DNA of 64,000 bases from Kordia antarctica (lineage in GTDB: Bacteria; Bacteroidota; Bacteroidia; Flavobacteriales; Flavobacteriaceae): assembly GCF_009901525.1 (NCBI RefSeq), contig NZ_CP019288.1, positions 1,364,001-1,428,000 on the forward strand, written 5' to 3'. The translations under genes and the position numbers were made by a program. Below are positions 1 to 64,000 of this stretch, one piece after another (the first letter of the stretch is position 1; the number at the start of each line of letters is the position of its first letter). The notes under the pieces were generated by a model, which saw only the letters and a list, made by a program, of their open reading frames with translations, searched no databases and was not told where the DNA came from.

Positions 1-4
1 ATTA

Positions 5-418
5 GTGATTTTATTAAGCTTATCTTTAAAAGTGTCTGGTCAGGATGCAAAACCAATGATAAAGGATATAAATAGCAAAACGCTCAATAAAATTCTTGCT
101 GTGGAATCCACAGACATCAATAATGATAATTTCACCGATATAGTTTATATAAAATCTGTTAATAATACTTGGTCGTTAATTGGGTACTTATATGTTTCTA
201 TAAATAATAAAAATGGTGGGTTTAAAAATCCAATTGAAATAGCTACTTTTAAGGGATTAGTTGTTAATAGTGAATCAATTATTCTTGGTGATTACAATAA
301 TGACGGGAATTTAGATATTGGTGTTATATTAACGACTGGAAACTACGGAGATAGCTTTTATTATTGGGAAGGAGATGGTAATGGCAATTTTCAAAACAAA
401 ACAACTTTCAAACAATAA
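5..418 (+). CDS. FG-GAP/VCBS-repeat protein, 5' end possibly outside window
   Basis: The reading frame is open to the window edge. The first usable start is GTG at 5, so the true start may lie upstream. The N-terminus is hydrophobic and ends VSGQ, like the tail of a Sec signal peptide. Two calcium-binding FG-GAP-type loops are visible (DINNDNFTDI near residue 38 and GDYNNDGNLDI near residue 96), followed by a third partial one (GDGNGNF). Such repeats build extracellular beta-propellers. With only about 137 residues this is either the end of a longer propeller or a small secreted protein. Specific function unknown. Confidence 0.6.
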   Translation: MILLSLSLKVSGQDAKPMIKDINSKTLNKILAVESTDINNDNFTDIVYIKSVNNTWSLIGYLYVSINNKNGGFKNPIEIATFKGLVVNSESIILGDYNNDGNLDIGVILTTGNYGDSFYYWEGDGNGNFQNKTTFKQ

Positions 419-701
419 TTAATAAAATTTATTGAAAATAAAAAAATCCTAATATCGTTGTTGGGATTTTATCTTAATAAGAATTTCCTTGGTTCTCCTA
501 AACTGAGTCTAAACTACTTAGAAAGTTTAATTCTAATAAAACAAAATTCTATAATATATAAAAGTTTGGATAATTCAATAAAATTAGTATATTCGAGCTA
601 TTGTATAATCAAGAAAGTGAATACACAAACGAATACGTTTTAGTCAAAACATAATGAATTAAAGACTTTAAAGTATTGATAATCAATATCAACATTTTTA
701 G

Positions 702-753
702 TCGCTGGGTTCATAACCCGGAGGTCACGAGTTCAATTCTCGTTCTCGCTACA
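702..753 (+). tRNA. tRNA-Met(CAU) 3' fragment
   Basis: The sequence folds as the 3' two thirds of a tRNA. The anticodon stem is CTGGG/CCCGG around loop TTCATAA (anticodon CAT), followed by the five-base variable loop AGGTC, a T-arm ACGAG-TTCAATT-CTCGT, and the 3' acceptor strand TCTCGCT followed by ACA. No D-arm and no matching 5' acceptor strand (it would be AGCGAGA) occur upstream, so it cannot be a complete tRNA. A 3' tRNA fragment with its own terminator is the usual product of site-specific integration into a tRNA gene (attL/attR), so this is best read as an attachment-site remnant. Confidence 0.75.
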
Positions 754-756
754 ACG

Positions 757-791
757 AAACCCATTGAAAATCAATGGGTTTCATCTTTTTT
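757..791 (+). terminator. Rho-independent terminator behind tRNA fragment
   Basis: A perfect 11-bp stem (AAACCCATTGA / TCAATGGGTTT) with a 3-base loop is followed by CATCTTTTTT. It sits directly behind the tRNA fragment, as expected for a tRNA gene terminator. Confidence 0.85.
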
Positions 792-973
792 AAGCACTAC
801 CTCTTCTCAAAAAAAGTATCTTTTTTAAATTACTTAATATTATATGAATCTCTTAATCAATAATTTACAAGTATAGACTTTAAGAATAAAAGCTTCTTTT
901 TGAATATTTCTACATTTCTCACTGCTTTAGTTACTACACTTTCATCAGTGTTATCTCTTCTCAGGTTTTCACC

Positions 974-1005
974 TTTACATGTTTACATGTTTACATGTTT
1001 ACATT
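974..1005. repeat. 8-bp tandem repeat TTTACATG, about four copies
   Basis: Four near-perfect copies of TTTACATG lie about 60 bp downstream of the stop codon of the minus-strand NRPS-like gene. No function is evident. The copy number could vary by slippage. Confidence 0.7.
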
Positions 1006-1062
1006 GATTCTATTAAAATGCTCAATACAGGCGTTATCAAATGTCAATTATAAAATAAGCTT

Positions 1063-4000
1063 TCACTCCAAATCAACAGGAGAAAGTACATGCTGTCGCT
1101 GATCTACAATTCGTCCAATAAGCCATATAAATGCCTCCACTTGTCCATTTAACACACAGGTTCCATTACAAATGCTATTTAGCAATCCTTGTACATCCGA
1201 TGATTGCAAAGCGGAAACTGCATCTTTATCAGTAAGAAGCAATGAACAAGAAGGCAAATCAGAAACCTTGTGAGTACTCAATGTGACGTTTCCATCTTTA
1301 ACCAAAATTGTAATTGGCTCAGAATGCTCTGAAATACTAACAGCTATGGCGAGATTTGGAGTTGGAACAGAAACTTCAGCTATCGATTCTTCTAGATAAG
1401 CAGCGAATGCATTTGCCCAAACCTCAACATCAGCGCGCGTTATATTTGAGTCCTTCACTTCATCATTTGTTGCAGCAAGTTGCGCATCCACTTCACGTTC
1501 CGCTTCGATGAGCGCTTCTAGCGTTTTGTCAACGTCTTCACGTGTATGAGCTGCCGAACAAATAAGTCGTAAGCGTCCGCGTCCGCTTTCCACAATTGGA
1601 TAAGTCACTGCCGATGTTTGAATGCCACGCTGATATAAACCTTGTACTATTGCGTAAAGTTTATCCTTGTCGCTAAAATGAGGCGTGATAATGGGTCCGT
1701 CTCCAGTTCCCAAATCATATCCTGCATCTTCGAATCGCTGGCGCATGTAACGCGTTGTATCCCACAATCGCTCACGCAATGCGTCATCAGAACGAAGGCG
1801 TCGCAATGCCGTAAGTGCTGCTGCTATATCCGCTGGACTAACAGTAGCTTGAAAGATGTAAGCTCTGGAAGACGATTTCATAAGGTCAACATGTTCTTGG
1901 CTAGCCGCAACAACTCCGCCAAGACTACCTAAAGCTTTGCTGAGTGTTGTCATGATGAAATCCACTTCTTCAGTAACGCCTTGAGCAGCACAAATACCAG
2001 CTCCACCTTTACCATAAAAGCCAAAAGAATGCGCTTCGTCCACTAAAACGAGTGCGTTATATTTTTTTGCCGTTCGCACAATTTCTGCAACTGGAGCAGC
2101 ACCTTCACCCATACTATATACACCTTCTAAAACCACTAGAATACTATGATATGGAGATACTTCCGACTCAAGGACAGCCTCCAAATCAGATACATTGTTG
2201 TGTTGGAATGTCCTAATTGTCGCACCGCAAAGACGAGCACCATCAACAATGGAAGCGTGACAGAGCTGATCGATAACTACAACATCGTTTTTCCCCAGAA
2301 TCCCTGCAATTGCTCCGACATTGGCTGTGTATCCTGTCGGAAATAAACAAGCACTAGGCTTTCCTACTAAATCGGCAAACTCTGCTTCGAATTCCAAGTG
2401 TTGATTGGTCATACCTGACGCTGCCGCAGAAGTTCCCATTCCGGTACCAAAACGTGCTAAGGCGATAGAAGCTTCATCAATGACTTTTTGATCACGATTC
2501 AAACCAAGGTACAGATTGGTCGTCCAAATAACCGCTTCTTGTTCTTCATCATTGTAAGCATCGCCAACGATACCTCTAGTGCCACTTCCAGTTCGCAATA
2601 CTTTACTATACGGATTTCTGCGATTGTCGTTCACCATACGTAAGACTTCTTGAACCAGCTTGCTCTTATCTGTAACGCTCCATGAAGGTGCTTTCGCAGC
2701 CTGAAATGTCGGATGACTAGACTGAATATGTGTTTGGAAACTAGCAAGTGAATCCGCAGCGACACTAGGAAGTTTATCTGCTGAATTTGTATCGATTCCA
2801 CTTCCCGTCTTATTAATTATATAATTGATTAGTGCATTTGGAGTAGCATTTTCAAGAATCGCTTGCGCTGATAATTTTTGACCTAATGATTTACTAAGTC
2901 TACTACTCAATTCCAATATCGATAACGAGTCAATACCAAGTTCATCAAATGAATCGTTTGGTAATACTTTTGCTGGATTACCTAGATTAAGAATAGTAGC
3001 TACTTGACCTTGAATAATGGATAGTATTGTTACCTTTTGTTCGTTGTTTGAACCTACTAAACGCTGTATCAAATTATTTTCAGCACTTGGATTTACTACA
3101 ACTGTTTCTTGTTTTAAACGTATTTCTTCTTCTAGATTCATGAGTTTCTTACGATCGAGTTTGTCATTGGGTAACAGCGGCAACGCTTCTAGATGCTTCA
3201 CAACTTGCGGAACCATATATTTTGGCAATCGTTCAGATAGATAAGATTTAATTCTCGTCTGTGTTACCGATTCATCACGACTTACCACATAAACTATCAG
3301 TATTTTTTGACCAATTCCTCCATCTACGGCTGCCGCCGCTGCTGCGTCAACACCTTCCATTGATTCAAGTGTAGACTCAATTTCTTCAAGTTCAATTCGA
3401 TAGCCTCTGATTTTTACTTGTTGATCGACTCTGCCAAGAAATTCGATTTCTCCATTTTCTGTCCAGCGACATAAATCGCCTGTTTTATACAACCGATTAT
3501 CTGGAATCAAATCACTAGGTTCCATCTCAATGAAACGTTCTTTAGTCTTTTCTTCATCGTACAAATATCCTCGTGCAAGTTTATTTCCTGCAAGGTATAA
3601 TTCTCCTGCAGTTCCAACAGAAACAGGTTGCATAGCATCATCTAAAATATATGCGCGTGAGTTTGTCACCGACTTTCCAATTGTAACAACCTCAGTACCA
3701 GAAGGAACTTCGGCAATAGTTGAATAAACAGTATCTTCAGTAGGACCATATGCGTTTAATACTCGTAAATCTGGCTTTAGTGCATACACTTGTTCAACCA
3801 ATGAGCGTTTGAGCGCTTCGCCTCCAAAAACTAAACATTTTATTCCTTTCGGTAATTTTTCTGTCGCCAGTAATGCTTGCATTGATGACGCAACCATGAC
3901 GCATGTTATGATCTGATCTGATGCAGGAAGTTTTGTTAAGTCTAATGCATTTTTCGCTAGAATTATAGTGCCACCAAGCGATAGCGTTCCCATAATTTCT

Positions 4001-4638
4001 AGCACCGAAGTATCAAAACAAACTGATGCGCCAGCAAATACTCCTTTTAGTTCTTCATCACTGAATAGTTCGCGCATAGATTGACTCATGGACACAATAC
4101 TACTGTGCTCGACAGCGACTCCTTTTGGTTTTCCCGTTGAACCTGAGGTATAAATTACATATGCTAAATCGTTCGCAGATGGATGTACCGAACTATCCGA
4201 ATGATTCCCTAATTCATTGATCCAAATTAATTCATTCACTTCATTACATAGCTTGGCTGATTTGTCAGTATCAACAATAGCAGCCACAGCACGAGAATTT
4301 TTCAACATGTATCGAATCCGATCTTGTGGATATGCAGGATCTAATGGCACATATGCGCATCCGGCTTGCATGACGCCAATTAGCGTAGCAACGAGTTCCC
4401 AAGAGCGATTCATACACACTCCGACTAACGAACCTGTTTTTATACCACGATTTTTGAGTTCTCCGGAAACCTCATTCACTCGTTTCATGAGAAGTTTATA
4501 GTCAATTTTTGTCTCGCCGTCGATAATTGCTATTCGTTCTGGATGTTTTAGCAGTTGCCTCACAATGAGTTCACAGATTGTTGTTTCTAAATTATCGTTA
4601 GTTTTTTGAGCTATTTTTTTCTCTTTTATTTTAACCAT
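1063..4638 (-). CDS. NRPS-like adenylation-carrier-alpha-oxoamine synthase
   Basis: 1191 residues with three clear modules. Residues ~15-500 are an NRPS adenylation domain with core motifs [44 protein letters not shown] and NDKLDRKKL. Residues ~540-615 are a peptidyl carrier domain with the phosphopantetheine serine in LGIDSLS. Residues ~690-1060 are a PLP-dependent alpha-oxoamine synthase (8-amino-7-oxononanoate/5-aminolevulinate synthase family), with VDEAHSFG and the PLP-lysine segment [11 protein letters not shown]. The last ~110 residues resemble a small SCP2-like domain, weakly supported. The likely chemistry is activation of an amino or carboxylic acid as a carrier thioester, then decarboxylative condensation with a second amino acid to give an aminoketone. 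There is no condensation or thioesterase domain and no biosynthetic neighbour. The gene looks somewhat richer in G+C than its surroundings, suggesting transfer. Substrate unknown. Confidence 0.88.
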
Positions 4639-5113
4639 CTATTACTTTTTTTTAAAAATTGATTAGTTTGATTTTAAAAAGTAAATGAATTGGGGAACTA
4701 GTCGTTTTTTAGTTCTTCATGCAATGAAGTTAATGTGAAAAGACTAAAAAGTATACTACTAGTTTATATACATAACTTTTGTATTCTTAAACAACCATCT
4801 AGATTCGCTAAGAATTATTTATATGTTTAAAAATACAAATTTTTCCGAAAAGAAAACTTACCCTTTTAAAATTTCAAGTATTTTTTCTGTGTTTAAAAAT
4901 CTGTACGGTGAATGTAGTGGTGGAAATGAGTCTGTTTTATTGAAAGATGTTACGTCGCTCCGCTGTTAGAATCAAGAATTTAGATTTGATTCTAACTATC
5001 TGATAAACGGATATATTTTTGATCCAATTAGATGTAATAGACAAAATAGTTGGTAATTGATTTTCAATAGTTTTCATTTTTTGAAACATAATATCTTATC
5101 AAAAAAAGTAGTT
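4639..5113. other. Intergenic region upstream of NRPS-like gene
   Basis: 475 bp between two minus-strand genes. It must contain the promoter of the NRPS-like gene, but I see no clear TAnnTTTG element on the minus strand. The only structured element is the inverted repeat at 4965-4996. No ORF is convincing. Confidence 0.5.
4965..4996. repeat. 11-bp perfect inverted repeat
   Basis: GTTAGAATCAA and its reverse complement TTGATTCTAAC are separated by 10 bases. There is no T-tract, so it is not a standard terminator. A similar imperfect palindrome starting GTTAGAATCAAG occurs near 52838, so it probably belongs to a dispersed repeat family. Confidence 0.65.
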
Positions 5114-8100
5114 TCAACCTTCGTTTTTAACAAACAGCAATCTCGGCAACACAATTTTATATTCTTTTTCTTCTTCTTTATCATACCAAAAGACAAGATA
5201 TTCAACAGAACCACTTACCATTTGATACCCATCTTTTTCAAAAGTAACGTGTGTCTTTTCCATAAAACCTTTTGAAAAAAGTGATATATTTCCAATATTC
5301 AACTTTGCCAATCCTAAAGCTTCGTTTGTTGGAAACTTTACGATATCTCTTTTTAATTGCTCTCCGGACGTTAATCTTGAAATTCTATAAGGCGCGCCAT
5401 ATCCTTTTTGAGATTTTAAGTAAATATCTTTGTGTCCTAAAACCATTTCAAAAGACGAAGGTTGTTGCGTAGTTCCTTCAAAGTGTATTTTTTCTAATGC
5501 GTTATTTCTAAATTCATCAAAAAAGTTGCCATTACAATGTAATTGTAGACTTAGTTTTGCGCGTGAACAACCAACATATAATACTCGTTTTGCTTCTGCT
5601 GAGTCAAATTTATAATCTTCCAATAATACATATACATGATCAAATTCTTTTCCTTTTGCTTTGTGCATCGTTGCAATAACAATTGCCTTGTTATCTATAT
5701 TTACAGCATCTTGCATTTTAATTTCACGTATATAATCGTACCAATCTACCAATAATTTACTTTTTGGATAACTCTGTTCAAACCGATAAAAAATAGCCAT
5801 ACACGTTTGTAAATGAATACTCGTTGCGTGGTTTGCTTCAAAACTCTTTTTCGCTTCATTCCAAAAAGTATCCAAAATAAATCCAGCTTCGTTTTTGTCT
5901 TTTTTTAAATACTCAGTAAACGTCCGTATTTCATACAAATCTGCAAGTCTGAAACCATCCAATCCTGTAATTAATTTTGTTTTCTGTCCAGCACTTTTCA
6001 GGAATGTTTGTACCAATAAAGCTTGTTTGTTTGTTCTGACTAAAACTGCTCTTGTTCCTGGATAATTGTCAGTTATCAACCTATTTACAAGTGATTGTTC
6101 CAAGTATTTAGAAGTATATCGAATCAATTTTATGTTAGAAACAATAGCTTCTTTAACAGGTTGTAATGTTTTTGTTTTTAACCGAATGGGTATTTTTTCT
6201 AATATTTCATTATTAAACTGTACAATGTGCGAACTACTTCTGTAATTTTTAATCAAAGTATACGGTGTAGCATTGTATGTATTTAAAAAATTCATCATGT
6301 GATTGTTTGATGAACCTCTAAAACCATAAATATTCTGGTCGTCATCCCCCACAGCAATCACTCTAATGTTTCCAGCTTTTTTGATTATTAATTGTATCAA
6401 TTCCCATTCGTCAGCACTTACATCTTGAAATTCATCTAATAACAAGACACTTTTATTTTCTATGGAAGTGATATCAATTTCTTCCTCTTTTATTGCTTTG
6501 ATACAATCTTTAATGACGTTTTGAGACTTTTCTAAATCGCCCAATTGTCCTAATAATTGAAAACAAAACCCGTGAAATGTGGTTATTTTTATAAATCGAG
6601 CATATTCTGGGACTAATTTAATGGCTCTATCTTTAAATTCTAAAGAAGCAGCTTTGGAGAATGTCAGCATCAAAAATTGTTCAGGTTTTATGTCTTCTAA
6701 CAATAATAAACTGGCAATTTTATGTACTAAGACTTTCGTTTTTCCACTTCCTGGACCAGCTAGAACAAGAATGTTTTTTGAACTTCCGTCATTTACAATT
6801 TTTGTTTGATCGACATCTAATTCGCCCAAAATTTCTTTTAAACGCTTCGGACTTACAGGTCTACTAATTTCGTTTTTTCTACGCGGAAAATACGTTGCCA
6901 AAAATCGTTCATAAGGCAGTTTAAAATACTTGTCAACAAACGATAACGCATCTTTATAATTTTGAAGTCTGAGTTTAGCATATTCACCAACAATGTGTAT
7001 TTGCTGCGTTTTATGCATATAATGCGTTTCCATTTTACTGTAATTATCTTTTGTAAATCGTGGAATGGAATCATCGATATCTTCAATATTCAATCGGTTG
7101 TAAAAAACCATAAAACCGCCTTCTAACTGTATGGATTTTATTTGATTGAGATACAGCAATGCGCGTTCATATTGCTTCATATCATAATTCTTAGTTGCTC
7201 CAAGAAGATCCGAAGTTTCGTTTTTCTCTTTCAATTCCAACATGGAAAAACCAACAGGTAAATCTCTCTTTTCCTTATTAGTCTGCTTATCTAGTTGCTT
7301 TTTGTAGAGTTTCTTTAAAATCTTAATAACATCAACAGCCAATTCATGTCGCCACTCAATATCTTCTGTAATAGCTTCGTGATCTTTGACTTCAATTTTA
7401 TACGTTTCTGTATCTCTATTGACACGCCTTTTTTGAATAAAATTTCGAATTTCCCAATAATTAAGAATATTTTTTATATCGCTAATCGACGTTTTTTCAA
7501 CATCGGAATCCATCAAACACTGATTCAATTCACGCAAAGAAATAGTTATATCTTTTTTGATGAATTGTTGCAATGCTTTTTCAATAACTAAATAGCGTTG
7601 CAGAATGTTTTTTGAACCATTTGACGATTGAACCAAACTAATGAAAGCCGTTAAATCTCGTGCGTCGCCTAAAATTTTTAAATTTCTAAGAATTTCAATG
7701 ACATCGTTAATTTCTTGAAGCTTTAAACCTGTTCGCTCCGATAAATAATCAATTCTACATTCATCATCTTTTATAATTCGTTGTAAAACTTTAGCGCAAT
7801 GTTCAAACTGATTTTCAGATACTAAAGGACTTTTTTTCAATCTAACAAGTGCTTTATCTAAATTTGAAACCAATAAACTATTCGCATAAACACTCGAAGA
7901 ATTCTGTTTTCGTTTTAAAAACCCTTGGTCTTCCAACGCAGCAATCGATGTTTTTACTTTGCCTTCTAAATCTTTAATTTCCGTGTCCCAACCTGCTTTT
8001 TGCGCAATTTGTAAAGCAGATTTACTAATATTTTTATTCGTTCTATATTTTGATATATATTTTAAAGCTTGCCAAACTTGTTGAATTTCTTTTTGATTGA

Positions 8101-9943
8101 TTTTTGTTTGTTGTAAGAGACTAAAATGCTTGTTTAAATCATCTTCATTAAACAACACATAACACTTTGCTTCTATTTTTTCGTCTCTTCCTGCACGACC
8201 AGCTTCTTGTGTGTAATTCTCTAAAGAATCTGAAATATTATAATGAATCACAGATTTTACATCTTCTTTATCAACGCCCATTCCGAAGGCAGAAGTGGCT
8301 ACAATGATATTTTTGTCATTATTCATAAAAGCGTCCATGTGAAGCTTTTTGACATCTTTGTTTAGCTTTCCGTGGAAATATGTAACCTCAAATCCTCGCT
8401 TTTGAATTGCTTCATGAATTTCTTCCACTCTTTTAGTTCTTGAAGCATAAATAATGGCAGGTTTTTCGCAATCTTCCAACAATGAAAGTAACTTGCTCAT
8501 TTTATGATTCGGATCTTTTATGTCAATGACTTCATATTTTAGATTGACACGATTTGCTCTTGTTACATATTCTGTAAGTTGAATGTTTAATTTTGATTGA
8601 AAATAGGCTTTTATATCTTCAATTACTTGCGGTTTTGCCGTTGCTGTAAAACAAGAAACAGGAATTTTTCCAGAAGTTTCTGCTAATTGCAAGTTTTTTA
8701 TGAACTCAGCGATGTATAAATAATCGACTCTAAAATCTTGTCCCCAAGAAGAAAAACAATGTGCTTCATCAATCACAAATCGGGCAATAGAACGCTGTTG
8801 CAATATTCGTAAAATGGTTGGCGAACGCAACGATTCAGGAGAAATATATAGTATTTGGGCATTTCCATTTTCTACACGCTCAATCGCATCTTGACGCTCC
8901 AAAGGCGATAATAATCCGTTAATCGCAATTGCTTTTGTTATCCCAAACTTTTTTTCCAAATTATCAACCTGGTCTTTCATTAAGGAAACCAACGGAGAAA
9001 TGACAACGGTTAATTGTCGAGACAACGCGCCTTTCATCAAAGCAGGCAATTGAAACGTTAATGATTTTCCGCCACCAGTAGGAAAAACGGCTACGAAAGA
9101 TGCTGCGCCAAGTCCGGCAGTTACGGTTTGTTGTTGTAGACTCACGATTTCCTCAGCATCAAAACTTCTAAAATTATCATAGCCAAAATAGGCATATAAC
9201 GCTTTCCGCGGATTTAACTTAGCGTTACAATAGGTACAGTTTGAATCTCCACAATATTTAAATCGAATTTCATCTAAAATAGCTTGTGTTTTAGGAAATG
9301 TTTTCCGAACCCAATTCGGTAAAATAGCATTTTCTTTGGCACTAATTAATGCAAGTACATACGCGAGTTCTTTTGGATTGTTTCTGGCAATTTGAGTGAT
9401 GTCTGAACTAACACATATTGTATCTTTAAAAAGTGCTTTTAGTGTAGTGTTTGAAAGTGTTGTTTCGGTTTGAAAGTTGACCGATTGCAAGAATCCTTTG
9501 TACGAAGCTGAATTGGAAAGTAATATTCCGTACAGTTGTTTTAAGTCATACGGAAGTTCATTGAATTTATTTTGTTCTTCATTTAGTAATTCTTCCGTAA
9601 GGATACAATCGGAAAGTGGATTGTTATAATCGCTATCATTTACAATTTTATAGCCTTTTACAAGTTTGTGATACGGATTTTCATTAAATAAGATTGGCGA
9701 CCAAAGTAATGTATCTACTATTTTTTTGTGCTGAAAAATTTCGTTTCCTAACACTTTTTCCAACAACGGAATGTCATGCGCTAAAATATTATGTCCGCAA
9801 ATATATTCTGCGGCAATAATAAAAGGTTTTAATTCCGCAACGGAACTTGTGTGCAATTTTTGCGTGCCAAACAACGCACCAACATCTTTGATTTTGCCTT
9901 GTAGCGTAGTTTCAATATCTATGTACAGAATCTTTTTTTCCAT
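5114..9943 (-). CDS. Exonuclease-RecQ-UvrD fusion helicase
   Basis: 1609 residues combining three DNA-processing modules. Residues 1-~150 look like a DEDD-family 3'-5' exonuclease (YIDIETT, GHNILAHDIPLL, DTLLWSP, LSDC). A cysteine cluster CGDSNCTYC at ~231-239 may bind zinc. Residues ~260-650 are a RecQ-type SF2 helicase (PTGGGKS ~288, DEAHCFSSWGQDFR ~391, QEAGRAGRD). Residues ~1050-1500 are a UvrD/PcrA-type SF1A helicase (AGPGSGKT, LLDEFQDVSADEW, GDDDQNIYGFRGS, TMHKAKGKEFD, LYVGCSRA). All ATPase motifs look intact, so both motors are probably active. RecQ-UvrD fusions are, to my knowledge, found elsewhere in Bacteroidota. The role is presumably repair or recombination. It is a lone gene, not in an evident operon. 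Confidence 0.9.
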   Translation of the reverse strand: MEKKILYIDIETTLQGKIKDVGALFGTQKLHTSSVAELKPFIIAAEYICGHNILAHDIPLLEKVLGNEIFQHKKIVDTLLWSPILFNENPYHKLVKGYKIVNDSDYNNPLSDCILTEELLNEEQNKFNELPYDLKQLYGILLSNSASYKGFLQSVNFQTETTLSNTTLKALFKDTICVSSDITQIARNNPKELAYVLALISAKENAILPNWVRKTFPKTQAILDEIRFKYCGDSNCTYCNAKLNPRKALYAYFGYDNFRSFDAEEIVSLQQQTVTAGLGAASFVAVFPTGGGKSLTFQLPALMKGALSRQLTVVISPLVSLMKDQVDNLEKKFGITKAIAINGLLSPLERQDAIERVENGNAQILYISPESLRSPTILRILQQRSIARFVIDEAHCFSSWGQDFRVDYLYIAEFIKNLQLAETSGKIPVSCFTATAKPQVIEDIKAYFQSKLNIQLTEYVTRANRVNLKYEVIDIKDPNHKMSKLLSLLEDCEKPAIIYASRTKRVEEIHEAIQKRGFEVTYFHGKLNKDVKKLHMDAFMNNDKNIIVATSAFGMGVDKEDVKSVIHYNISDSLENYTQEAGRAGRDEKIEAKCYVLFNEDDLNKHFSLLQQTKINQKEIQQVWQALKYISKYRTNKNISKSALQIAQKAGWDTEIKDLEGKVKTSIAALEDQGFLKRKQNSSSVYANSLLVSNLDKALVRLKKSPLVSENQFEHCAKVLQRIIKDDECRIDYLSERTGLKLQEINDVIEILRNLKILGDARDLTAFISLVQSSNGSKNILQRYLVIEKALQQFIKKDITISLRELNQCLMDSDVEKTSISDIKNILNYWEIRNFIQKRRVNRDTETYKIEVKDHEAITEDIEWRHELAVDVIKILKKLYKKQLDKQTNKEKRDLPVGFSMLELKEKNETSDLLGATKNYDMKQYERALLYLNQIKSIQLEGGFMVFYNRLNIEDIDDSIPRFTKDNYSKMETHYMHKTQQIHIVGEYAKLRLQNYKDALSFVDKYFKLPYERFLATYFPRRKNEISRPVSPKRLKEILGELDVDQTKIVNDGSSKNILVLAGPGSGKTKVLVHKIASLLLLEDIKPEQFLMLTFSKAASLEFKDRAIKLVPEYARFIKITTFHGFCFQLLGQLGDLEKSQNVIKDCIKAIKEEEIDITSIENKSVLLLDEFQDVSADEWELIQLIIKKAGNIRVIAVGDDDQNIYGFRGSSNNHMMNFLNTYNATPYTLIKNYRSSSHIVQFNNEILEKIPIRLKTKTLQPVKEAIVSNIKLIRYTSKYLEQSLVNRLITDNYPGTRAVLVRTNKQALLVQTFLKSAGQKTKLITGLDGFRLADLYEIRTFTEYLKKDKNEAGFILDTFWNEAKKSFEANHATSIHLQTCMAIFYRFEQSYPKSKLLVDWYDYIREIKMQDAVNIDNKAIVIATMHKAKGKEFDHVYVLLEDYKFDSAEAKRVLYVGCSRAKLSLQLHCNGNFFDEFRNNALEKIHFEGTTQQPSSFEMVLGHKDIYLKSQKGYGAPYRISRLTSGEQLKRDIVKFPTNEALGLAKLNIGNISLFSKGFMEKTHVTFEKDGYQMVSGSVEYLVFWYDKEEEKEYKIVLPRLLFVKNEG

Positions 9944-10177
9944 ATAGTATATTCAGTACGCATGCTTTTATAGTAATTGTACTGTGAACTATCCTGTCTG
10001 TATTGACATAGGGGAATTGATAGTGTTTTTTATGTCGGTTTATTATTTTCTAACTTATACCAATTATCACTTTAAAATCCATTTGGTAGTATTGTAAGCC
10101 AAGTTAGCAAAAAGAAGTGAGTTTTCTATTTTTGAGAAAGAATTTTCAATAAAACAAACATATTTGAGTGTATACTT

Positions 10178-10627
10178 TTAGTAAGATACTCTAGTTTCAA
10201 ACGGATTGGACCATTTTGAAGCGATTCCGATAGCAGGAATGATTGCTGCGTAGACTTCTAATTTTCTTTTGAGATATGTTCTATGATTTTCTGGAAGCGA
10301 ACCCAATTTTAAAGCCATTGCTACGTCTATAGTTATTGTGTCTTCTTGTGCTTTTACAGCAACCGATTCCGTACCTAAAAAATCATCATTTCGTCCATCT
10401 TGATTGATGGTAAATACTTTGGTATCGTCCCAATTTGATATGATTACAGGAACGTCTAATTTTCCTTTTATATCGTATACGAATAAGTGTAGTAAGTATT
10501 CCATGTTTAATGCAACATCAAGTGCATGAAATTTTATGGTTACTTCTACATTGATATCATTGATATCGTCTCCTATTATGATTTCTTCAGGAATGTCTTC
10601 TAGTTGAACTGATTCTATTTTAGCCAT
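10178..10627 (-). CDS. Hypothetical protein, 149 aa
   Basis: I do not recognise a family. The sequence is acidic, has no signal peptide or membrane segment, and alternates hydrophobic and polar residues (VEVTIKFHALDVALNMEYLLHLFVYDI), suggesting a beta-sandwich. The start ATG at 10627 is 23 bp downstream of the LapA-like gene stop on the same strand, so the two may be co-transcribed. Confidence 0.6.
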   Translation of the reverse strand: MAKIESVQLEDIPEEIIIGDDINDINVEVTIKFHALDVALNMEYLLHLFVYDIKGKLDVPVIISNWDDTKVFTINQDGRNDDFLGTESVAVKAQEDTITIDVAMALKLGSLPENHRTYLKRKLEVYAAIIPAIGIASKWSNPFETRVSY

Positions 10628-10650
10628 TTTGTTGGTTTTGGATTGTTTAT

Positions 10651-10854
10651 TTACTCAGATGGAAATAGTTTTCGTTTCATAGAAACCAAAATTCCTACTA
10701 AGACACCAATACCAAAACTCCCTAAAATGATTAATACTCTGGAAACGGATACTTTCCAAAATAGGAAGTTTACGTCTGTTACTTCTGAGTTTTGTAAAGA
10801 AAAAATTACCACAATGGCAATAAATACAAGTGCAAATATAGTTTTGAGTTTCAT
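10651..10854 (-). CDS. LapA-domain (DUF1049) small membrane protein
   Basis: 67 residues with two predicted membrane helices (~5-20 and ~40-58). Between them is the LapA/DUF1049 signature SLQNSEVTDVNFLFW, and the tail is basic (SMKRKLFPSE). LapA-type proteins are inner-membrane proteins tied in enterobacteria to lipopolysaccharide assembly; the role in Bacteroidota is not established. It lies just upstream of the 149-aa hypothetical gene on the same strand. Confidence 0.8.
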   Translation of the reverse strand: MKLKTIFALVFIAIVVIFSLQNSEVTDVNFLFWKVSVSRVLIILGSFGIGVLVGILVSMKRKLFPSE

Positions 10855-10960
10855 AGTTTTTTGTCTAATAAAGCTTTTTAAAAGTATTGATCTTAATTTC
10901 TACTATTAGTTTAGACACAAAAAACGGTATCAAGTCACAACTAGAACATTTATCCAAGTA

Positions 10961-12217
10961 TTAGTCTATTTTAGGAGCTCTCCATTTTACTTCTCCAACT
11001 TTGTTTTTGTTGGCAACATTAATGGCTTGATTTCCTCTTTTTTTCTCATAAATCATTCCGCCAGTCATAATTAAACTCGTACCAATAATGATGAATAATA
11101 AGATTCCAGGCTCAAAAGCGGCTACTTTTGCTTCTTCAGGTATTCCGTAAAATAATAATACCGTGATTAATCCTCTTGGAGCAATGAATAGTTGTGGTAA
11201 AATGTCTTTTCCAACAAAAATTCGCAATAGAATGAAACGAATAATATAGATAGAAGCAATGATTAGTAAACTTACCATCGCTACTTGTAAATCGAAAATA
11301 GAACTTATGACAATCGTGATACCAAATATTACAAAGAAAAATGTACGCACTACAAAAGCAGTTTCTGCCGTAATTGTATGCAATTCATGATAGATATGAT
11401 GTGCTTTTTCGAAGTGTAAATATTTGCTAAGTTTCCCTTGAAAGAATAGTTTCATGTTTGCAATGACCAATCCGAAAATCAAAATAATGATTAATGATGA
11501 TAAGTGCATTTTTTTACCAACTGCGTATAATAGTAGTAATACAGCGATTAGAAGAAATAGTTTTACTTGACTTTTTATTCGTTGGAAAATTAAGATAATC
11601 GCATAACTCGCTACTAATGAAATGACAATTGTTAAAATGATGTTTCCAATGAATCCGACAGCTCCAGAACCTTCTGAAGGATCTAATTGTCCCGTTAGAA
11701 AGTAAAACATCATAATACCAAGTATGTCTGAAAATGTACTTTCGTAGATATGAAATTCTTTTTTTTCTTTGCGCAAACCAGTTACACTCGGAATAATAAT
11801 TGCGCTTGATAGTATGGAAAGTGGCGTTGCATAGATCCAAGCCGATTGCCATGACATATCAGCTATAAATTCGTGAAGTATATACGCGGCTGCCCACGCT
11901 GAAAGTAGTAAACTTACCAAAGCTATTAATAGCGATTTGAGAATTGGAAACAAGTCTTCTTTCCGGAGTTTTAGTTCTAATGCGGCTTCTAGTACAATCA
12001 TAATTAGTCCTACAATTCCTAATACTTCCAGAATTGAAAAGAAATCTGGCAATGAACCCGCCGTATATTTTATTAAATATTGCACAACAACTCCAAGAAC
12101 TATTAGCATTAATACTGCCGGAATATTGGTTCTTTTTGAAATTCCATTGAACAAAAATGAAAGAATAATGATTGCAGAAACTGCAATAATAACATTGTAT
12201 GATGAAAATATTTCCAT
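10961..12217 (-). CDS. Cation:proton antiporter (CPA1-type)
   Basis: 418 residues with roughly 12 hydrophobic segments across the whole length and short charged loops, the organisation of NhaP/NhaA-fold exchangers. Segments such as SRRTNIPAVLMLIVLG-like near the N-terminus and AIIIPSVTGL around residue ~140 fit the antiporter core. It probably exchanges Na+ or K+ for H+ across the inner membrane. It is the last gene of a tight operon: its start is 7 bp after the stop of the MscS-like gene, which in turn starts 2 bp after an AAA ATPase gene. Confidence 0.82.
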   Translation of the reverse strand: MEIFSSYNVIIAVSAIIILSFLFNGISKRTNIPAVLMLIVLGVVVQYLIKYTAGSLPDFFSILEVLGIVGLIMIVLEAALELKLRKEDLFPILKSLLIALVSLLLSAWAAAYILHEFIADMSWQSAWIYATPLSILSSAIIIPSVTGLRKEKKEFHIYESTFSDILGIMMFYFLTGQLDPSEGSGAVGFIGNIILTIVISLVASYAIILIFQRIKSQVKLFLLIAVLLLLYAVGKKMHLSSLIIILIFGLVIANMKLFFQGKLSKYLHFEKAHHIYHELHTITAETAFVVRTFFFVIFGITIVISSIFDLQVAMVSLLIIASIYIIRFILLRIFVGKDILPQLFIAPRGLITVLLFYGIPEEAKVAAFEPGILLFIIIGTSLIMTGGMIYEKKRGNQAINVANKNKVGEVKWRAPKID

Positions 12218-12224
12218 TAGTAGT

Positions 12225-12923
12225 TTAGTTAATGATTGTTGTGTTTATTTTATGTTGATTCAAATAGCTAATGATGGTTGCCTTTTTTACGCCATCTTCT
12301 AATTCAAACGAAAGTTTCCAGTGATTTTCTGTATCCATTTTGACTAGTTTTGGCGGAAATTCATAATTTACAATTGGAGTTTCGAAAAGTAAATCTTTAA
12401 TTTTTTCTTCAGATAGTTCTGTTTCTATTTGAATAGAATGTATAATGGAACCATCTTCCTTATAAATTGTCGTGTATCCTTTTTCATCAATTTCTCTATA
12501 ATTGATAAATTGTTCGCCTTCAATACTGTTTAAAAATATTCCGAAAGGAGAGAATCTGACAACTGCGCCTTGAACATCTCCTATGACTAAACGACTTCCT
12601 TTACAGACAACATTCGTCCATTGAAAGACAATTCCGCTAAGGAAACTTTGAATAAAAGAGAAAGAAATAGCAATGACTACTAAAAGCATTCCGCCATGCA
12701 CGATGTAATTGGATTGTACAAATATTGCGATGACAACTAAACCAGCCACAATTTTATAAATCAATAAAAATCGACCAGAAATTAGGATAAATTGTTGTCT
12801 AAGTTTGGTGCTTTTTATAAACTTTGGCACCAATTTTCTAAGAATCATCATAATTCCTAAGACCAATAAAATCAATAGAATTACCTTAAATAAAAATATA
12901 AAGTTCGCTAAATAGTATGTCAT
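12225..12923 (-). CDS. MscS-like membrane protein
   Basis: 232 residues with about three N-terminal membrane helices (~8-28, ~45-70, ~75-100). These are followed by a segment (LSGIVFQWTNVVCKGSRLVIGDVQGAVV, read in two parts) resembling the TM3/beta-domain junction of mechanosensitive channels, and a soluble beta-rich tail. The glycine/alanine pattern of TM3 is less regular than in MscS, so channel activity is uncertain. It sits between an AAA ATPase and a cation:proton antiporter with gaps of 2 and 7 bp, which argues for a joint role in ion or osmotic balance. Confidence 0.68.
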   Translation of the reverse strand: MTYYLANFIFLFKVILLILLVLGIMMILRKLVPKFIKSTKLRQQFILISGRFLLIYKIVAGLVVIAIFVQSNYIVHGGMLLVVIAISFSFIQSFLSGIVFQWTNVVCKGSRLVIGDVQGAVVRFSPFGIFLNSIEGEQFINYREIDEKGYTTIYKEDGSIIHSIQIETELSEEKIKDLLFETPIVNYEFPPKLVKMDTENHWKLSFELEDGVKKATIISYLNQHKINTTIIN

Positions 12924-12925
12924 AG

Positions 12926-15223
12926 TTACGAAGTTTCTTTATGATACGTTTTTTGCACATCATTGCTAATTACAGGATTCAAAAATAAATCGCCAGATCC
13001 ATTTCTGAGCAGCACTTTTGTATTGGTGAGCCTTTTTAAAGCTGGATTGTAATTGTCGTTAAAGTTTGAACTCATTACACGTTTTAAACCTAATTCGGAA
13101 ATCGTTTTAAAAGTAAGTACTTGTTTTAGAATGATGTGTTCTTCTTTTGTGAAAAAAGGAACAAATTCTCCTATATCTGTGTCTAATATAATTGTGTTTT
13201 CGTCACTTGGATTTACAATAGTACAATATGCCCAAGCTTGTAATGATGCGCCTAAGTTATAGTTGGTAAATTTTATAATGCGTTGAATGGCTGCATTCAA
13301 TTTTTTTGCATCAATTGCAATTCCTTTTGGAGATAATAATGTTTTATGAGACGTTTCATGTCGAATGATAATAGCCTGAGAAACAATCTCTTTTGAACAT
13401 GAACTTACATCTATTAAGTTTGAAAAATAATGTGAAAACGGAAGCCTTTTGTCTAAATGCTGCATGAAGTTTGTAGCACAAGAAACAACGATAAATACGT
13501 TATTACTTTCATTCTCAATGAATTTGAGCAACGCTCTCATGTTGTCTAAAATACTATGTTCTTTATCGCGCCAAAGTTCCAAATCATCAATGCAAAGTAT
13601 TGGACGCGTACTTTTTATGTTGTTATTTTTTATGTAACTGAGTGCTTCTTGCAAATCATACGTTGTGGTAAATTTTCTACCGTCAATAGTTGCAATGCTG
13701 TTCGGAGCTAACGAAACAATGTGCTTTCCAAAATTGGAAGTCGCCATTTGTTGTATAAACGTTGATTTTCCGCTGTTTGGCGTTCCGTGAATTAAAACGG
13801 CTTTTGCAAAGGAATCATTCCATTGTGTGACTGTTTCTTTAAATTCGAGTGAAATTGTTGGTCTATCGATTAAAAATAAATCGCCTAGAAAAAATTTATT
13901 CAAAAATAAGGAATCGTATTGTCCTAAATCTTTGTTATTCATACGTTCCGAAATACACAAAGTAGATAGTTGTAACGCAGTTTTTGATTCTTCGTAGGTA
14001 TGATCGTTGTACCAATTGCTAAATTTTGAAACGTACGTATTTACCTTTGATTTAAACGCTGTTAGATAGTGTTTTTGATTCATCTGAATAGACGAGCCAA
14101 GTGTTACATCTAAAAAAGATTCTCCTTGAAAGATGCGAGATAGTTGCAAGTTTTCATTCAACCTTTCTTCTATGGAAGCTATTTCTTTGGCAGCAGCATC
14201 TTTTGTGCTTACGGCTTCGGATTTCAGCTTCCGAATTGCAAGCTCGAATTCAGGATTTTTATGATCTTTTTTTAGTTGTAATGTATTTTTTAAACTCGAA
14301 AGTCGAAGTTGTGCTTTTACCTTCAGATTATCTTCTATGGCATATATATCTGCAATTAAAGGTGATATTTGATAATCTAGCCATTTTTTTACTGCTCTAT
14401 TGAAATTTATTTCTCGTACGACTAAATCTCCTTGAGCAGACTCAATAGGTATTTTTATGGTTTGAAAATTTGAGACAACATCACTTACTTTTTCTGTTAA
14501 TGCCTGATCTTTTTCTGAGTTCCCTAGATGTTTTCCTTTTTCAATTGCTGAATCAATAAAATGGGTTGGTGTTTCGCTGTTTTCAACAAAATCTGTCTCG
14601 TTTAATGAATCACAACAATCCATATAATTTTTCAAAAGATTGTCATTGGTAAGTTTGATATCTGAGTATAAAACTTTCAGCGTATCAAAATTTTGTTGAA
14701 CATTTTTGAGCGTTTTGAAAGCCGCCAAGATAGATTCATTTTGAGCTTTTAACGTATCAAATTGCTCTTTGTAGCTTTCCCAAGGACTCACATGATGTTT
14801 TAGGTTTTGAGAAATTATTTCTTCAGAAACTTCTATCGTTCCAATCGTATCAATAACGTCAGTAGTAGCTTTTATAAGAACCGTTTTGCTTTCTTCAAAA
14901 TGTGTTGCTATTTTTTCGGCTGTTATTTCTTTCTCACCTACTAAAATAGCTGATTTTAAGAACTCTAGCAATACATCTCTATTTAATATGCAAAGATTTT
15001 TTATATAATTTGGATAGCTGTAAGATGCAAGATATACTTCTTTTTCTGATACAGTATCTGTGTTATAACTAGTCGCTATTGCTATATATTTTTCTAGTAT
15101 ATTTTTTTGAAAATTATGTGATATCACTTTTATTAATTCGGCGCTATCGTGTACTTTTTCCAATTCGTTAAAATACAGTTGAAGCTGCTGCTCAAAGTTT
15201 TCTAATGATACTATTTCTGTCAT
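12926..15223 (-). CDS. AAA-type ATPase with long helical N-terminal region
   Basis: 765 residues. The first ~430 are charged, mostly helical and partly coiled-coil-like, with no membrane segment or known domain that I can name. A P-loop ATPase follows, with Walker A GTPNSGKST at ~480 and Walker B RPILCIDDLELW at ~545, then a candidate sensor segment VVSCATNF. The C-terminus may be a winged helix (ILKQVLTFKTISELGLKRV). It is the first gene of an operon with an MscS-like protein and an antiporter. The ATPase may sense stress or assemble with the transporters; this is inference. Confidence 0.7.
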   Translation of the reverse strand: MTEIVSLENFEQQLQLYFNELEKVHDSAELIKVISHNFQKNILEKYIAIATSYNTDTVSEKEVYLASYSYPNYIKNLCILNRDVLLEFLKSAILVGEKEITAEKIATHFEESKTVLIKATTDVIDTIGTIEVSEEIISQNLKHHVSPWESYKEQFDTLKAQNESILAAFKTLKNVQQNFDTLKVLYSDIKLTNDNLLKNYMDCCDSLNETDFVENSETPTHFIDSAIEKGKHLGNSEKDQALTEKVSDVVSNFQTIKIPIESAQGDLVVREINFNRAVKKWLDYQISPLIADIYAIEDNLKVKAQLRLSSLKNTLQLKKDHKNPEFELAIRKLKSEAVSTKDAAAKEIASIEERLNENLQLSRIFQGESFLDVTLGSSIQMNQKHYLTAFKSKVNTYVSKFSNWYNDHTYEESKTALQLSTLCISERMNNKDLGQYDSLFLNKFFLGDLFLIDRPTISLEFKETVTQWNDSFAKAVLIHGTPNSGKSTFIQQMATSNFGKHIVSLAPNSIATIDGRKFTTTYDLQEALSYIKNNNIKSTRPILCIDDLELWRDKEHSILDNMRALLKFIENESNNVFIVVSCATNFMQHLDKRLPFSHYFSNLIDVSSCSKEIVSQAIIIRHETSHKTLLSPKGIAIDAKKLNAAIQRIIKFTNYNLGASLQAWAYCTIVNPSDENTIILDTDIGEFVPFFTKEEHIILKQVLTFKTISELGLKRVMSSNFNDNYNPALKRLTNTKVLLRNGSGDLFLNPVISNDVQKTYHKETS

Positions 15224-15338
15224 AGAGTTACCCGTTTTTCAAGTAGAGAATCTTGATTATTAGTTCGTTTCTTAATAAAAGAATTTAAATTTAATGTTTT
15301 AAAGACACTAAATTTACAATTATTATTAAATAATTTAT

Positions 15339-16163
15339 TTATTTTTTGATGATTTGCGCATTATCTTTTAATCTATCAATACTGATAGAAGGATTTCCGT
15401 AAATATACACTTTACTTTTATCGCTATTGCTGAGTTTCATTTCTCCATTAGAAAAAATATACGCTTCAGAACTATCGGAAGTGATTGCTTCAATAGTGGA
15501 ACATTTTAGTTTTTTTAAATCGACATCTGATGAATTTGAAGTTGTTAGTTTTAAAAACTTTACATCTCCTTCAACCTCAACATCCGTTCTATCTTTTGCA
15601 ATTATTTCAATATTTTCCAGCACAATATCTCCTTCAATATAAGCATTTTCAATTAATGTAAACTTAGTATTTTGTCCTTTAAGTTGAATTTTCCCTTTGG
15701 TACTTTTATACAATTGAAAATTAGAAGATTCTGCAAACACATCTATATTATATTCAGATTCATCAAAAGCTGTAAATGACAACGTATCTAATTTTAGTCT
15801 AGTTTTACATGTCAATTTCGAATTTTCTTTTAATGTAATAGACGAAATATTTAGCACTGTAAGATTGATTTCTAGTGCTTTTGCTCTTCTAATTTCGTGT
15901 GTTGTATAAATTTTTAGCGTTTCATCAACAATTTCAAATTTTATAAAATCGACCAAATTATCGTCACATTTTAACGTGTAACGAGTTGCTTCTCCTTGAA
16001 AAATATTAACTACAATATCTTCACTCAATTCAATCGCTTTAAAGCTTGCTAAAGTATTACTGGTTTCAATTACATTTTTGCTTCCTTGAATTTTTGGCTT
16101 TTTTTGAGCAAATGTAAAATTTACAAATACTAATAAGAATAGTAATGGTATAACTTTTTTCAT
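15339..16163 (-). CDS. DUF2807 (GIN-domain) secreted protein
   Basis: 274 residues. The signal peptide MKKVIPLLFLLVFVNFTFAQ ends at a typical flavobacterial cleavage site. The mature part is the DUF2807 'head GIN' domain, a right-handed beta-helix with repeated short strands (FKAIELSEDIVVNIFQGE, LEINLTVLNISSITL, YIEGDIVLENIEI). These proteins are periplasmic or surface-exposed and abundant in Bacteroidota; their function is unknown. It is a separate unit from the ATPase operon downstream. Confidence 0.85.
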   Translation of the reverse strand: MKKVIPLLFLLVFVNFTFAQKKPKIQGSKNVIETSNTLASFKAIELSEDIVVNIFQGEATRYTLKCDDNLVDFIKFEIVDETLKIYTTHEIRRAKALEINLTVLNISSITLKENSKLTCKTRLKLDTLSFTAFDESEYNIDVFAESSNFQLYKSTKGKIQLKGQNTKFTLIENAYIEGDIVLENIEIIAKDRTDVEVEGDVKFLKLTTSNSSDVDLKKLKCSTIEAITSDSSEAYIFSNGEMKLSNSDKSKVYIYGNPSISIDRLKDNAQIIKK

Positions 16164-16333
16164 CGTTTAATTTAATTTGTTTCGTAACTGATGTGACACA
16201 TTAATTTTTATAAAGTCACCAAAATATGTATTAATTATGACAAAAATTAACTCAATCAATATACTTGTAAGAATTTGTTAAAAATTGAGCTTCCAAACAT
16301 TAAACAATAACTACAAACAAAACATATAGAAAC

Positions 16334-16375
16334 AAAAACGCATCCAAAATTATAAAAATCTTGAATGCGTTTTTT
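16334..16375 (-). terminator. Terminator-like hairpin after MscS gene
   Basis: A stem AAAAACGCAT / ATGCGTTTTT with a ~21-base loop lies 16 bp beyond the stop of the minus-strand MscS gene at 16391. A- and T-tracts flank it on both sides, so it can act in either direction. Confidence 0.7.
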
Positions 16376-16390
16376 ATGTTTTGAAAATAC

Positions 16391-17218
16391 TTAGTCTTCT
16401 ACTTCTATTTGATTTTCTACAACTTCCTTGATTGGAAGTACAATTTTACCCTTTGCAGTTTTAATTGTCATAGTAATGTTATCAATAGATTCAATAGAAC
16501 CTTGCACATCTTTAAATTTTATTTTTTGACCGACTTCGTAGTTTTTTCGTGTGTAAAATGCTCTCAACAAATCGCCTACAACTTCTTTTGAGCCTAAGCC
16601 AAACCCTAAAGCAATTGCTCCTAAGAATGCGCCTAATATGATTGTTAAGTTCTTAGTAATGATATCAGTATCAATTCCTGCCTGGTTTAGTGCTGTTATG
16701 GAAACGATTATTACAATTAAGTAAAAAACAAGGTTGCTTATAATTTTTGTTCCGTTTAAATCAAACGATTCAAAAACACCTTTGATTGCTTTTTTTAGGA
16801 AGTTTGCAATGTATAATCCGATCATAAATAATGCAATTGCACTAAATAATCTTGGTAAGTAACTTAATAGTTTTCCTATTTCAATGGAAACTATTTGCCA
16901 TTCCATGATATCGACAGCAACAATAAGAAACACCAAGAACATGATCCATTTTACAAATCCGACAATCACATTTGTTACATTGAATTTTAAATCCGTTTTC
17001 CCAAAAACATCTTTTTCATTGATGAGCGTTGTTAGTTTATCTACTTTGGCAAAACGTAGCGTTCGCTTTAAAATAAAAACGATCACTTTTGTAATTAACC
17101 ATCCAATTAGTAAGATAAGAAGTGCAAAGAGTACTTTTGGAGCGCCTTCTGCAATAGTTTTGCCCATTTCATTGAAAGAGTTCAATGTGAGACTTTTGAC
17201 ATCATTAATTGTTTCCAT
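16391..17218 (-). CDS. MscS-family mechanosensitive ion channel
   Basis: 275 residues. Several membrane helices (~25-50, ~90-110, ~120-145, ~165-185) precede the pore helix rich in Gly and Ala (ILGAFLGAIALGFGLGSKEVVGD), then the MscS beta-domain (YEVGQKIKFKDVQGSIESID). The protein ends soon after the beta-domain, giving a compact channel. It would release solutes on osmotic downshift. It is third in a row with an ECF sigma factor and a 65-aa protein, so it may be part of that factor's response. Confidence 0.9.
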   Translation of the reverse strand: METINDVKSLTLNSFNEMGKTIAEGAPKVLFALLILLIGWLITKVIVFILKRTLRFAKVDKLTTLINEKDVFGKTDLKFNVTNVIVGFVKWIMFLVFLIVAVDIMEWQIVSIEIGKLLSYLPRLFSAIALFMIGLYIANFLKKAIKGVFESFDLNGTKIISNLVFYLIVIIVSITALNQAGIDTDIITKNLTIILGAFLGAIALGFGLGSKEVVGDLLRAFYTRKNYEVGQKIKFKDVQGSIESIDNITMTIKTAKGKIVLPIKEVVENQIEVED

Positions 17219-17239
17219 TTTGTATAAATTTATGTTTGA

Positions 17240-17437
17240 TTAGTTATTTTCTTTCTTTTTTTTGAAAAAGGCTTCAACCGTTTGTGCATAATTGAATGAG
17301 AATAAACTTCCCATGTCCATAAAGAACTTGAAAGACGCAACATCATCCATTACTTTTTTCTTTAATTCTATTGGAACTTCTTTTGGTGGTTCATTCAATT
17401 TTTTGAAAGGATTATCCATGATATTATAATTTTTCAT
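17240..17437 (-). CDS. Small protein downstream of ECF sigma factor
   Basis: 65 residues, soluble and highly charged, with lysine-rich ends (KKKKENN) and no membrane segment. Its start overlaps the 3' end of the sigma-factor gene by 14 bp, which implies translational coupling. It is too short and too soluble to be a classic membrane anti-sigma factor, but the position suggests a regulator or partner of the sigma factor. Family not recognised. Confidence 0.65.
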   Translation of the reverse strand: MKNYNIMDNPFKKLNEPPKEVPIELKKKVMDDVASFKFFMDMGSLFSFNYAQTVEAFFKKKKENN

Positions 17438-17993
17438 TATAAATTTCTATTATTCTAGCTTTCGCTCTTTTTAATCGCATTTTGACAGCACTTTCTCCAA
17501 TGTTCAGGACAGATGCTAAATCTTTTATAGTTAAATCGTCTTGATATTTTAGCAGTAAAAGAACCTTGTCTTCTGGAGTTATCATCTCTAATGCTAATTT
17601 TAATTTTACTACGCCTAATTGAAATAAATTGTAATCACTGGGTTCTATAAGTAAATGATCGTATTCTTCAACAGGAATTGACTGTTTTTCTATTTTCTTT
17701 GCAGTATCTCTATTTATATAATTTAAACACAGATTGTAGGTAAAAGCGTAGAGCCATGTGGAAAATTTAGAGGTTCCTTTGAAGCTCTGTAATTTCATGA
17801 AAAGTTTAAGGAATACATCTTGTGTTAAATCATTGGCTTCATCTCTATTTTTCACAAAGCCATAACATTTGTTATAAACTACTACGTTAAATCGATCGTA
17901 TAAAGTACCAAAAAGTAATGCATTTTTTGTTCTAATTATTTCCGCTACAAGTTCCTCATCTGTCATTTCCGGGAACTTTTTATCTGTTTTCAA
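17424..17993 (-). CDS. ECF-type RNA polymerase sigma factor
   Basis: 189 residues. The sigma region 2 signature is clear (AND LTQDVFLKLFMKLQSF, then STWLYAFTYNLCLNYI), and region 4 has a helix-turn-helix (LTIKDLASVLNIGESAVKMRLKRA). Length and layout match ECF sigma-70 family members. It leads a three-gene set with a 65-aa protein (14-bp overlap) and an MscS channel. No transmembrane anti-sigma gene is adjacent. Confidence 0.92.
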   Translation of the reverse strand: MKTDKKFPEMTDEELVAEIIRTKNALLFGTLYDRFNVVVYNKCYGFVKNRDEANDLTQDVFLKLFMKLQSFKGTSKFSTWLYAFTYNLCLNYINRDTAKKIEKQSIPVEEYDHLLIEPSDYNLFQLGVVKLKLALEMITPEDKVLLLLKYQDDLTIKDLASVLNIGESAVKMRLKRAKARIIEIYNEKL

Positions 17994-18085
17994 GGGTTTA
18001 AATGGATTGTTTATATTAAGATAGACACAGACAATTGTTAAAAGTCACTATTGGGTTTTGGAGCGCTGCGCTTTTGAGGTCGCTT

Positions 18086-18146
18086 CATTTCGACAAGCTC
18101 AATGTAAACGCTCTTGGTATTTGTCACATTGAGCGCAGTCGAAATG
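18086..18146. repeat. Dispersed intergenic imperfect palindrome
   Basis: CATTTCGACAAGCTCAATGT is paired with ACATTGAGCGCAGTCGAAATG across a ~21-bp centre. Half-sites of the same family (TTGAGC..GTCGAAATG or CTGAGCG..GTCGAAG) recur near 22655, 46400, 51409, 52880 and 55145. Confidence 0.7.
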
Positions 18147-18237
18147 TTGGTAAGTAAATTATTTATATATTAGATAAACCTTTCAACTTTTAAACTTTTA
18201 AACAAAAATGTTACAGTTAGATTATTGGACTTCTCAC

Positions 18238-18293
18238 TCACAACTCACAACTCACAACTCATAACTCATAACTGACAACTCACAACTCATAAC
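18238..18293. repeat. Heptamer tandem repeat TCACAAC, eight degenerate copies
   Basis: Eight 7-bp units alternate between TCACAAC, TCATAAC and one TGACAAC. The array ends about 70 bp before the inferred ATT start of the ABC ATPase gene and supplies the in-frame stop just upstream of it. Confidence 0.75.
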
Positions 18294-18361
18294 CCAAAAG
18301 CGAAGCGACCCAAGACCCAAAAATAATAATCCGTACTTTAGTCGTCTCAAATAACAAACTT

Positions 18362-19156
18362 ATTTCTACAAAAAATACATATCCCGTTTTACAAGCTTCC
18401 GCACTTTCTATTGGTTATGAAGATAAAGCCACTACGAAAGTAATTGCAGAAGACATTAATTTCGAAATTTCGAAAGGAAAGTTGGTTGCCTTAGTTGGCG
18501 CAAACGGAATTGGAAAGTCTACGTTGTTGCGAACGTTGGCAAAAATTCAACAACCACTTTCGGGAGAAATTAGGTTGCAAAATAAGTCGCTTCACTCCTA
18601 CTCAAATGGCGAGTTGGCAAAAGAAATTAGTTTAGTTTTGACGGAACAAATTCCGTCTAAAAATTTAACGGTTTTAGAGTTAATTGCGCTTGGTCGCCAG
18701 CCTTATACCAATTGGATTGGAAATCTTTCTGAGAACGATCATGCAATTGTGGAAAGCGCATTAGATAAAACAAATTTGCACGAATTTAAACATCGAAAAT
18801 GCTACACATTGAGTGACGGACAGTTGCAAAAAGTAATGATTGCGCGCGCATTAGCACAAGATACATCTATGATTATTTTGGATGAACCAACAACGCATTT
18901 AGATATGTATCACAAAGCATATGTGTTGAATCTTTTGAAAAAATTAGCGCACGATACCCAAAAAACTATGTTGTTTTCTACGCATGAAATCGATTTAGCA
19001 ATTCAGTTGTGCGATGAAATGATTGTGATGCATAATGGCAACGTATTTTCGGGAACGCCTTGTAGTTTGATCGAACAAGGAATTTTTGAAGCTTTATTTC
19101 CTAATGATTTGATTGCTTTTGATGCGAGTTCGGGAAGTTTTAAAGTAAAAAGTTAA
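18362..19156 (+). CDS. FecE-like ABC transporter ATPase, probable ATT start
   Basis: The ATPase has Walker A GANGIGKST, signature LSDGQLQKVMIARAL, Walker B MIILDEP and an H-loop STHE, typical of iron-siderophore/haem importer ATPases (FecE/FhuC type). The first ATG/GTG/TTG in frame is TTG at 18482, which would begin only a few residues before Walker A and delete the first strands. The frame is open back to a stop at 18290, and the extra sequence is family-like (STKNTYPVLQASALSIGYED). ATT at 18362 gives a 264-aa protein of normal length, so I use it. No permease or binding-protein gene is adjacent. Confidence 0.8.
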   Translation: MSTKNTYPVLQASALSIGYEDKATTKVIAEDINFEISKGKLVALVGANGIGKSTLLRTLAKIQQPLSGEIRLQNKSLHSYSNGELAKEISLVLTEQIPSKNLTVLELIALGRQPYTNWIGNLSENDHAIVESALDKTNLHEFKHRKCYTLSDGQLQKVMIARALAQDTSMIILDEPTTHLDMYHKAYVLNLLKKLAHDTQKTMLFSTHEIDLAIQLCDEMIVMHNGNVFSGTPCSLIEQGIFEALFPNDLIAFDASSGSFKVKS

Positions 19157-19162
19157 CGCATT

Positions 19163-19813
19163 TTACTCTTGCTGATACCAATATTCTAATAGTTTTTTTT
19201 CTGAAAATATTTTTTTGACTGATTTTCCAAAAAAAGAATCACTTGCATCATTTGATTCTATAGTTTCTTCAAAATTAGCATTTAGACCATAATACCAATC
19301 TCTTGAAATTACAATTTGGTTTGCCGGAATCGTCTCAATATTACCAATAATAGGAATTGAATCAATCACAACAATTTTCATGTTTTCCATCATGCGTTCG
19401 CGTTTTTTTTCTTTATAATCAGCAAAAAATTTATCATTTTGAGTAGAAGAATCTGCAGCAATCATTCTATCATAAATAGGATTATCTAAAATTGATCCTC
19501 CATATTTTTCTGTCATTATATAATAAGGTTTTCCTGTTGCGTTGATTAGCGCGCCATCTTCTGTCATTTCGCGTGTAATGGTAACAACAGTATCTACAAT
19601 TACTTGATTATTACTCGTAGATTTTATACGATTTTCTCCGTATGTATAAGATACTTCAACCGATTTATTTGGTTTTAATGTGTACGTTTCTTCATTGATT
19701 TCAATAATTAAAGTAGTATCTAATTGATTGTGTACTTTCGTTTCTGTTCCAAAAGAACAAGCAGCTAGGCAGCATAAAACCAGAATGTATATAAAAAGTT
19801 TAAGTGATTTCAT
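19163..19813 (-). CDS. Hypothetical lipoprotein
   Basis: 216 residues. The signal peptide ends in a lipobox (CLAAC), so the protein is a lipoprotein. The mature region starts with beta-rich sequence (TTLIIEINEETYTLKPNKSVEVSY) and has no domain I recognise. Its 3' end is convergent with the ABC ATPase gene, 6 bp apart. Confidence 0.7.
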   Translation of the reverse strand: MKSLKLFIYILVLCCLAACSFGTETKVHNQLDTTLIIEINEETYTLKPNKSVEVSYTYGENRIKSTSNNQVIVDTVVTITREMTEDGALINATGKPYYIMTEKYGGSILDNPIYDRMIAADSSTQNDKFFADYKEKKRERMMENMKIVVIDSIPIIGNIETIPANQIVISRDWYYGLNANFEETIESNDASDSFFGKSVKKIFSEKKLLEYWYQQE

Positions 19814-19882
19814 CGATTGATTAATTGAGTAATTATAGTTTTATGTATCAAATATACACATATCTATCAAAATATAAGTAAC

Positions 19883-19997
19883 AAAAAAACGCCTTATCCG
19901 AAGATGAGGCGCTTTTAAAACTAACCAACCAAAAATGTAATATGACTCTTTTACTTCAAGTAACCAGCTCTGTGTAATGTCATCATCATATTACATA
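19883..19997 (-). ncRNA. Tandem small RNA, unit 1 (promoter-distal)
   Basis: The predicted transcript runs from ~12 bp after the sigma-54-like element to the terminator. The closing stem is GTAATATG/CATATTAC, a perfect 8-bp pairing. The terminator stem is capped by a UUCG loop and followed by seven T. Its terminator sequence differs from units 2-4 while keeping the structure. No Rfam match could be tested; Flavo-1 is the first family to compare. Confidence 0.7.
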
Positions 19998-20006
19998 TAT
20001 TATAAG

Positions 20007-20023
20007 TCAACTTTCGTGCCAAA
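20007..20023 (-). promoter_or_regulatory. Sigma-54-like promoter element, unit 1
   Basis: The minus strand reads TTTGGCACGAAAGTTGA. The GG dinucleotide and the following G are separated by the 10 bases typical of -24/-12 promoters, but the -12 position is GA rather than GC. Confidence 0.55.
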
Positions 20024-20086
20024 TACTTACAAGGATTCTTAAAATATATAGCACTTTTGTTAAATATTTAAAATTGTATGTTAACG

Positions 20087-20200
20087 AAAAAAACACCTCA
20101 CAAGCGTGAAGTGTTTTATACTAACTAACCAACCAAAATGTAATACGACTCTTTTACTTCAAGTAACCAGCTCTGTGTAATGTCATCATCATACTACGCT
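20087..20200 (-). ncRNA. Tandem small RNA, unit 2
   Basis: About 114 nt between a sigma-54-like element and a terminator (stem AACACTTCAC/GTGAGGTGTT, loop GCTT, then a T-run). The closing stem is GTAGTATG/CGTATTAC with two G-U pairs. The interior includes ACAGAGCTGGTTACTTGAAG. Almost identical to units 3 and 4. Confidence 0.72.
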
Positions 20201-20210
20201 TTTATACATT

Positions 20211-20228
20211 TCAATTTCCGTGCCAAAA
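20211..20228 (-). promoter_or_regulatory. Sigma-54-like promoter element, unit 2
   Basis: The minus strand reads TTTTGGCACGGAAATTGA: a -24 box TTGGCACG and a -12 half TTGA at the canonical spacing. Confidence 0.55.
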
Positions 20229-20290
20229 TGAAATTTATATTCTTAAATAATGTTAGTGTTTTGTTAAAGATTTAGAATATACTATTAACG

Positions 20291-20405
20291 AAAAAAACAC
20301 CTCACAAGCGTGAAGTGTTTTTATACTAACTAACCAACCAAAATGTAATACGACTCTTTTACTTCAAGTAACCAACTCTGTGTAATGTCATCATCATAGT
20401 ACACT
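20291..20405 (-). ncRNA. Tandem small RNA, unit 3
   Basis: Same layout as unit 2. The closing stem GTACTATG/CGTATTAC has one C-T mismatch, the only unit in which the helix is imperfect, so this copy may be decaying. The terminator hairpin is at 20296-20319. Confidence 0.7.
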
Positions 20406-20415
20406 TTTATACATT

Positions 20416-20434
20416 TCAACTTCCGTGCCAAAAT
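20416..20434 (-). promoter_or_regulatory. Sigma-54-like promoter element, unit 3
   Basis: The minus strand reads TTTTGGCACGGAAGTTGA. The -24 box is identical to those of the other units. Confidence 0.55.
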
Positions 20435-20495
20435 TGGATTTGTGTTTATAAATAATGTTAGTGTTTTGTTAAAAATTTAGAATATACTATTAACG

Positions 20496-20609
20496 AAAAA
20501 AACACCTCACAAGCGTGAAGTGTTTTTATACTAACTAACCAACCAAAATGTAATATGACTCTTTTACTTCAAGTAACCAGCTCTGTGTAATGTCATCATC
20601 ATACTACGC
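20496..20609 (-). ncRNA. Tandem small RNA, unit 4
   Basis: Same layout as unit 2. The closing stem is GTAGTATG/CATATTAC, fully paired with one G-U. A change relative to unit 2 turns a G-U pair into A-U, conserving the helix. The terminator hairpin is at 20501-20524. Confidence 0.72.
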
Positions 20610-20619
20610 TTTACATATT

Positions 20620-20637
20620 TCAATTTCCGTGCCAAAA
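20620..20637 (-). promoter_or_regulatory. Sigma-54-like promoter element, unit 4
   Basis: The minus strand reads TTTTGGCACGGAAATTGA, identical to the unit 2 element. Confidence 0.55.
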
Positions 20638-20698
20638 TTTGATTTGTGTTTATAAATAATGTTAGTTTTTTGTTAAATAATCAGAACATATAGGAACT

Positions 20699-20815
20699 AA
20701 AAAAACACTTCACGTTTATGAAGTGTTTTTTTAAACTAACTAACCAATCAAATGTAACACGACTATCTTTAAATTGAGTAAGCCACTCTACATAATGTCC
20801 TCACCGCGTTACATT
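20699..20815 (-). ncRNA. Tandem small RNA, unit 5 (diverged)
   Basis: The most upstream and most diverged unit. The closing stem is GTAACGCG/CGTGTTAC, fully paired although several positions differ from the other units; two positions show paired changes. The terminator is a perfect 12-bp stem (AAAAACACTTCA/TGAAGTGTTTTT). The interior loop region keeps only partial similarity (GGACATTATGTAGAGTGGCT). Confidence 0.68.
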
Positions 20816-20824
20816 TTACTATAA

Positions 20825-20843
20825 TCCAAGTACCGTGCCAAAA
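20825..20843 (-). promoter_or_regulatory. Sigma-54-like promoter element, unit 5
   Basis: The minus strand reads TTTTGGCACGGTACTTGGA. The -24 box is invariant; the -12 half is TTGG. Confidence 0.5.
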
Positions 20844-21135
20844 ATGATTTTATGAGTATTTTTTGTTTGAGATTTAATTCAATACTCAATATGTACACTT
20901 GCGTGAATTTGCTTTGAGTGCTATCATATTTGTACAACAACGACTCAACACACTATGTAATATTGAACCTATTGGCAATAAAAATTCGTACGCTTGAAGC
21001 ATCTCAGGAAACATTCATGCTAATTTGCAGAAAAACACTCAAAAAACATGAATTTTCAAATCTAAAAAATTCATAAATCAAAAATCGTAAATCTACAATC
21101 AATACAAAATACTATCTTTACGCAAAAATCAATTC
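20844..21135. other. Intergenic region between RNA array and rmuC
   Basis: About 290 bp without a gene. It must hold the rmuC promoter; TATCTTTA near 21113, close to the start, is a partial match to the TAnnTTTG -7 element. I see nothing else. Confidence 0.4.
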
Positions 21136-22554
21136 ATGTCAGAAATCGTTATTTATATTATCCTCATTGTGGTGTTTTTAGCCGTTGGTATTTTCTTGGG
21201 AATGTACATTGGTAATCTAAAAACAAAAGCACAACAAGAAGGTTTGCAAGAGCGTAATTATCGATTACAATTACAATTTGATGATTTCAAAGTAGCAGTC
21301 GATAACGAAAAGTCGCAACAAAACGAGTCGTTTCAACAGCAACTAAATGGCATCAAAGAAAATTTATCCAAAACCGAACATGATCGCGAAGAAATTAGAC
21401 GCGAAAAAGATTTCCTCAATGTAGAACTCGCTCGGAGAAATTCTGAATTAGAAAATCTACAAAAACAATTACGCGAACGCGACGAACAAATGAAAGTGCA
21501 GCAAGAACAATTGCGCAAAGATTTTGAGCTACTCGCAAATAAAATTCTGGAAGAAAAATCATCAAAATTTACCGAGCAAAACAAAGAGAATATAAAAAAT
21601 ATTTTGACGCCACTTCAAGAAAAAATTCAACACTTTGAAAAGAAAGTGGAAGACAGTCAAAAGGAAAACATAAGTATTCATTCCGCTTTGCGCGAAAAAC
21701 TATCTGAACTTAGTAAAGCAAATATTCAAATCAGTCAAGAAGCTGTCAATCTAACGAAAGCCTTAAAAGGTGACAGCAAAATGCAAGGAAATTGGGGCGA
21801 ATTGGTCTTAGAGCGTGTTTTGGAAAAAAGTGGTTTAGAAAAAGATCGCGAATATGTAGTGCAACAAAATTTCGCTCGTGAAGATGGTTCGCGTTCATTA
21901 CCTGATGTGATTATCAACTTGCCAAATAATAAAAAAATGGTGATTGATTCCAAAGTTTCGCTAACTTCATACGAACGTTTTGTAAACTGCGAAGATTCAG
22001 AAAGAGCAATGTATCTAAAAGAACATTTAACTTCAATAAAACGACATATAGATCAACTTTCAGCAAAGAAATACGAAGACTTATACGAAATAGAAAGTCC
22101 CGATTTTGTATTAATGTTTGTACCAATAGAACCTGCGTTTGCCATTGCAATTAATGAAGATAATTCGTTATACAACAAAGCATTCGAAAAAAATATTGTC
22201 ATTGTAACTCCAACAACGTTACTCGCTACTTTACGTACGATTGACACGATGTGGAATAATGAAAAACAACAACAAAACGCAATTGAAATTGCGCGACAAG
22301 CTGGTTCATTATACGATAAATTTGAAGGTTTTATGAGCGACCTCATCGGAATTGGAAAAAAGATCGACGCTACAAAATCTGACTATTCTTCAGCGATGAA
22401 TAAACTGTTTGAAGGTCGTGGAAACATCATCACAAGTATTGAAAAGATCAAAAAAATGGGCGCGAAAGCTAAAAAGTCACTTCCAGAAGCTATCATAAAA
22501 CGTGCTAAAAATGAACATCTAAATCATGATGAAGAACCGAAACGATTGCTTTAG
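21136..22554 (+). CDS. rmuC: DNA recombination protein RmuC
   Basis: 472 residues. An N-terminal membrane anchor (IYIILIVVFLAVGIFLGMYIG-like, ~5-25) is followed by a long coiled coil (~30-200) and the RmuC nuclease-like core (GNWGELVLERVLEKSGL, LPDVIINLPNNKKMVIDSK, DFVLMFVPIEPAF). This is the normal order and length for the family. RmuC is associated with limiting DNA inversions and rearrangements and has a PD-(D/E)XK-like fold. It stands alone on the plus strand. Confidence 0.93.
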   Translation: MSEIVIYIILIVVFLAVGIFLGMYIGNLKTKAQQEGLQERNYRLQLQFDDFKVAVDNEKSQQNESFQQQLNGIKENLSKTEHDREEIRREKDFLNVELARRNSELENLQKQLRERDEQMKVQQEQLRKDFELLANKILEEKSSKFTEQNKENIKNILTPLQEKIQHFEKKVEDSQKENISIHSALREKLSELSKANIQISQEAVNLTKALKGDSKMQGNWGELVLERVLEKSGLEKDREYVVQQNFAREDGSRSLPDVIINLPNNKKMVIDSKVSLTSYERFVNCEDSERAMYLKEHLTSIKRHIDQLSAKKYEDLYEIESPDFVLMFVPIEPAFAIAINEDNSLYNKAFEKNIVIVTPTTLLATLRTIDTMWNNEKQQQNAIEIARQAGSLYDKFEGFMSDLIGIGKKIDATKSDYSSAMNKLFEGRGNIITSIEKIKKMGAKAKKSLPEAIIKRAKNEHLNHDEEPKRLL

Positions 22555-22891
22555 GTATTTCTCAGTTTGCAGTTTTCAGTTGTGAGTTTATTAGTTTTTT
22601 TCGTCATTACGAGGAGTGAGCGACGAAGTAATCTGCTACTCGAAAAGCAAATTTCCACACTTCGACTCCGCTCAGTGTTCGTAAGCTAACTAATCTAAAA
22701 GCGAAGCGAATACAATATTCTTATGGCACAATTTTAGTTTAAAAGTTGAAAGGTTTATGAGTTTATCTAATGGATAAATAATTCACATACCAAAATACCA
22801 AAAGCAAAGCGAGTTCAAAAAAAAACACCTTATCAGAATAATTGATAAGGTATTTTTATAACGTTGCCGTTCATTCGGAAATCGATTCATA
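22555..22891. other. Intergenic region with dispersed repeats and terminator
   Basis: It contains fragments of dispersed flavobacterial intergenic repeats (CGTCATTACGAGGAGTGAG near 22603 and CTTCGACTCCGCTCAGTG near 22660) and the terminator of the minus-strand lipoprotein gene. No ORF. Confidence 0.5.
22821..22857 (-). terminator. Terminator of 191-aa lipoprotein gene
   Basis: The stem ACCTTATCA/TGATAAGGT (22827-22851) lies ~35 bp past the minus-strand stop and is followed, in that direction, by TGTTTTTTTT. Confidence 0.75.
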
Positions 22892-23467
22892 TTAAGCATT
22901 TTTTACCGTAATTGCTACTGCTTTTCCAGGTGCTAATTCTTTAGCTACTTTTACTTTTGCTAAGTGTTTCACTAATTGTTGGTCTTCTTTCCATTCGCCA
23001 TTTACAAACAAAGCTGCTTCATAAATTGTTCCTTCTGTGGTCAATTTAACTCGTAAACCGTCATACTGTACATTGTACGTTTTTAGTGCGCTTGCATAGT
23101 TTGTTTCAAACCAAAGTTCTGCTTCTTTTGCACTTTTCGCTAATGCTTCTGGTGTAGATTCTCTTTTTCTTTCTGCTAATTCTGCTTTTGCCAATGCTTC
23201 TTTCAGTGACAATTCTGCGGCAGCAATACTATCTATTTCACGTTGTGCTTCTGCAGCTTCCATTAATTTGATATCGTTCAATGTTTTTGAATATGCAATG
23301 CAATCATCCATTGCTTTTTCTTCAAACTGAACAGTCGTTTCTTGTGCTACATTTTCTGTTATTGTTACTTCTTGCACTTTTTGAGTTGTGCTTTCTTTTG
23401 TTGATGTGTTGCAAGCTATAAATGTCATTGCTACCAATCCTACTGCTGTAAATACTGTACGTTTCAT
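22892..23467 (-). CDS. Lipoprotein with WFxxNY/YDGxRVK C-terminal domain
   Basis: 191 residues. The signal peptide ends in a lipobox-like FIAC. A low-complexity Ala/Glu-rich helix follows (~60-115), then a ~75-residue C-terminal domain (LWFETNYASALKTYNV, YDGLRVKLTTEGTIYEAALFVNGEW, GKAVAITVKN). The same domain ends the VIT/VWA protein at 32792-34948. Its promoter carries the same paired direct repeats as that gene. Function unknown; it is probably anchored in the envelope and facing the periplasm or the outside. Confidence 0.7.
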   Translation of the reverse strand: MKRTVFTAVGLVAMTFIACNTSTKESTTQKVQEVTITENVAQETTVQFEEKAMDDCIAYSKTLNDIKLMEAAEAQREIDSIAAAELSLKEALAKAELAERKRESTPEALAKSAKEAELWFETNYASALKTYNVQYDGLRVKLTTEGTIYEAALFVNGEWKEDQQLVKHLAKVKVAKELAPGKAVAITVKNA

Positions 23468-23541
23468 AAGTGTTTGTTTTAAGTGTTATACTTGATTTAT
23501 AGTTCAAATATGCAACGAAACGCTGGAACAATTTGGGTAGC

Positions 23542-23575
23542 TTTAGTATTCGTTATGAATCATCTAGAATTCGTA
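23542..23575 (-). promoter_or_regulatory. Paired direct repeats, LytTR-site-like
   Basis: TTTAGTATTCGTT and TCTAGAATTCGTA are repeated with a 21-bp period. The near edge is 75 bp upstream of the 191-aa gene start, the same distance as an equivalent pair before the VIT/VWA gene. Confidence 0.6.
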
Positions 23576-23612
23576 GTGGAATGATGAAATGATCCGATAA
23601 AACATGTTATTT

Positions 23613-25451
23613 TTAGAAGATAAATAACTTAAAACCTTTTTTCCGTTTTAGCGGTTTTACTGGAAACATCTTAAATTTTATAGTAGCTGGCAAAGCTTCA
23701 TTCATGAATAAGTATGCATGATTATAGATAGATTTGTTTAAGTCTAAATTTGGCACATAATTTCCGTGTGTCTTTTTTTGTTCTATAATAAATACTTTCT
23801 TTTGATCGGCTCTAAATTTCATTGGTATACTTTTAGAACCCAATTTCCCTCCTATAAAAAGTTCGTCATTTCGGTATTCTTGATTCGGATAAATCACTTT
23901 AAAAGTTAGTCCTAAAGTTGCAATATTATAAAAATAAGAAACCGCTTTTCTATTTCGAATTGTAGTAGCGCCAGTTTCATCAGTTTCCATAACGAAGTAG
24001 TAATCCAATAATTTTTTTGATTTCTGTTTCTTATCTAAATTCATCAAGTATTGTAAATAAGAAGCATATGTTAATCCGTTGGAAAGTGTTTCAATTGGAC
24101 GATCTAACAAAATGATTTCCTTTCCGCTAGTTATCGTGTATGTATTCTTTTTAATGTATAATTGAAAATCTGCTTTATTGGTAATTACAGGTTGATTTCC
24201 TTTTGGAGTTAAATACAACGAGGAAAGACCTTTAGATTCCTCTGAAAAAAGCTGAATTTTGAATGACTTTTCAATGTATTGTAATTGAATTGGCACCAAT
24301 AATGAGTTGTTCAAAATTTCTTTATCAATAGATGTGTTACAGATAAATTTACTTTCTGTTTCATTAGCCGTGACTACTTTTCCGTAGCCAACAATACGAT
24401 CATTTGCACGATGTATAATTTTAAAAATTACATCTTCAGTAATTCCATGAATCTTTCCGTAAGGTAAATACAAAGCTCTATTTTTATCTACTCTAAAATC
24501 TTTTGGAAAATAGCTCGTTAAGAAATATGAATATTTGGATGTGATTTCAGACGTATTGAAAAGTGTTTCGGTAATATCGCCGCTTAATGTTGGTTTTTGA
24601 GAAGAAATTCCTTCTAGAAAATCAAATGATTCCAATACATTTTTTTTGAAAAAATACTGATAACTAATTCCTGTAGAACCTTTTATCTCATTAAATCCAT
24701 TTACAATAGCATATGTCAACGAACCTAAATCTTTGCTATATTGCGTATTTACTTGATGGGCTTCGGAAGCTGTCATTAATATAAATGGACCCAATTTTTT
24801 GTCAGTATCAAAAAGCTCCTTCAGTTCTAAACTATCTTTTGCCTTTTTCGAAACGATATCTTTTAAGATAAATTTTTTATTGGTTCCTCTAATTGGTAAA
24901 TTATCCGAACCTTTATCGGTTGTTCCTGAAAAACAGGCATCTACGCCCATAAAAAGTTGCCCTTTTTGGTTTAACCGTTTTCTAATATCGTAAATAATAA
25001 GTTGTAATTCATCATCTAATAAATGCTTTTCTCCTTTATAATTTGCTTGATATTTGGCTTCCTTTGGCGTGTCATACAATACAATTGCTTCATCTAATTG
25101 ATCTTGTTTTTCATCGCCATTACTATCTGTAATTTGTTGTCCGTGCGAAGCAAAATATAAAAATACAATACTGGTAGAATCTTTTATAGTTGTAGTAAAA
25201 CTTCGCAAACTATCTAACACATTTTGCTTTGTAGCATCTTCATTTTTAAGTAGATGAATGTCTTTTGAATGAAATCCTTGCGTCATTAAAAACGCTCGTA
25301 AATACTCCACATCATTATCTCCAGAAATATTTGTCCAACCTAATCCTGAATCTTCATAATTTCCAACACCAACCAAAAAAGCTTTCTTAGTTTGTGCATT
25401 CACAGAAAAAAAAGACAGGAATAACCAACAAATAGCAAGTATTGTACGCAT
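23613..25451 (-). CDS. Secreted caspase-family (C14) protein
   Basis: 612 residues. Signal peptide MRTILAICWLFLSFFSVNAQ. Residues ~22-290 form a caspase-like domain (KAFLVGVGNYED) with catalytic His103 in YFASHGQQI and Cys173 in GVDACFSGT. The remainder (~300-612) is beta-rich and unassigned. Both catalytic residues are present, so proteolytic activity is plausible, in the periplasm or outside. It is divergent from a second, larger caspase-domain gene starting ~50 bp away, suggesting shared control. Confidence 0.85.
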   Translation of the reverse strand: MRTILAICWLFLSFFSVNAQTKKAFLVGVGNYEDSGLGWTNISGDNDVEYLRAFLMTQGFHSKDIHLLKNEDATKQNVLDSLRSFTTTIKDSTSIVFLYFASHGQQITDSNGDEKQDQLDEAIVLYDTPKEAKYQANYKGEKHLLDDELQLIIYDIRKRLNQKGQLFMGVDACFSGTTDKGSDNLPIRGTNKKFILKDIVSKKAKDSLELKELFDTDKKLGPFILMTASEAHQVNTQYSKDLGSLTYAIVNGFNEIKGSTGISYQYFFKKNVLESFDFLEGISSQKPTLSGDITETLFNTSEITSKYSYFLTSYFPKDFRVDKNRALYLPYGKIHGITEDVIFKIIHRANDRIVGYGKVVTANETESKFICNTSIDKEILNNSLLVPIQLQYIEKSFKIQLFSEESKGLSSLYLTPKGNQPVITNKADFQLYIKKNTYTITSGKEIILLDRPIETLSNGLTYASYLQYLMNLDKKQKSKKLLDYYFVMETDETGATTIRNRKAVSYFYNIATLGLTFKVIYPNQEYRNDELFIGGKLGSKSIPMKFRADQKKVFIIEQKKTHGNYVPNLDLNKSIYNHAYLFMNEALPATIKFKMFPVKPLKRKKGFKLFIF

Positions 25452-25502
25452 TTAACTTATTTTTTTCTAAATTTAAGCATAATCTTTAAATATCAACTCG
25501 TT

Positions 25503-28500
25503 ATACATTCTTCCTTAAAAACATTCCTCATTCGTTGTTGCATTTTTCTATGTATTACAACTACTTTTTCTCAGACAACTGAAAAAAAGCTAGCATTAAA
25601 ATTTGATAGTTTTGACGAAGTATACAAAGCTTTAGAAGATGGAGAGGAAACGATTCACATAAACCGCAAAGAAAACAGAATCGTCATTCCTACGCGTCAA
25701 GGACTTTCTTTGTATAGTATTTCTCCATTCAGAAAAATGAATTATGTTCAAAATACCATTCTCGATTCATTAATTGATACTTCAGATGAATTATATGACG
25801 ATACTATAAAAAGCTGTATTTATTACACAGATTATACGGTTAAACTTGAAAAAAATTGCAAACACACTAAACATTCTGATGATTTTGTAGCATCAAATAG
25901 TAAGCTTCAACCGATACTTAGCTTAGCATATGATAAAGAGGAAACAAAAGATTTTCTGAAAGATTTAGCAATTAAATTTGATCCGTTAAAATTCGTTTCT
26001 GCACTATTCATCATTGATATTAGTACAATAGATCCTAAACATATTTCTAATGTAGATGGTGAGTTTGAATTTTCTGCGGAAGCAAATCTCGAAGAAAACA
26101 TCGAAAAATATCTAAAGTATGTCATTATAAATTATAACGATCGATGTGTTGCGTATACAAAAGATGGAACTGTTGTGTTTGAGGAAAAAATGGCGTCCAC
26201 CAACTTTTATAATAATGGCTCTTTTGTTTTGACAAGCTACGAAATGATTTCGCCGTTGGCACATTTATACACAGGAGTTAGTTTTGCAGGTTTTGAAATT
26301 GCAAAGAAAAATATATTTTTACTTGATTTTCAATTCCAAAATAAACAATTTGTTACCTCTTTAAAAAATCAAAAAAGAGATGGAACTAAAACATTTCAAG
26401 TAGCAGAAGCATTTAAAAAATTCATGCTTTCTACAGAAAACATCATACTTAAAAATAATACACCAAAAAGATTCGTTGTAAACACATTTAATAGAAATAA
26501 AAAAGTAGTGTTTGATGCAAGTGCGATTACTAAAAAAACATCTTATGAAAATCTTGTAATTACCTACGAATCGCTAGAATTAAATTTAGATACTGAATTT
26601 AAGAACGAAAACAGCTTTGACTATGAAATTCTAAGTTCATTTAAAGATTTTATAGTCGTTCTCAAAAAAGAGATCTATAAAGACGATGCTTCTGTTTTTA
26701 ATAATGAATTAATACTTATTGGCGTTGCAGATGGACAATTAAAACACGAATTATTAATCACCTTTTTCTCCTATCTTCAAATAGAAGAAATAGTTCTTTT
26801 AGAAGGAAATGAACAAATAGAAATTGCCGCTTTTTTTCTTGATAAAACAAAAAATACACGGCAAATAGAAAGTTTTATAATCGATTCATTTTTTGAATTT
26901 TATCACAATGGAACAATAAAATTTAATGGAACTAAGAACCATCTTGAAAGTAATAATGGTCTTTATATGCTATTTAATACTGATATTGGCTACACTAAAA
27001 ATGTTTATAAAGAATATACAAATGTCGTTTATGATTATGTCGATATTAATAATGGAAATTACTATATGTATTATGATTATGAATATCCGAAAGATACATT
27101 TTTCATTAATAATATAACTGCAACAAACTTCAAATTAGACAATTATGTAACTGCAACAGTAAATGATCTTGTAGATGCAAAAAATATTGAAACACTATCT
27201 TTATACAAACAGAATCTTCTTGATACTGAAAATATTCAGGTTGAATATACGTATGAAAAAGTATTTAAAGATGAATATTCATATGAACAAAAAGATACAT
27301 ATCGAATTACGACTAACGGCAAAGAAAAATCAGTTCAACTAAAAACATATTCGCGAAAAATTGGACAAAAATATGCGTTGTCGCCTTCGGTATTAGTAGG
27401 CTATTCTAATGATTTAAAGTACTTTCTTTTTTATTCGAATGATGATCTTATAAATGGTTCCCTAAAAGTATATGATTTTGAAAAAGGTACCTTTATTTTT
27501 TCTAAATTTTTAGGTGGCAATCGCACTTCTGCAAACATTGATTATTTCCAAGGAATGTCTTTTTCTGTATTTAAAGACAAACTAATCATTCGCTATAACA
27601 ATGTTGAATCTGAGATTTATGATCTCAATACTTCTGAAAAATTAGCAGACTATTATTACTATTCAGATGACGAATGGTATGTAGTTACACCAAGCGGTTT
27701 GTATGACAAATCCAGTAAAAAAACGGATAAACTCTATTATGTGTATGACAAGAAAGAGCTTTTTGAATTGGATCAATTTAAAAAAGAATACCAATACAAC
27801 GATCTCTTGCCATTAATTTTAGGTATTAGCGACAGATCGTTTCCAAAACAATTGAATCTACAAGATGAAATTAAAAAATTGCCGCCTGAAATTGTATATC
27901 AAATTCAAAATAACAAAACACTAAAAGGAACGATTAAAAAACGAGAAGGTGGCGCACGTAATATTTTTTTCTGCATTGCTGGAAGTGAAAAAAAAGAAAT
28001 TAAGCCACAATTTAATTCGGAAGGAATTGCTTCTTTTAAAATAGACCTTTCTGAGTTTAAAGATGATTATCTTAATGAAAACAATAAAATTTATGTAAAA
28101 GCTTCCAATGCAACGAATACAATTACGAGCAAAGGCGAAATCTTAAACTTTCAATATCAACAAAACACGCAAGAAATTACCAAAGCAACGGAGGAAGATA
28201 AAAATGAACCCATCACAAATGCAAAACTCTATGCGCTTTTTGTCGGAATTGAAAATTATGACAACAGACCTTTAGAATATGCGGAAGATGATGCAAGCGA
28301 CATGAAAATGTGTGTGGAACTCATTAATAAAAACTTATACACGAATGCGCCTGAAATTATCTATTTACCAAACGAAGAAGCGTCTAAAAAAAACATTACA
28401 GATGCATTAAAATACATTCAAGAAAAAGCAAATGCGGAAGATGTTGTCCTACTCTACTTTAGCGGGCACGGAATTACTGGAGAAGCATTAGAAAATGATT

Positions 28501-29468
28501 ATGACGAAGTGACAAATCGTAATTTCTATTTCATAACGGAAGATTTTAATTATGTAAACAAAGAATATTTCTCTGAACTTTCCATTGATGAAAATCTAGA
28601 AAGCAAACAAGCAATTTCATCTACAGAATTAAATCATTTTTTAGCTGGTGACAACATGAATGCGCAAAAGAAAATATTAATTATGGATGCGTGTTTTTCT
28701 GGCAGACTTTTAAATCCTTCGTCAAATAAGTTCGCAAAATCAGATGAAAATAATCTCACATACGCGCAAGAAAAAGCATTGCAAGAACTAAATTCAAAAA
28801 CAGGAACGATTATATTAACGGCTTCTCGAAGCGATGACAGAGCCTACGAAACAGAAAATTATCAACATTCGTTTTTAGCTTGGGGATTATTAAAAGCACT
28901 AAAAGACAAAGATTACAGCAAATACGGCGACAATGTAAAAGTGGATGCTTGGCTAAAATATGCAAAATACATTGTAGAAAATGAAATTACAGATCTCAAC
29001 ATTCAAAAACCTGCGATCAGCACAAATGAAGATGTCGATTTTGCAATTGGTTCTGTAAAAAATGACATCTTAAAAAACTTTACATTAGCTGGCGCATTGC
29101 CAATTATGAATACCGCAGATATTTCTGCCGAAAATCCGCAATCGCGTGGAAAAGCAGCTACGATTCGGTTAGCAATTAATAATCAATTGAAAAGATATGT
29201 TGAGGATAAAAATAGTACTGACAAAAAATTTACGTTCAGAGATTCCGATTATGCCGATTCTGGATATCGTATTTGGGGAAAAATTTCTAGTAAAGATAAC
29301 ATTTCAACACTTACGTTTTCACTCTTAAAAGATGGGAAACCTATTCAATTGGATATGAAATCAGCTAACAATCAATCAAATCCATATGAATATTCTAAAA
29401 CATTTGACACTACTGATCTTGAAAAAAATATAATTACATTTGTGAAAACCATCATCAACCAACTATAA
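25503..29468 (+). CDS. Secreted beta-propeller/caspase protein, non-ATG start
   Basis: The first standard start codon in frame is TTG at 25710, but the frame continues upstream through a clear signal peptide (KTFLIRCCIFLCITTTFSQ). ATA at 25503 or ATT at 25530 are the best candidates; I use ATA, giving 1321 residues. A large N-terminal half looks like repeated beta-propeller blades (~100-760). A C-terminal caspase domain begins ~920 (LYALFVGIENYDN) with His989 in YFSGHGITG and Cys1064 in MDACFSGR. It lies 11 bp upstream of a barrel-like protein gene, with which it is probably co-transcribed. Substrate unknown. Confidence 0.8.
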   Translation: MHSSLKTFLIRCCIFLCITTTFSQTTEKKLALKFDSFDEVYKALEDGEETIHINRKENRIVIPTRQGLSLYSISPFRKMNYVQNTILDSLIDTSDELYDDTIKSCIYYTDYTVKLEKNCKHTKHSDDFVASNSKLQPILSLAYDKEETKDFLKDLAIKFDPLKFVSALFIIDISTIDPKHISNVDGEFEFSAEANLEENIEKYLKYVIINYNDRCVAYTKDGTVVFEEKMASTNFYNNGSFVLTSYEMISPLAHLYTGVSFAGFEIAKKNIFLLDFQFQNKQFVTSLKNQKRDGTKTFQVAEAFKKFMLSTENIILKNNTPKRFVVNTFNRNKKVVFDASAITKKTSYENLVITYESLELNLDTEFKNENSFDYEILSSFKDFIVVLKKEIYKDDASVFNNELILIGVADGQLKHELLITFFSYLQIEEIVLLEGNEQIEIAAFFLDKTKNTRQIESFIIDSFFEFYHNGTIKFNGTKNHLESNNGLYMLFNTDIGYTKNVYKEYTNVVYDYVDINNGNYYMYYDYEYPKDTFFINNITATNFKLDNYVTATVNDLVDAKNIETLSLYKQNLLDTENIQVEYTYEKVFKDEYSYEQKDTYRITTNGKEKSVQLKTYSRKIGQKYALSPSVLVGYSNDLKYFLFYSNDDLINGSLKVYDFEKGTFIFSKFLGGNRTSANIDYFQGMSFSVFKDKLIIRYNNVESEIYDLNTSEKLADYYYYSDDEWYVVTPSGLYDKSSKKTDKLYYVYDKKELFELDQFKKEYQYNDLLPLILGISDRSFPKQLNLQDEIKKLPPEIVYQIQNNKTLKGTIKKREGGARNIFFCIAGSEKKEIKPQFNSEGIASFKIDLSEFKDDYLNENNKIYVKASNATNTITSKGEILNFQYQQNTQEITKATEEDKNEPITNAKLYALFVGIENYDNRPLEYAEDDASDMKMCVELINKNLYTNAPEIIYLPNEEASKKNITDALKYIQEKANAEDVVLLYFSGHGITGEALENDYDEVTNRNFYFITEDFNYVNKEYFSELSIDENLESKQAISSTELNHFLAGDNMNAQKKILIMDACFSGRLLNPSSNKFAKSDENNLTYAQEKALQELNSKTGTIILTASRSDDRAYETENYQHSFLAWGLLKALKDKDYSKYGDNVKVDAWLKYAKYIVENEITDLNIQKPAISTNEDVDFAIGSVKNDILKNFTLAGALPIMNTADISAENPQSRGKAATIRLAINNQLKRYVEDKNSTDKKFTFRDSDYADSGYRIWGKISSKDNISTLTFSLLKDGKPIQLDMKSANNQSNPYEYSKTFDTTDLEKNIITFVKTIINQL

Positions 29469-29479
29469 AACAATTCCAT

Positions 29480-30892
29480 ATGAAAAACACCTTTACACTC
29501 ATTATATTGCTATTTGCATTTGTTATAAGTTCAACTGCACAAGAACGTTACAACGTTGAATACGACTATAAAACTGATACGTTTATATACCAAAAAGTAA
29601 AAGATGATGGTACACTAGAAGTATTAGAAAAACCAAAAATGAAGCGGAATAGCATGGTGAAAATTCATTTAAAAAACGTGAATCCATTTGCGCTAGACAT
29701 CAAACCTATAATTACAAGCGAAAATGTTTTTGTAGAAGGAAATAAGTACAATATCAACTCATTATTTGGAAATCTTCGCTCAAATACTGCCGATCCGAGT
29801 ACAATTGGACTCAATATAAGTACGCCAACATTTGCTGCAGCTACTGAAAATAAACCTACTAAAATTACGAGAAGTGAAGCATCTGAAATCAACAAAACGA
29901 TTGCCAACGAAATAAAAGCGACCAATACGCTCAATAAAAAAATTATAACGGCGAAAGATGTTTTCATTGCCAATCTTACAAACCCCAATCTATCCAAAGG
30001 TGAAATCAAAATACAGTTAGAAATTATTCTAACAGATATCGTTCCTTCGGAAAATACTCCAGAAGATGATTTTTATGCGTATTTGAATGATGTCAGAGAT
30101 GATTTAAACAATAAAAATAGTATTATTAAAAACAATGTAGGTCAAATAACAACGCTATTTCGCAAAGAATTAACAAATCTCTATTCCAATTCAAAAAACA
30201 ATCTCATAGAAGCAAATACGCTTGTAACTGAAACTGAAAAAACGATTAAAACTTCGCTCACAAACATAGAAACACTTCAAAAACTCTATGCAATGCTGGA
30301 AGCTTCAAGCTTTGAACAAATCACGGATTATGAAATTGTAAATGATAAAACTACGGTAGATTTACTATTCAAAAAAAGTACTTTTCTACAAGAAGTAAAC
30401 ATCGCAGGAACTGGCGAAGTTGTAAAAAATAGATCTATCAAACTCTATGCAACTGGCGGTTTTAAAATAAATACGAGTGTCGCATTAACACTCAATAATT
30501 TTGGAGAAAATTCGAGTGATTTCTACATCGATGGAACCAACCAAATTGGCGCTGACAAAAACGATTACTTCGTACCAAGTTTAGCGACAATGATTAACTT
30601 TTATCCATTTGCTGGAGAAAGCGTGAATATTGGCGGAAGTTTTGGATTATCCATTCCAATTACGGACAAAATTACAGGAGTTAACTTCTTATTAGGACCA
30701 ACATTATTTTTTGGAAGCAAAAACAGACTTTCTGTAAGTGGCGGAATCGCGTATGGACCTGTAGAACGCTTAAAAGACGGATTACAAATTGGCGATACTA
30801 CAAACAGAGCTTCCAATGAAATCACTAAAAATGTATATGATTTTGGGTATTTTTTCGGGATTTCTTTTAGTTTATTTGATGTGAAGAAGTAA
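29480..30892 (+). CDS. Secreted protein with probable outer-membrane barrel tail
   Basis: 470 residues. Signal peptide MKNTFTLIILLFAFVISSTA. The middle (~120-300) is helical and Thr/Asn-rich. The last ~150 residues alternate in the manner of beta-barrel strands (LYATGGFKINTSVALTLN, VNIGGSFGLSIPI, GVNFLLGPTLFFG, DFGYFFGISFSLF) and end in an aromatic-rich strand. It probably sits in the outer membrane. Its gene is 11 bp after the propeller/caspase gene, so the two may form an envelope complex. Confidence 0.7.
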   Translation: MKNTFTLIILLFAFVISSTAQERYNVEYDYKTDTFIYQKVKDDGTLEVLEKPKMKRNSMVKIHLKNVNPFALDIKPIITSENVFVEGNKYNINSLFGNLRSNTADPSTIGLNISTPTFAAATENKPTKITRSEASEINKTIANEIKATNTLNKKIITAKDVFIANLTNPNLSKGEIKIQLEIILTDIVPSENTPEDDFYAYLNDVRDDLNNKNSIIKNNVGQITTLFRKELTNLYSNSKNNLIEANTLVTETEKTIKTSLTNIETLQKLYAMLEASSFEQITDYEIVNDKTTVDLLFKKSTFLQEVNIAGTGEVVKNRSIKLYATGGFKINTSVALTLNNFGENSSDFYIDGTNQIGADKNDYFVPSLATMINFYPFAGESVNIGGSFGLSIPITDKITGVNFLLGPTLFFGSKNRLSVSGGIAYGPVERLKDGLQIGDTTNRASNEITKNVYDFGYFFGISFSLFDVKK

Positions 30893-30928
30893 ACTTCACG
30901 CAGTAATTTTTGATCAAAATAATTATCA

Positions 30929-31771
30929 ATGTCAATAGAAGATAAAGCTTGGAGGAAATATGAAAGGCAAATTCATCAAGAATTAGCTTCTATATTTAAA
31001 GATTGTGAATTTGAATTCGACGATAGAATATTTGGAAAATATAGTAAAATTGATAGACAAATTGATATTTCTATTAGAGGAGAAATAGGTGGAAACAAAA
31101 TTCTTGGAATAATAGACTGTAAATGTTTTTCTAAAAATATAGATGTTACAATAGTTGATGGTTTTCTTGGGATGATAGAAGATACAAAAGCTAATTTTGG
31201 AATTATAATTACTAAAAAAGGATATACTTCTTCTGCTAAAAATCGTGCTAGAGTTAAAAATTTAAGGCTTGATATAATTGAGTTTGATGAATTAGAAAAA
31301 ATAAGATTAACATTTGATTATTTTGTAAATCAAAAAATTAAAAACTTAGAGTTATCAAAGTATGAGTTTTTTAAACGTGCAAAACAAAATTGGGGTTACT
31401 TTGATCCTTCTAAATCCAATTACAGTAAAAGGATTATAACATTTAAAGAAAGCGATACCAGTACAGAATATTTTGCTTATAAGAGAATAATTAAAGAAAG
31501 TGCTAGATTATTTAGAGATTTTTCTGATTTAGATTTAGTAACAATAAGAATACCTGTTAAGGAAGAAAGCAAAAAGAAATTATATTTTTCGAGCATCAAA
31601 AGAAATAATTTAGAAGTATTTCTTAAAGTCAATTTTGACTCTCTAAGAGATGATATCAAATTATGGAGAAATGATTTTCTAGAAAATAAAGATTATACAA
31701 AAGAATCGATTTACGATTTTGCAAAGGAAAATATTAATTCTATTGAATACACTGATTATGACAAAATATAA
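30929..31771 (+). CDS. Restriction-endonuclease-like (PD-(D/E)XK, Mrr-type) protein
   Basis: 280 residues. The N-terminal ~150 match the Mrr-like nuclease pattern: an Asp in KIDRQIDISIRG, then IDCKCF as the (D/E)XK motif, then VDGFLGMIEDTKANFGIIIT and SSAKNRA. The C-terminal half is charged and unassigned. There is no signal peptide, unlike its upstream neighbours, and no methylase is adjacent. It is a lone nuclease, perhaps a defence remnant or a modification-dependent enzyme. Confidence 0.78.
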   Translation: MSIEDKAWRKYERQIHQELASIFKDCEFEFDDRIFGKYSKIDRQIDISIRGEIGGNKILGIIDCKCFSKNIDVTIVDGFLGMIEDTKANFGIIITKKGYTSSAKNRARVKNLRLDIIEFDELEKIRLTFDYFVNQKIKNLELSKYEFFKRAKQNWGYFDPSKSNYSKRIITFKESDTSTEYFAYKRIIKESARLFRDFSDLDLVTIRIPVKEESKKKLYFSSIKRNNLEVFLKVNFDSLRDDIKLWRNDFLENKDYTKESIYDFAKENINSIEYTDYDKI

Positions 31772-31779
31772 ATAGTTAC

Positions 31780-32787
31780 TCACACTTTCGTATAACTAAT
31801 TCCTGTAATATTTATTGGCGAATATTCTTTTCTATTCGATTTCATAACTGGTTCCATCACGCATAAAACAGTCGTTTTCCCTTTGATGAATAATGTATTT
31901 CCACGAACTTTTGTTAACCATCTGAATTTTTCGATTGGAATATTGAACTCTTTTATCACATTTGCCAACTCTTCGTTTTCGGAAATCCAATCCATAATTT
32001 CCTGTTTGTTATTGAAATTTGGAATCTCGGAAGCTTCTTCAAACTCAAATTCCCATTCCATAGGAATATTAAAACGATACGTGTATAACTCGCCTGGCAA
32101 TTGCTCTGCGCGCGTTTTCAAAACAGTTTCCCAATCGGTTTTTACAGTTGGATATTTCTGTTGAAATTCACTTGCCAACGCTTTTGGTCCTGGCGAATGT
32201 GCTGTTGGATAATAGCCATAATACGTTTTTGCCAAATAATGTTCCGCGTATTTTCCGCCAAAAACATTAAAATATTCCGAAGCAAATACTTGAATGGTTT
32301 CATCGTGTGTAAAAGCAGTTTTTAAGCCTTTTAATAAAACTTTATTTGTTCCCAATCCGCAAGAATGAAAAATGATTTTTGTGTCTTTCGGTAAAAAATT
32401 TATCGCCAACGGAACTATTTCTTTTGTTGTTAAAGCTTCCGCTAGATTTTCCTCCGTAATACGTTCACCATTTTCACTCGTTTTCATCGACAAACCGCGC
32501 CACGGATTGCTGTGACTCACAACGTGAATATCGCTATACAAACTAGAATCGTAATGTAACCGAAGCCAATGTAGAATTTCTGCCAAACTATATTCTGTAT
32601 CAATCACTTGATAATTTCCGTTGTCAAAATAGTTCTTTGCATTTGTATAATATGTATTATCGCCTTCATCAAAACCAGCAATAAAAACCAATGATTTTGG
32701 CTGTTCCAATTCAATTTGCGTTGTTACAGTTCCCGCGAAAGCGGAAACTGAACAACAAACCAACACTACTAAACATATCTTTTTCAT
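31780..32787 (-). CDS. Secreted protein with caspase-like His/Cys dyad motifs
   Basis: 335 residues. Signal peptide MKKICLVVLVCCSVSAFA. An alpha/beta pattern follows: SLVFIAGFD, then DIHVVSHSNPW with His92, then TKIIFHSCGLGTN with Cys143. Strand-His and strand-Cys motifs in this order and spacing are what clan CD cysteine peptidases (caspase, gingipain, legumain) show, though I cannot assign a family. Its start is 4 bp after the VIT/VWA gene stop, so the two form an operon. It may process or be displayed with the VIT/VWA protein (inference). Confidence 0.65.
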   Translation of the reverse strand: MKKICLVVLVCCSVSAFAGTVTTQIELEQPKSLVFIAGFDEGDNTYYTNAKNYFDNGNYQVIDTEYSLAEILHWLRLHYDSSLYSDIHVVSHSNPWRGLSMKTSENGERITEENLAEALTTKEIVPLAINFLPKDTKIIFHSCGLGTNKVLLKGLKTAFTHDETIQVFASEYFNVFGGKYAEHYLAKTYYGYYPTAHSPGPKALASEFQQKYPTVKTDWETVLKTRAEQLPGELYTYRFNIPMEWEFEFEEASEIPNFNNKQEIMDWISENEELANVIKEFNIPIEKFRWLTKVRGNTLFIKGKTTVLCVMEPVMKSNRKEYSPINITGISYTKV

Positions 32788-32791
32788 CTGA

Positions 32792-34948
32792 CTAATTTTT
32801 AATCGTTATCGTAACTTCTTTTCCAATAGAAAATACGTGGTCAATAGTAATCAAGTTGATGCGTTCCAATAACACTTCATTCGTAATCCAAACACCATTC
32901 ACCAAAATTTCTACTGTTGAAATTGTTCCATTTTTAGCAACTTTCACACGGATTCCATCATACTTTTTCAAATACTTCTCAATGATTTTTGTGTAATTTT
33001 CCTTGAACCAAGTTGTTGCTTTTTCAGTAAGAACTTCATCATCATTTTTCACGATTTCAGTCTTCTTTTGCTTTTTAATAAATGTTTTTCCTTTTACAGA
33101 AGCTTCTGCTCCAACCGCGCTATTATTCACATTTTTCGGCATTGGCAACGGTTGTTTTACGACTTTTCGATTTCCGCTAGTATTCACAACTTCGTTATCA
33201 ACTGCAACAAAAGATGTGTATTGTGTTACCAAATTATATTTTAAGCCAAGTGCAATTACTTCGTCTTTTGTGTTGTCTCTAAAACGTGTTTTATAATCGT
33301 CCAAACGCTCTATCTTTTTACGCGCCCACAAATACTTCAATGCTTCGTTATCTTTGCTCAACATTCCATCTGCGACCATAAATTCTTTTTGAAAAATTCC
33401 GTTTCCACTTTGTCCAGTAATTGTTAGCGTTCCTTTTGCGTCTCCTCTGTATTTTCCGAAAACTAAAATTGGTCGTGATGCAAACACATCTGGAATGCTG
33501 CTTGGCGTTACGTCATACGCGTCAAAACCTTCCGCTTTGATTCGAATTTGCGTCAATATCGGCGATTTTATGTAGTTTCTGAACTTTTCTGCAACTTCAT
33601 TTGCTTTGTTCATTTCGGTTACAATAAACGATTCGCTGTTGCTCACTTTCGACATTCCTTCTAATAAATATCTGTTTACGCTAGATCCAATTCCGAACGT
33701 AAATACGTTGGCTTGCCCTAAATTTTGTTCAATCATTTCGAATGCTTTTCGTTCCACACTTACATATCCGTCGGTAATTACAACCATTGATCGTGCACTT
33801 GTTTTGTCCATTCTTGGTAATTGATACGCCGTTTTGAGCGCGTTTAACAATCGTGTTCCGCCGCCGCCGCGTTCGTTAGATAAAAAGTTGATTCCTTTTT
33901 GAATATTTTCTTTGGTACATGACAATGGTTTATCTGATAAAACAACCGAACCGCCTGCAAATAGTAGAATGTTGTAATGATCTGTTTCTGGTAAATTGAC
34001 TAATAAGTTGCGGAATAATTTCTTAGAAACTTCCATCGGATAGCCGTTCATAGAACCTGAAACATCTACAATAAAAAGATATTCTTTCGCCGTTTCTTTT
34101 ACATTTACAGAAGCTTTTGGCGGTTCCATCATATAGGCAAAAAAATGTTCTCCTTCTTCTTCATACAATAATAATCCTGATTGAATTTCTTTTCCTCGCA
34201 TTCCATATGTTAGAATAAAATCGCGATTAGATGAATTTTCGTTTTCTTTCTTTAGAGAGATTTCTGCTATTCGCGTGTTTGGATAGTTCACGTTAATTTT
34301 GTGTGTATTTGAAGAAACATCTGCGATTGGAATTCCTGAGTTGATTTGAACGTTTAAATCAAAATCGAATGTGTCTGCAATTCCTTTTCCTGTATATGGC
34401 TGATTGAATGTGGTTTCGCCAGACGTATTTTCGCCTGTAAATCGTGGTCCGACAACGCCAGGAAACATAAATTCGTATTCGCCTGTTGTTGGCACTAACA
34501 TTTCGGTGTAATAAATATCAATCGTTACAATATCGTTTTGCATAATGTTTCCAACGTTCATTTGAAACACATTCGGACGATGCTGATCTAGTTTTGCAGC
34601 GCGTTTCCCTTCTTTCAACGCTTTGTCGTAGACACGTTGTGCTTCTTGCTTTTCAAATATTTTTGCGTTGATGGTTCTGTCGCCAATAGTCATTTGCATT
34701 TTGTGAACTGCCGCTTGTGTTGATAATGGAAATACATATTTGGCTTCTATCGGAATGCTTCCTGTGTTTTGGTAGGTTTGTGCAATGTGAACGTTTGCAA
34801 TATTTCCTGAAATTTTTACGTCAACTTTTGTCGATTTTAAAGGAATTACGGCGTTTGGTGTCAAAACTTCTAAGTAAGGACTTTCGGTTTTTTGCGCGAA
34901 TCCGAAGCTGGAAATAAATGCGATAATGAGAATACAGATGTTTTTCAT
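32792..34948 (-). CDS. VIT and von Willebrand A domain secreted protein
   Basis: 718 residues. Signal peptide MKNICILIIAFISSFGFAQ. Residues ~30-165 are a VIT domain (VDVKISGNIANVHIAQTYQN, FPLSTQAAVHKMQMTIGD). Residues ~285-460 are a VWA domain with an intact MIDAS start, DVSGSMNG. The last ~75 residues (TWFKENYTKIIEKYL, YDGIRVKVAKNGTISTVEILVNG) match the C-terminus of the 191-aa lipoprotein. Such proteins are inter-alpha-trypsin-inhibitor heavy-chain-like and act at the cell surface. Paired direct repeats lie 75 bp upstream. Confidence 0.9.
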   Translation of the reverse strand: MKNICILIIAFISSFGFAQKTESPYLEVLTPNAVIPLKSTKVDVKISGNIANVHIAQTYQNTGSIPIEAKYVFPLSTQAAVHKMQMTIGDRTINAKIFEKQEAQRVYDKALKEGKRAAKLDQHRPNVFQMNVGNIMQNDIVTIDIYYTEMLVPTTGEYEFMFPGVVGPRFTGENTSGETTFNQPYTGKGIADTFDFDLNVQINSGIPIADVSSNTHKINVNYPNTRIAEISLKKENENSSNRDFILTYGMRGKEIQSGLLLYEEEGEHFFAYMMEPPKASVNVKETAKEYLFIVDVSGSMNGYPMEVSKKLFRNLLVNLPETDHYNILLFAGGSVVLSDKPLSCTKENIQKGINFLSNERGGGGTRLLNALKTAYQLPRMDKTSARSMVVITDGYVSVERKAFEMIEQNLGQANVFTFGIGSSVNRYLLEGMSKVSNSESFIVTEMNKANEVAEKFRNYIKSPILTQIRIKAEGFDAYDVTPSSIPDVFASRPILVFGKYRGDAKGTLTITGQSGNGIFQKEFMVADGMLSKDNEALKYLWARKKIERLDDYKTRFRDNTKDEVIALGLKYNLVTQYTSFVAVDNEVVNTSGNRKVVKQPLPMPKNVNNSAVGAEASVKGKTFIKKQKKTEIVKNDDEVLTEKATTWFKENYTKIIEKYLKKYDGIRVKVAKNGTISTVEILVNGVWITNEVLLERINLITIDHVFSIGKEVTITIKN

Positions 34949-35022
34949 AATGTTGGATATTTTATAGTTTTTGTTCTTGATGAATCAAATATCCTATGAA
35001 ATTGTGATAGAATTTGTGGTGT

Positions 35023-35056
35023 TTTAGAATTCGTTGCGGATCATTTAGTATTCGTT
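35023..35056 (-). promoter_or_regulatory. Paired direct repeats, LytTR-site-like
   Basis: TTTAGAATTCGTT and TTTAGTATTCGTT with a 21-bp period, 75 bp upstream of the VIT/VWA start. A near -7 element (ATATTTG on the minus strand) follows at a similar position in both promoters that carry these repeats. Confidence 0.6.
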
Positions 35057-35157
35057 TGTGTTTGATGGTTTATGTAACGGAAGATTTCAATTTTTACCGA
35101 GTTCCATCTCACGCAAGTGAAAATGTTTGCCTATTTTTAGCAGCTAAATGAACTAGT

Positions 35158-35703
35158 ATGAGTATTCAATATAAATCTGCCAAAGCTTCCAGAGTCAGTA
35201 TTTCCGAATTGATGTTGCCGTCACATTCAAATTTTAGCGGGAAAATTCATGGAGGATATATTCTTTCTTTGTTAGATCAGATTGCGTTTACATGCGCTTC
35301 CAAACATTCGAGAGCGTATTGTGTGACAGCTTCTGTAGATACCGTAGATTTTTTGAATCCGATTGAAGTTGGCGAGTTGGTTACGATGCGCGCTTCTATT
35401 AATTATGTCGGACGAACTTCAATGGTTGTTGGCATTCGCGTTGAAGCAGAAAATATTCAGACTGGCGCTGTAAAACATTGTAATTCTTCTTATATCACAA
35501 TGGTTGCGCGCGATGATGACGGAAAAGGAATTGAAGTTGACGGATTGCTTTTGGAGAATTTAACGCAGATTAAACGTTTTTTGAAAGCGTTGAAGCGTAT
35601 GGAAATGAAACAGACACGCACCAAGGAATTTGATCATAAAGATTTTGTTCCAGAGACGTATATGAATGTTTTAGCGAAGTATAAAGTGAAGGTTGTTAGT
35701 TAG
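35158..35703 (+). CDS. Acyl-CoA thioesterase (hotdog fold)
   Basis: 181 residues. The hotdog thioesterase motif is clear (GKIHGGYILSLLDQIAFTCASKHS), followed by ASVDTVDFLNPIEVGELV and VGIRVEAEN. It is likely to hydrolyse acyl-CoA thioesters in the cytoplasm; acyl preference unknown. The stop codon TAG is the first triplet of a heptamer tandem repeat. Confidence 0.9.
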   Translation: MSIQYKSAKASRVSISELMLPSHSNFSGKIHGGYILSLLDQIAFTCASKHSRAYCVTASVDTVDFLNPIEVGELVTMRASINYVGRTSMVVGIRVEAENIQTGAVKHCNSSYITMVARDDDGKGIEVDGLLLENLTQIKRFLKALKRMEMKQTRTKEFDHKDFVPETYMNVLAKYKVKVVS

Positions 35704-35735
35704 GGATTAGGGATTAGGGATTAGGGATTAGGGAA
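35701..35735. repeat. Heptamer tandem repeat TAGGGAT, about five copies
   Basis: Five head-to-tail copies begin with the thioesterase stop codon itself. No gene overlaps the rest. Confidence 0.85.
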
Positions 35736-35818
35736 ATTACTTTTTATTTCAAATATGAATTTTTCTCGACTGCATTAGCTGAAAACTCAATACTAAAATC
35801 TAAATACTCAATACTAAT

Positions 35819-36148
35819 TTACTTTTTCACAAATCGTTTCGTGATCGACTTTTTTTCTGTAATCACTTTTACCAAGTAAATTCCTGATTTCCAAGAAGTA
35901 ATATCAATAGCATTGTGCAATGCTGTGAGTTTTCCTGTGTAGATTTTTCTTCCTAATAAATTATAGATCTCAACTGCCGCATCTGTTTTTTGCGCAAGTC
36001 TGATGTTTAATTCATTAATACCAGGATTTGGAGAAATGTTAAAAACAGTTTCTGAAGTAGCATCAATTTGAGCGTCATCGTTATTTTGTGCAATAACAAC
36101 CGTACTTAAAGAGAATAATAAGATAAAAAAAAGTATTTTTTGCTTCAC
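35819..36148 (-). CDS. Small T9SS type A sorting-domain protein
   Basis: 109 residues from GTG at 36148, which places the signal peptide KQKILFFILLFSLSTVVIAQ directly at the N-terminus; a longer TTG start at 36178 is possible. The rest is essentially a type IX secretion C-terminal domain (NISPNPGINELNIRL, VEIYNLLGRKIYTG, KSGIYLVKVIT, KRFVKK). There is little or no passenger domain, so it is either a minimal cargo or a remnant. Confidence 0.85.
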   Translation of the reverse strand: MKQKILFFILLFSLSTVVIAQNNDDAQIDATSETVFNISPNPGINELNIRLAQKTDAAVEIYNLLGRKIYTGKLTALHNAIDITSWKSGIYLVKVITEKKSITKRFVKK

Positions 36149-36345
36149 TCGTTTCCCGATTTGATGTGTTTCTAACAAATGTAATAATTATTTGTAATAC
36201 TTACCTTATTTTAACATTGTATAAACATATTTTAATTTACACAGTAGAACTACGTGGTTCTATTTTCACGTAAAAGTAATCTTACATATACTTATTTTTC
36301 ATCGTTACTTTGTTATCAGTATTAACAGATTAAGAAAAAAAAGCT

Positions 36346-37629
36346 ATGAATCCTTCAAGTCAATTATTACAACAAATATACAGTCTTTCCTTTTCCGTAA
36401 ACTCAGCATCCAATCTTCATTGGGATCAATCTGATTGTAAAAGCGGAATGATAGCAATGCAAAAATATGTAACTAAAGTAGCGAGTGATGTGTTGTCCGA
36501 AACAGCCGCTATTATTGGCGATTGGAAAGCAATTTGGGGACCAATTGTGTATGCAAATGATCCAACTTCAAATTCCGTTCATGCCGATAATACAATGGGA
36601 ATGTACTATAATGCAACTGAAAATGTAATCGTAATTGCCATTGCAGGCACAAATGTAAATTCGCCTTTTGGTTGGTTGGTAGAAGATTTTTCTGTGAATA
36701 AAACGATTGCTTGGGAATTGGTTACTGGTGTTCCAAATTCTGGAAATATTTCAAACGGAACGCACGTTGGACTTGATATTTTATTGAAGATGCAAAACAT
36801 AGAAAAAGATACGGTTGTCAGCGCATTAAAGAGTTTTTTAACGGCAAATCCTACTTTATCAGATGTGCAAATAGCTGTTGCTGGTCATAGTTTAGGAGGC
36901 GCATTATCGCCAACATTGGCATTGTATTTATCTGATACTAAGAATGATTGGGATCCGAATAGCAAAACGTCTCTTGGCGCTTTTCCAACGGCTGGACCAA
37001 CGCCTGGCGATGAAGGTTTTGCTTCGTATTATGAGAAGCAAATCAAGGCAAAGAAAATTTATTATTTAAGTCAGCACAACGCAATTGATGTCGTGCCACA
37101 TGCGTGGGAAAAAAGTGATATAGAAAAGATTCCAACAATTTATGAAAAGTATATTACGCCACCAAGTGATGCAAATCCGTCAGAAACTTTGACAGGAACA
37201 TTGGCTAGCACTTTGGCTTTGAATGCCTTAGCGACTAAAAATATTCTTGGTGTTCCTGTGAATCGGTATCAGCAAATTTCTCCTTCAACTACTTTAAATG
37301 GTACTTTTGACACCACAATTGATGCTACAATTTCAAAGAAATTAAAATATATAGAACTCGTACTTCCGTTAGCATTAGGAAAGTACGCCGCATATTTACG
37401 AAATTTAGCGCGTTTTGCCGGACAAGCCGCTGTACAACACACTTCTGAGTATCATACATTGTTGAATATTGTGCCGTTTATGACCGCATATGGGCACATT
37501 TTAAATGCGAATAAGCCGAAAGATCAAGTTGTATTGGAACCGTATGAATGTGCTGTAAAAGAGATTGCTAAGATCGATTTACAGAAAATTGATGAAGCTG
37601 CGATGTTATTGGCGAAGCATGAGCATTGA
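36346..37629 (+). CDS. Class 3-type lipase family protein
   Basis: 427 residues. The nucleophile elbow is VAGHSLGGALSP (Ser ~188), preceded by the lipase strand VIVIAIAGTN. A downstream HNAIDVVPHAW offers the Asp and His of the triad. No signal peptide is evident, so it is probably cytoplasmic or exported by another route. It stands alone on the plus strand just before a defence-gene cluster. Substrate unknown. Confidence 0.85.
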   Translation: MNPSSQLLQQIYSLSFSVNSASNLHWDQSDCKSGMIAMQKYVTKVASDVLSETAAIIGDWKAIWGPIVYANDPTSNSVHADNTMGMYYNATENVIVIAIAGTNVNSPFGWLVEDFSVNKTIAWELVTGVPNSGNISNGTHVGLDILLKMQNIEKDTVVSALKSFLTANPTLSDVQIAVAGHSLGGALSPTLALYLSDTKNDWDPNSKTSLGAFPTAGPTPGDEGFASYYEKQIKAKKIYYLSQHNAIDVVPHAWEKSDIEKIPTIYEKYITPPSDANPSETLTGTLASTLALNALATKNILGVPVNRYQQISPSTTLNGTFDTTIDATISKKLKYIELVLPLALGKYAAYLRNLARFAGQAAVQHTSEYHTLLNIVPFMTAYGHILNANKPKDQVVLEPYECAVKEIAKIDLQKIDEAAMLLAKHEH

Positions 37630-37849
37630 GCTTAGATTTAATTGTTCTTGAATAGTCTTTAATTAATTATTATTTAGAAGCAAAAATGTTTCCAGCAGAT
37701 CAGTTTGATTTGGTGGAGGGATTTTTTTTGGTTGAAACTGATTTAATTTGTAGAAACTCATTTGACTAGCAAAAACCAGTAGAAGTCCATGAGAACTTTT
37801 CTAAGTAGACTTGTAGTAGTAATTAATTTTAAGATTTTGGCAGTAGACT

Positions 37850-38488
37850 TTATTTAGGATTAATTACTTTGTAAATCTCTAGAATTTCAAAAAACAAATT
37901 CATTTCACATATCGCTTTGTTAGTATTTGCCTTATTAAACTTTAAACTTTTAGAATATTCCATCGCTATTTTTATATTTCCTTTAAGTTTTAAATAGATA
38001 TCGTTGTCTTGTTTAGTAAAATATTTTTGAGTTTTTTCGTAGTCTTTTAAGTATTTTTTTAACTGCTTTTCTGCGGAATTACAATCTGTAAAAAGTTTAG
38101 CTGTTTTTTCAAAGTGTAAAAGAAACCAAAATTCAACACAAGGATTATTGACTATAACAATTACATTCTTATTTTTTTCTACTTTCTCTTTAAGCTTTAC
38201 AAACAATTGCTCACTAGTCTCAGTTCTGTTTTGGGATTCACGAGTTTCCTTAATTATTACGTCATAATCAACTATCCAAAAGACTTTAGTGTAATCTTCT
38301 GCTAATTCGTCAACCATTTTGTATTGTTCAGATATACTTTTTTTACTCGGAAGCCTAGGTTCAATATTTATGTTAAGTTCTCTTTCATTCCTTTTTAACA
38401 TCTGTAAATACCAAACTTCTGTTTTTCCATCGACTACAAAAGCGAATGTCTTAGAACCTTTTATTGATATTTTCTTACTTTTTCTCAT
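37850..38488 (-). CDS. rloB: RloB-family protein
   Basis: 212 residues. The family pattern is FVVDGKTEVWYLQML near the N-terminus with a conserved Glu, VFWIVDYDV with acidic residues (~70-80), and NPCVEFWFLLHF (~120). The arrangement resembles a TOPRIM-like metal-binding core. It starts 4 bp after the stop of an RloA-like ATPase gene. RloA/RloB pairs were first noted inside restriction-modification loci, and the make-up is like AbiL-type abortive-infection pairs. RloB is the likely toxic or nuclease effector (inference). Confidence 0.82.
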   Translation of the reverse strand: MRKSKKISIKGSKTFAFVVDGKTEVWYLQMLKRNERELNINIEPRLPSKKSISEQYKMVDELAEDYTKVFWIVDYDVIIKETRESQNRTETSEQLFVKLKEKVEKNKNVIVIVNNPCVEFWFLLHFEKTAKLFTDCNSAEKQLKKYLKDYEKTQKYFTKQDNDIYLKLKGNIKIAMEYSKSLKFNKANTNKAICEMNLFFEILEIYKVINPK

Positions 38489-38492
38489 TAGA

Positions 38493-39788
38493 CTAGTACA
38501 GTTCTATATAGAAATCACCTAAATTAGGTCTACCCTTGAGTTTCCCACTTTTATAGGCATTTAAAACATTTGTTGTATCTCTAACTACAGAAGTGTCGAA
38601 ATCTGCGAGAGAATATAATTCAGTAGAGCAATCATTAGATTTGTTAGAAAACCAAATTGCATCATTTCTGAATATATCCTTATTATCTAATATTTCTCTA
38701 TTGTGAGTTGTAGCCAATATTTGAGAATTTTTAGTATTTACAAGAAATGATAAAACAAACTGAATATATAAATCTGGATGAAGTGAAGCTTCTAATTCAT
38801 CTATAGGAAATATATGGTTATTTTTAATTAGAAGAGCTAATAAACCTGCAAATCCATAGTATCTTTTTGTTCCCTGAGATTCTAGGTCAATAGGTAAAGT
38901 ATATTTATTACCATTTACAGTGTGTTCAAAATCAATATTTATAGAAGTTATTTTCCCTTCTTCTTTAAGTTTTTTGAATTTATCATTTGAAATTTTTAAT
39001 TGTTTTTCAATTAATTCAAAAATTTCAGAAGATATTTCTTTATCCTCTTCTTTAATTAAGATATCTGATATATGAAAATCTGCTTTTTTTAATATGTTTA
39101 TTACGTCAGTTTTTGATATTTCTTTATTATTAATTTTAGATGTAACGTAACCTTCTAATTCAGTTCTTGTGTAAACTAAAGGCTTCAAATAATTCCTAAA
39201 CCAATCAATAGTTTCGTTTAATTCAATAAAATCAATATTAGTTTTTAAAAAACCTCCTAAAACAGTATTGTTCCAAAGCGTGTTTGACTCAAGCGTTTTT
39301 TTAAACGTTTTGTCCTTTTTTATTTTGCTACCAAATTCGATTTCTGTGAATTGATGTATTAAATCTGTTTTTCTTTTAAAAACATTTGCTTTTTTGGGAT
39401 TATAATTATCCAGTTTCTCACTTACAATTGCTTCTTCAGTAAACTCAACTTTATAATCATATCTTACATTGTTATGAATAAAGTCAATTGACAGTTTTGA
39501 TGTTTTATTTGGAGTTTCTTGATCAAAAAGAAAAGGACGAAAATTTAATTCATCTGTTTTCTTTTCTTCTGGGTCAAGTACTATATCACGTAGAAATTCT
39601 AAACCATTTAAAATTGTTGTCTTACCAGATGCATTAGCTCCATATATTAGAGCTAACTTTAGTAACCTAAAGCCGCCTGAGTGTATAATATAATAGTCCT
39701 CTAAGTGTTCAGATTTATCGGCTTCAAAAGTCAATGTCTGCTTATCTTTTACAGAACCGAAATTTTCTAGGCTATAATTGATTATCAT
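38493..39788 (-). CDS. rloA: RloA-like AAA ATPase
   Basis: 431 residues of the AAA15/OLD-like group. Walker A is IYGANASGKTTIL (~48-60). The signature-like TLPIDLESQGTKRYYGFAGLLALL and Walker B HIFPIDELEASLHPDLY, with an H-loop QILATTHN, lie at ~300-375. A helical insertion fills the middle. It forms an operon with the RloB gene, 4 bp apart. Its likely role is the sensor/ATPase of a two-gene phage-defence system. Confidence 0.85.
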   Translation of the reverse strand: MIINYSLENFGSVKDKQTLTFEADKSEHLEDYYIIHSGGFRLLKLALIYGANASGKTTILNGLEFLRDIVLDPEEKKTDELNFRPFLFDQETPNKTSKLSIDFIHNNVRYDYKVEFTEEAIVSEKLDNYNPKKANVFKRKTDLIHQFTEIEFGSKIKKDKTFKKTLESNTLWNNTVLGGFLKTNIDFIELNETIDWFRNYLKPLVYTRTELEGYVTSKINNKEISKTDVINILKKADFHISDILIKEEDKEISSEIFELIEKQLKISNDKFKKLKEEGKITSINIDFEHTVNGNKYTLPIDLESQGTKRYYGFAGLLALLIKNNHIFPIDELEASLHPDLYIQFVLSFLVNTKNSQILATTHNREILDNKDIFRNDAIWFSNKSNDCSTELYSLADFDTSVVRDTTNVLNAYKSGKLKGRPNLGDFYIELY

Positions 39789-39921
39789 TTCTTTATTTCT
39801 AATTTGTAAGTTATTTTCAAATTAACAATAATTAATTTAGTTTATCATGTTTTTAAGGTTGAATTTTACTAATGAATTACAATCCTTAGTTCATCACATT
39901 AATTTAAATACCACCAAAACC

Positions 39922-39966
39922 AAAAATGTTCCCAAAAAATCATCACGATTCCATGGGAACATTTTC
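39922..39966 (-). terminator. Terminator after MoxR-type ATPase gene
   Basis: A perfect 12-bp stem AAAATGTTCCCA/TGGGAACATTTT with a ~19-base loop, about 50 bp past the minus-strand stop at 40016 and followed by TTTGG. The carB terminator near 46460 has a very similar stem and loop. Confidence 0.75.
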
Positions 39967-40015
39967 TATTTAAGTTTAAATCAATATTAGATGAAAGTTA
40001 CAACTAATTATTCCA

Positions 40016-41464
40016 CTAGAAATGCTTGCTAAAGCCAGCCGAATCAAATTTAAAAGCAGTATTATTCTCCGATTTATCCAATTTGTTATTAATTGATAAA
40101 GCCCATAAAACCAATTCCATACAAAAAGCTTGATCTTCTTTGGACATTTCAGAAGCATATTCTTCAACAACAGCCACTAAAGGTTTTACAGTGTTTAGAT
40201 TCGTGTAGAATTCGTCATCTGTATCTGTATAGTTTAATTCAAGATAATTCTCTTCAAACCAATTTATTACGTCTGTGTAGGTTGTTTTTACACCATGTTT
40301 TTCTAGTTTTGGAACTTGTGGAAATATACTTTCAAATTGTACCATTACCGCAGTGTCAATCAGTATTTTTGCTACCTCATCTGCTCCTTCTTGTTCACCT
40401 TCGTATACGAGTTCAATTTTCCCAGTAATGGACGGAATGATAGACATGAAATCTACCAAACGAATCGTTGTTTTTTCTGCCTCAGTTTCAATTAATCGTA
40501 ATTTTGCTGCTGCAATTAGGTTTTCCATCGCACTAATTGTTAGACGCGCACTTACGCCACTTTTTGCATCTACATATTCGCTGTTACGTGCTGCAAAAGC
40601 GACTTCTTCTAAAAGGTTTTTTGCCAAATTAGGAACTTGTATTGCCAATGAATCTGCCTTTGAAATTCGCGCTTCTTGCTCCGTAATTTTTCGCGCAAGC
40701 GCAATTGATTTTGGATAATGCGTGAAAATCTGAGAACCAATTCTATCTTTTAATGGCGTAACAATACTTCCTCTGTTTGTATAATCTTCGGGATTTGCAG
40801 TAAATACAAATTGAATATCAAGTGGCATTCTTAGTTGAAATCCACGGATTTGAATGTCACCTTCTTGCAGAATATTGAATAAAGATACTTGAATTCGTGC
40901 TTGTAAATCGGGAAGTTCATTGAGTACGAATATGGAACGATTTGCGCGAGGAATCATTCCATAATGCAATACACGTTCATCCGAATACGGCAATTTTAAC
41001 GTAGCCGCTTTTATAGGATCGATATCGCCAATTAAGTCTGAAACATTTACGTCTGGTGTTGCTAATTTTTCATAGAAACGATTTGATCTGTGAATCCAAG
41101 AAATCGGTGTTTCATCGCCATGTTCGGCTATTAAATCTCTTGCGTATTTGGAAATTGGTTGAAATGGACTGTCATTAATTTCAGATCCTTTTACAATTGG
41201 CATGTATTCATCGAGCAAATCCACCATACTTCTTGCTATTTTGGTTTTTGCTTGTCCTCGCAAACCCAATAAATTGATATGATGTCCTGCAAGAAGTGCT
41301 TTTTTTAATTGCGGCACCACCGAATCTTCATAACCCCAAAGTCCTTCAAATACTGGCTGATTCGCTTTGATTCGAGCAATTAAGTTTGCTTGAATTTCTT
41401 CGTTAATTGTTTTGTTTGTATATCCTGAATCTTTTAATTCTTTGAATGTGATTTGTTTTTTCAT
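40016..41464 (-). CDS. MoxR-like (Mg-chelatase ChlI family) AAA+ ATPase
   Basis: 482 residues. AAA+ core: Walker A-like LLGLRGQAKTKIARSM (~65-80), Walker B SIFVLNELPDLQ, sensor VFTANPEDYTNRG, and the arginine-rich ISAMENLIAAAKLR helix. Magnesium-chelatase-type ATPases work with VWA-domain partners; one lies immediately upstream on the same strand (41631-42785). Together they probably act as a metal-inserting or protein-remodelling chaperone pair. Substrate unknown. Confidence 0.88.
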   Translation of the reverse strand: MKKQITFKELKDSGYTNKTINEEIQANLIARIKANQPVFEGLWGYEDSVVPQLKKALLAGHHINLLGLRGQAKTKIARSMVDLLDEYMPIVKGSEINDSPFQPISKYARDLIAEHGDETPISWIHRSNRFYEKLATPDVNVSDLIGDIDPIKAATLKLPYSDERVLHYGMIPRANRSIFVLNELPDLQARIQVSLFNILQEGDIQIRGFQLRMPLDIQFVFTANPEDYTNRGSIVTPLKDRIGSQIFTHYPKSIALARKITEQEARISKADSLAIQVPNLAKNLLEEVAFAARNSEYVDAKSGVSARLTISAMENLIAAAKLRLIETEAEKTTIRLVDFMSIIPSITGKIELVYEGEQEGADEVAKILIDTAVMVQFESIFPQVPKLEKHGVKTTYTDVINWFEENYLELNYTDTDDEFYTNLNTVKPLVAVVEEYASEMSKEDQAFCMELVLWALSINNKLDKSENNTAFKFDSAGFSKHF

Positions 41465-41518
41465 GTATTTTTTTTATTCTTTTTCAATAGTTATATAGCA
41501 GTGTGAAAAAACTTGAAA

Positions 41519-41605
41519 AGCGTCATTCTGAATTTATTTCAGAATCTCATCATGCTAATTTTCAAGGTTTGTGTGAAACTGAATCAAGTTCAGTTTGACG
41601 TAAAT
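41519..41605. repeat. Dispersed palindromic intergenic repeat
   Basis: CGTCATTCTGAATTTATTTC at one end and, inverted, CGTCAAACTGAACTTGATTC at the other form an imperfect ~87-bp palindrome between the VWA and MoxR genes. A half copy (GCGTCATTCTGAACTTGATT) recurs near 50945. Confidence 0.65.
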
Positions 41606-41630
41606 TATACTTTTCAGACAACAGCTTCGC

Positions 41631-42785
41631 TTATATTCTATTTTTTCTATTTTTTTCGTAATCTTCAAAAATCATTTGTCCGAGTCCCGAAAGTCCAGTT
41701 AGAAATGCTTTTCCGTTGTTTTGTTCTGTGAAAAGTTCTACAAAATGTCGTAAATACGGATCTTGGGCAATCATAAATGTAGTGATCGGAATTTTTAATT
41801 TTCTCGCTTGCGCTGCTTTGTTCAAACATTTTTTAACGATCATTTCGTCCAAACCATTGCTATTTTTGTAAAATTCTCCTGAAGGCAATTGAATACAACT
41901 TGGTTTTCCGTCCGTAATCATAAAAATTTGTTTGTTGGTGTTTCGCTTTCTACGAAGAATGTCCATTGCTAATTCCAATCCGGCAACGGTATTTGTATGA
42001 TACGGACCCACTTTTAAATACGGCAAGTCTTTGATTTTAATTGGCCAAGCTTCATTTCCAAATACAATGATATCGATGGAATCTTTTGGATATTTGCGAT
42101 TGATTAATTCAACTAACGCCATTGCAACTTTTTTCGCTGGCGTGATGCGATCTTCTCCATACAGAATCATGGAATGACTGATATCAATCATTAAAACCGT
42201 ACTCATTTGTGCTTTGTGCTTGGCTTCCTCAACGATGAGATCATTTTCTGTTAGGCGTAAATCTGAGATTCCATTATTGATTTGTGCATTTTTTAAGCTC
42301 TCGGTCATATTTACCATTGCTAAATCATCTCCGTATTGAAACGAACGATTGTCTCCATCGCGCTCATCTCCTACGCCAATTTTTGTGGTTTTATGATTTC
42401 CAATCCCGCTCTTTTTTAGTTTACCAAATATCTGATCTAACGCATATTCACGCAAAGCAGCTTCTAGTTTTGCTGTTAGAATATTTTTGCCTTTTCCTTG
42501 ACCAGCTTTGCCTTTTTCAGGATTGATTTCTTCTTTGATGTATCCACGTTTCTTGAGGTCTTCTTCAAAATCTTGGATTGAATATTCTGCGTTGAAGATT
42601 TCATATTCTTTGTCAAGCATTGCTAACCACTCAAATGCTTCTTCAATATCACCAGATGTATGCGTAATCAAATCTTTAAAGATATTAAACACTCGATCAA
42701 AATGTGATATGTCTTTCGGACTGTGTTTACTGAATGTAAACCCTTTTCCAAAATTAAAATTTGTCTCTTTCATGTGTTCGCTCAT
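41631..42785 (-). CDS. VWA-domain protein partnering MoxR ATPase
   Basis: 384 residues, no signal peptide. The C-terminal VWA domain (~190-370) has a MIDAS-like MIDISHSMILYG and FMITDGKPSC. The N-terminal half is helical and charged, with a Gly/Lys-rich linker (GKAGQGKGKN). This is the usual cytosolic partner of MoxR-type ATPases. It is upstream of the ATPase gene with a 166-bp gap that contains a dispersed repeat. Confidence 0.85.
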   Translation of the reverse strand: MSEHMKETNFNFGKGFTFSKHSPKDISHFDRVFNIFKDLITHTSGDIEEAFEWLAMLDKEYEIFNAEYSIQDFEEDLKKRGYIKEEINPEKGKAGQGKGKNILTAKLEAALREYALDQIFGKLKKSGIGNHKTTKIGVGDERDGDNRSFQYGDDLAMVNMTESLKNAQINNGISDLRLTENDLIVEEAKHKAQMSTVLMIDISHSMILYGEDRITPAKKVAMALVELINRKYPKDSIDIIVFGNEAWPIKIKDLPYLKVGPYHTNTVAGLELAMDILRRKRNTNKQIFMITDGKPSCIQLPSGEFYKNSNGLDEMIVKKCLNKAAQARKLKIPITTFMIAQDPYLRHFVELFTEQNNGKAFLTGLSGLGQMIFEDYEKNRKNRI

Positions 42786-42960
42786 TTTCTTTTTCAGTTC
42801 ATCTAGCTTATAATTATGAAGATTTGCACCAGATTATTCTTTTTCTATAAAAATACGGGAAAGATTGCAGATAGGCAATTTGTGTGGAAGTGGTTTGTTA
42901 TTATTTGGAAGTGTTTTAGATTGAAGATGTTTTGAGTAAGATTTTCAAGTGATGACTAAA

Positions 42961-43122
42961 TCATTTCTTTTGTAGCCATTCTTTCATTTCAGAAATTACT
43001 GTTTCGCTATCAACAAAATTTCCGTTTTCAATATCTTTTCGTCCAGCTTCAATAGCTTCATTTTTCTCAGCAGATAATTAATACAAAGCTTGTTCGGAAG
43101 TATCAAAAATTATTCCTAGCAT
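42961..43122 (-). pseudogene. Broken antitoxin-like gene
   Basis: Read from ATG at 43122, the frame gives MLGIIFDTSEQALY, then a TAA stop, then LSAEKNEAIEAGRKDIENG followed by a tail ending EMKEWLQKK and a stop at 42961. The second part is clearly related to the antitoxin at 43478-43714 (LNAEQKSAIAEAREQIKNG, tail EIDEWLNK). The first residues match the start of the 73-aa protein at 43806-44027 (MLGTILET). It looks like a hybrid or truncated antitoxin inactivated by a stop. Confidence 0.7.
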
Positions 43123-43184
43123 ATTTTTGACTTGAATTAAAGGGTTAATAACTAACTATAAACATATACATTAGTAGTGGTAGA

Positions 43185-43493
43185 CTATTTTCGCAATATT
43201 CTTTCTAATCTTTTTGGATTTTGTCTGCTGTCCCAAATTGTAAGAATCAATAAACGATCTTTTAAGTCAACTTCATAAATTATTAGGTAATCACTAACGA
43301 TTTTAATTCGCGCGTTTGTGTAATCTGTTGATTTTCCAATTTCTGAATATTCTGATATTAGTCTTACAGCTTCTTTGAAGAGTCTGTTTAGTTTTTTGCT
43401 ATAAGTGTTGGATTTGTTTCTCTTATTCCAATATATAAAAATTTCTTTTCTGTCATTTTGTGCTCTCCTTGACCAAATTATTTGTTTAACCAT
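43185..43493 (-). CDS. ParE/RelE-family toxin
   Basis: 102 residues with the RelE/ParE fold pattern: IIWSRRAQNDRKEIFIYW at the N-terminus, RLFKEAVRLISEYSEIGK in the middle, and DYLIIYEVDLKDRLLILTIWDSRQNP at the end. Its start overlaps the antitoxin gene by 16 bp, as is usual in type II toxin-antitoxin operons. The target (gyrase or ribosome) cannot be told from sequence. Confidence 0.85.
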   Translation of the reverse strand: MVKQIIWSRRAQNDRKEIFIYWNKRNKSNTYSKKLNRLFKEAVRLISEYSEIGKSTDYTNARIKIVSDYLIIYEVDLKDRLLILTIWDSRQNPKRLERILRK

Positions 43494-43714
43494 TCGTCAA
43501 TCTCTTGGTTTGCTTGTTCATTTGTCAAATAGTCACCATTTTTAATTTGTTCTCGTGCCTCAGCAATCGCAGATTTTTGTTCCGCATTGAGCTTGTAGAT
43601 TTCTTCAATTTCATTTTCAAGATTTAAGAAACGATAAAATTCCTCCAGTAGATTTTTATTTTTAGATAAGTTAATCTCGTTAATTAATTTCTTTTTGATT
43701 TCTATTGCTTTCAT
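43478..43714 (-). CDS. Type II antitoxin
   Basis: 78 residues, acidic and helical. The C-terminal part (SAIAEAREQIKNGDYLTNEQ, EIDEWLNK) is the toxin-wrapping region typical of antitoxins paired with ParE/RelE toxins in Bacteroidota. It lies directly upstream of and overlaps the ParE-type gene by 16 bp. Confidence 0.82.
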   Translation of the reverse strand: MKAIEIKKKLINEINLSKNKNLLEEFYRFLNLENEIEEIYKLNAEQKSAIAEAREQIKNGDYLTNEQANQEIDEWLNK

Positions 43715-43805
43715 AACACAAATATTTTAACAAGATACTTTTTTTTTATCAAATGGATACTTAGCTTTTAAATTTTACGAAATAGTCAATTTTATTTAAT
43801 CCGTT

Positions 43806-44027
43806 CTATTTATTCTTCGCTTTATCAATTAGGTTAAGCATCCCAGAAAATTTATCTTCAATTTTTTCCCAACCCAATCTATCTCCATACGAAATAAGAT
43901 TTACGATTCCCATATTTATTTCTGCCCAAGCTTGTGAGTGTAAGAATTCTAATAGTTCTTTATCTTCTTTTGAAAGTTGTTCTCTATTTTCTAATCTTTT
44001 GATAGTTTCTAAAATTGTTCCTAGCAT
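43806..44027 (-). CDS. Hypothetical protein, 73 aa
   Basis: A small soluble helical protein (MLGTILETIKRLENREQLSK, then WAEINMGIVNLISYGDRLGW). No family recognised. Its first residues match those of the broken antitoxin at 42961-43122, so the two loci share an ancestor or recombined. It is placed between a toxin-antitoxin pair and a Septu pair. Confidence 0.55.
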   Translation of the reverse strand: MLGTILETIKRLENREQLSKEDKELLEFLHSQAWAEINMGIVNLISYGDRLGWEKIEDKFSGMLNLIDKAKNK

Positions 44028-44260
44028 ATTTTTTGACTTGAATTATTATATTTCAAAAATAGTGGTTTATTTTTAATGTTGAATGATTTGGTTTTGAAAA
44101 AGGTTTTATGTTTGTGTTTGTGATGTTGTTGTATATGAGTAATTGCGTGTTTTGAACAGTGAATTCAGTAAATGAAATACGAATTTAGAAAGTCCGTTTG
44201 AACTTTCGTAAATAGGCAAAAACCAGCAATTAATTTTATACGGTGTTAGGCACCGGCTTT
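44028..44260. other. Intergenic stretch with possible cassette boundary
   Basis: Around 44215-44255 is GCAAAAACCAGC, then AATTAATTTTATA, then a hairpin CGGTG-TTAGG-CACCG just beyond the PtuB stop. GTTAGGC matches the integron core consensus GTTRRRY, but no matching R'' site is apparent. Words of this stretch recur beyond the RloB stop near 37770. Confidence 0.3.
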
Positions 44261-44929
44261 TTAATCGAAATATTGTTCAAATTCATCTTTCATCACTTCA
44301 TTTCCACGAATTATAGATCTTTTAAATGAAGTGAAATTTGACGATTTACTTAAATGTCTTCTAATATTTGCAAGAAAAAGAGCCTTATCATCTTCAGCGA
44401 AACCATCCTCAAAGTATTGGAACAAGTATTTCTGAAAATCTTTAATTTCCGTTAAAATATTATTTCTCAAATTCGAAGATTCAATAGTTTTTAGTTTTGT
44501 AGTCCCATTGTATACATCATTTAATAAATTTACTGTGGTTGTTGTAGATGGATTAGTGTCTAAAGCTTCGACAATAACTTTTTCCTTAGGAAATGGTTTG
44601 ATGTAAACTTTTACTCTATTTTCTATGTCTTCTGCTATATTTGTGCAATCTATTAAATTTATGTATCTATCAGACTTAATATTATTACAATGACCACAAG
44701 ACCAAAACAAGTTATTCCAGTTGAATTTTAAATCCATATCTCCTTTATGTGGTCTAAAATGCTCAACATTAATTGTGGTAGGTTCTTTGAACTCACAGAT
44801 GTAACATTTATTTTTAAAGTCCGTTTTAATAGTTTCTAAAACGACACCGCACTTATAATCTCCACTTGCTTTAGCTTTTTCTGTTTCGAGACAAACTGGT
44901 GCAGGTTGTGATTTTTCAAAATATACCAT
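44261..44929 (-). CDS. ptuB: Septu HNH nuclease PtuB
   Basis: 222 residues with an HNH nuclease of the PtuB type: a zinc pair KCYICE, the catalytic stretch TINVEHFRPHKG, and NLFWSCGHCNNIKSD with the second cysteine pair. All within ~40-90. It begins 3 bp after the PtuA-like ATPase gene. PtuA and PtuB together form the Septu anti-phage system, in which PtuB cleaves DNA. Confidence 0.85.
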   Translation of the reverse strand: MVYFEKSQPAPVCLETEKAKASGDYKCGVVLETIKTDFKNKCYICEFKEPTTINVEHFRPHKGDMDLKFNWNNLFWSCGHCNNIKSDRYINLIDCTNIAEDIENRVKVYIKPFPKEKVIVEALDTNPSTTTTVNLLNDVYNGTTKLKTIESSNLRNNILTEIKDFQKYLFQYFEDGFAEDDKALFLANIRRHLSKSSNFTSFKRSIIRGNEVMKDEFEQYFD

Positions 44930-44932
44930 AGC

Positions 44933-46168
44933 TTACTTCTTTTTCTTTTTTGTTATCTCTTTTAGCTTAATTTCTTGAAGTTTTACTATGAGTTCATCTG
45001 ATAAATATTTGGGTGAATGAGCAAAATAATTTCTTAACTCTTTTAAACTTTCCTTTTCAGGTTCATTTAATTCTGATTTTTCCGTTAAAGCCTCAAATTC
45101 AAAAACTTTTGTCTTAACTTCTTCTGAATATTTATCTGTTCTAAAGTAACTCTCGATAAGAGCGTCATAAGAGTAATTAGTAAGGTCTTTCGTTACTAAT
45201 TTAGATTCAAGGTCACATATTGTAGCATTTGAAATTGATGATAGAATAAATGGCGAATGAGTTGTTACTATAAACTGAAGTTTTGGGAAGAAATCTATTA
45301 AAAATGGTAATACAAGTTTTTGTAATTCTACGTGTAAATGTGTTTCAATTTCATCAATAATCACAACTCCTTCTAAATCATAGGATTTTCGATTATGAGC
45401 TTCCATTCTCAAAAGCAATTCTGACACAATACTGATTATCGCAGAATAACCATCTGACAAAGTGTTAAAATTAAATGGTTCTCCTTTTCCACTTTCGATA
45501 TTGAAATTATATGCTTTTCTATCAAATTTTAGTTTTAATTCATTATCATCAAATAAGGTTTTTAACCTATTTTCAAATTTATTGAACCAATCATCAATTT
45601 TTGAAACTGTGTCCATTTCATTGTCGTCTCTAGCGAATGACCTATCCGCTTTTAGGTTTACAATGTATTGGATAAAACTTGGATTTGCTTTTTCTTTAAG
45701 GCTATACTTCTTTTTTAGTTGAACTTTTTTTATTCCATGAGGCACGTTTAGATTTGTGTGCCTTTTTGAATCAAAAAAAGCGAGTAAAAACTTACCGCTT
45801 TTACATCTTGTTGAAATATTTTCATCAGTATTTGAGAATTTTATTTTAGTTCCACCAAATCCTATAATCCAAATTTCATACATTTCAATTTCATTCCTAA
45901 GTTTAAGCTGTCGCTTTTCAGTTAAAGTAGTGTTATTTAATTGTTTTTTTAATTTCTCAAGGTGATTTAAATTATTTGTATAAGATGTAGTTTCACCAGA
46001 ATCAATTTTTAGAAGATATTTATTAAGTTCAAGTAAAAGACTTGTTTTTCCGCTACCATTCTTTCCTGTAAGAATTAAATGTTGTCTTTTCTCAGATGAT
46101 AAAGGGATATTTAAATTTGAAATATTCCTTGAGGACACAATTTCTATTTCTGTTATATAATTTTCCAT
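44933..46168 (-). CDS. ptuA: Septu ATPase PtuA
   Basis: 411 residues. AAA/ABC-type ATPase with Walker A ILTGKNGSGKTSLLLEL (~30-47), a signature-like NFNTLSDGYSAIISIVSELL, Walker B GVVIIDEIETHLHVELQ and the H-loop FIVTTHSPFILSS. The core is interrupted by a helical insertion, as in SMC/Rad50-like PtuA proteins. It is paired with the HNH gene 3 bp downstream. Together they make a Septu defence pair. Confidence 0.85.
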   Translation of the reverse strand: MENYITEIEIVSSRNISNLNIPLSSEKRQHLILTGKNGSGKTSLLLELNKYLLKIDSGETTSYTNNLNHLEKLKKQLNNTTLTEKRQLKLRNEIEMYEIWIIGFGGTKIKFSNTDENISTRCKSGKFLLAFFDSKRHTNLNVPHGIKKVQLKKKYSLKEKANPSFIQYIVNLKADRSFARDDNEMDTVSKIDDWFNKFENRLKTLFDDNELKLKFDRKAYNFNIESGKGEPFNFNTLSDGYSAIISIVSELLLRMEAHNRKSYDLEGVVIIDEIETHLHVELQKLVLPFLIDFFPKLQFIVTTHSPFILSSISNATICDLESKLVTKDLTNYSYDALIESYFRTDKYSEEVKTKVFEFEALTEKSELNEPEKESLKELRNYFAHSPKYLSDELIVKLQEIKLKEITKKKKK

Positions 46169-46334
46169 TTGTTCTTTTTTAGCTTGTGCATATCATATAT
46201 ATATACGTAATTCCACATATCATACTAATTTTAAGTAGTAACAGAAACTTATTCCACAATAACTTCCTATTATTCCCCATAAAAGTAAAACAAAGATTAC
46301 ACATACGCAATGTGGTTTTCCGTAAAACCAAAAA

Positions 46335-46452
46335 GAAACATTATTACGAGCGTGAGAAAAGCAATCTACCACTCGTTATTTCCACAAACAGATTACTTCG
46401 ACAAAGCTCAGCACAAGTACTTCGGCTCTATTGTTTCTCGTAATGACGTTTC
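46335..46452. repeat. Dispersed intergenic repeat with inverted ends
   Basis: GAAACATTATTACGAG and its inverted partner CTCGTAATGACGTTTC bound ~118 bp that also contain AGATTACTTCGACAAAGCTC. The pattern is like non-coding repeats seen between flavobacterial genes; a fragment recurs near 22603. It contains no ORF, so it is MITE- or REP-like. Confidence 0.65.
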
Positions 46453-46503
46453 ATAAAAAAAATGCTTCCAAAAAATCAACTCGATTTTATGGAAACATTT
46501 TAT
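46452..46503 (-). terminator. carB terminator
   Basis: Stem AAAATGCTTCCA / TGGAAACATTTT (one mismatch) ~115 bp past the minus-strand carB stop, followed in that direction by a run of T. It resembles the MoxR-gene terminator near 39940 in both stem and loop. Confidence 0.65.
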
Positions 46504-46616
46504 ATTATTTTACCTTTTGAGAAATTCAAAAAACTATTCTCGATACATTTTTTTCTATTTAGACTGCGTCCAATATGAAAAAAAACACTCGAATTGACGT
46601 CTTTTGAATTATAACA

Positions 46617-49472
46617 TTACTTACTCAAATACATTTTTCTTCTTGAATATAAGTCGTAAAAATCATCATCTTTTAAACTGTCAATGAATAAGATACTTTC
46701 GCCTGTACTTTTCATTTCTGGTCCTAAACGCTTGTCTACATTCGGGAATTTATTGAAAGAGAACACAGGTTGCTTGATTGCGTATCCTTCTAATTGCGGA
46801 TTGAAATTGAAATCCGTCACTTTATTCACGCCCAACATTACTTTTGTTGCATAGTTTACATACGGTTCTTTGTATGCTTTTGAGATGAAAGGAACGGTAC
46901 GAGAAGCTCTCGGATTTGCTTCAATAATATATACAATATCGTCTTTTATGGCGAATTGAATGTTGATCAATCCAACCGTATTTAATGCTAAAGCGATCTT
47001 TTTTGTGTGATCTTTTATTTGTTGCATCACAAATTCACCTAAGTTAAACGGCGGCAACGTTGCGTTAGAATCTCCTGAGTGAATTCCGCAAGGTTCAATA
47101 TGCTCCATGATTCCGATGATATACACATTTTCTCCATCGCAAATTGCATCTGCTTCTGCTTCAATCGCTCCATCTAAATAATGATCTAGTAACAATTGGT
47201 TTCCTGGCATTCTGCTTAATAAAGAAACCACAGTTTCTTCCAATTCTTGCTTGTTAATCACAATCTTCATGCCTTGTCCGCCAAGTACATAGGAAGGTCT
47301 TACCAAGATTGGAAAATCTAAAACATCAGCAATTGCTGAAGCTTCATCTGCAGTTGTAGCAATATCAAATTGTGGATATGGAATGTTATTTTCCTTAAGC
47401 ATGTTAGAGAATAAACCTCTGTCTTCTGCTAAATCAAGTGATTGAAAAGTTGTTCCTAATATTTTTATTCCGTGACGATCTAACTTTTCTGCCAATTTCA
47501 ACGCGGTTTGTCCGCCAAGTTGTACAATGACACCTTCTGGTTTTTCATGTCGGATGATATCGTAAATGTGTTCCCAGAAAACAGGTTCAAAGTATAATTT
47601 ATCGGCTGTATCAAAGTCTGTAGAAACCGTTTCGGGATTACAGTTAATCATGATGGTTTCGTATCCACATTCAGCGGCAGCTAAAACTCCATGCACACAA
47701 CAATAATCAAATTCAATTCCTTGTCCAATTCTATTTGGTCCAGAACCTAAGATCACAACTTTCTTTTTGTCTGTAACGATACTTTCATTGTGAACGTAGC
47801 GTTTTCCGTCAGCAGTTTCAATTTCTGCTTCAAACGTAGAATAGTAATACGGTGTTTTCGCTTTGAATTCCGCAGCACATGTATCTACTAATTTGTACAC
47901 ACGTTTTACACCTAATTCTTCTCGCTTTTTATAGACTTCACTTTCCAAACAACCTAACATATGTGCTATTTGTCGGTCTGCGAATCCTTTTTGTTTTGCT
48001 TCTAACAATAAATCTTTCGAAATAGTATCGATTTTATTGTGTGAAACTATTTCTTTTTCTAATTTATATAATTCTTCATATTGTCTTAAGAACCACATAT
48101 CAATTTTTGTGATTTCATGAATTCTGCTTAATGGAATTCCCATCTGAATGGCATCATAAATTACAAATACACGATCCCAAGATGCATGTTTTAGTTTGCT
48201 AAGAATTTGATCATAATTTGTATATCCTTTTCCATCAGCACCAAGTCCATTACGCTTTATTTCAAGCGATTGTGTTGCTTTGTGTAATGCTTCTTGGAAC
48301 GAACGTCCAATTCCCATTACTTCACCAACAGATTTCATTTGCAATCCTAATTCGCGATTAGAACCTTCAAATTTGTCAAAGTTCCAACGTGGAATTTTCA
48401 CAATTACATAGTCTAATGTTGGCTCAAATAAAGCAGATGTTGATTTTGTGATTTGATTGTCCAATTCGTCCAACGTATACCCAATAGCCAGTTTTGTAGC
48501 AATTTTTGCAATCGGATATCCTGTTGCTTTACTCGCTAATGCGGAAGAACGTGATACACGCGGATTGATTTCAATAGCAATGATATCTTCATTTTCATCA
48601 GGACTTACGGCAAATTGCACATTACAACCACCTTCAAAGTCACCAATACTACGCATCATTTTGATTGCCATATCTCGCATTTTTTGATATGTACGATCTG
48701 ATAAGGTCATTGCTGGTGCAACTGTAATAGAATCTCCTGTGTGAATTCCCATCGGATCCATGTTCTCAATAGAACAGATAATAACTACATTATCGTTTTT
48801 ATCGCGAAGCAATTCCAATTCAAATTCTTTCCAACCCATCATGGCTTTGTCGATCATGACTTCGTGAATTGGCGAAATTTCGAGTCCGCGTCGAAGTAAT
48901 TCGTCAAAATCTTTTGGATCGTATACAATGGAAGCTCCTGCGCCACCAAGTGTGTAAGATGCTCTAATTACTAACGGAAAACCATATTCTTGTGCAATTT
49001 CTTTTCCTTTTAAGAAAGAAGTTGCGGTTGCTTGTGGCGCCATTCCAACACCAATTTTGAGCATTAATTCTCTAAATTTCTCTCTGTCTTCTGTAATATT
49101 AATTGCATCAATATCAACTCCGATTAGTTTTACATCGAAGTCTTTCCAGATTCCTTTTTCATCTGCTTCAATACAAAGATTTAATGCAGTTTGTCCGCCC
49201 ATTGTTGGTAAAACAGCATCAATTTGCGGATGCTCTTTTAGGATTTGAATAATGGATTTTGTGTTTAAAGGTTTCAAGTATACATGATCTGCCATAGTAG
49301 GATCTGTCATGATAGTTGCTGGGTTTGAATTGATAAGAATGGTTTCAATTCCATCTTCTCGTAATGACCGAAGTGCTTGTGTTCCTGCGTAATCAAACTC
49401 GCAAGCTTGCCCAATTACAATCGGACCTGAACCGATAATTAAGATTGATTTTAAGTCTTCTCTTTTTGGCAT
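46617..49472 (-). CDS. carB: Carbamoyl-phosphate synthase large subunit
   Basis: 951 residues from the ATG at 49472 (MPKREDLKSILIIGSGPI), the usual start; an extra 16 codons upstream are not conserved-looking. Two ATP-grasp halves are present (N-terminal GPIVIGQACEFDYAGTQALR; second half GSGPNRIGQGIEFDYCCVHG) with YPLV-type ATP-binding segments. It makes carbamoyl phosphate for pyrimidines and arginine. It stops soon after the second ATP-grasp, lacking most of the ~1070-residue E. coli C-terminal allosteric domain. The small subunit is not nearby. Confidence 0.96.
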   Translation of the reverse strand: MPKREDLKSILIIGSGPIVIGQACEFDYAGTQALRSLREDGIETILINSNPATIMTDPTMADHVYLKPLNTKSIIQILKEHPQIDAVLPTMGGQTALNLCIEADEKGIWKDFDVKLIGVDIDAINITEDREKFRELMLKIGVGMAPQATATSFLKGKEIAQEYGFPLVIRASYTLGGAGASIVYDPKDFDELLRRGLEISPIHEVMIDKAMMGWKEFELELLRDKNDNVVIICSIENMDPMGIHTGDSITVAPAMTLSDRTYQKMRDMAIKMMRSIGDFEGGCNVQFAVSPDENEDIIAIEINPRVSRSSALASKATGYPIAKIATKLAIGYTLDELDNQITKSTSALFEPTLDYVIVKIPRWNFDKFEGSNRELGLQMKSVGEVMGIGRSFQEALHKATQSLEIKRNGLGADGKGYTNYDQILSKLKHASWDRVFVIYDAIQMGIPLSRIHEITKIDMWFLRQYEELYKLEKEIVSHNKIDTISKDLLLEAKQKGFADRQIAHMLGCLESEVYKKREELGVKRVYKLVDTCAAEFKAKTPYYYSTFEAEIETADGKRYVHNESIVTDKKKVVILGSGPNRIGQGIEFDYCCVHGVLAAAECGYETIMINCNPETVSTDFDTADKLYFEPVFWEHIYDIIRHEKPEGVIVQLGGQTALKLAEKLDRHGIKILGTTFQSLDLAEDRGLFSNMLKENNIPYPQFDIATTADEASAIADVLDFPILVRPSYVLGGQGMKIVINKQELEETVVSLLSRMPGNQLLLDHYLDGAIEAEADAICDGENVYIIGIMEHIEPCGIHSGDSNATLPPFNLGEFVMQQIKDHTKKIALALNTVGLINIQFAIKDDIVYIIEANPRASRTVPFISKAYKEPYVNYATKVMLGVNKVTDFNFNPQLEGYAIKQPVFSFNKFPNVDKRLGPEMKSTGESILFIDSLKDDDFYDLYSRRKMYLSK

Positions 49473-49517
49473 TGTAGTGTGTGTTGTGTTGCTTAAAAAT
49501 AAAAAAACGATTGGGTA

Positions 49518-49556
49518 CAAAAAAAGGCGTTGCTTCTAAAAAGAACAACACCTTAA
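49518..49556 (-). terminator. rpmH terminator
   Basis: Stem AAGGTGTTG/CAACGCCTT (one G-U) with a ~13-base loop, followed by TTTTTTT on the minus strand, about 20 bp beyond the rpmH stop. Confidence 0.8.
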
Positions 49557-49574
49557 TTTATATGAATTATATCA

Positions 49575-49733
49575 TTATTTCTTATGTCTCAATTCAGATG
49601 ACACAGAAACTTTCTTTCTTCCTTTAGCTCTTCTACGGGCTAGCACTTTTCTACCGTTTACAGAAGCCATTCTTTCTCTGAAACCGTGCTTGTTTCTTCT
49701 TTTTCTCTTTGATGGTTGAAATGTTCTTTTCAT
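49575..49733 (-). CDS. rpmH: 50S ribosomal protein L34
   Basis: 52 residues: [19 protein letters not shown], then [20 protein letters not shown], then [13 protein letters not shown]. The sequence is a clear match to L34, a large-subunit ribosomal protein. A textbook Bacteroidota promoter lies ~70 bp upstream. Confidence 0.97.
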
Positions 49734-49804
49734 TATATAATATCTTTAATTTCTCTTGAAAATTAGTGTAAATGCACGAGTTGATTCTTTCCGAAAGTGC
49801 GGCG

Positions 49805-49835
49805 CAAATATACAAAGAGTTTTTACTTTCACAAA
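49805..49835 (-). promoter_or_regulatory. rpmH promoter (Bacteroidota -33/-7)
   Basis: On the minus strand TTTG is followed after exactly 19 bp by TATATTTG, an exact match to the TTTG-N19-TAnnTTTG consensus of the Bacteroidota housekeeping sigma factor. Confidence 0.85.
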
Positions 49836-49868
49836 TAGAATTTAAAAAATATTTACGATTGTTTTTTA

Positions 49869-49876
49869 TACCTTTG
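49869..49876 (+). promoter_or_regulatory. -7 element of TPR protein gene
   Basis: TACCTTTG matches TAnnTTTG and lies 26 bp before the ATG at 49903. No clear -33 TTTG is visible at the usual distance. Confidence 0.6.
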
Positions 49877-49902
49877 CAAACTCTATAAATATATACTGTT
49901 TT

Positions 49903-50469
49903 ATGTTCAACAAAAATATCAAATTAATTATAGCGGCAGCAATTTTTGCGTTCGCAATTTATCAAATTTATGATGGCTATATTGGAAATGGAATTTTCTT
50001 AATATTAATAGCTGCCGTTTTTATCTTGTTATACTTTAAGAATGAATTTATTTTATTATCATTTTTAAAATTACGTAAGCAAGATTTCGAAGGTACAAAA
50101 CGCCTATTGTCTAAGATTAAGAATCCGGAAACCGCATTAACCACAAAACAACAAGGGTATTATTATTACCTACATGGTATTATGGCTTCTCAGAATAATT
50201 TAACGCAAGCAGAGAAACATCTGCGAAAAGCAGAAAAGTTAGGATTGAGTATGGATCATGATATGGCAATGGTAAAAATGACGTTAGCAGGTATTGCGGC
50301 ACAGAAGAATAGAAAGAATGAAGCTAAGATGCTGATGAAAGAAGCTAAGACGCTCGATAAGCGCGGAATGCTTAGTGAGCAGATGAAGACAATGGAACAA
50401 CAGATGAAACGTGCTGCAAGTGCTCCTAAACAGCATTACGGCAATCGCCAACAAATGCGAAGAAAATAA
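49903..50469 (+). CDS. Small membrane protein with TPR-like tail
   Basis: 188 residues. Two N-terminal membrane helices (~6-24 and ~28-46) precede a cytosolic TPR-like region (YYYYLHGIMASQNNLTQAEK, MVKMTLAGIAAQKNRKNEAK) and a basic Gln/Arg-rich C-terminus. The TPR pattern suggests a protein-protein adaptor on the membrane. Function unknown. It is divergent from rpmH. Confidence 0.75.
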   Translation: MFNKNIKLIIAAAIFAFAIYQIYDGYIGNGIFLILIAAVFILLYFKNEFILLSFLKLRKQDFEGTKRLLSKIKNPETALTTKQQGYYYYLHGIMASQNNLTQAEKHLRKAEKLGLSMDHDMAMVKMTLAGIAAQKNRKNEAKMLMKEAKTLDKRGMLSEQMKTMEQQMKRAASAPKQHYGNRQQMRRK

Positions 50470-50497
50470 TTTATAGCATTTGTATATAAAAAATTGT

Positions 50498-50541
50498 TTA
50501 AAAAAAGGTCGGAAGAAAATTCTTCCGACCTTGCTTTTTTT
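50498..50541. terminator. Bidirectional terminator
   Basis: A perfect 13-bp stem AAGGTCGGAAGAA/TTCTTCCGACCTT with a 2-base loop, flanked by an A-run and TTGCTTTTTT. It lies between the convergent TPR gene and precursor-peptide gene and can serve both. Confidence 0.9.
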
Positions 50542-50554
50542 AAATAAACTGCTT

Positions 50555-50749
50555 TTAGTTTATTGGAGCATCTTGTATGATCGTCGTAGGACAATAGTGT
50601 ACAGAAATACATTCACCCATTGTAAAACAACGAATCATTGAGTTTAATGTACTTGTGTTCGCTTCTCTTCCTCCTTTTGCATTTCCTTCATCTAAAGAAG
50701 AAATTGATTTTTTGTTTAATGCTAAACTTTTAAGACTCTTTTTTTTCAT
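50555..50749 (-). CDS. GG-leader natural-product precursor peptide 1
   Basis: 64 residues. The leader MKKKSLKSLALNKKSISSLD leads to a Gly-Gly-type cleavage site (NAKGG). The core (REANTSTLNSMIRC, FTMGECISVHYC, PTTIIQDAPIN) has three Cys and several Ser/Thr. The leader is the type found in Bacteroidota class I lanthipeptide-like precursors (LNKKsI..L...GG). No dehydratase, cyclase or transporter gene is in the window. Confidence 0.78.
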   Translation of the reverse strand: MKKKSLKSLALNKKSISSLDEGNAKGGREANTSTLNSMIRCFTMGECISVHYCPTTIIQDAPIN

Positions 50750-51052
50750 CGTGATATATTTTAATTGTTAATAATAATCTTGAATTTAAGTAAACTTGTA
50801 CTTCAAGAAAAATTAGTCTGATTACAATTTATAAATCACGACTATTAAATAGAACTTGTTATTTCAGTACAGAATATTTGTGCTATAAACTGAAGTGTGA
50901 AGGATATTTAAAAAAATATAAGGTTGCCTGAAAAGCTTTAGAAGGCGTCATTCTGAACTTGATTCGGTTTGATGAAACTTTGACTTTGCTAGACAACCTC
51001 CTAAAATTTGATAAAGAGGCAATGAACATTAGTATTCATCTCTTTTACTTTC
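50750..51052. other. Intergenic region between precursor genes
   Basis: 303 bp with a copy of the CGTCATTCTGAACTTGATTC dispersed repeat (~50945) and otherwise nothing recognisable. It must contain the promoter of precursor 1. Confidence 0.5.
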
Positions 51053-51256
51053 TTACTTTACAGGACAAATGTTAGAGTTTCCATTGTTACAATCTGCTGA
51101 ACAATCGCCACCTCTAGTACAATTCCAAACTGTTTGATACGGCGTACAACCATCAGTACAGCCACCAGTAAATTTTCCTCCAACTACATTTTGAGGACTT
51201 AAGTCTGATACAGATTTCTTGTTAAGAGCTAATCCTTTTAGATGCTTTTTTTTCAT
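51053..51256 (-). CDS. GG-leader natural-product precursor peptide 2
   Basis: 67 residues. The leader MKKKHLKGLALNKKSVSDLS is nearly identical to that of precursor 1, ending VVGG. The core is Cys-rich: six Cys spaced ..GGCTDGC..WNC..GDC..ADC..NIC, with Thr, Ser and Gly between. Such a core could form thioether rings or disulfides. It lies ~300 bp upstream of precursor 1 on the same strand. Confidence 0.8.
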   Translation of the reverse strand: MKKKHLKGLALNKKSVSDLSPQNVVGGKFTGGCTDGCTPYQTVWNCTRGGDCSADCNNGNSNICPVK

Positions 51257-51601
51257 GATATAAGGTTTTGATTTGTATAAACCTCAATGTAAAGATGATT
51301 TTATGATTAGTAAAGAAAGAGCAATCGGTTTTTATAAATGGCGACTATGTGTTGGTGGATTTGTATTTTTGTGGGTTTGTGGGTTTGTGGGTTTGTTTGT
51401 TTGTGTTTACACTGAGCGGAGTCGAAGTGTGGATTTGTTTATTTGAACAATTCATTTAAGTTAAAAATCTTTAATTGTAACTATTTAATTCTATGTGAAA
51501 CCACTTTGAATGATTTTTAAACATAAAAAAGACCGCTTTAAAAGCAGCCTTTCTCTATTTTATTTCGTGTAATACCAAATAGTCTTTAAAATAACAGTTG
51601 T
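51257..51601. other. Intergenic region with G/T repeats and terminator
   Basis: 345 bp. Contains TTTGTGGG repeated about three times (~51368-51392), a dispersed-repeat half ACTGAGCGGAGTCGAAGTG (~51410) and the terminator of the transglycosylase gene. No ORF. Confidence 0.5.
51523..51553 (-). terminator. Terminator of lytic transglycosylase gene
   Basis: Stem AAGGCTGCTTT/AAAGCGGTCTT (two G-U pairs) followed by TTTTTT on the minus strand, ~50 bp past the stop. Confidence 0.75.
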
Positions 51602-52561
51602 TTATTTGGTATAATATCCTTTTTTAGGAATTTCGATTTCGTATAAAGTTCTTGAATTGTTATTTAACTTATTTTCCCGCAACCAAGGATTGTGAATTTT
51701 TAAGATTTTATAGTTAATGTCAAATTTCTTTGCAAAAGAAGCAATGTCTGTAATAACTGTATCAACTTCTACTTTGTAGGTTGGAATATACGTGTATAAA
51801 TGTTTCTTATTAAAGTTGAAACCGTATTTTTTAGCATTCGTAAAAATTTCCTTTAACGCTACAACTCTAAAGATATAACGTCCTGTTTCTTCACCTAATA
51901 ATAAATCGTAGTACGAATCTACTTGCTGATCGTCCAAACGTCTTCCAATTCCTGCGTTTCCAGCGTTGTAAGCTGCTGCGGCAGATGTCCAGTTTCCAAA
52001 ACGCTCTTTAGATTGTAGTAGATATTTACATGCAACACGTGTTGCTTTTTCTAAGTGAAAACGTTCGTCAACATTGTCGTTGATTTCCATTCCGTTTTCT
52101 CTTCCTGTTGCCTTCATAATCTGCCAAAAACCTCTTGCACCTGCTGGAGAAGTTACATTTTGCAAACCACTTTCAATTACTGCTAAGTATTTAAAATCGT
52201 CTGGAATTCCGTATTCTTTTAAAATAGGTTCAATGATAGGAAAGTACTTGTTTGCACGTTTGAATAATAACAAACCATTTGATTGCCAATATGTATTTAC
52301 CAACAATTCACGGTCCATACGTTCTTTAATATCTGGTAAATGCAACGGAACTTGCTCGCCTGCAAAATTGAGTGTTTCAGGAACTTCTAACGCATATACA
52401 TTATAGTCGTTTCCGTCATTAGTTTCAGCTTTTGCTGACTTGCTTGCCGCCTTTGTTTTCGTTTCTGCTGTAATTGCTTTGTCTTGTTGTACAGCATTCA
52501 TTAATAGTATTCCGAGGAAAATTAATCCTAAAAAAGCAAATCCATTCTTAAGTTTACGCAT
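51602..52561 (-). CDS. Lytic transglycosylase (SLT domain)
   Basis: 319 residues. An N-terminal hydrophobic anchor or signal (~8-24) precedes the SLT domain: AVIESGLQN carrying the catalytic Glu, then SPAGARGFWQIM, and AAAYNAGNAGIGRRL. These cleave peptidoglycan glycan chains in the periplasm. Residues past ~240 (YTYIPTYKVEVDTVI..DINYKILKIHNPWL) resemble a LysM-like tail. A general wall-remodelling enzyme. Confidence 0.92.
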   Translation of the reverse strand: MRKLKNGFAFLGLIFLGILLMNAVQQDKAITAETKTKAASKSAKAETNDGNDYNVYALEVPETLNFAGEQVPLHLPDIKERMDRELLVNTYWQSNGLLLFKRANKYFPIIEPILKEYGIPDDFKYLAVIESGLQNVTSPAGARGFWQIMKATGRENGMEINDNVDERFHLEKATRVACKYLLQSKERFGNWTSAAAAYNAGNAGIGRRLDDQQVDSYYDLLLGEETGRYIFRVVALKEIFTNAKKYGFNFNKKHLYTYIPTYKVEVDTVITDIASFAKKFDINYKILKIHNPWLRENKLNNNSRTLYEIEIPKKGYYTK

Positions 52562-52966
52562 AGTATAATTTTTTTATATTTTTCTTAATCTACTTTAAGG
52601 TAGCTATTTTTGGTGAAATTGTAAAAAATGGTTGGGAAGTTATTACAAAAGTAACAAACTGATTTATAATCAAGACACTATCGATAGAATTTCTTGCGCT
52701 TTTCTTTTATTTTTTTTCATTAATGCCCTATTAAAATTATTTAAAATGCGTCAACGTATGTTTAAAATTGAAAATTAAGCGTTTCACTTTAACAACACTT
52801 TGCTTTTTTATGAATAGCACATCTGTTTATCAAATAGTTAGAATCAAGTCTTGGTTCTTGACTCTAAAAACGATTTGTGCTGAGCGAAGTCGAAGTAAGC
52901 GACCTTTGGTCTTTGGTCTTTGGTCTTTGGTCTTTGGTCAAATATTATGATTTTTTTTAATACAAC
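52562..52966. other. Intergenic region with palindrome and heptamer repeat
   Basis: 405 bp. Near 52838-52875 is an imperfect palindrome beginning GTTAGAATCAAG, akin to the one at 4965. A half of the TGAGCG..GTCGAAG family follows, then a 7-bp tandem repeat. No gene. Confidence 0.5.
52905..52939. repeat. Heptamer tandem repeat TTTGGTC, five copies
   Basis: Five perfect head-to-tail copies of TTTGGTC, ending ~28 bp beyond the 3' end of the hydrolase gene. Confidence 0.9.
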
Positions 52967-53629
52967 TCATTCTCTAATCAATCTTGGTAAGTTTTCGTTG
53001 AACCATTTATACTTATTGATAATCATAATGTGGGTTCCGCCTTTAATTGGAATACAATCTGAAATGTATTGCATTGGAAATACACCATCTTTTTCTCCAT
53101 GAATGTGAATCGTATTTGGTAATATTTCTGTTTGATTCCAATTGACAATTTGAGCAATAGACCAATCCAAATAGTATTTATCACTCACAGAAAGAAATTC
53201 TTTATATAAATCCAATCGCTTAGCAATAAATTTGGTAGGTGCATATTTACGAAATACATCAATTTGCTTGGCTAAACTAGTCGGTATGATTTTATAAATT
53301 TTAGTAGTTTTAGCAATTTTCATTCTGCGTGGCAATTCGTGCATGGTTTTCACACTCGATATCACAAAAAGCTTTTTCACCTTTATATGACGTGCCATTT
53401 CTTGCACTAAAATTCCACCAAAAGAAACACCTATTAATACAATATTATCATGTGTGATTTTTTGCGTCATTCGCAATGCATAATTGGCTATCGTTTCTCC
53501 CTTTTCAGGAACAAACCATTCCAGAAAATGCACTTCAAATTCGTCCTCAGATAATTTTATATTCTTAAATATAGATGGATTCGCAGCCATTCCCGGCACG
53601 AAATACACAGGTATTTTATTATTTTTCAT
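52967..53629 (-). CDS. Alpha/beta-hydrolase fold protein
   Basis: 220 residues. The nucleophile elbow is LIGVSFGGILVQEMA (Ser ~84), a strand with the oxyanion region is VYFVPGMAAN, and the His is in IHIHGEKDGVFP or later TGGTHIMI. Cytoplasmic, small. Substrate unknown; short serine hydrolases of this kind act on esters or acyl groups. Confidence 0.78.
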   Translation of the reverse strand: MKNNKIPVYFVPGMAANPSIFKNIKLSEDEFEVHFLEWFVPEKGETIANYALRMTQKITHDNIVLIGVSFGGILVQEMARHIKVKKLFVISSVKTMHELPRRMKIAKTTKIYKIIPTSLAKQIDVFRKYAPTKFIAKRLDLYKEFLSVSDKYYLDWSIAQIVNWNQTEILPNTIHIHGEKDGVFPMQYISDCIPIKGGTHIMIINKYKWFNENLPRLIRE

Positions 53630-53672
53630 ACATATGTCACACTAAAAACTCGGGAATCTACTCTAAATTTAG

Positions 53673-53680
53673 TATCTTTG
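53673..53680 (+). promoter_or_regulatory. -7 element of GNAT gene
   Basis: TATCTTTG matches TAnnTTTG exactly; 64 bp before the ATG. No clear -33 TTTG is visible upstream. Confidence 0.55.
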
Positions 53681-53744
53681 CAAAGTTAACCCAATATTTT
53701 TTTTTCAAAAAAACCATTTAAAGATTAATTTAAATTAAACTGCT

Positions 53745-54041
53745 ATGGATAATGAAATTGTTATCAATGATAACGAGTTTTTACGTCAATTTGAATACAA
53801 AACAGCTGATGGAATGGCAAAAATAGAGTATTCGCTTCAAGAACGTAAAATATTTTTGACAAAACTAATCGTCCCCGATACGCTTGACGATGATACTTTT
53901 AAAGATGCTTTTATCCGAACTGTTTTAGACAGTATTCAAGAACGAAACTTAAGAGTTGTGCCAACTAGCCCAAAGATTGCTAGTTTTTTAAGGAAGCACA
54001 AAGAGTATAAAGATTTATTGCCAGTTGGCGTTCGAATCTAA
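53745..54041 (+). CDS. Small GNAT-type N-acetyltransferase-like protein
   Basis: 98 residues, similar in layout to the short GCN5-related group (YjdJ-like): FEYKTADGMAKIEYSLQERK, then IFLTKLIVPDTLDDDTF, then VVPTSPKIASFLRKHKEY. It is shorter than full GNAT enzymes and may be a minimal acetyl-CoA-binding protein. It is a lone plus-strand gene followed by a strong terminator. Confidence 0.82.
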   Translation: MDNEIVINDNEFLRQFEYKTADGMAKIEYSLQERKIFLTKLIVPDTLDDDTFKDAFIRTVLDSIQERNLRVVPTSPKIASFLRKHKEYKDLLPVGVRI

Positions 54042-54053
54042 ATTCAACAAAAA

Positions 54054-54097
54054 ATAAAAAAGAGGGAACTTTTACTAAAATGTTCCCTCTTTTTTTA
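54054..54097 (+). terminator. Terminator after GNAT gene
   Basis: Stem AAAGAGGGAAC / GTTCCCTCTTT with ~12-base loop followed by TTTTT; it also points into the convergent lipoprotein gene end. Confidence 0.85.
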
Positions 54098-54107
54098 TGT
54101 CTTATTC

Positions 54108-55010
54108 TTACTTTTTCTTCAATAACTCTAATACTTCTTTCGCTTTCTGCTCTACTTTTTCTAGCAAAGCTTTCAGCTCTTTTGGCGCATTATTTTTATA
54201 CCGAATTTCTATTTTTTTACCTTTATATGTCAAATACGTATTTTGGATATCCATAATACGTTCGTCGTCGTACTTGTCTGCAAAACTTTTGAAATTTGAT
54301 TGTGCAAATTCTGTAAATATCGATTCTGACTTACGTAACGATAACTTTACAGAACGCTTTCCTTGAATTTTCGCATTGAATTTCCCTGTATAATGAACAC
54401 TTCCATCCGAATACATAACCATTGTATATTCTTCACAATTTCCTTTACATGGCGATTTGTATAAAGTGATAAAATCTCCAGTTGGAACGCCATCTGCTAT
54501 ATTTTCATCTTCATCCTTTTGGACAATCAATCCAATATCTGTTGTTTCTTCTGTTGGTATTTTTTCATTCTTCGTAAACTTTCCTGTTTCCGTTGTTATT
54601 GGTTGTTTCGCATTTAATAATGGATCGTATTTTTCAAATTGAATTGTTACATTAGTTCCCGATAAAGTTGCGCGATCTTCTGTAAAATTCACTTTAGATA
54701 CTTTATACAATGCGTTTGAAACTGCCATTGAAAAATCTGAATCGCAGCACATTTCCGTACAACCAAGATTGCTCAGTTTTATTTTGTTGTTTCCTGTAAT
54801 TGTATACGTTCCGAAACAATTATTTACATCAAGCTTCAGCGTGAATTCTGTATCACTTTTTATAGTGAGAATTACAGCGTTGGTAACTCCAACTGTCTTG
54901 CCACTTTCCGTCAATTCCGTGACTTTCCACGAAGTTCCGATAAATTCTTTTGTTGTGGCATCGCAACTGATTAATGTAAATACTAATATAGAGAGTATTG
55001 TTGTTTTCAT
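54108..55010 (-). CDS. META-domain lipoprotein with DUF6438-like C-terminus
   Basis: 300 residues. The signal peptide ends at the lipobox-like LISC. Residues ~25-130 fit a META/HslJ-type domain (FIGTSWKVTELTESGKTVG, CFGTYTITGNNKIKL). The C-terminal part (DFITLYKSPCKGNCEEY, MYSDGSVHYTGKFN) fits the DUF6438 type. Envelope-anchored. Function unknown. Confidence 0.8.
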   Translation of the reverse strand: MKTTILSILVFTLISCDATTKEFIGTSWKVTELTESGKTVGVTNAVILTIKSDTEFTLKLDVNNCFGTYTITGNNKIKLSNLGCTEMCCDSDFSMAVSNALYKVSKVNFTEDRATLSGTNVTIQFEKYDPLLNAKQPITTETGKFTKNEKIPTEETTDIGLIVQKDEDENIADGVPTGDFITLYKSPCKGNCEEYTMVMYSDGSVHYTGKFNAKIQGKRSVKLSLRKSESIFTEFAQSNFKSFADKYDDERIMDIQNTYLTYKGKKIEIRYKNNAPKELKALLEKVEQKAKEVLELLKKK

Positions 55011-55202
55011 GTATTTAATTTTAAGATATAATAGTAGAATTACACAAATTATACCATTTTTTAAAGATGTTCAAGATACGAAAGATTTTATCATAGGAAA
55101 TGTTTAAGTGAAAAGTGAAAAACTAAAAGTTAAAAGTGCGCCGCATTGAGCTTGTCGAAATGAAAAGTGAAAAACTAAAAGCCAAACACTAAACTCAAAA
55201 AC

Positions 55203-56291
55203 TCATAAACTCAATGAAGCAACAGTTTCACTACGTTGCACTTTTCCTGTACTAGTTTCTATAAAATTTTCTACTGCGTAAATTTCTTTTGGAATTTCGA
55301 ATTTTGAAAACTTATTAGATTGTTTAATGATTTTCAGGAGTTCGGAAACGTCCAATATTTGCTGTTTATCTTCTACAAGTAAAATTAACTTTTTGCCTAA
55401 TTTTGAATCGTCAATTGCGGAAACAAAAAATCGTGTGTTGATAAATGGACTCAACTTCTCCTCTAGTTGCTCAGGATGCAATTTTACGCCACCGCTATTA
55501 ATTACGTTGTCAAAACGACCTAACCAATCAAATTCGGTTTCAGAAATGATTTCCACGACATCATTCGTGCTGATTTTTTCGTTATGAATTCGTGGCGCAT
55601 CAATCACCAAACAATTTCTTTCATCTGAACTAATGTGAATATTTGGCAACGTTTTATAATATGATTTTTTTCCTTTCGGGAGATTGTTCAAAGGTTTCGC
55701 TGCAACATGCGTGATGGTTTCTGTCATTCCATACGTAGCATATATTTTGGTTGAAACTTTCTGCAAACGTTTAATCAAAGCCGATGAAGCTGGCGCGCCG
55801 CCAACAATCAACGTTTTAATTTGGTGTAATTGTTCCAGTGAATTTTCTACTTGCAATGGAATCATCGCACAGAAATCATAGGTTGCATCATTATTTTTCA
55901 AAGGATTTGAAGTTGGCGCAACTAAATCCAACGACAATCCTAAAATCATCGCGCGAACCAACATCATTTTTCCTGCAATAAAGTTACTTGGCAAACATTG
56001 CAAAGCAGCATCGCCTGGTTTGATTCCAAAAAAATCGCCTGTCGCCAATGCAGAATGCACCATTGCTTGTTTATCCAACCGAATTGGTTTGGGTTTTCCC
56101 GTAGAACCTGACGTAAAAACAGTAACATATATTTCATCGTCTAACCAATCCATTAAAAAATTACCTATCGTTTGTTCATACGATGTTCCTTCTTTAATGT
56201 AACTGTACGCGACTTCTTTTAAAGCTTCGCGATCAAAGTAATTATCATCTAATTTGAATTTTGGATGAATATTTTCAAAAGTTAGATTCAT
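55203..56291 (-). CDS. menE: o-Succinylbenzoate-CoA ligase
   Basis: 362 residues, the short form usual in Bacteroidota. AMP-binding motifs: [15 protein letters not shown] (P-loop), IYATYGMTETITH, DWLGRFDNVINSGGVKLHPE, and a C-terminal lysine in TSTGKVQR. It activates o-succinylbenzoate with ATP and CoA in menaquinone synthesis. menC lies further along the same strand at the window end, with envelope genes between. Confidence 0.88.
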   Translation of the reverse strand: MNLTFENIHPKFKLDDNYFDREALKEVAYSYIKEGTSYEQTIGNFLMDWLDDEIYVTVFTSGSTGKPKPIRLDKQAMVHSALATGDFFGIKPGDAALQCLPSNFIAGKMMLVRAMILGLSLDLVAPTSNPLKNNDATYDFCAMIPLQVENSLEQLHQIKTLIVGGAPASSALIKRLQKVSTKIYATYGMTETITHVAAKPLNNLPKGKKSYYKTLPNIHISSDERNCLVIDAPRIHNEKISTNDVVEIISETEFDWLGRFDNVINSGGVKLHPEQLEEKLSPFINTRFFVSAIDDSKLGKKLILLVEDKQQILDVSELLKIIKQSNKFSKFEIPKEIYAVENFIETSTGKVQRSETVASLSL

Positions 56292-56412
56292 TAAAACAGC
56301 GGTTTATTTTTAATATTTAAAAAGATTATAATAGTTTTACATCTGAATTAAGTATTCACAAATTTTTCAAGGTAAAACCATTTGAACCTTTATTATTTTT
56401 CATCTCAAAATT

Positions 56413-57990
56413 ATGAAACAACTTTTAGTAAATATATTCTTTTTAGTATTCTTTTTAAACGTAACTGCTCAAAAAAAAGTCTATTTCGATAAAGATTGGA
56501 ATGAAACAGATGCTACAAACGCGCAATATTATAGAACTACCGAAAAACAAAAAGCTCTTTTTTTAATCAAAGATTATTACATTTCAGGACAACTTCAGTT
56601 TGAAGCATTTTCTACAATACCAAATGATCCTTTACATCATGAAGGAACTGTCACTTGGTATCACGAAAATGGAGTAATTGCACAACAAGTTGAATTTAAA
56701 GACAATAAGAAAAATGGCGCTTTTTTATTAAATTATGAAAATGGAAACGCAAAAGTTAGAGCATATTACGTGAACGATCTTGAAGAAGGAAAGCTTACGG
56801 AACATTTTCCTTCTGGAGATGTTGGAAATGAAGCATTTTTTATCAATGGAAAACTAGATGGCACTCATTCTAGGTATAAATATGATGGCACTTTAAGAGA
56901 GAGAATAAATTATAAAAATGGACTAGAACATGGTTCTTATGAATTTTATACAAGCGGAAGACTTCTATATAAAGGAAATGCTGAAAATGGTTTTCCAGAA
57001 GGAAAGTGTATGACCTATCATTATGGTATAGAAGAACCTGAAAAAGTATATACTATAAAAAACCGAAAACTTCACGGAACATATTTGGAATACGATGAAA
57101 GAGGAACGAAAATTGTTGAAGCCTTTTTTGAAGAAGGAATTCCACAAACATATATGTTTACTAGAGTAATTAGCAACGACAAAGTTTATAAAATAGAACT
57201 AAAACTGATTGACGGTGTTGAACACTGGAAAGCTTTTAAGAATGATCAGTTATTGGTTGCTTCTTTCTATAAAAAAGGAATAAGAACTGATATTTGGAAA
57301 TTATATGATTCAGAGATTAACAAATTTGTACTGACTGCTGATTTTACCAATGCCGTTTGTGATGATGGTTATGTGCAAGAAGTTACTAAATTTGAGAAAG
57401 ATTTTTCGCTTAGTAATCGATTTAAATCTTTATACAACTTTACTAGAAAACCTTGTGCAAATGTTAAGTTTGAAAATATAGTTGAAAGCAATCTTAGTAA
57501 TTCTATACTAAATGAATATGAGGAAGTACAATCCCGAAACGCAGAAGGTATAAAAGTTATTGAATCTGTCGATGCTGAAGAAGAAGAAGTGGAAGAAACC
57601 GTTATTGAATACAGCGAAAGTAATCCGCAAAAGCGCATTTGCACTACATACAAAGATTATTTAAAGACCGTTGCGTGTGTGCAAACGAATAATAATATAA
57701 AATATACTTTATTCACTGGAGAAGATGGAAAAAGTCTAAAAATTATCAAGGCGCAAGATAAACCTCAAAAAAATGAATTATTTATCTTTTATCAAGATGA
57801 ATATGAGCGCGTAGATCCGGCTAATATATACATTGCTTTTTCTATACCAAACAAATTAAAAGCAGCTATAAAAAAGGGCAAAATAAGTAAACAAGAAATT
57901 ATCAATTTTTTCAGAACTGACTTAATTAGCTATACAGATGTAACTGATGAAAGATTGTTAGAAATTTTAGAAGAAGAGCTAAAAAAGTAA
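56413..57990 (+). CDS. Secreted MORN-type repeat protein
   Basis: 525 residues. Signal peptide MKQLLVNIFFLVFFLNVTAQ. Residues ~60-260 are tandem ~22-residue MORN-like units (WYHENGVIAQQVEFKDNKKN, LNYENGNAKVRAYYVNDLEE, YKYDGTLRERINYKNG). The C-terminal half is unassigned and has an acidic patch (DAEEEEVEETVIE). Probably exported to the periplasm or surface. Function unknown. Confidence 0.8.
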   Translation: MKQLLVNIFFLVFFLNVTAQKKVYFDKDWNETDATNAQYYRTTEKQKALFLIKDYYISGQLQFEAFSTIPNDPLHHEGTVTWYHENGVIAQQVEFKDNKKNGAFLLNYENGNAKVRAYYVNDLEEGKLTEHFPSGDVGNEAFFINGKLDGTHSRYKYDGTLRERINYKNGLEHGSYEFYTSGRLLYKGNAENGFPEGKCMTYHYGIEEPEKVYTIKNRKLHGTYLEYDERGTKIVEAFFEEGIPQTYMFTRVISNDKVYKIELKLIDGVEHWKAFKNDQLLVASFYKKGIRTDIWKLYDSEINKFVLTADFTNAVCDDGYVQEVTKFEKDFSLSNRFKSLYNFTRKPCANVKFENIVESNLSNSILNEYEEVQSRNAEGIKVIESVDAEEEEVEETVIEYSESNPQKRICTTYKDYLKTVACVQTNNNIKYTLFTGEDGKSLKIIKAQDKPQKNELFIFYQDEYERVDPANIYIAFSIPNKLKAAIKKGKISKQEIINFFRTDLISYTDVTDERLLEILEEELKK

Positions 57991-58210
57991 TTTCAATCGT
58001 ATTTTAAAATAATTTTTGTTTCACGATTATGTCATATTTTTAAAATTAAATGACAATTTTTAAAAGTTGGAATCATTTTTGTAATTGTTGTTCTGTAAGT
58101 TTAGAAATAAGCTTAGAGAAATCACTGATTTCTTACATAGTTTTTAGTATTTTAGTGGTTCGCGCTTATTTTATAGTAAGTTTCCCCACATTGATTTTAA
58201 ATTATAATTT

Positions 58211-60106
58211 ATGACAACAACCTATTTGAAATTCCCTGTATTGCTCCTATTTTTTGTGATACATATTTGCTTTGCGCAGAATGATACTTCCGAAGATTTT
58301 CACTTTTTAGAACGTACCGAATCTATTAAAATTGACTTAAATAAAGGCGATTTTAAGATTGTAAAAAGCGTGCACGAAAAAGCGGAATATATCACTGCAA
58401 ATAAACTCTATTTTGCCAACGAAACACTTCGTTTTGACAGTTTTACATCGCTTGAAGATATTGAAGCCACAACGTATTTACCTTCTACTGGAAAAACTGT
58501 GAAAGTTGATTATATAGAAACCAAACACGAATTTGATGATGGTATTTTTTATAGCGATCAGCAAACGAAAAACTTCACGTTTCCAGCTGTTACAAAAGGC
58601 GCTATTACTGATTTAAAGTATAAAGAAGTTGGTACAGAACCACATTTTTTAGGCTTATTCCGCTTCGGAACGTACGCGCCAACAAAAAAAGCAGTGTTGC
58701 GTATTGAGTTTCCTAAAAACGTTCAAATTGGGTACAAAGAGTTTCACACAGAAAATATCATCGTAAATTTTAACAAAGAAGAAACAAAAAATAGTACTAT
58801 TTATACGTGGACTTCCGAAAATGTTGCCAAATATAGCGGCGAAGATGACGCAGAAGCAGCTTTGTATCACTTACCACATATCATTTTACACATTAAAAAT
58901 TACGAAGAAAAAGGAAAAATAATTCCTGTATTGAGCAACGTAAAAGATTTGTATAGTTGGTATGCTTCTTTGGCAAAACAAGTAGACGAAAAAGATTTAG
59001 AGAATGTATATAAAATTGCAGAAGATATCGCCCAAAAGTACGATTCAGACATCGAAAAAGCAGAAGCAATCTACAATTGGGTTCAAGAGAATATAACGTA
59101 TGTTGCTTTTGAAGATGGTTTGGGCGGATTTATTCCTCGTGGCGCGGCAAGCGTTTGCAACAACCGATATGGCGATTGTAAAGACATGGCAAATTTGTTA
59201 TATGTAATGTTGAATCGTGTTGGAATTCCTTCATTTCGAACTTGGATTGGAACACGCGATCGTCCGTATTTGTACGATGAAGTACCAACGCCAATGGTTG
59301 ACAATCACATGATTACCGCTACAATCATTGATAAAGACACTATTTTCATTGATGGAACTGATAGTTATGTCAATTTTGGAATGCCGAGTTCATTTACACA
59401 AACAAAAGAAGCTTTAATCGGACTTTCTCCAGATACATTTATTCTGAAAAAAGTACCTGTGCAAGCTTCTGAAAAGAGCAAAACGAATATTAATACAACT
59501 ATTACATTTGAAGATGGAAGCATTAAAGCATCTGAAAAACGGGTTTTAACAGGTTATGAACGCGTTGATTTCGTCACAGACTATTTGTACAAAAAGAAAG
59601 ATAATACAGAAGAAGAATTCCTAAATACAACCTTGGCTTTAGGAAATAACAAAACAAAATATCAAAACATACAAGTTTCTCCAATTGAATCAAAACATAA
59701 AACATTGACCGTTTCTTTTGATTTATTGATGGGAAATTATGTGAAAACGATTGGTTCTAAAACCATTTTAAACCTTAACATTGATCGCGTTTTATCTAAG
59801 CAAAAAATAGATATTACAAAGCGTAAATATGCTAAAAAGATCGATCATCAATTTCAAAAAGAATATACAACTACGTTTGTGATTCCGGAAGGTTACAAAG
59901 TGACTTCTTTTCCGAAACCGATTAAATATGACGGGAAAGCGTATGGATTCAGTATTTCTTACGAAGAAACAGCAGGCAAGATTATTCAACATAAAAGTAT
60001 TTACGTAAACACACTTCGAATTGATACAGAAGATTTTGAAGCGTGGAATAGTTTTGTGAAAAAATTAATAAAAGCCTACAAAAAAAGTATTATTATTGAA
60101 AAGTAA
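58211..60106 (+). CDS. DUF3857/transglutaminase-like secreted protein
   Basis: 631 residues. Signal peptide (TTYLKFPVLLLFFVIHICFA). A DUF3857 N-terminal region precedes a transglutaminase-like core with an apparent triad: RYGDCKDMANLLYV (Cys ~338), DNHMITATI (His ~363), IDGTDSY (Asp ~378). The C-terminus is a beta domain. Such proteins are common in Bacteroidota, often in pairs. It forms an operon with a paralogue starting 10 bp later. Substrate unknown. Confidence 0.88.
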   Translation: MTTTYLKFPVLLLFFVIHICFAQNDTSEDFHFLERTESIKIDLNKGDFKIVKSVHEKAEYITANKLYFANETLRFDSFTSLEDIEATTYLPSTGKTVKVDYIETKHEFDDGIFYSDQQTKNFTFPAVTKGAITDLKYKEVGTEPHFLGLFRFGTYAPTKKAVLRIEFPKNVQIGYKEFHTENIIVNFNKEETKNSTIYTWTSENVAKYSGEDDAEAALYHLPHIILHIKNYEEKGKIIPVLSNVKDLYSWYASLAKQVDEKDLENVYKIAEDIAQKYDSDIEKAEAIYNWVQENITYVAFEDGLGGFIPRGAASVCNNRYGDCKDMANLLYVMLNRVGIPSFRTWIGTRDRPYLYDEVPTPMVDNHMITATIIDKDTIFIDGTDSYVNFGMPSSFTQTKEALIGLSPDTFILKKVPVQASEKSKTNINTTITFEDGSIKASEKRVLTGYERVDFVTDYLYKKKDNTEEEFLNTTLALGNNKTKYQNIQVSPIESKHKTLTVSFDLLMGNYVKTIGSKTILNLNIDRVLSKQKIDITKRKYAKKIDHQFQKEYTTTFVIPEGYKVTSFPKPIKYDGKAYGFSISYEETAGKIIQHKSIYVNTLRIDTEDFEAWNSFVKKLIKAYKKSIIIEK

Positions 60107-60116
60107 ACTAAATTTT

Positions 60117-62045
60117 ATGAGATCATTTATTGTTATCCTTTTGTGCTTGTGTTCTACTCAAGTATTTTCACAATATTACAAAGAGTACGATTGGGAAAAG
60201 AATCCGAAACTGCACAAATTATCTGATACAGAAGCCAACGAATCTTCTATTGCCATTGTTGAAAAATATATGGTAGAGTATTTTGAGCCGAAGTTTGGCA
60301 ACGATGTTAAGAAATTTGAAACTAATCATACAATTACGCGTGTACATGATGAAAAAGGAATTAAAACCCATAATACGGTGTATATTTCTATGTATAATGT
60401 GATTGATATTGTGGATATAAAAGCACGTACAATAACGCCAAACGGAAAAGTTACGTTGCTAAATAAGGACAATATTAAAGAAGTTAAAAATGTAGAAGAA
60501 TATGGCGATTTTAAAATCTTTGCGATTGAAGGTGCCGAAAAAGATTCAGAAATTGAAGTTTTGTATACGCTAGAAAAAGAATATTCTGCTTTTGGAAGAG
60601 AAACGTTGCAGAAGAGTTATCCAATTAAGAAGTTAGAGTACGATTTTATTATTGGGGATTTACCTGGAAGAATTAAAGCGTACAATGCAAATGCAGAATT
60701 TGCTGAAAAGACATATAACAAAAGAGCTGGAAAGCAATTAGTGTTAGAAAATATTGTTCCGATGATGGAAGAAGAATATGCAACGCCAGATGCCAATAAA
60801 ACCTATATTGCGTTTCAATGTTTTGGTCCAGGAACAAATGTTACGGACAGTATGTTGTGGAATAATGTGGTGACAAATATTACGGACGGATTGTTCCCAG
60901 AAACGATAAATCCTGAGATTGCGAAAATTATAGAAAGCATCTTAAAAGATCAAAAAACGGACGATTATACTAAAGCATATTTGATTGATGATTATGTAAA
61001 GAAAAATTATACAATTGTTAAAAACAACAACGAGCAACTATCTGATATTGATTATATTATCAAAAATAAATCGGCAAGTGATTTAGGTATTATTAAGATT
61101 TACGCGCATTTATTAAAAGCAGCAGATGTTGAATACATGCCTGTAATTACGTCAAATGTATATGAACATAAATTCGATTCAGAATTTTTTAATCCGAGCG
61201 CATTGCGTGAATTTTTAATTTACATTCCAGAAACGTTCAACTACATTTCACCAAATAGAATTGATTATCGTTTGAGTGAAATTCCGCCGAATATCTTAGG
61301 AAATAAAGGAATTTTCGTCAACGATGAACTGAAATATAGTTTCTATAAAATCTCTCAAAAAAATCCAGATTACAGTAGAATTGTCCGAAACATGAAGATT
61401 ACGTTTGAAGATGATATGGAATATGTGAAAATTGACCAAGAACAAGAATATTATGGACATTGGGCAATGAGCAATCGGGCATTTTTAAATCTTGCGCAAG
61501 ATCAAACAATTAAAGAAATTGAAGATTATTTGACAGGTTCTGGAATTGAAGATAAAGTTGTAAAAACGTATGTAACTGAAAACAAAGACATGCTGCAACT
61601 GGAATACAACAAGCCGTTTTTGGTACAAACCGTAATCACATCTGAATCTTTATTGGAAGAAGCTGGCGACAGCTATATTTTTCAAGTTGGAAAGGTAATT
61701 GGAACGCAAAGCGAATTGTATCAAGAAACCAAACGTGTGAATCCAATTCAAATGCAATATCCGAATAAATATAACTATGAAATTGTAATTACAATTCCTG
61801 ATGGTTATACTGTAGAAGGCTTGGAATCGTTAATTATTAAGAAAGAATTGTTAGATGCTGATGGAGATCAGAAATGTAAATTTGAATCTAATTACACGCT
61901 TGTTCGTAACAAATTAACAATTGTTATTGAAGAGTTTTATAAAGAATATGAATATGATATTTCAGAATATGAAGGTTTTCGTACCGTAATTAATGCGGCT
62001 TCTGACTTTAATAAAGCGGCAATTTTGATGAATCCGGAGGAATAA
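60117..62045 (+). CDS. DUF3857 protein with degenerate transglutaminase-like core
   Basis: 642 residues from ATG at 60117; an earlier TTG in frame would overlap the upstream gene and precede the signal peptide (RSFIVILLCLCSTQVFSQ). It is a paralogue of the preceding protein: a DUF3857 region then a transglutaminase-like fold. The segment equivalent to the catalytic GDCKDMA reads SASDLGIIKIYAHLL, so the cysteine is missing. It is probably a non-catalytic partner of the upstream enzyme (inference). It lies 10 bp after that gene's stop. Confidence 0.85.
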   Translation: MRSFIVILLCLCSTQVFSQYYKEYDWEKNPKLHKLSDTEANESSIAIVEKYMVEYFEPKFGNDVKKFETNHTITRVHDEKGIKTHNTVYISMYNVIDIVDIKARTITPNGKVTLLNKDNIKEVKNVEEYGDFKIFAIEGAEKDSEIEVLYTLEKEYSAFGRETLQKSYPIKKLEYDFIIGDLPGRIKAYNANAEFAEKTYNKRAGKQLVLENIVPMMEEEYATPDANKTYIAFQCFGPGTNVTDSMLWNNVVTNITDGLFPETINPEIAKIIESILKDQKTDDYTKAYLIDDYVKKNYTIVKNNNEQLSDIDYIIKNKSASDLGIIKIYAHLLKAADVEYMPVITSNVYEHKFDSEFFNPSALREFLIYIPETFNYISPNRIDYRLSEIPPNILGNKGIFVNDELKYSFYKISQKNPDYSRIVRNMKITFEDDMEYVKIDQEQEYYGHWAMSNRAFLNLAQDQTIKEIEDYLTGSGIEDKVVKTYVTENKDMLQLEYNKPFLVQTVITSESLLEEAGDSYIFQVGKVIGTQSELYQETKRVNPIQMQYPNKYNYEIVITIPDGYTVEGLESLIIKKELLDADGDQKCKFESNYTLVRNKLTIVIEEFYKEYEYDISEYEGFRTVINAASDFNKAAILMNPEE

Positions 62046-62072
62046 AATAGTAAACTTAAAATTTCTAAAAAT

Positions 62073-62174
62073 ATGTTAGATAATCTTCCACCTCAATTTT
62101 ACCTCACCGTAGTAATCACGTTGATTTTAGCGATTTATTTAATTACGAAACTTTTTAAGAAGAAAAAAAATTAA
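62073..62174 (+). CDS. Very small membrane protein, 33 aa
   Basis: Reads MLDNLPPQFYLTVVITLILA then IYLITKLFKKKKN: one membrane helix and a basic tail. It begins 27 bp after the DUF3857 gene, so it could be co-transcribed. Its 3' end overlaps a convergent small ORF. Only the pattern supports it. Confidence 0.5.
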   Translation: MLDNLPPQFYLTVVITLILAIYLITKLFKKKKN

Positions 62175-62297
62175 ACTAGATATCAGGAATATAATATTTA
62201 TCGTTCTTGCAAAAGGAGGAACTCCTTCAGGCCATATTTGACCAAGCAAAACCACAATATTCAATATTATAAGAATTGTTAGAACAACTTTTTTCAT
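62139..62297 (-). CDS. Small membrane protein, 52 aa
   Basis: Reads MKKVVLTILIILNIVVLL, GQIWPEGVPPFARTINI, IFLISSLIFFLLKKFRN: two membrane helices around a conserved-looking GQIWPEGxPPFA loop. I recall similar short proteins in Flavobacteriaceae, but this was not checked. It overlaps the 33-aa plus-strand ORF by 36 bp. Confidence 0.6.
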   Translation of the reverse strand: MKKVVLTILIILNIVVLLGQIWPEGVPPFARTINIIFLISSLIFFLLKKFRN

Positions 62298-62452
62298 TTT
62301 AGTGTTTTTGGTTCAGTTTTCCGAAATTGGTTACAACGTATGAATATATAGAATTGTTCTCTAAACATTTTTCCATACGCTAAAAAATTTTCTATCTAAA
62401 CTTCAATTTTAGAATGCTTACGAGTTGAAAAAATAGAATATACGCGTGTTTA

Positions 62453-63382
62453 TTATTCTTTTGCATTTGCATATATTTCATCATCAGGCACACGCCCAAA
62501 AAGTTTTTCTTTCCAATTATTCCATTTGTATTTTTTTGCGAGAACAAACAAAATGATCGGATACAATATTAAAATCGGAATGAGAATTCCCCAAAAAGAA
62601 ACTGTACTTTCTTGCGGAACATATTTAAACAAAGAATCGGTTCGCAACGCGGAATATTCTGCCGTAACTAAAGTTGCAGCCAAGAAGTTATTTGCAAAGT
62701 GAAAACCTAAAGCCAATTCCAAACCATCATCCATTAAGGTCATAATTCCTAACAATAAACCTGTTCCGATGTAGAAAATCATAGTAACTCCGCCCATTTC
62801 TGCAACTTCTGGATTTGCCGAATGCAACAAGCCAAACATCACCGACGTACTGATTAAAGGAAACCATCTGTTTTTGACTGCGATTCCTATTTGTTGCATA
62901 AAATAACCTCTGAAAAGATATTCTTCCAAACCAATTTGAAACGGAAATAGAATCAAACTAAATACAACTAAAATGATAAAACTTACAGGTTTAAAATCAA
63001 GCACAACTGCTTCAGGATTCATGTAATATTCAATCCCAAAAGTTAATATTCCTAATAAAAAAACCAATCCAAAAGAAAAGGCAACACGTTTTAAATCAAT
63101 CTTACTTCTTGCCGTTGTAAGCGAAACTAAACTTCGTTTGTGCAAATACACAACCAAGCCAAAAAGCATCAATAATAGAAATACAAATAATCCCAAATTG
63201 ATGACAAGCCAAAAATTATTACTCGGAACTTGTTCATACATTGCGTCCATTTCTTCTTTGAAATCAATGTCAGTAGTGAACATAAAAATGATGTTGTAAA
63301 TAAAGATAGAGAGTAACATGAATGATGTCAATAGTACTTTCCACGGTGTGTTATCTCCTTTGTAAGCTTGTCTTATAAACAT
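62453..63382 (-). CDS. CPBP-family intramembrane metalloprotease
   Basis: 309 residues, about eight membrane segments. Abi/CAAX-protease motifs: LEEYLFRGYFMQ with the paired glutamates (~158-170), FGLLHSANPEV with a conserved His (~190), and GFHFANNFLA (~228). The family cleaves membrane or prenylated substrates; in bacteria the targets are often unknown. The gene starts 12 bp after the menC stop on the same strand. Confidence 0.9.
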   Translation of the reverse strand: MFIRQAYKGDNTPWKVLLTSFMLLSIFIYNIIFMFTTDIDFKEEMDAMYEQVPSNNFWLVINLGLFVFLLLMLFGLVVYLHKRSLVSLTTARSKIDLKRVAFSFGLVFLLGILTFGIEYYMNPEAVVLDFKPVSFIILVVFSLILFPFQIGLEEYLFRGYFMQQIGIAVKNRWFPLISTSVMFGLLHSANPEVAEMGGVTMIFYIGTGLLLGIMTLMDDGLELALGFHFANNFLAATLVTAEYSALRTDSLFKYVPQESTVSFWGILIPILILYPIILFVLAKKYKWNNWKEKLFGRVPDDEIYANAKE

Positions 63383-63394
63383 AAATTTTTGTTT

Positions 63395-63997
63395 TTAATT
63401 TTTTATATAAGGAACTTTCCACGATGTTGAAATTTCGTAGTGTAAAGCGCCGTTTTGTATCGTTAATGGTGAATCAAAATTATTAGTATATAAACTTCCT
63501 GTGCCCAAACCTTGCGGTAATTTATTGTGCAATGTATATGTCCATTGCGCAATCGCGTTGAGTCCAATATTACTTTCCAACGCGCTCGTAATCCACCAAT
63601 CAATGTTGTTTTTTTCGGCGAGTGAAATCCATTCGGAGCTTCCTGCAAATCCGCCAACCAAACTAGGTTTCAAGATAATGAATTGTGGCTGAATGGTTTC
63701 TAGTATTTTTTTCTTTTGTTTGATGTCGAAAATACCAATCAATTCTTCATCCAATGCAATTGGCAGCGGCGTTTCTTTACAGAGTTTTGCCATTTCATCA
63801 ACTTGTCCTTGTTTGATTGGTTGTTCAATGGAATGCAATTGCAATTCAGACAATATTTTTAGCTTTTCTAAAGCGTTTTCTGGTGTAAAAGCTCCATTTG
63901 CATCTACGCGTAATTCGATATCATTTACGGAATATTCGTTGCGAATACTTTGTAAAAGTTTCAATTCGGTTTCAAAATCAATAGCACCAATCTTCAT
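63395..63997 (-). CDS. menC: o-Succinylbenzoate synthase, 3' part
   Basis: The C-terminal 200 residues are present; the gene begins beyond the window. Enolase-superfamily features: ELRVDANGAFTPE with the metal Asp, SIEQPIKQGQ with the Glu, LPIALDEELIG, and the lysine-bearing IILKPSLVGG, then WWITSALESNIGLN. It converts SHCHC to o-succinylbenzoate, one step before menE. It is upstream of the CPBP gene, with 12 bp between. Confidence 0.88.
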   Translation of the reverse strand: MKIGAIDFETELKLLQSIRNEYSVNDIELRVDANGAFTPENALEKLKILSELQLHSIEQPIKQGQVDEMAKLCKETPLPIALDEELIGIFDIKQKKKILETIQPQFIILKPSLVGGFAGSSEWISLAEKNNIDWWITSALESNIGLNAIAQWTYTLHNKLPQGLGTGSLYTNNFDSPLTIQNGALHYEISTSWKVPYIKN

Positions 63998-64000
63998 TTT

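Follow-up and report, generated by a model that had tools for sequence, protein, structure and literature searches.

Five tandem units lie on the minus strand of the window (the whole 64,000-nt stretch of the Kordia antarctica chromosome that was analysed) between positions 19883 and 20842, each consisting of a promoter, a predicted structured RNA of ~113–116 nt and a terminator. The element TTTGGCACG is found five times on this strand (at 20842, 20636, 20432, 20227 and 20023, with spacings of 206, 204, 205 and 204), Tandem Repeats Finder reports a period of 205 with 4.1 copies, and a hairpin followed by a T-run closes every unit. Measured from the predicted +1 to the T-run, and defined by promoter spacing and fold, the putative RNAs are unit 1 (20699..20814, ~116 nt, nearest to rmuC), unit 2 (20496..20608, ~113 nt), unit 3 (20291..20404, ~114 nt), unit 4 (20087..20199, ~113 nt) and unit 5 (19883..19995, ~113 nt, with a different terminator hairpin). 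The first-pass annotation had described five repeat units of ~204 bp on this strand, each with a stretch of ~115 nt and a terminator, and both parts of that description are borne out. It had also placed the differences between units outside structure and signals; this does not hold for all differences, as unit 1 has diverged within the stem and the tail. On the plus strand, the array is flanked by two conserved neighbours: an ABC ATP-binding gene (18482..19156, ABC_tran), which lies outside the RNA system, and rmuC (21136..22554, RmuC domain). Elsewhere in the window, two adjacent genes in divergent orientation encode caspase (Peptidase_C14) domains (23613-25451 on the minus strand and 25710-29468 on the plus strand). 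A sixth copy of the RNA is found elsewhere in the genome (G000:C1:4891743).

The promoter-like element noted earlier in each unit can now be assigned to a class: the site TGGCACG-N4-TTG follows the sigma-54 consensus, with TTTGGCACG as its −24 half, and a TTG comes after this half at sigma-54 spacing in each of the five units. The predicted −24/−12 sites, identified by sequence pattern, are at 20827..20842 (unit 1, TTTGGCACGGTACTTG), 20621..20636 (unit 2), 20417..20432 (unit 3), 20212..20227 (unit 4) and 20008..20023 (unit 5), all on the minus strand, and the predicted start was set 12 nt past the −12 position; by sequence, the sixth copy has such a site as well. The 16-nt pattern TTTGGCAYN5TTG has 26 sites in the 5.5-Mb genome (15 for the reversed control), and because five of the 26 fall within a stretch of 835 bp, here in the array, the five promoter sites are not due to chance. 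At least one Kordia array also includes a unit with a degenerate promoter. Further upstream, an element TTTAACA...TTTTTAAG recurs by eye before the −24 box of many Kordia array units. Another motif, TGATATCA, is upstream in 57 of 171 family matches and precedes a Band-7 gene in this genome; we rejected it as an enhancer motif, as it may belong to the Band-7 gene. Neither this motif nor the TTTAACA element could be matched to an activator.

Folding of units 1–5 gives z-scores of −3.69, −2.07, −2.00, −1.28 and −2.68, with 1, 9, 6, 20 and 2 of 200 shuffles, respectively, folding as well; the fold of unit 4 is weak, and the closing stem is absent from the MFE structure of unit 3. The pairs of the closing stem covary: in 37 distinct Kordia units, the 12 predicted pairs make up 444 cells, of which 434 form standard pairs, and four of the 12 show two-sided changes. 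The 434 paired cells compare with a mean of 417 (highest 423) in 500 column shuffles, which ignore the relatedness of the units, and with 81–208 when the partners are slid by 1–3 columns. In a set of 69 non-redundant RNAs (three of 174 records were dropped as coding, one of them a match in a Bacilli MAG), the 5′ domain has a mean MFE z of −1.99, unpairedness is higher in the tail (0.58) than over the RNA as a whole (0.39), and 7.9 closing pairs are expected vs 3.2 in shuffles (55 of the 69 RNAs are above their own shuffles). RNAalifold on the wider, divergent family recovered the terminator only, and covariation is given for the Kordia units only.

BLAST matches were found in the genome itself, in all ten other genomes of the genus and in seven of 26 other genomes of the family, but in none of 23 genomes from other families. 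The joint pattern of sigma-54 site and tail is present in 67 of 299 genomes of the family (a few of the matches are coding), vs 0/299 for the reversed control. An order-wide scan of 246 genomes found it in four members of the family, in none of the 206 genomes from other families of the order and in none of 22 from one large genus (g147). Carriers named among the matches listed include Winogradskyella, Algibacter, Psychroserpens, Gelidibacter, Formosa and Lacinutrix. The proximity to rmuC, which the first-pass annotation had marked as a point to look for in relatives, recurs in all eight other Kordia loci examined: the ABC ATPase gene is on one side of the array and rmuC on the other, and each array has 3–4 strictly matched copies (five here). 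In six of these eight loci (L312-L317), an 861–865-aa gene is located inside the array on the sRNA strand; the one scanned (L312:6429-9017) encodes a Reg_prop/Y_Y_Y/LytTR regulator. At that place there is a 1623-aa ORF in L310 and nothing in L311, and the gene is absent from the window. In a tree of the units, in which four of 27 inner branches are well supported, unit 1 groups with the first (rmuC-side) units of the eight other Kordia arrays (support 89/90), and units 2–4 of this genome group together, which suggests recent duplication as the origin of the middle copies. The sixth copy is situated between Band-7 and AlkB-like (2OG-Fe(II) oxygenase) genes, and for 35 of the 69 non-redundant members at least one of these two genes is found within 2.5 kb (some loci had flanks of only 1.5 kb).

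The nearly invariant part of the RNA is a tail, GGUUGGUUAGUU, directly before the terminator; on the minus strand it is at 20738..20749 in unit 1 (variant GATTGGTTAGTT), 20533..20544 in unit 2 (GGTTGGTTAGTT), 20328..20339 in unit 3, 20123..20134 in unit 4 and 19919..19930 in unit 5. The same tail is found beyond the sRNA genes: TTGGTTGGTTAGTT is present in 179 of 299 genomes, and we read 60 stretches (20 + 40) around the listed sites, nearly all of them unmatched by the sRNA pattern, with four others added and one site at the edge of a contig left out. Out of 68 unique tail sites, 56 follow an ORF of at least 100 aa within 130 nt, and a terminator-like hairpin comes after 53; three look like sRNAs, and nine have neither ORF nor promoter (three of these nine are exact complements situated at the start of a different gene). 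A strict sigma-54 site is found for 34 of the 56 tail-ending ORFs, and a comparison within the same stretches gives 33 of 52 tail-ending ORFs vs 11 of 134 others (p=3e-14). Since orthologues are not independent, we collapsed these counts to protein families: three of nine tail-bearing families have the site vs two of 79 (p=0.007), and with a relaxed site, which admits ClpB, four of nine vs three of 79 (p=0.0016). The remaining five tail-bearing families, which include LuxE-like proteins and 171-aa membrane proteins, have no site even under the relaxed pattern.

Most of the mRNA-end cases belong to one family of secreted Arg/Ser-rich proteins (30 of 53 ORFs), all 30 with a sigma-54 site; the proteins with Arg/Ser-rich ends are ~400 aa long (L247, L250, L254, L264 and similar). 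Two sigma-54 genes of this genome that resemble the family by eye (L324 and L325) have no tail, and the L325 protein has no Pfam match. The excerpts of PMC9723704 list ClpB and other chaperones of F. psychrophilum with −24/−12 promoters. Pairs of GAC(N5)GTC palindromes (GACAAAAAGTC, GACATTTTGTC) are seen by eye upstream of clpB in L255, L258, L265, L268, L272 and L274, preceding a sigma-54-like site (TTGGTA...TTG), and may be an activator-binding site. We also considered minimal RNAs starting at the tail, of which there is one attractive case (L097); this is not a general form, because a promoter-to-tail gap of 3–33 nt is found in only two of 299 genomes.

Complements of the tail are found at gene starts. 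With one mismatch allowed, eight of 22 and then nine of 36 sites in this genome (the 36 include one repeat cluster) are at gene starts in the pairing orientation, and none in the other. A reversed-seed control places six of 29 sites at starts, with no significant difference, so the A/C-rich composition of starts explains much of this signal, and we do not use the looser sites as evidence. In a sample drawn without regard to the tail (forty 20-kb Kordia stretches plus the window, 607 ORF starts, start region −40 to +10), complements of at least 8 nt occur in 15 of 607 start regions, as compared with a mean of 4.7 in shuffles, and none of 119 dinucleotide-preserving shuffles reaches 15. For complements of at least 9 nt there are eight vs 0.94 (reached by one of 119 shuffles), and 7-nt complements are unremarkable in this sample (35 vs 22.6, reached by 29 of 119). 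Mononucleotide permutations reach the 8-nt count of 15 in nine of 300 cases and the 9-nt count in two of 300. The enrichment is confined to starts, with 0–3 complements at each of eight other positions. Among over-represented 8-mers of start regions, AACTAACC ranks 13 (eight vs 0.93) and ACTAACCA ranks 15 (seven vs 0.81), with GTCATTCT lying between; higher-ranked ones resemble TAnnTTTG, the housekeeping promoter element, or the GTTGGCAA repeat.

In other tail-bearing genera, complements are found for 6.4 of 197 protein clusters vs 1.46 (one of 119 shuffles reaches this), after three genes previously selected for an exact 14-nt complement were dropped; genes for a sodium:solute symporter and an S15 peptidase are among these three, which come from other genomes. 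Two Cytophagia replicons (Flammeovirga, Bernardetia) have gene starts of similar composition, and the 400 kb sampled from them contain no tail; two of 278 starts have a complement there vs 2.5 expected, a difference from the Kordia count (15/607) that is not decisive alone. The 15 genes include those for a Na/Ca exchanger, a patatin, a LytTR response regulator, a CarboxypepD_reg protein, an amidohydrolase and a Pvc16-like protein, the last with a 10-nt complement at its start (L461:3467-4042); Pvc16 is part of a contractile injection apparatus. Envelope and exported proteins seem to recur among these genes.

With moderate confidence, we take the array to encode multicopy Flavobacteriaceae sRNAs that are triggered by sigma-54 and, independently of Hfq, repress many mRNAs through pairing of the tail at their starts. 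Sigma-54 requires an activator; the genome has ten PF00158 matches, including three strong NtrC-type activators (two with a receiver domain and one without) near G000:C1:5450916, 1875217 and 2753423, none of them beside the array. Once a sigma-54 activator of the cell is switched on, each copy would be transcribed from its own −24/−12 promoter and stopped by its own terminator, yielding an RNA of ~115 nt made up of a 5′ hairpin whose stem covaries, the GGUUGGUUAGUU tail as a single strand, and the terminator. The tail core UUGGUUAGUU would then pair with sites of the AACUAACCAA type at translation starts and most likely block initiation, and it is plausible, given the tandem arrangement, that the copies raise the dose. 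Perhaps a hundred mRNAs would be targets, a figure scaled from the 15 of 607 starts, of which chance would account for about one in three. This would take place without Hfq: the Hfq family (PF17209) matches none of 40 genomes searched, this one included, and a control finds it in five of 14 named genomes. Bacteroides thetaiotaomicron is likewise not known to have Hfq. Cold-shock-like genes lie behind two more of the genome's sigma-54 sites; these are a pair of very similar 63-aa genes at G000:C1:513510 and 515914 (L320 and L321) that begin ~55 nt past the beginning of the site, and a CSD domain was found in L321; that these are co-regulated RNA chaperones is speculation. The same tail and terminator end some mRNAs with sigma-54 sites (those of the secreted Arg/Ser-rich family, a lipoprotein, an Hsp20-like protein and probably ClpB), and the 3′ ends of such mRNAs may themselves function as this regulator or give rise to it. 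A broader proposal, which we make only tentatively, is a noncoding arm of sigma-54 in Flavobacteriaceae, in which multicopy sRNAs and mRNA 3′ ends carry one identical tail that pairs with many starts in an Hfq-free manner, so that any sigma-54-activated transcript would repress the same genes.

The alternative that we take most seriously, unlikely as we judge it, is that the RNAs are protein decoys, whose GGUU-rich loops and tails titrate an RNA-binding protein that also binds mRNA 3′ ends, as in the titration-type RNAs CsrB and CrcZ, with no base-pairing involved. The tail shared in sense orientation by sRNAs and mRNA 3′ ends argues equally for a protein-binding element, GGUUA is also found in the apical hairpin loop in Kordia, and the lack of an Hfq match means that another RNA-binding protein would be needed. 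A decoy, however, does not predict tail complements solely at translation starts, and each RNA has one tail rather than many repeats. It is more doubtful still that the tail is merely a 3′-end stability or termination element and that the RNAs have no trans function. The terminator-like hairpins following most tail sites fit this, but the terminator hairpins vary in sequence between copies and the tail hardly at all; the stand-alone RNAs keep their 5′ domain, with a promoter-to-tail gap of 58–88 nt in 67 of 299 genomes as against the two with the short gap; and the tandem amplification is left unexplained.

Two further explanations concern the transcript and its promoter. Although no ORF of at least 80 aa is found in the array, in agreement with the first-pass annotation, its statement that there is no ORF fails for short frames: units 2–5 each contain a 12-codon micro-ORF. 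On one reading, each unit would code for a micro-peptide (MMMTLHRAGYLK and relatives), and the RNA would be either the mRNA for it or an RNA with a dual function. Of the 22 non-first units in nine Kordia arrays, 21 retain the core M...R.GYL, but seven of nine first units are without this frame, one has only GYS and one has none, T-tracts of 1, 3, 4, 5, 6 or 7 nt shift the frame downstream of the core, the sixth copy reads MTFS-stop, and the GYL frame is found in one of 61 non-Kordia RNAs. The changes in the stem are, moreover, compensatory. We therefore rejected the micro-peptide as the main reading, given the first units, the sixth copy and the other genera without the frame, and consider it very improbable; covariation, family-wide conservation and the lack of a kept frame outside Kordia instead support the earlier view that each of these units is a small-RNA gene with a promoter and a terminator of its own. 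That the RNAs are real but have an ordinary housekeeping promoter, with an incidental sigma-54 match, seems to us extremely improbable. Sigma-54 dependence is deduced from sequence, which leaves room for such a promoter, but a strict TGGCAY-N5-TTG site at near-fixed spacing is found in 29 of 30 BLAST loci, with a variant in the remaining one. Of the nine among these loci (three of them in Kordia) where the alignment does not cover the promoter, eight have the strict site and the ninth a TGGTAT variant (TTTGGTATGAAAGTTG). According to the excerpts of PMC9723704, mutagenesis in F. psychrophilum showed that a −24/−12 motif contributes to transcription of the remF operon, which also speaks against a housekeeping promoter.

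No Rfam family matches the window at gathering thresholds, and at E<=5 the array has ten matches, none of them to Qrr; Chlorobi-1, isrN and the other matches are far below the cut-offs and were rejected as evidence of membership. The array has no match to the Rfam model of Flavo-1 (presumably RF01705), so membership of Flavo-1 or another Rfam family, which the first-pass annotation had left undecided, finds no support. The analogy with Qrr, also raised in that annotation, is stronger than could be seen at the time, the promoter being of the sigma-54 type. The Qrr sRNAs of Vibrio are encoded by several sibling genes, every one of which has its own sigma-54 promoter and terminator; they depend on Hfq and are controlled by a LuxO-type activator. 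Like Qrr, the RNAs described here have sibling copies (5 + 1), a sigma-54 promoter and a terminator each, and a proposed pairing with mRNA starts. Unlike Qrr, they are in tandem at one locus, belong to a different phylum, have another sequence and a tail common to mRNA 3′ ends, and show no Rfam match, no Hfq match in the clade and no strong activator gene by the array. We suggest by analogy that the RNA works like Qrr and yet is not Qrr, with no model match, no Hfq and no adjacent activator. LhrC1-7 of Listeria are likewise multicopy sRNAs, but they have another promoter type and other motifs, and the array has no Rfam match. GlnZ has a link to sigma-54. In the excerpts of PMC9731577, GlnZ-type sRNA comes from the 3′ UTR of glnA and thus resembles our case as a regulator from an mRNA 3′ end; it is enterobacterial and tied to one gene, whereas here one identical tail is on several mRNAs as well as in dedicated sRNA genes.

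The excerpts of PMC11697453 name Qrr of Vibrio and LhrC1-7 of Listeria as families, and describe FopS/GibS of Bacteroides thetaiotaomicron as multicopy RNAs with a shared single-stranded seed that repress translation of SusC-like targets; FopS has canonical sigma-ABfr promoters, its seed in a 5′ single-stranded stretch and 14 paralogues, in Bacteroidaceae. As far as these excerpts go, our RNAs are similar in being multicopy Bacteroidota sRNAs with a common single-stranded seed, and different in their sigma-54 promoters, in the position of the tail beside the terminator and in belonging to Flavobacteriaceae. No Rfam match to FopS/GibS was found in the array, with the Rfam copy searched being one that may or may not include FopS. 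Closer in promoter type is Rfp36 of F. psychrophilum, given in the excerpts of PMC9723704 as a putative regulatory RNA downstream of a −24/−12 site, in expression cluster B419 with the remF gliding operon; compared by description alone, it is also a putative sRNA behind such a site, and it may be related to the array RNA. The RNA of the array is not described in the excerpts seen of the open-access PMC literature, including PMC9723704, PMC11697453 and PMC12316311.

The array belongs to a conserved sRNA family whose promoter class can be recognized and whose tail is defined, with sites at many mRNA starts that can be tested; the clade has cultured members such as Kordia algicida. To our knowledge, few sRNAs are understood in Bacteroidota. 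With Hfq found in none of the genomes searched, how Hfq-free bacteria run base-pairing sRNAs becomes a directly testable matter in this family. If the proposed mechanism is true, sigma-54 would act via a multicopy sRNA far outside Vibrio, and one regulator would be common to sRNA genes and mRNA 3′ ends.
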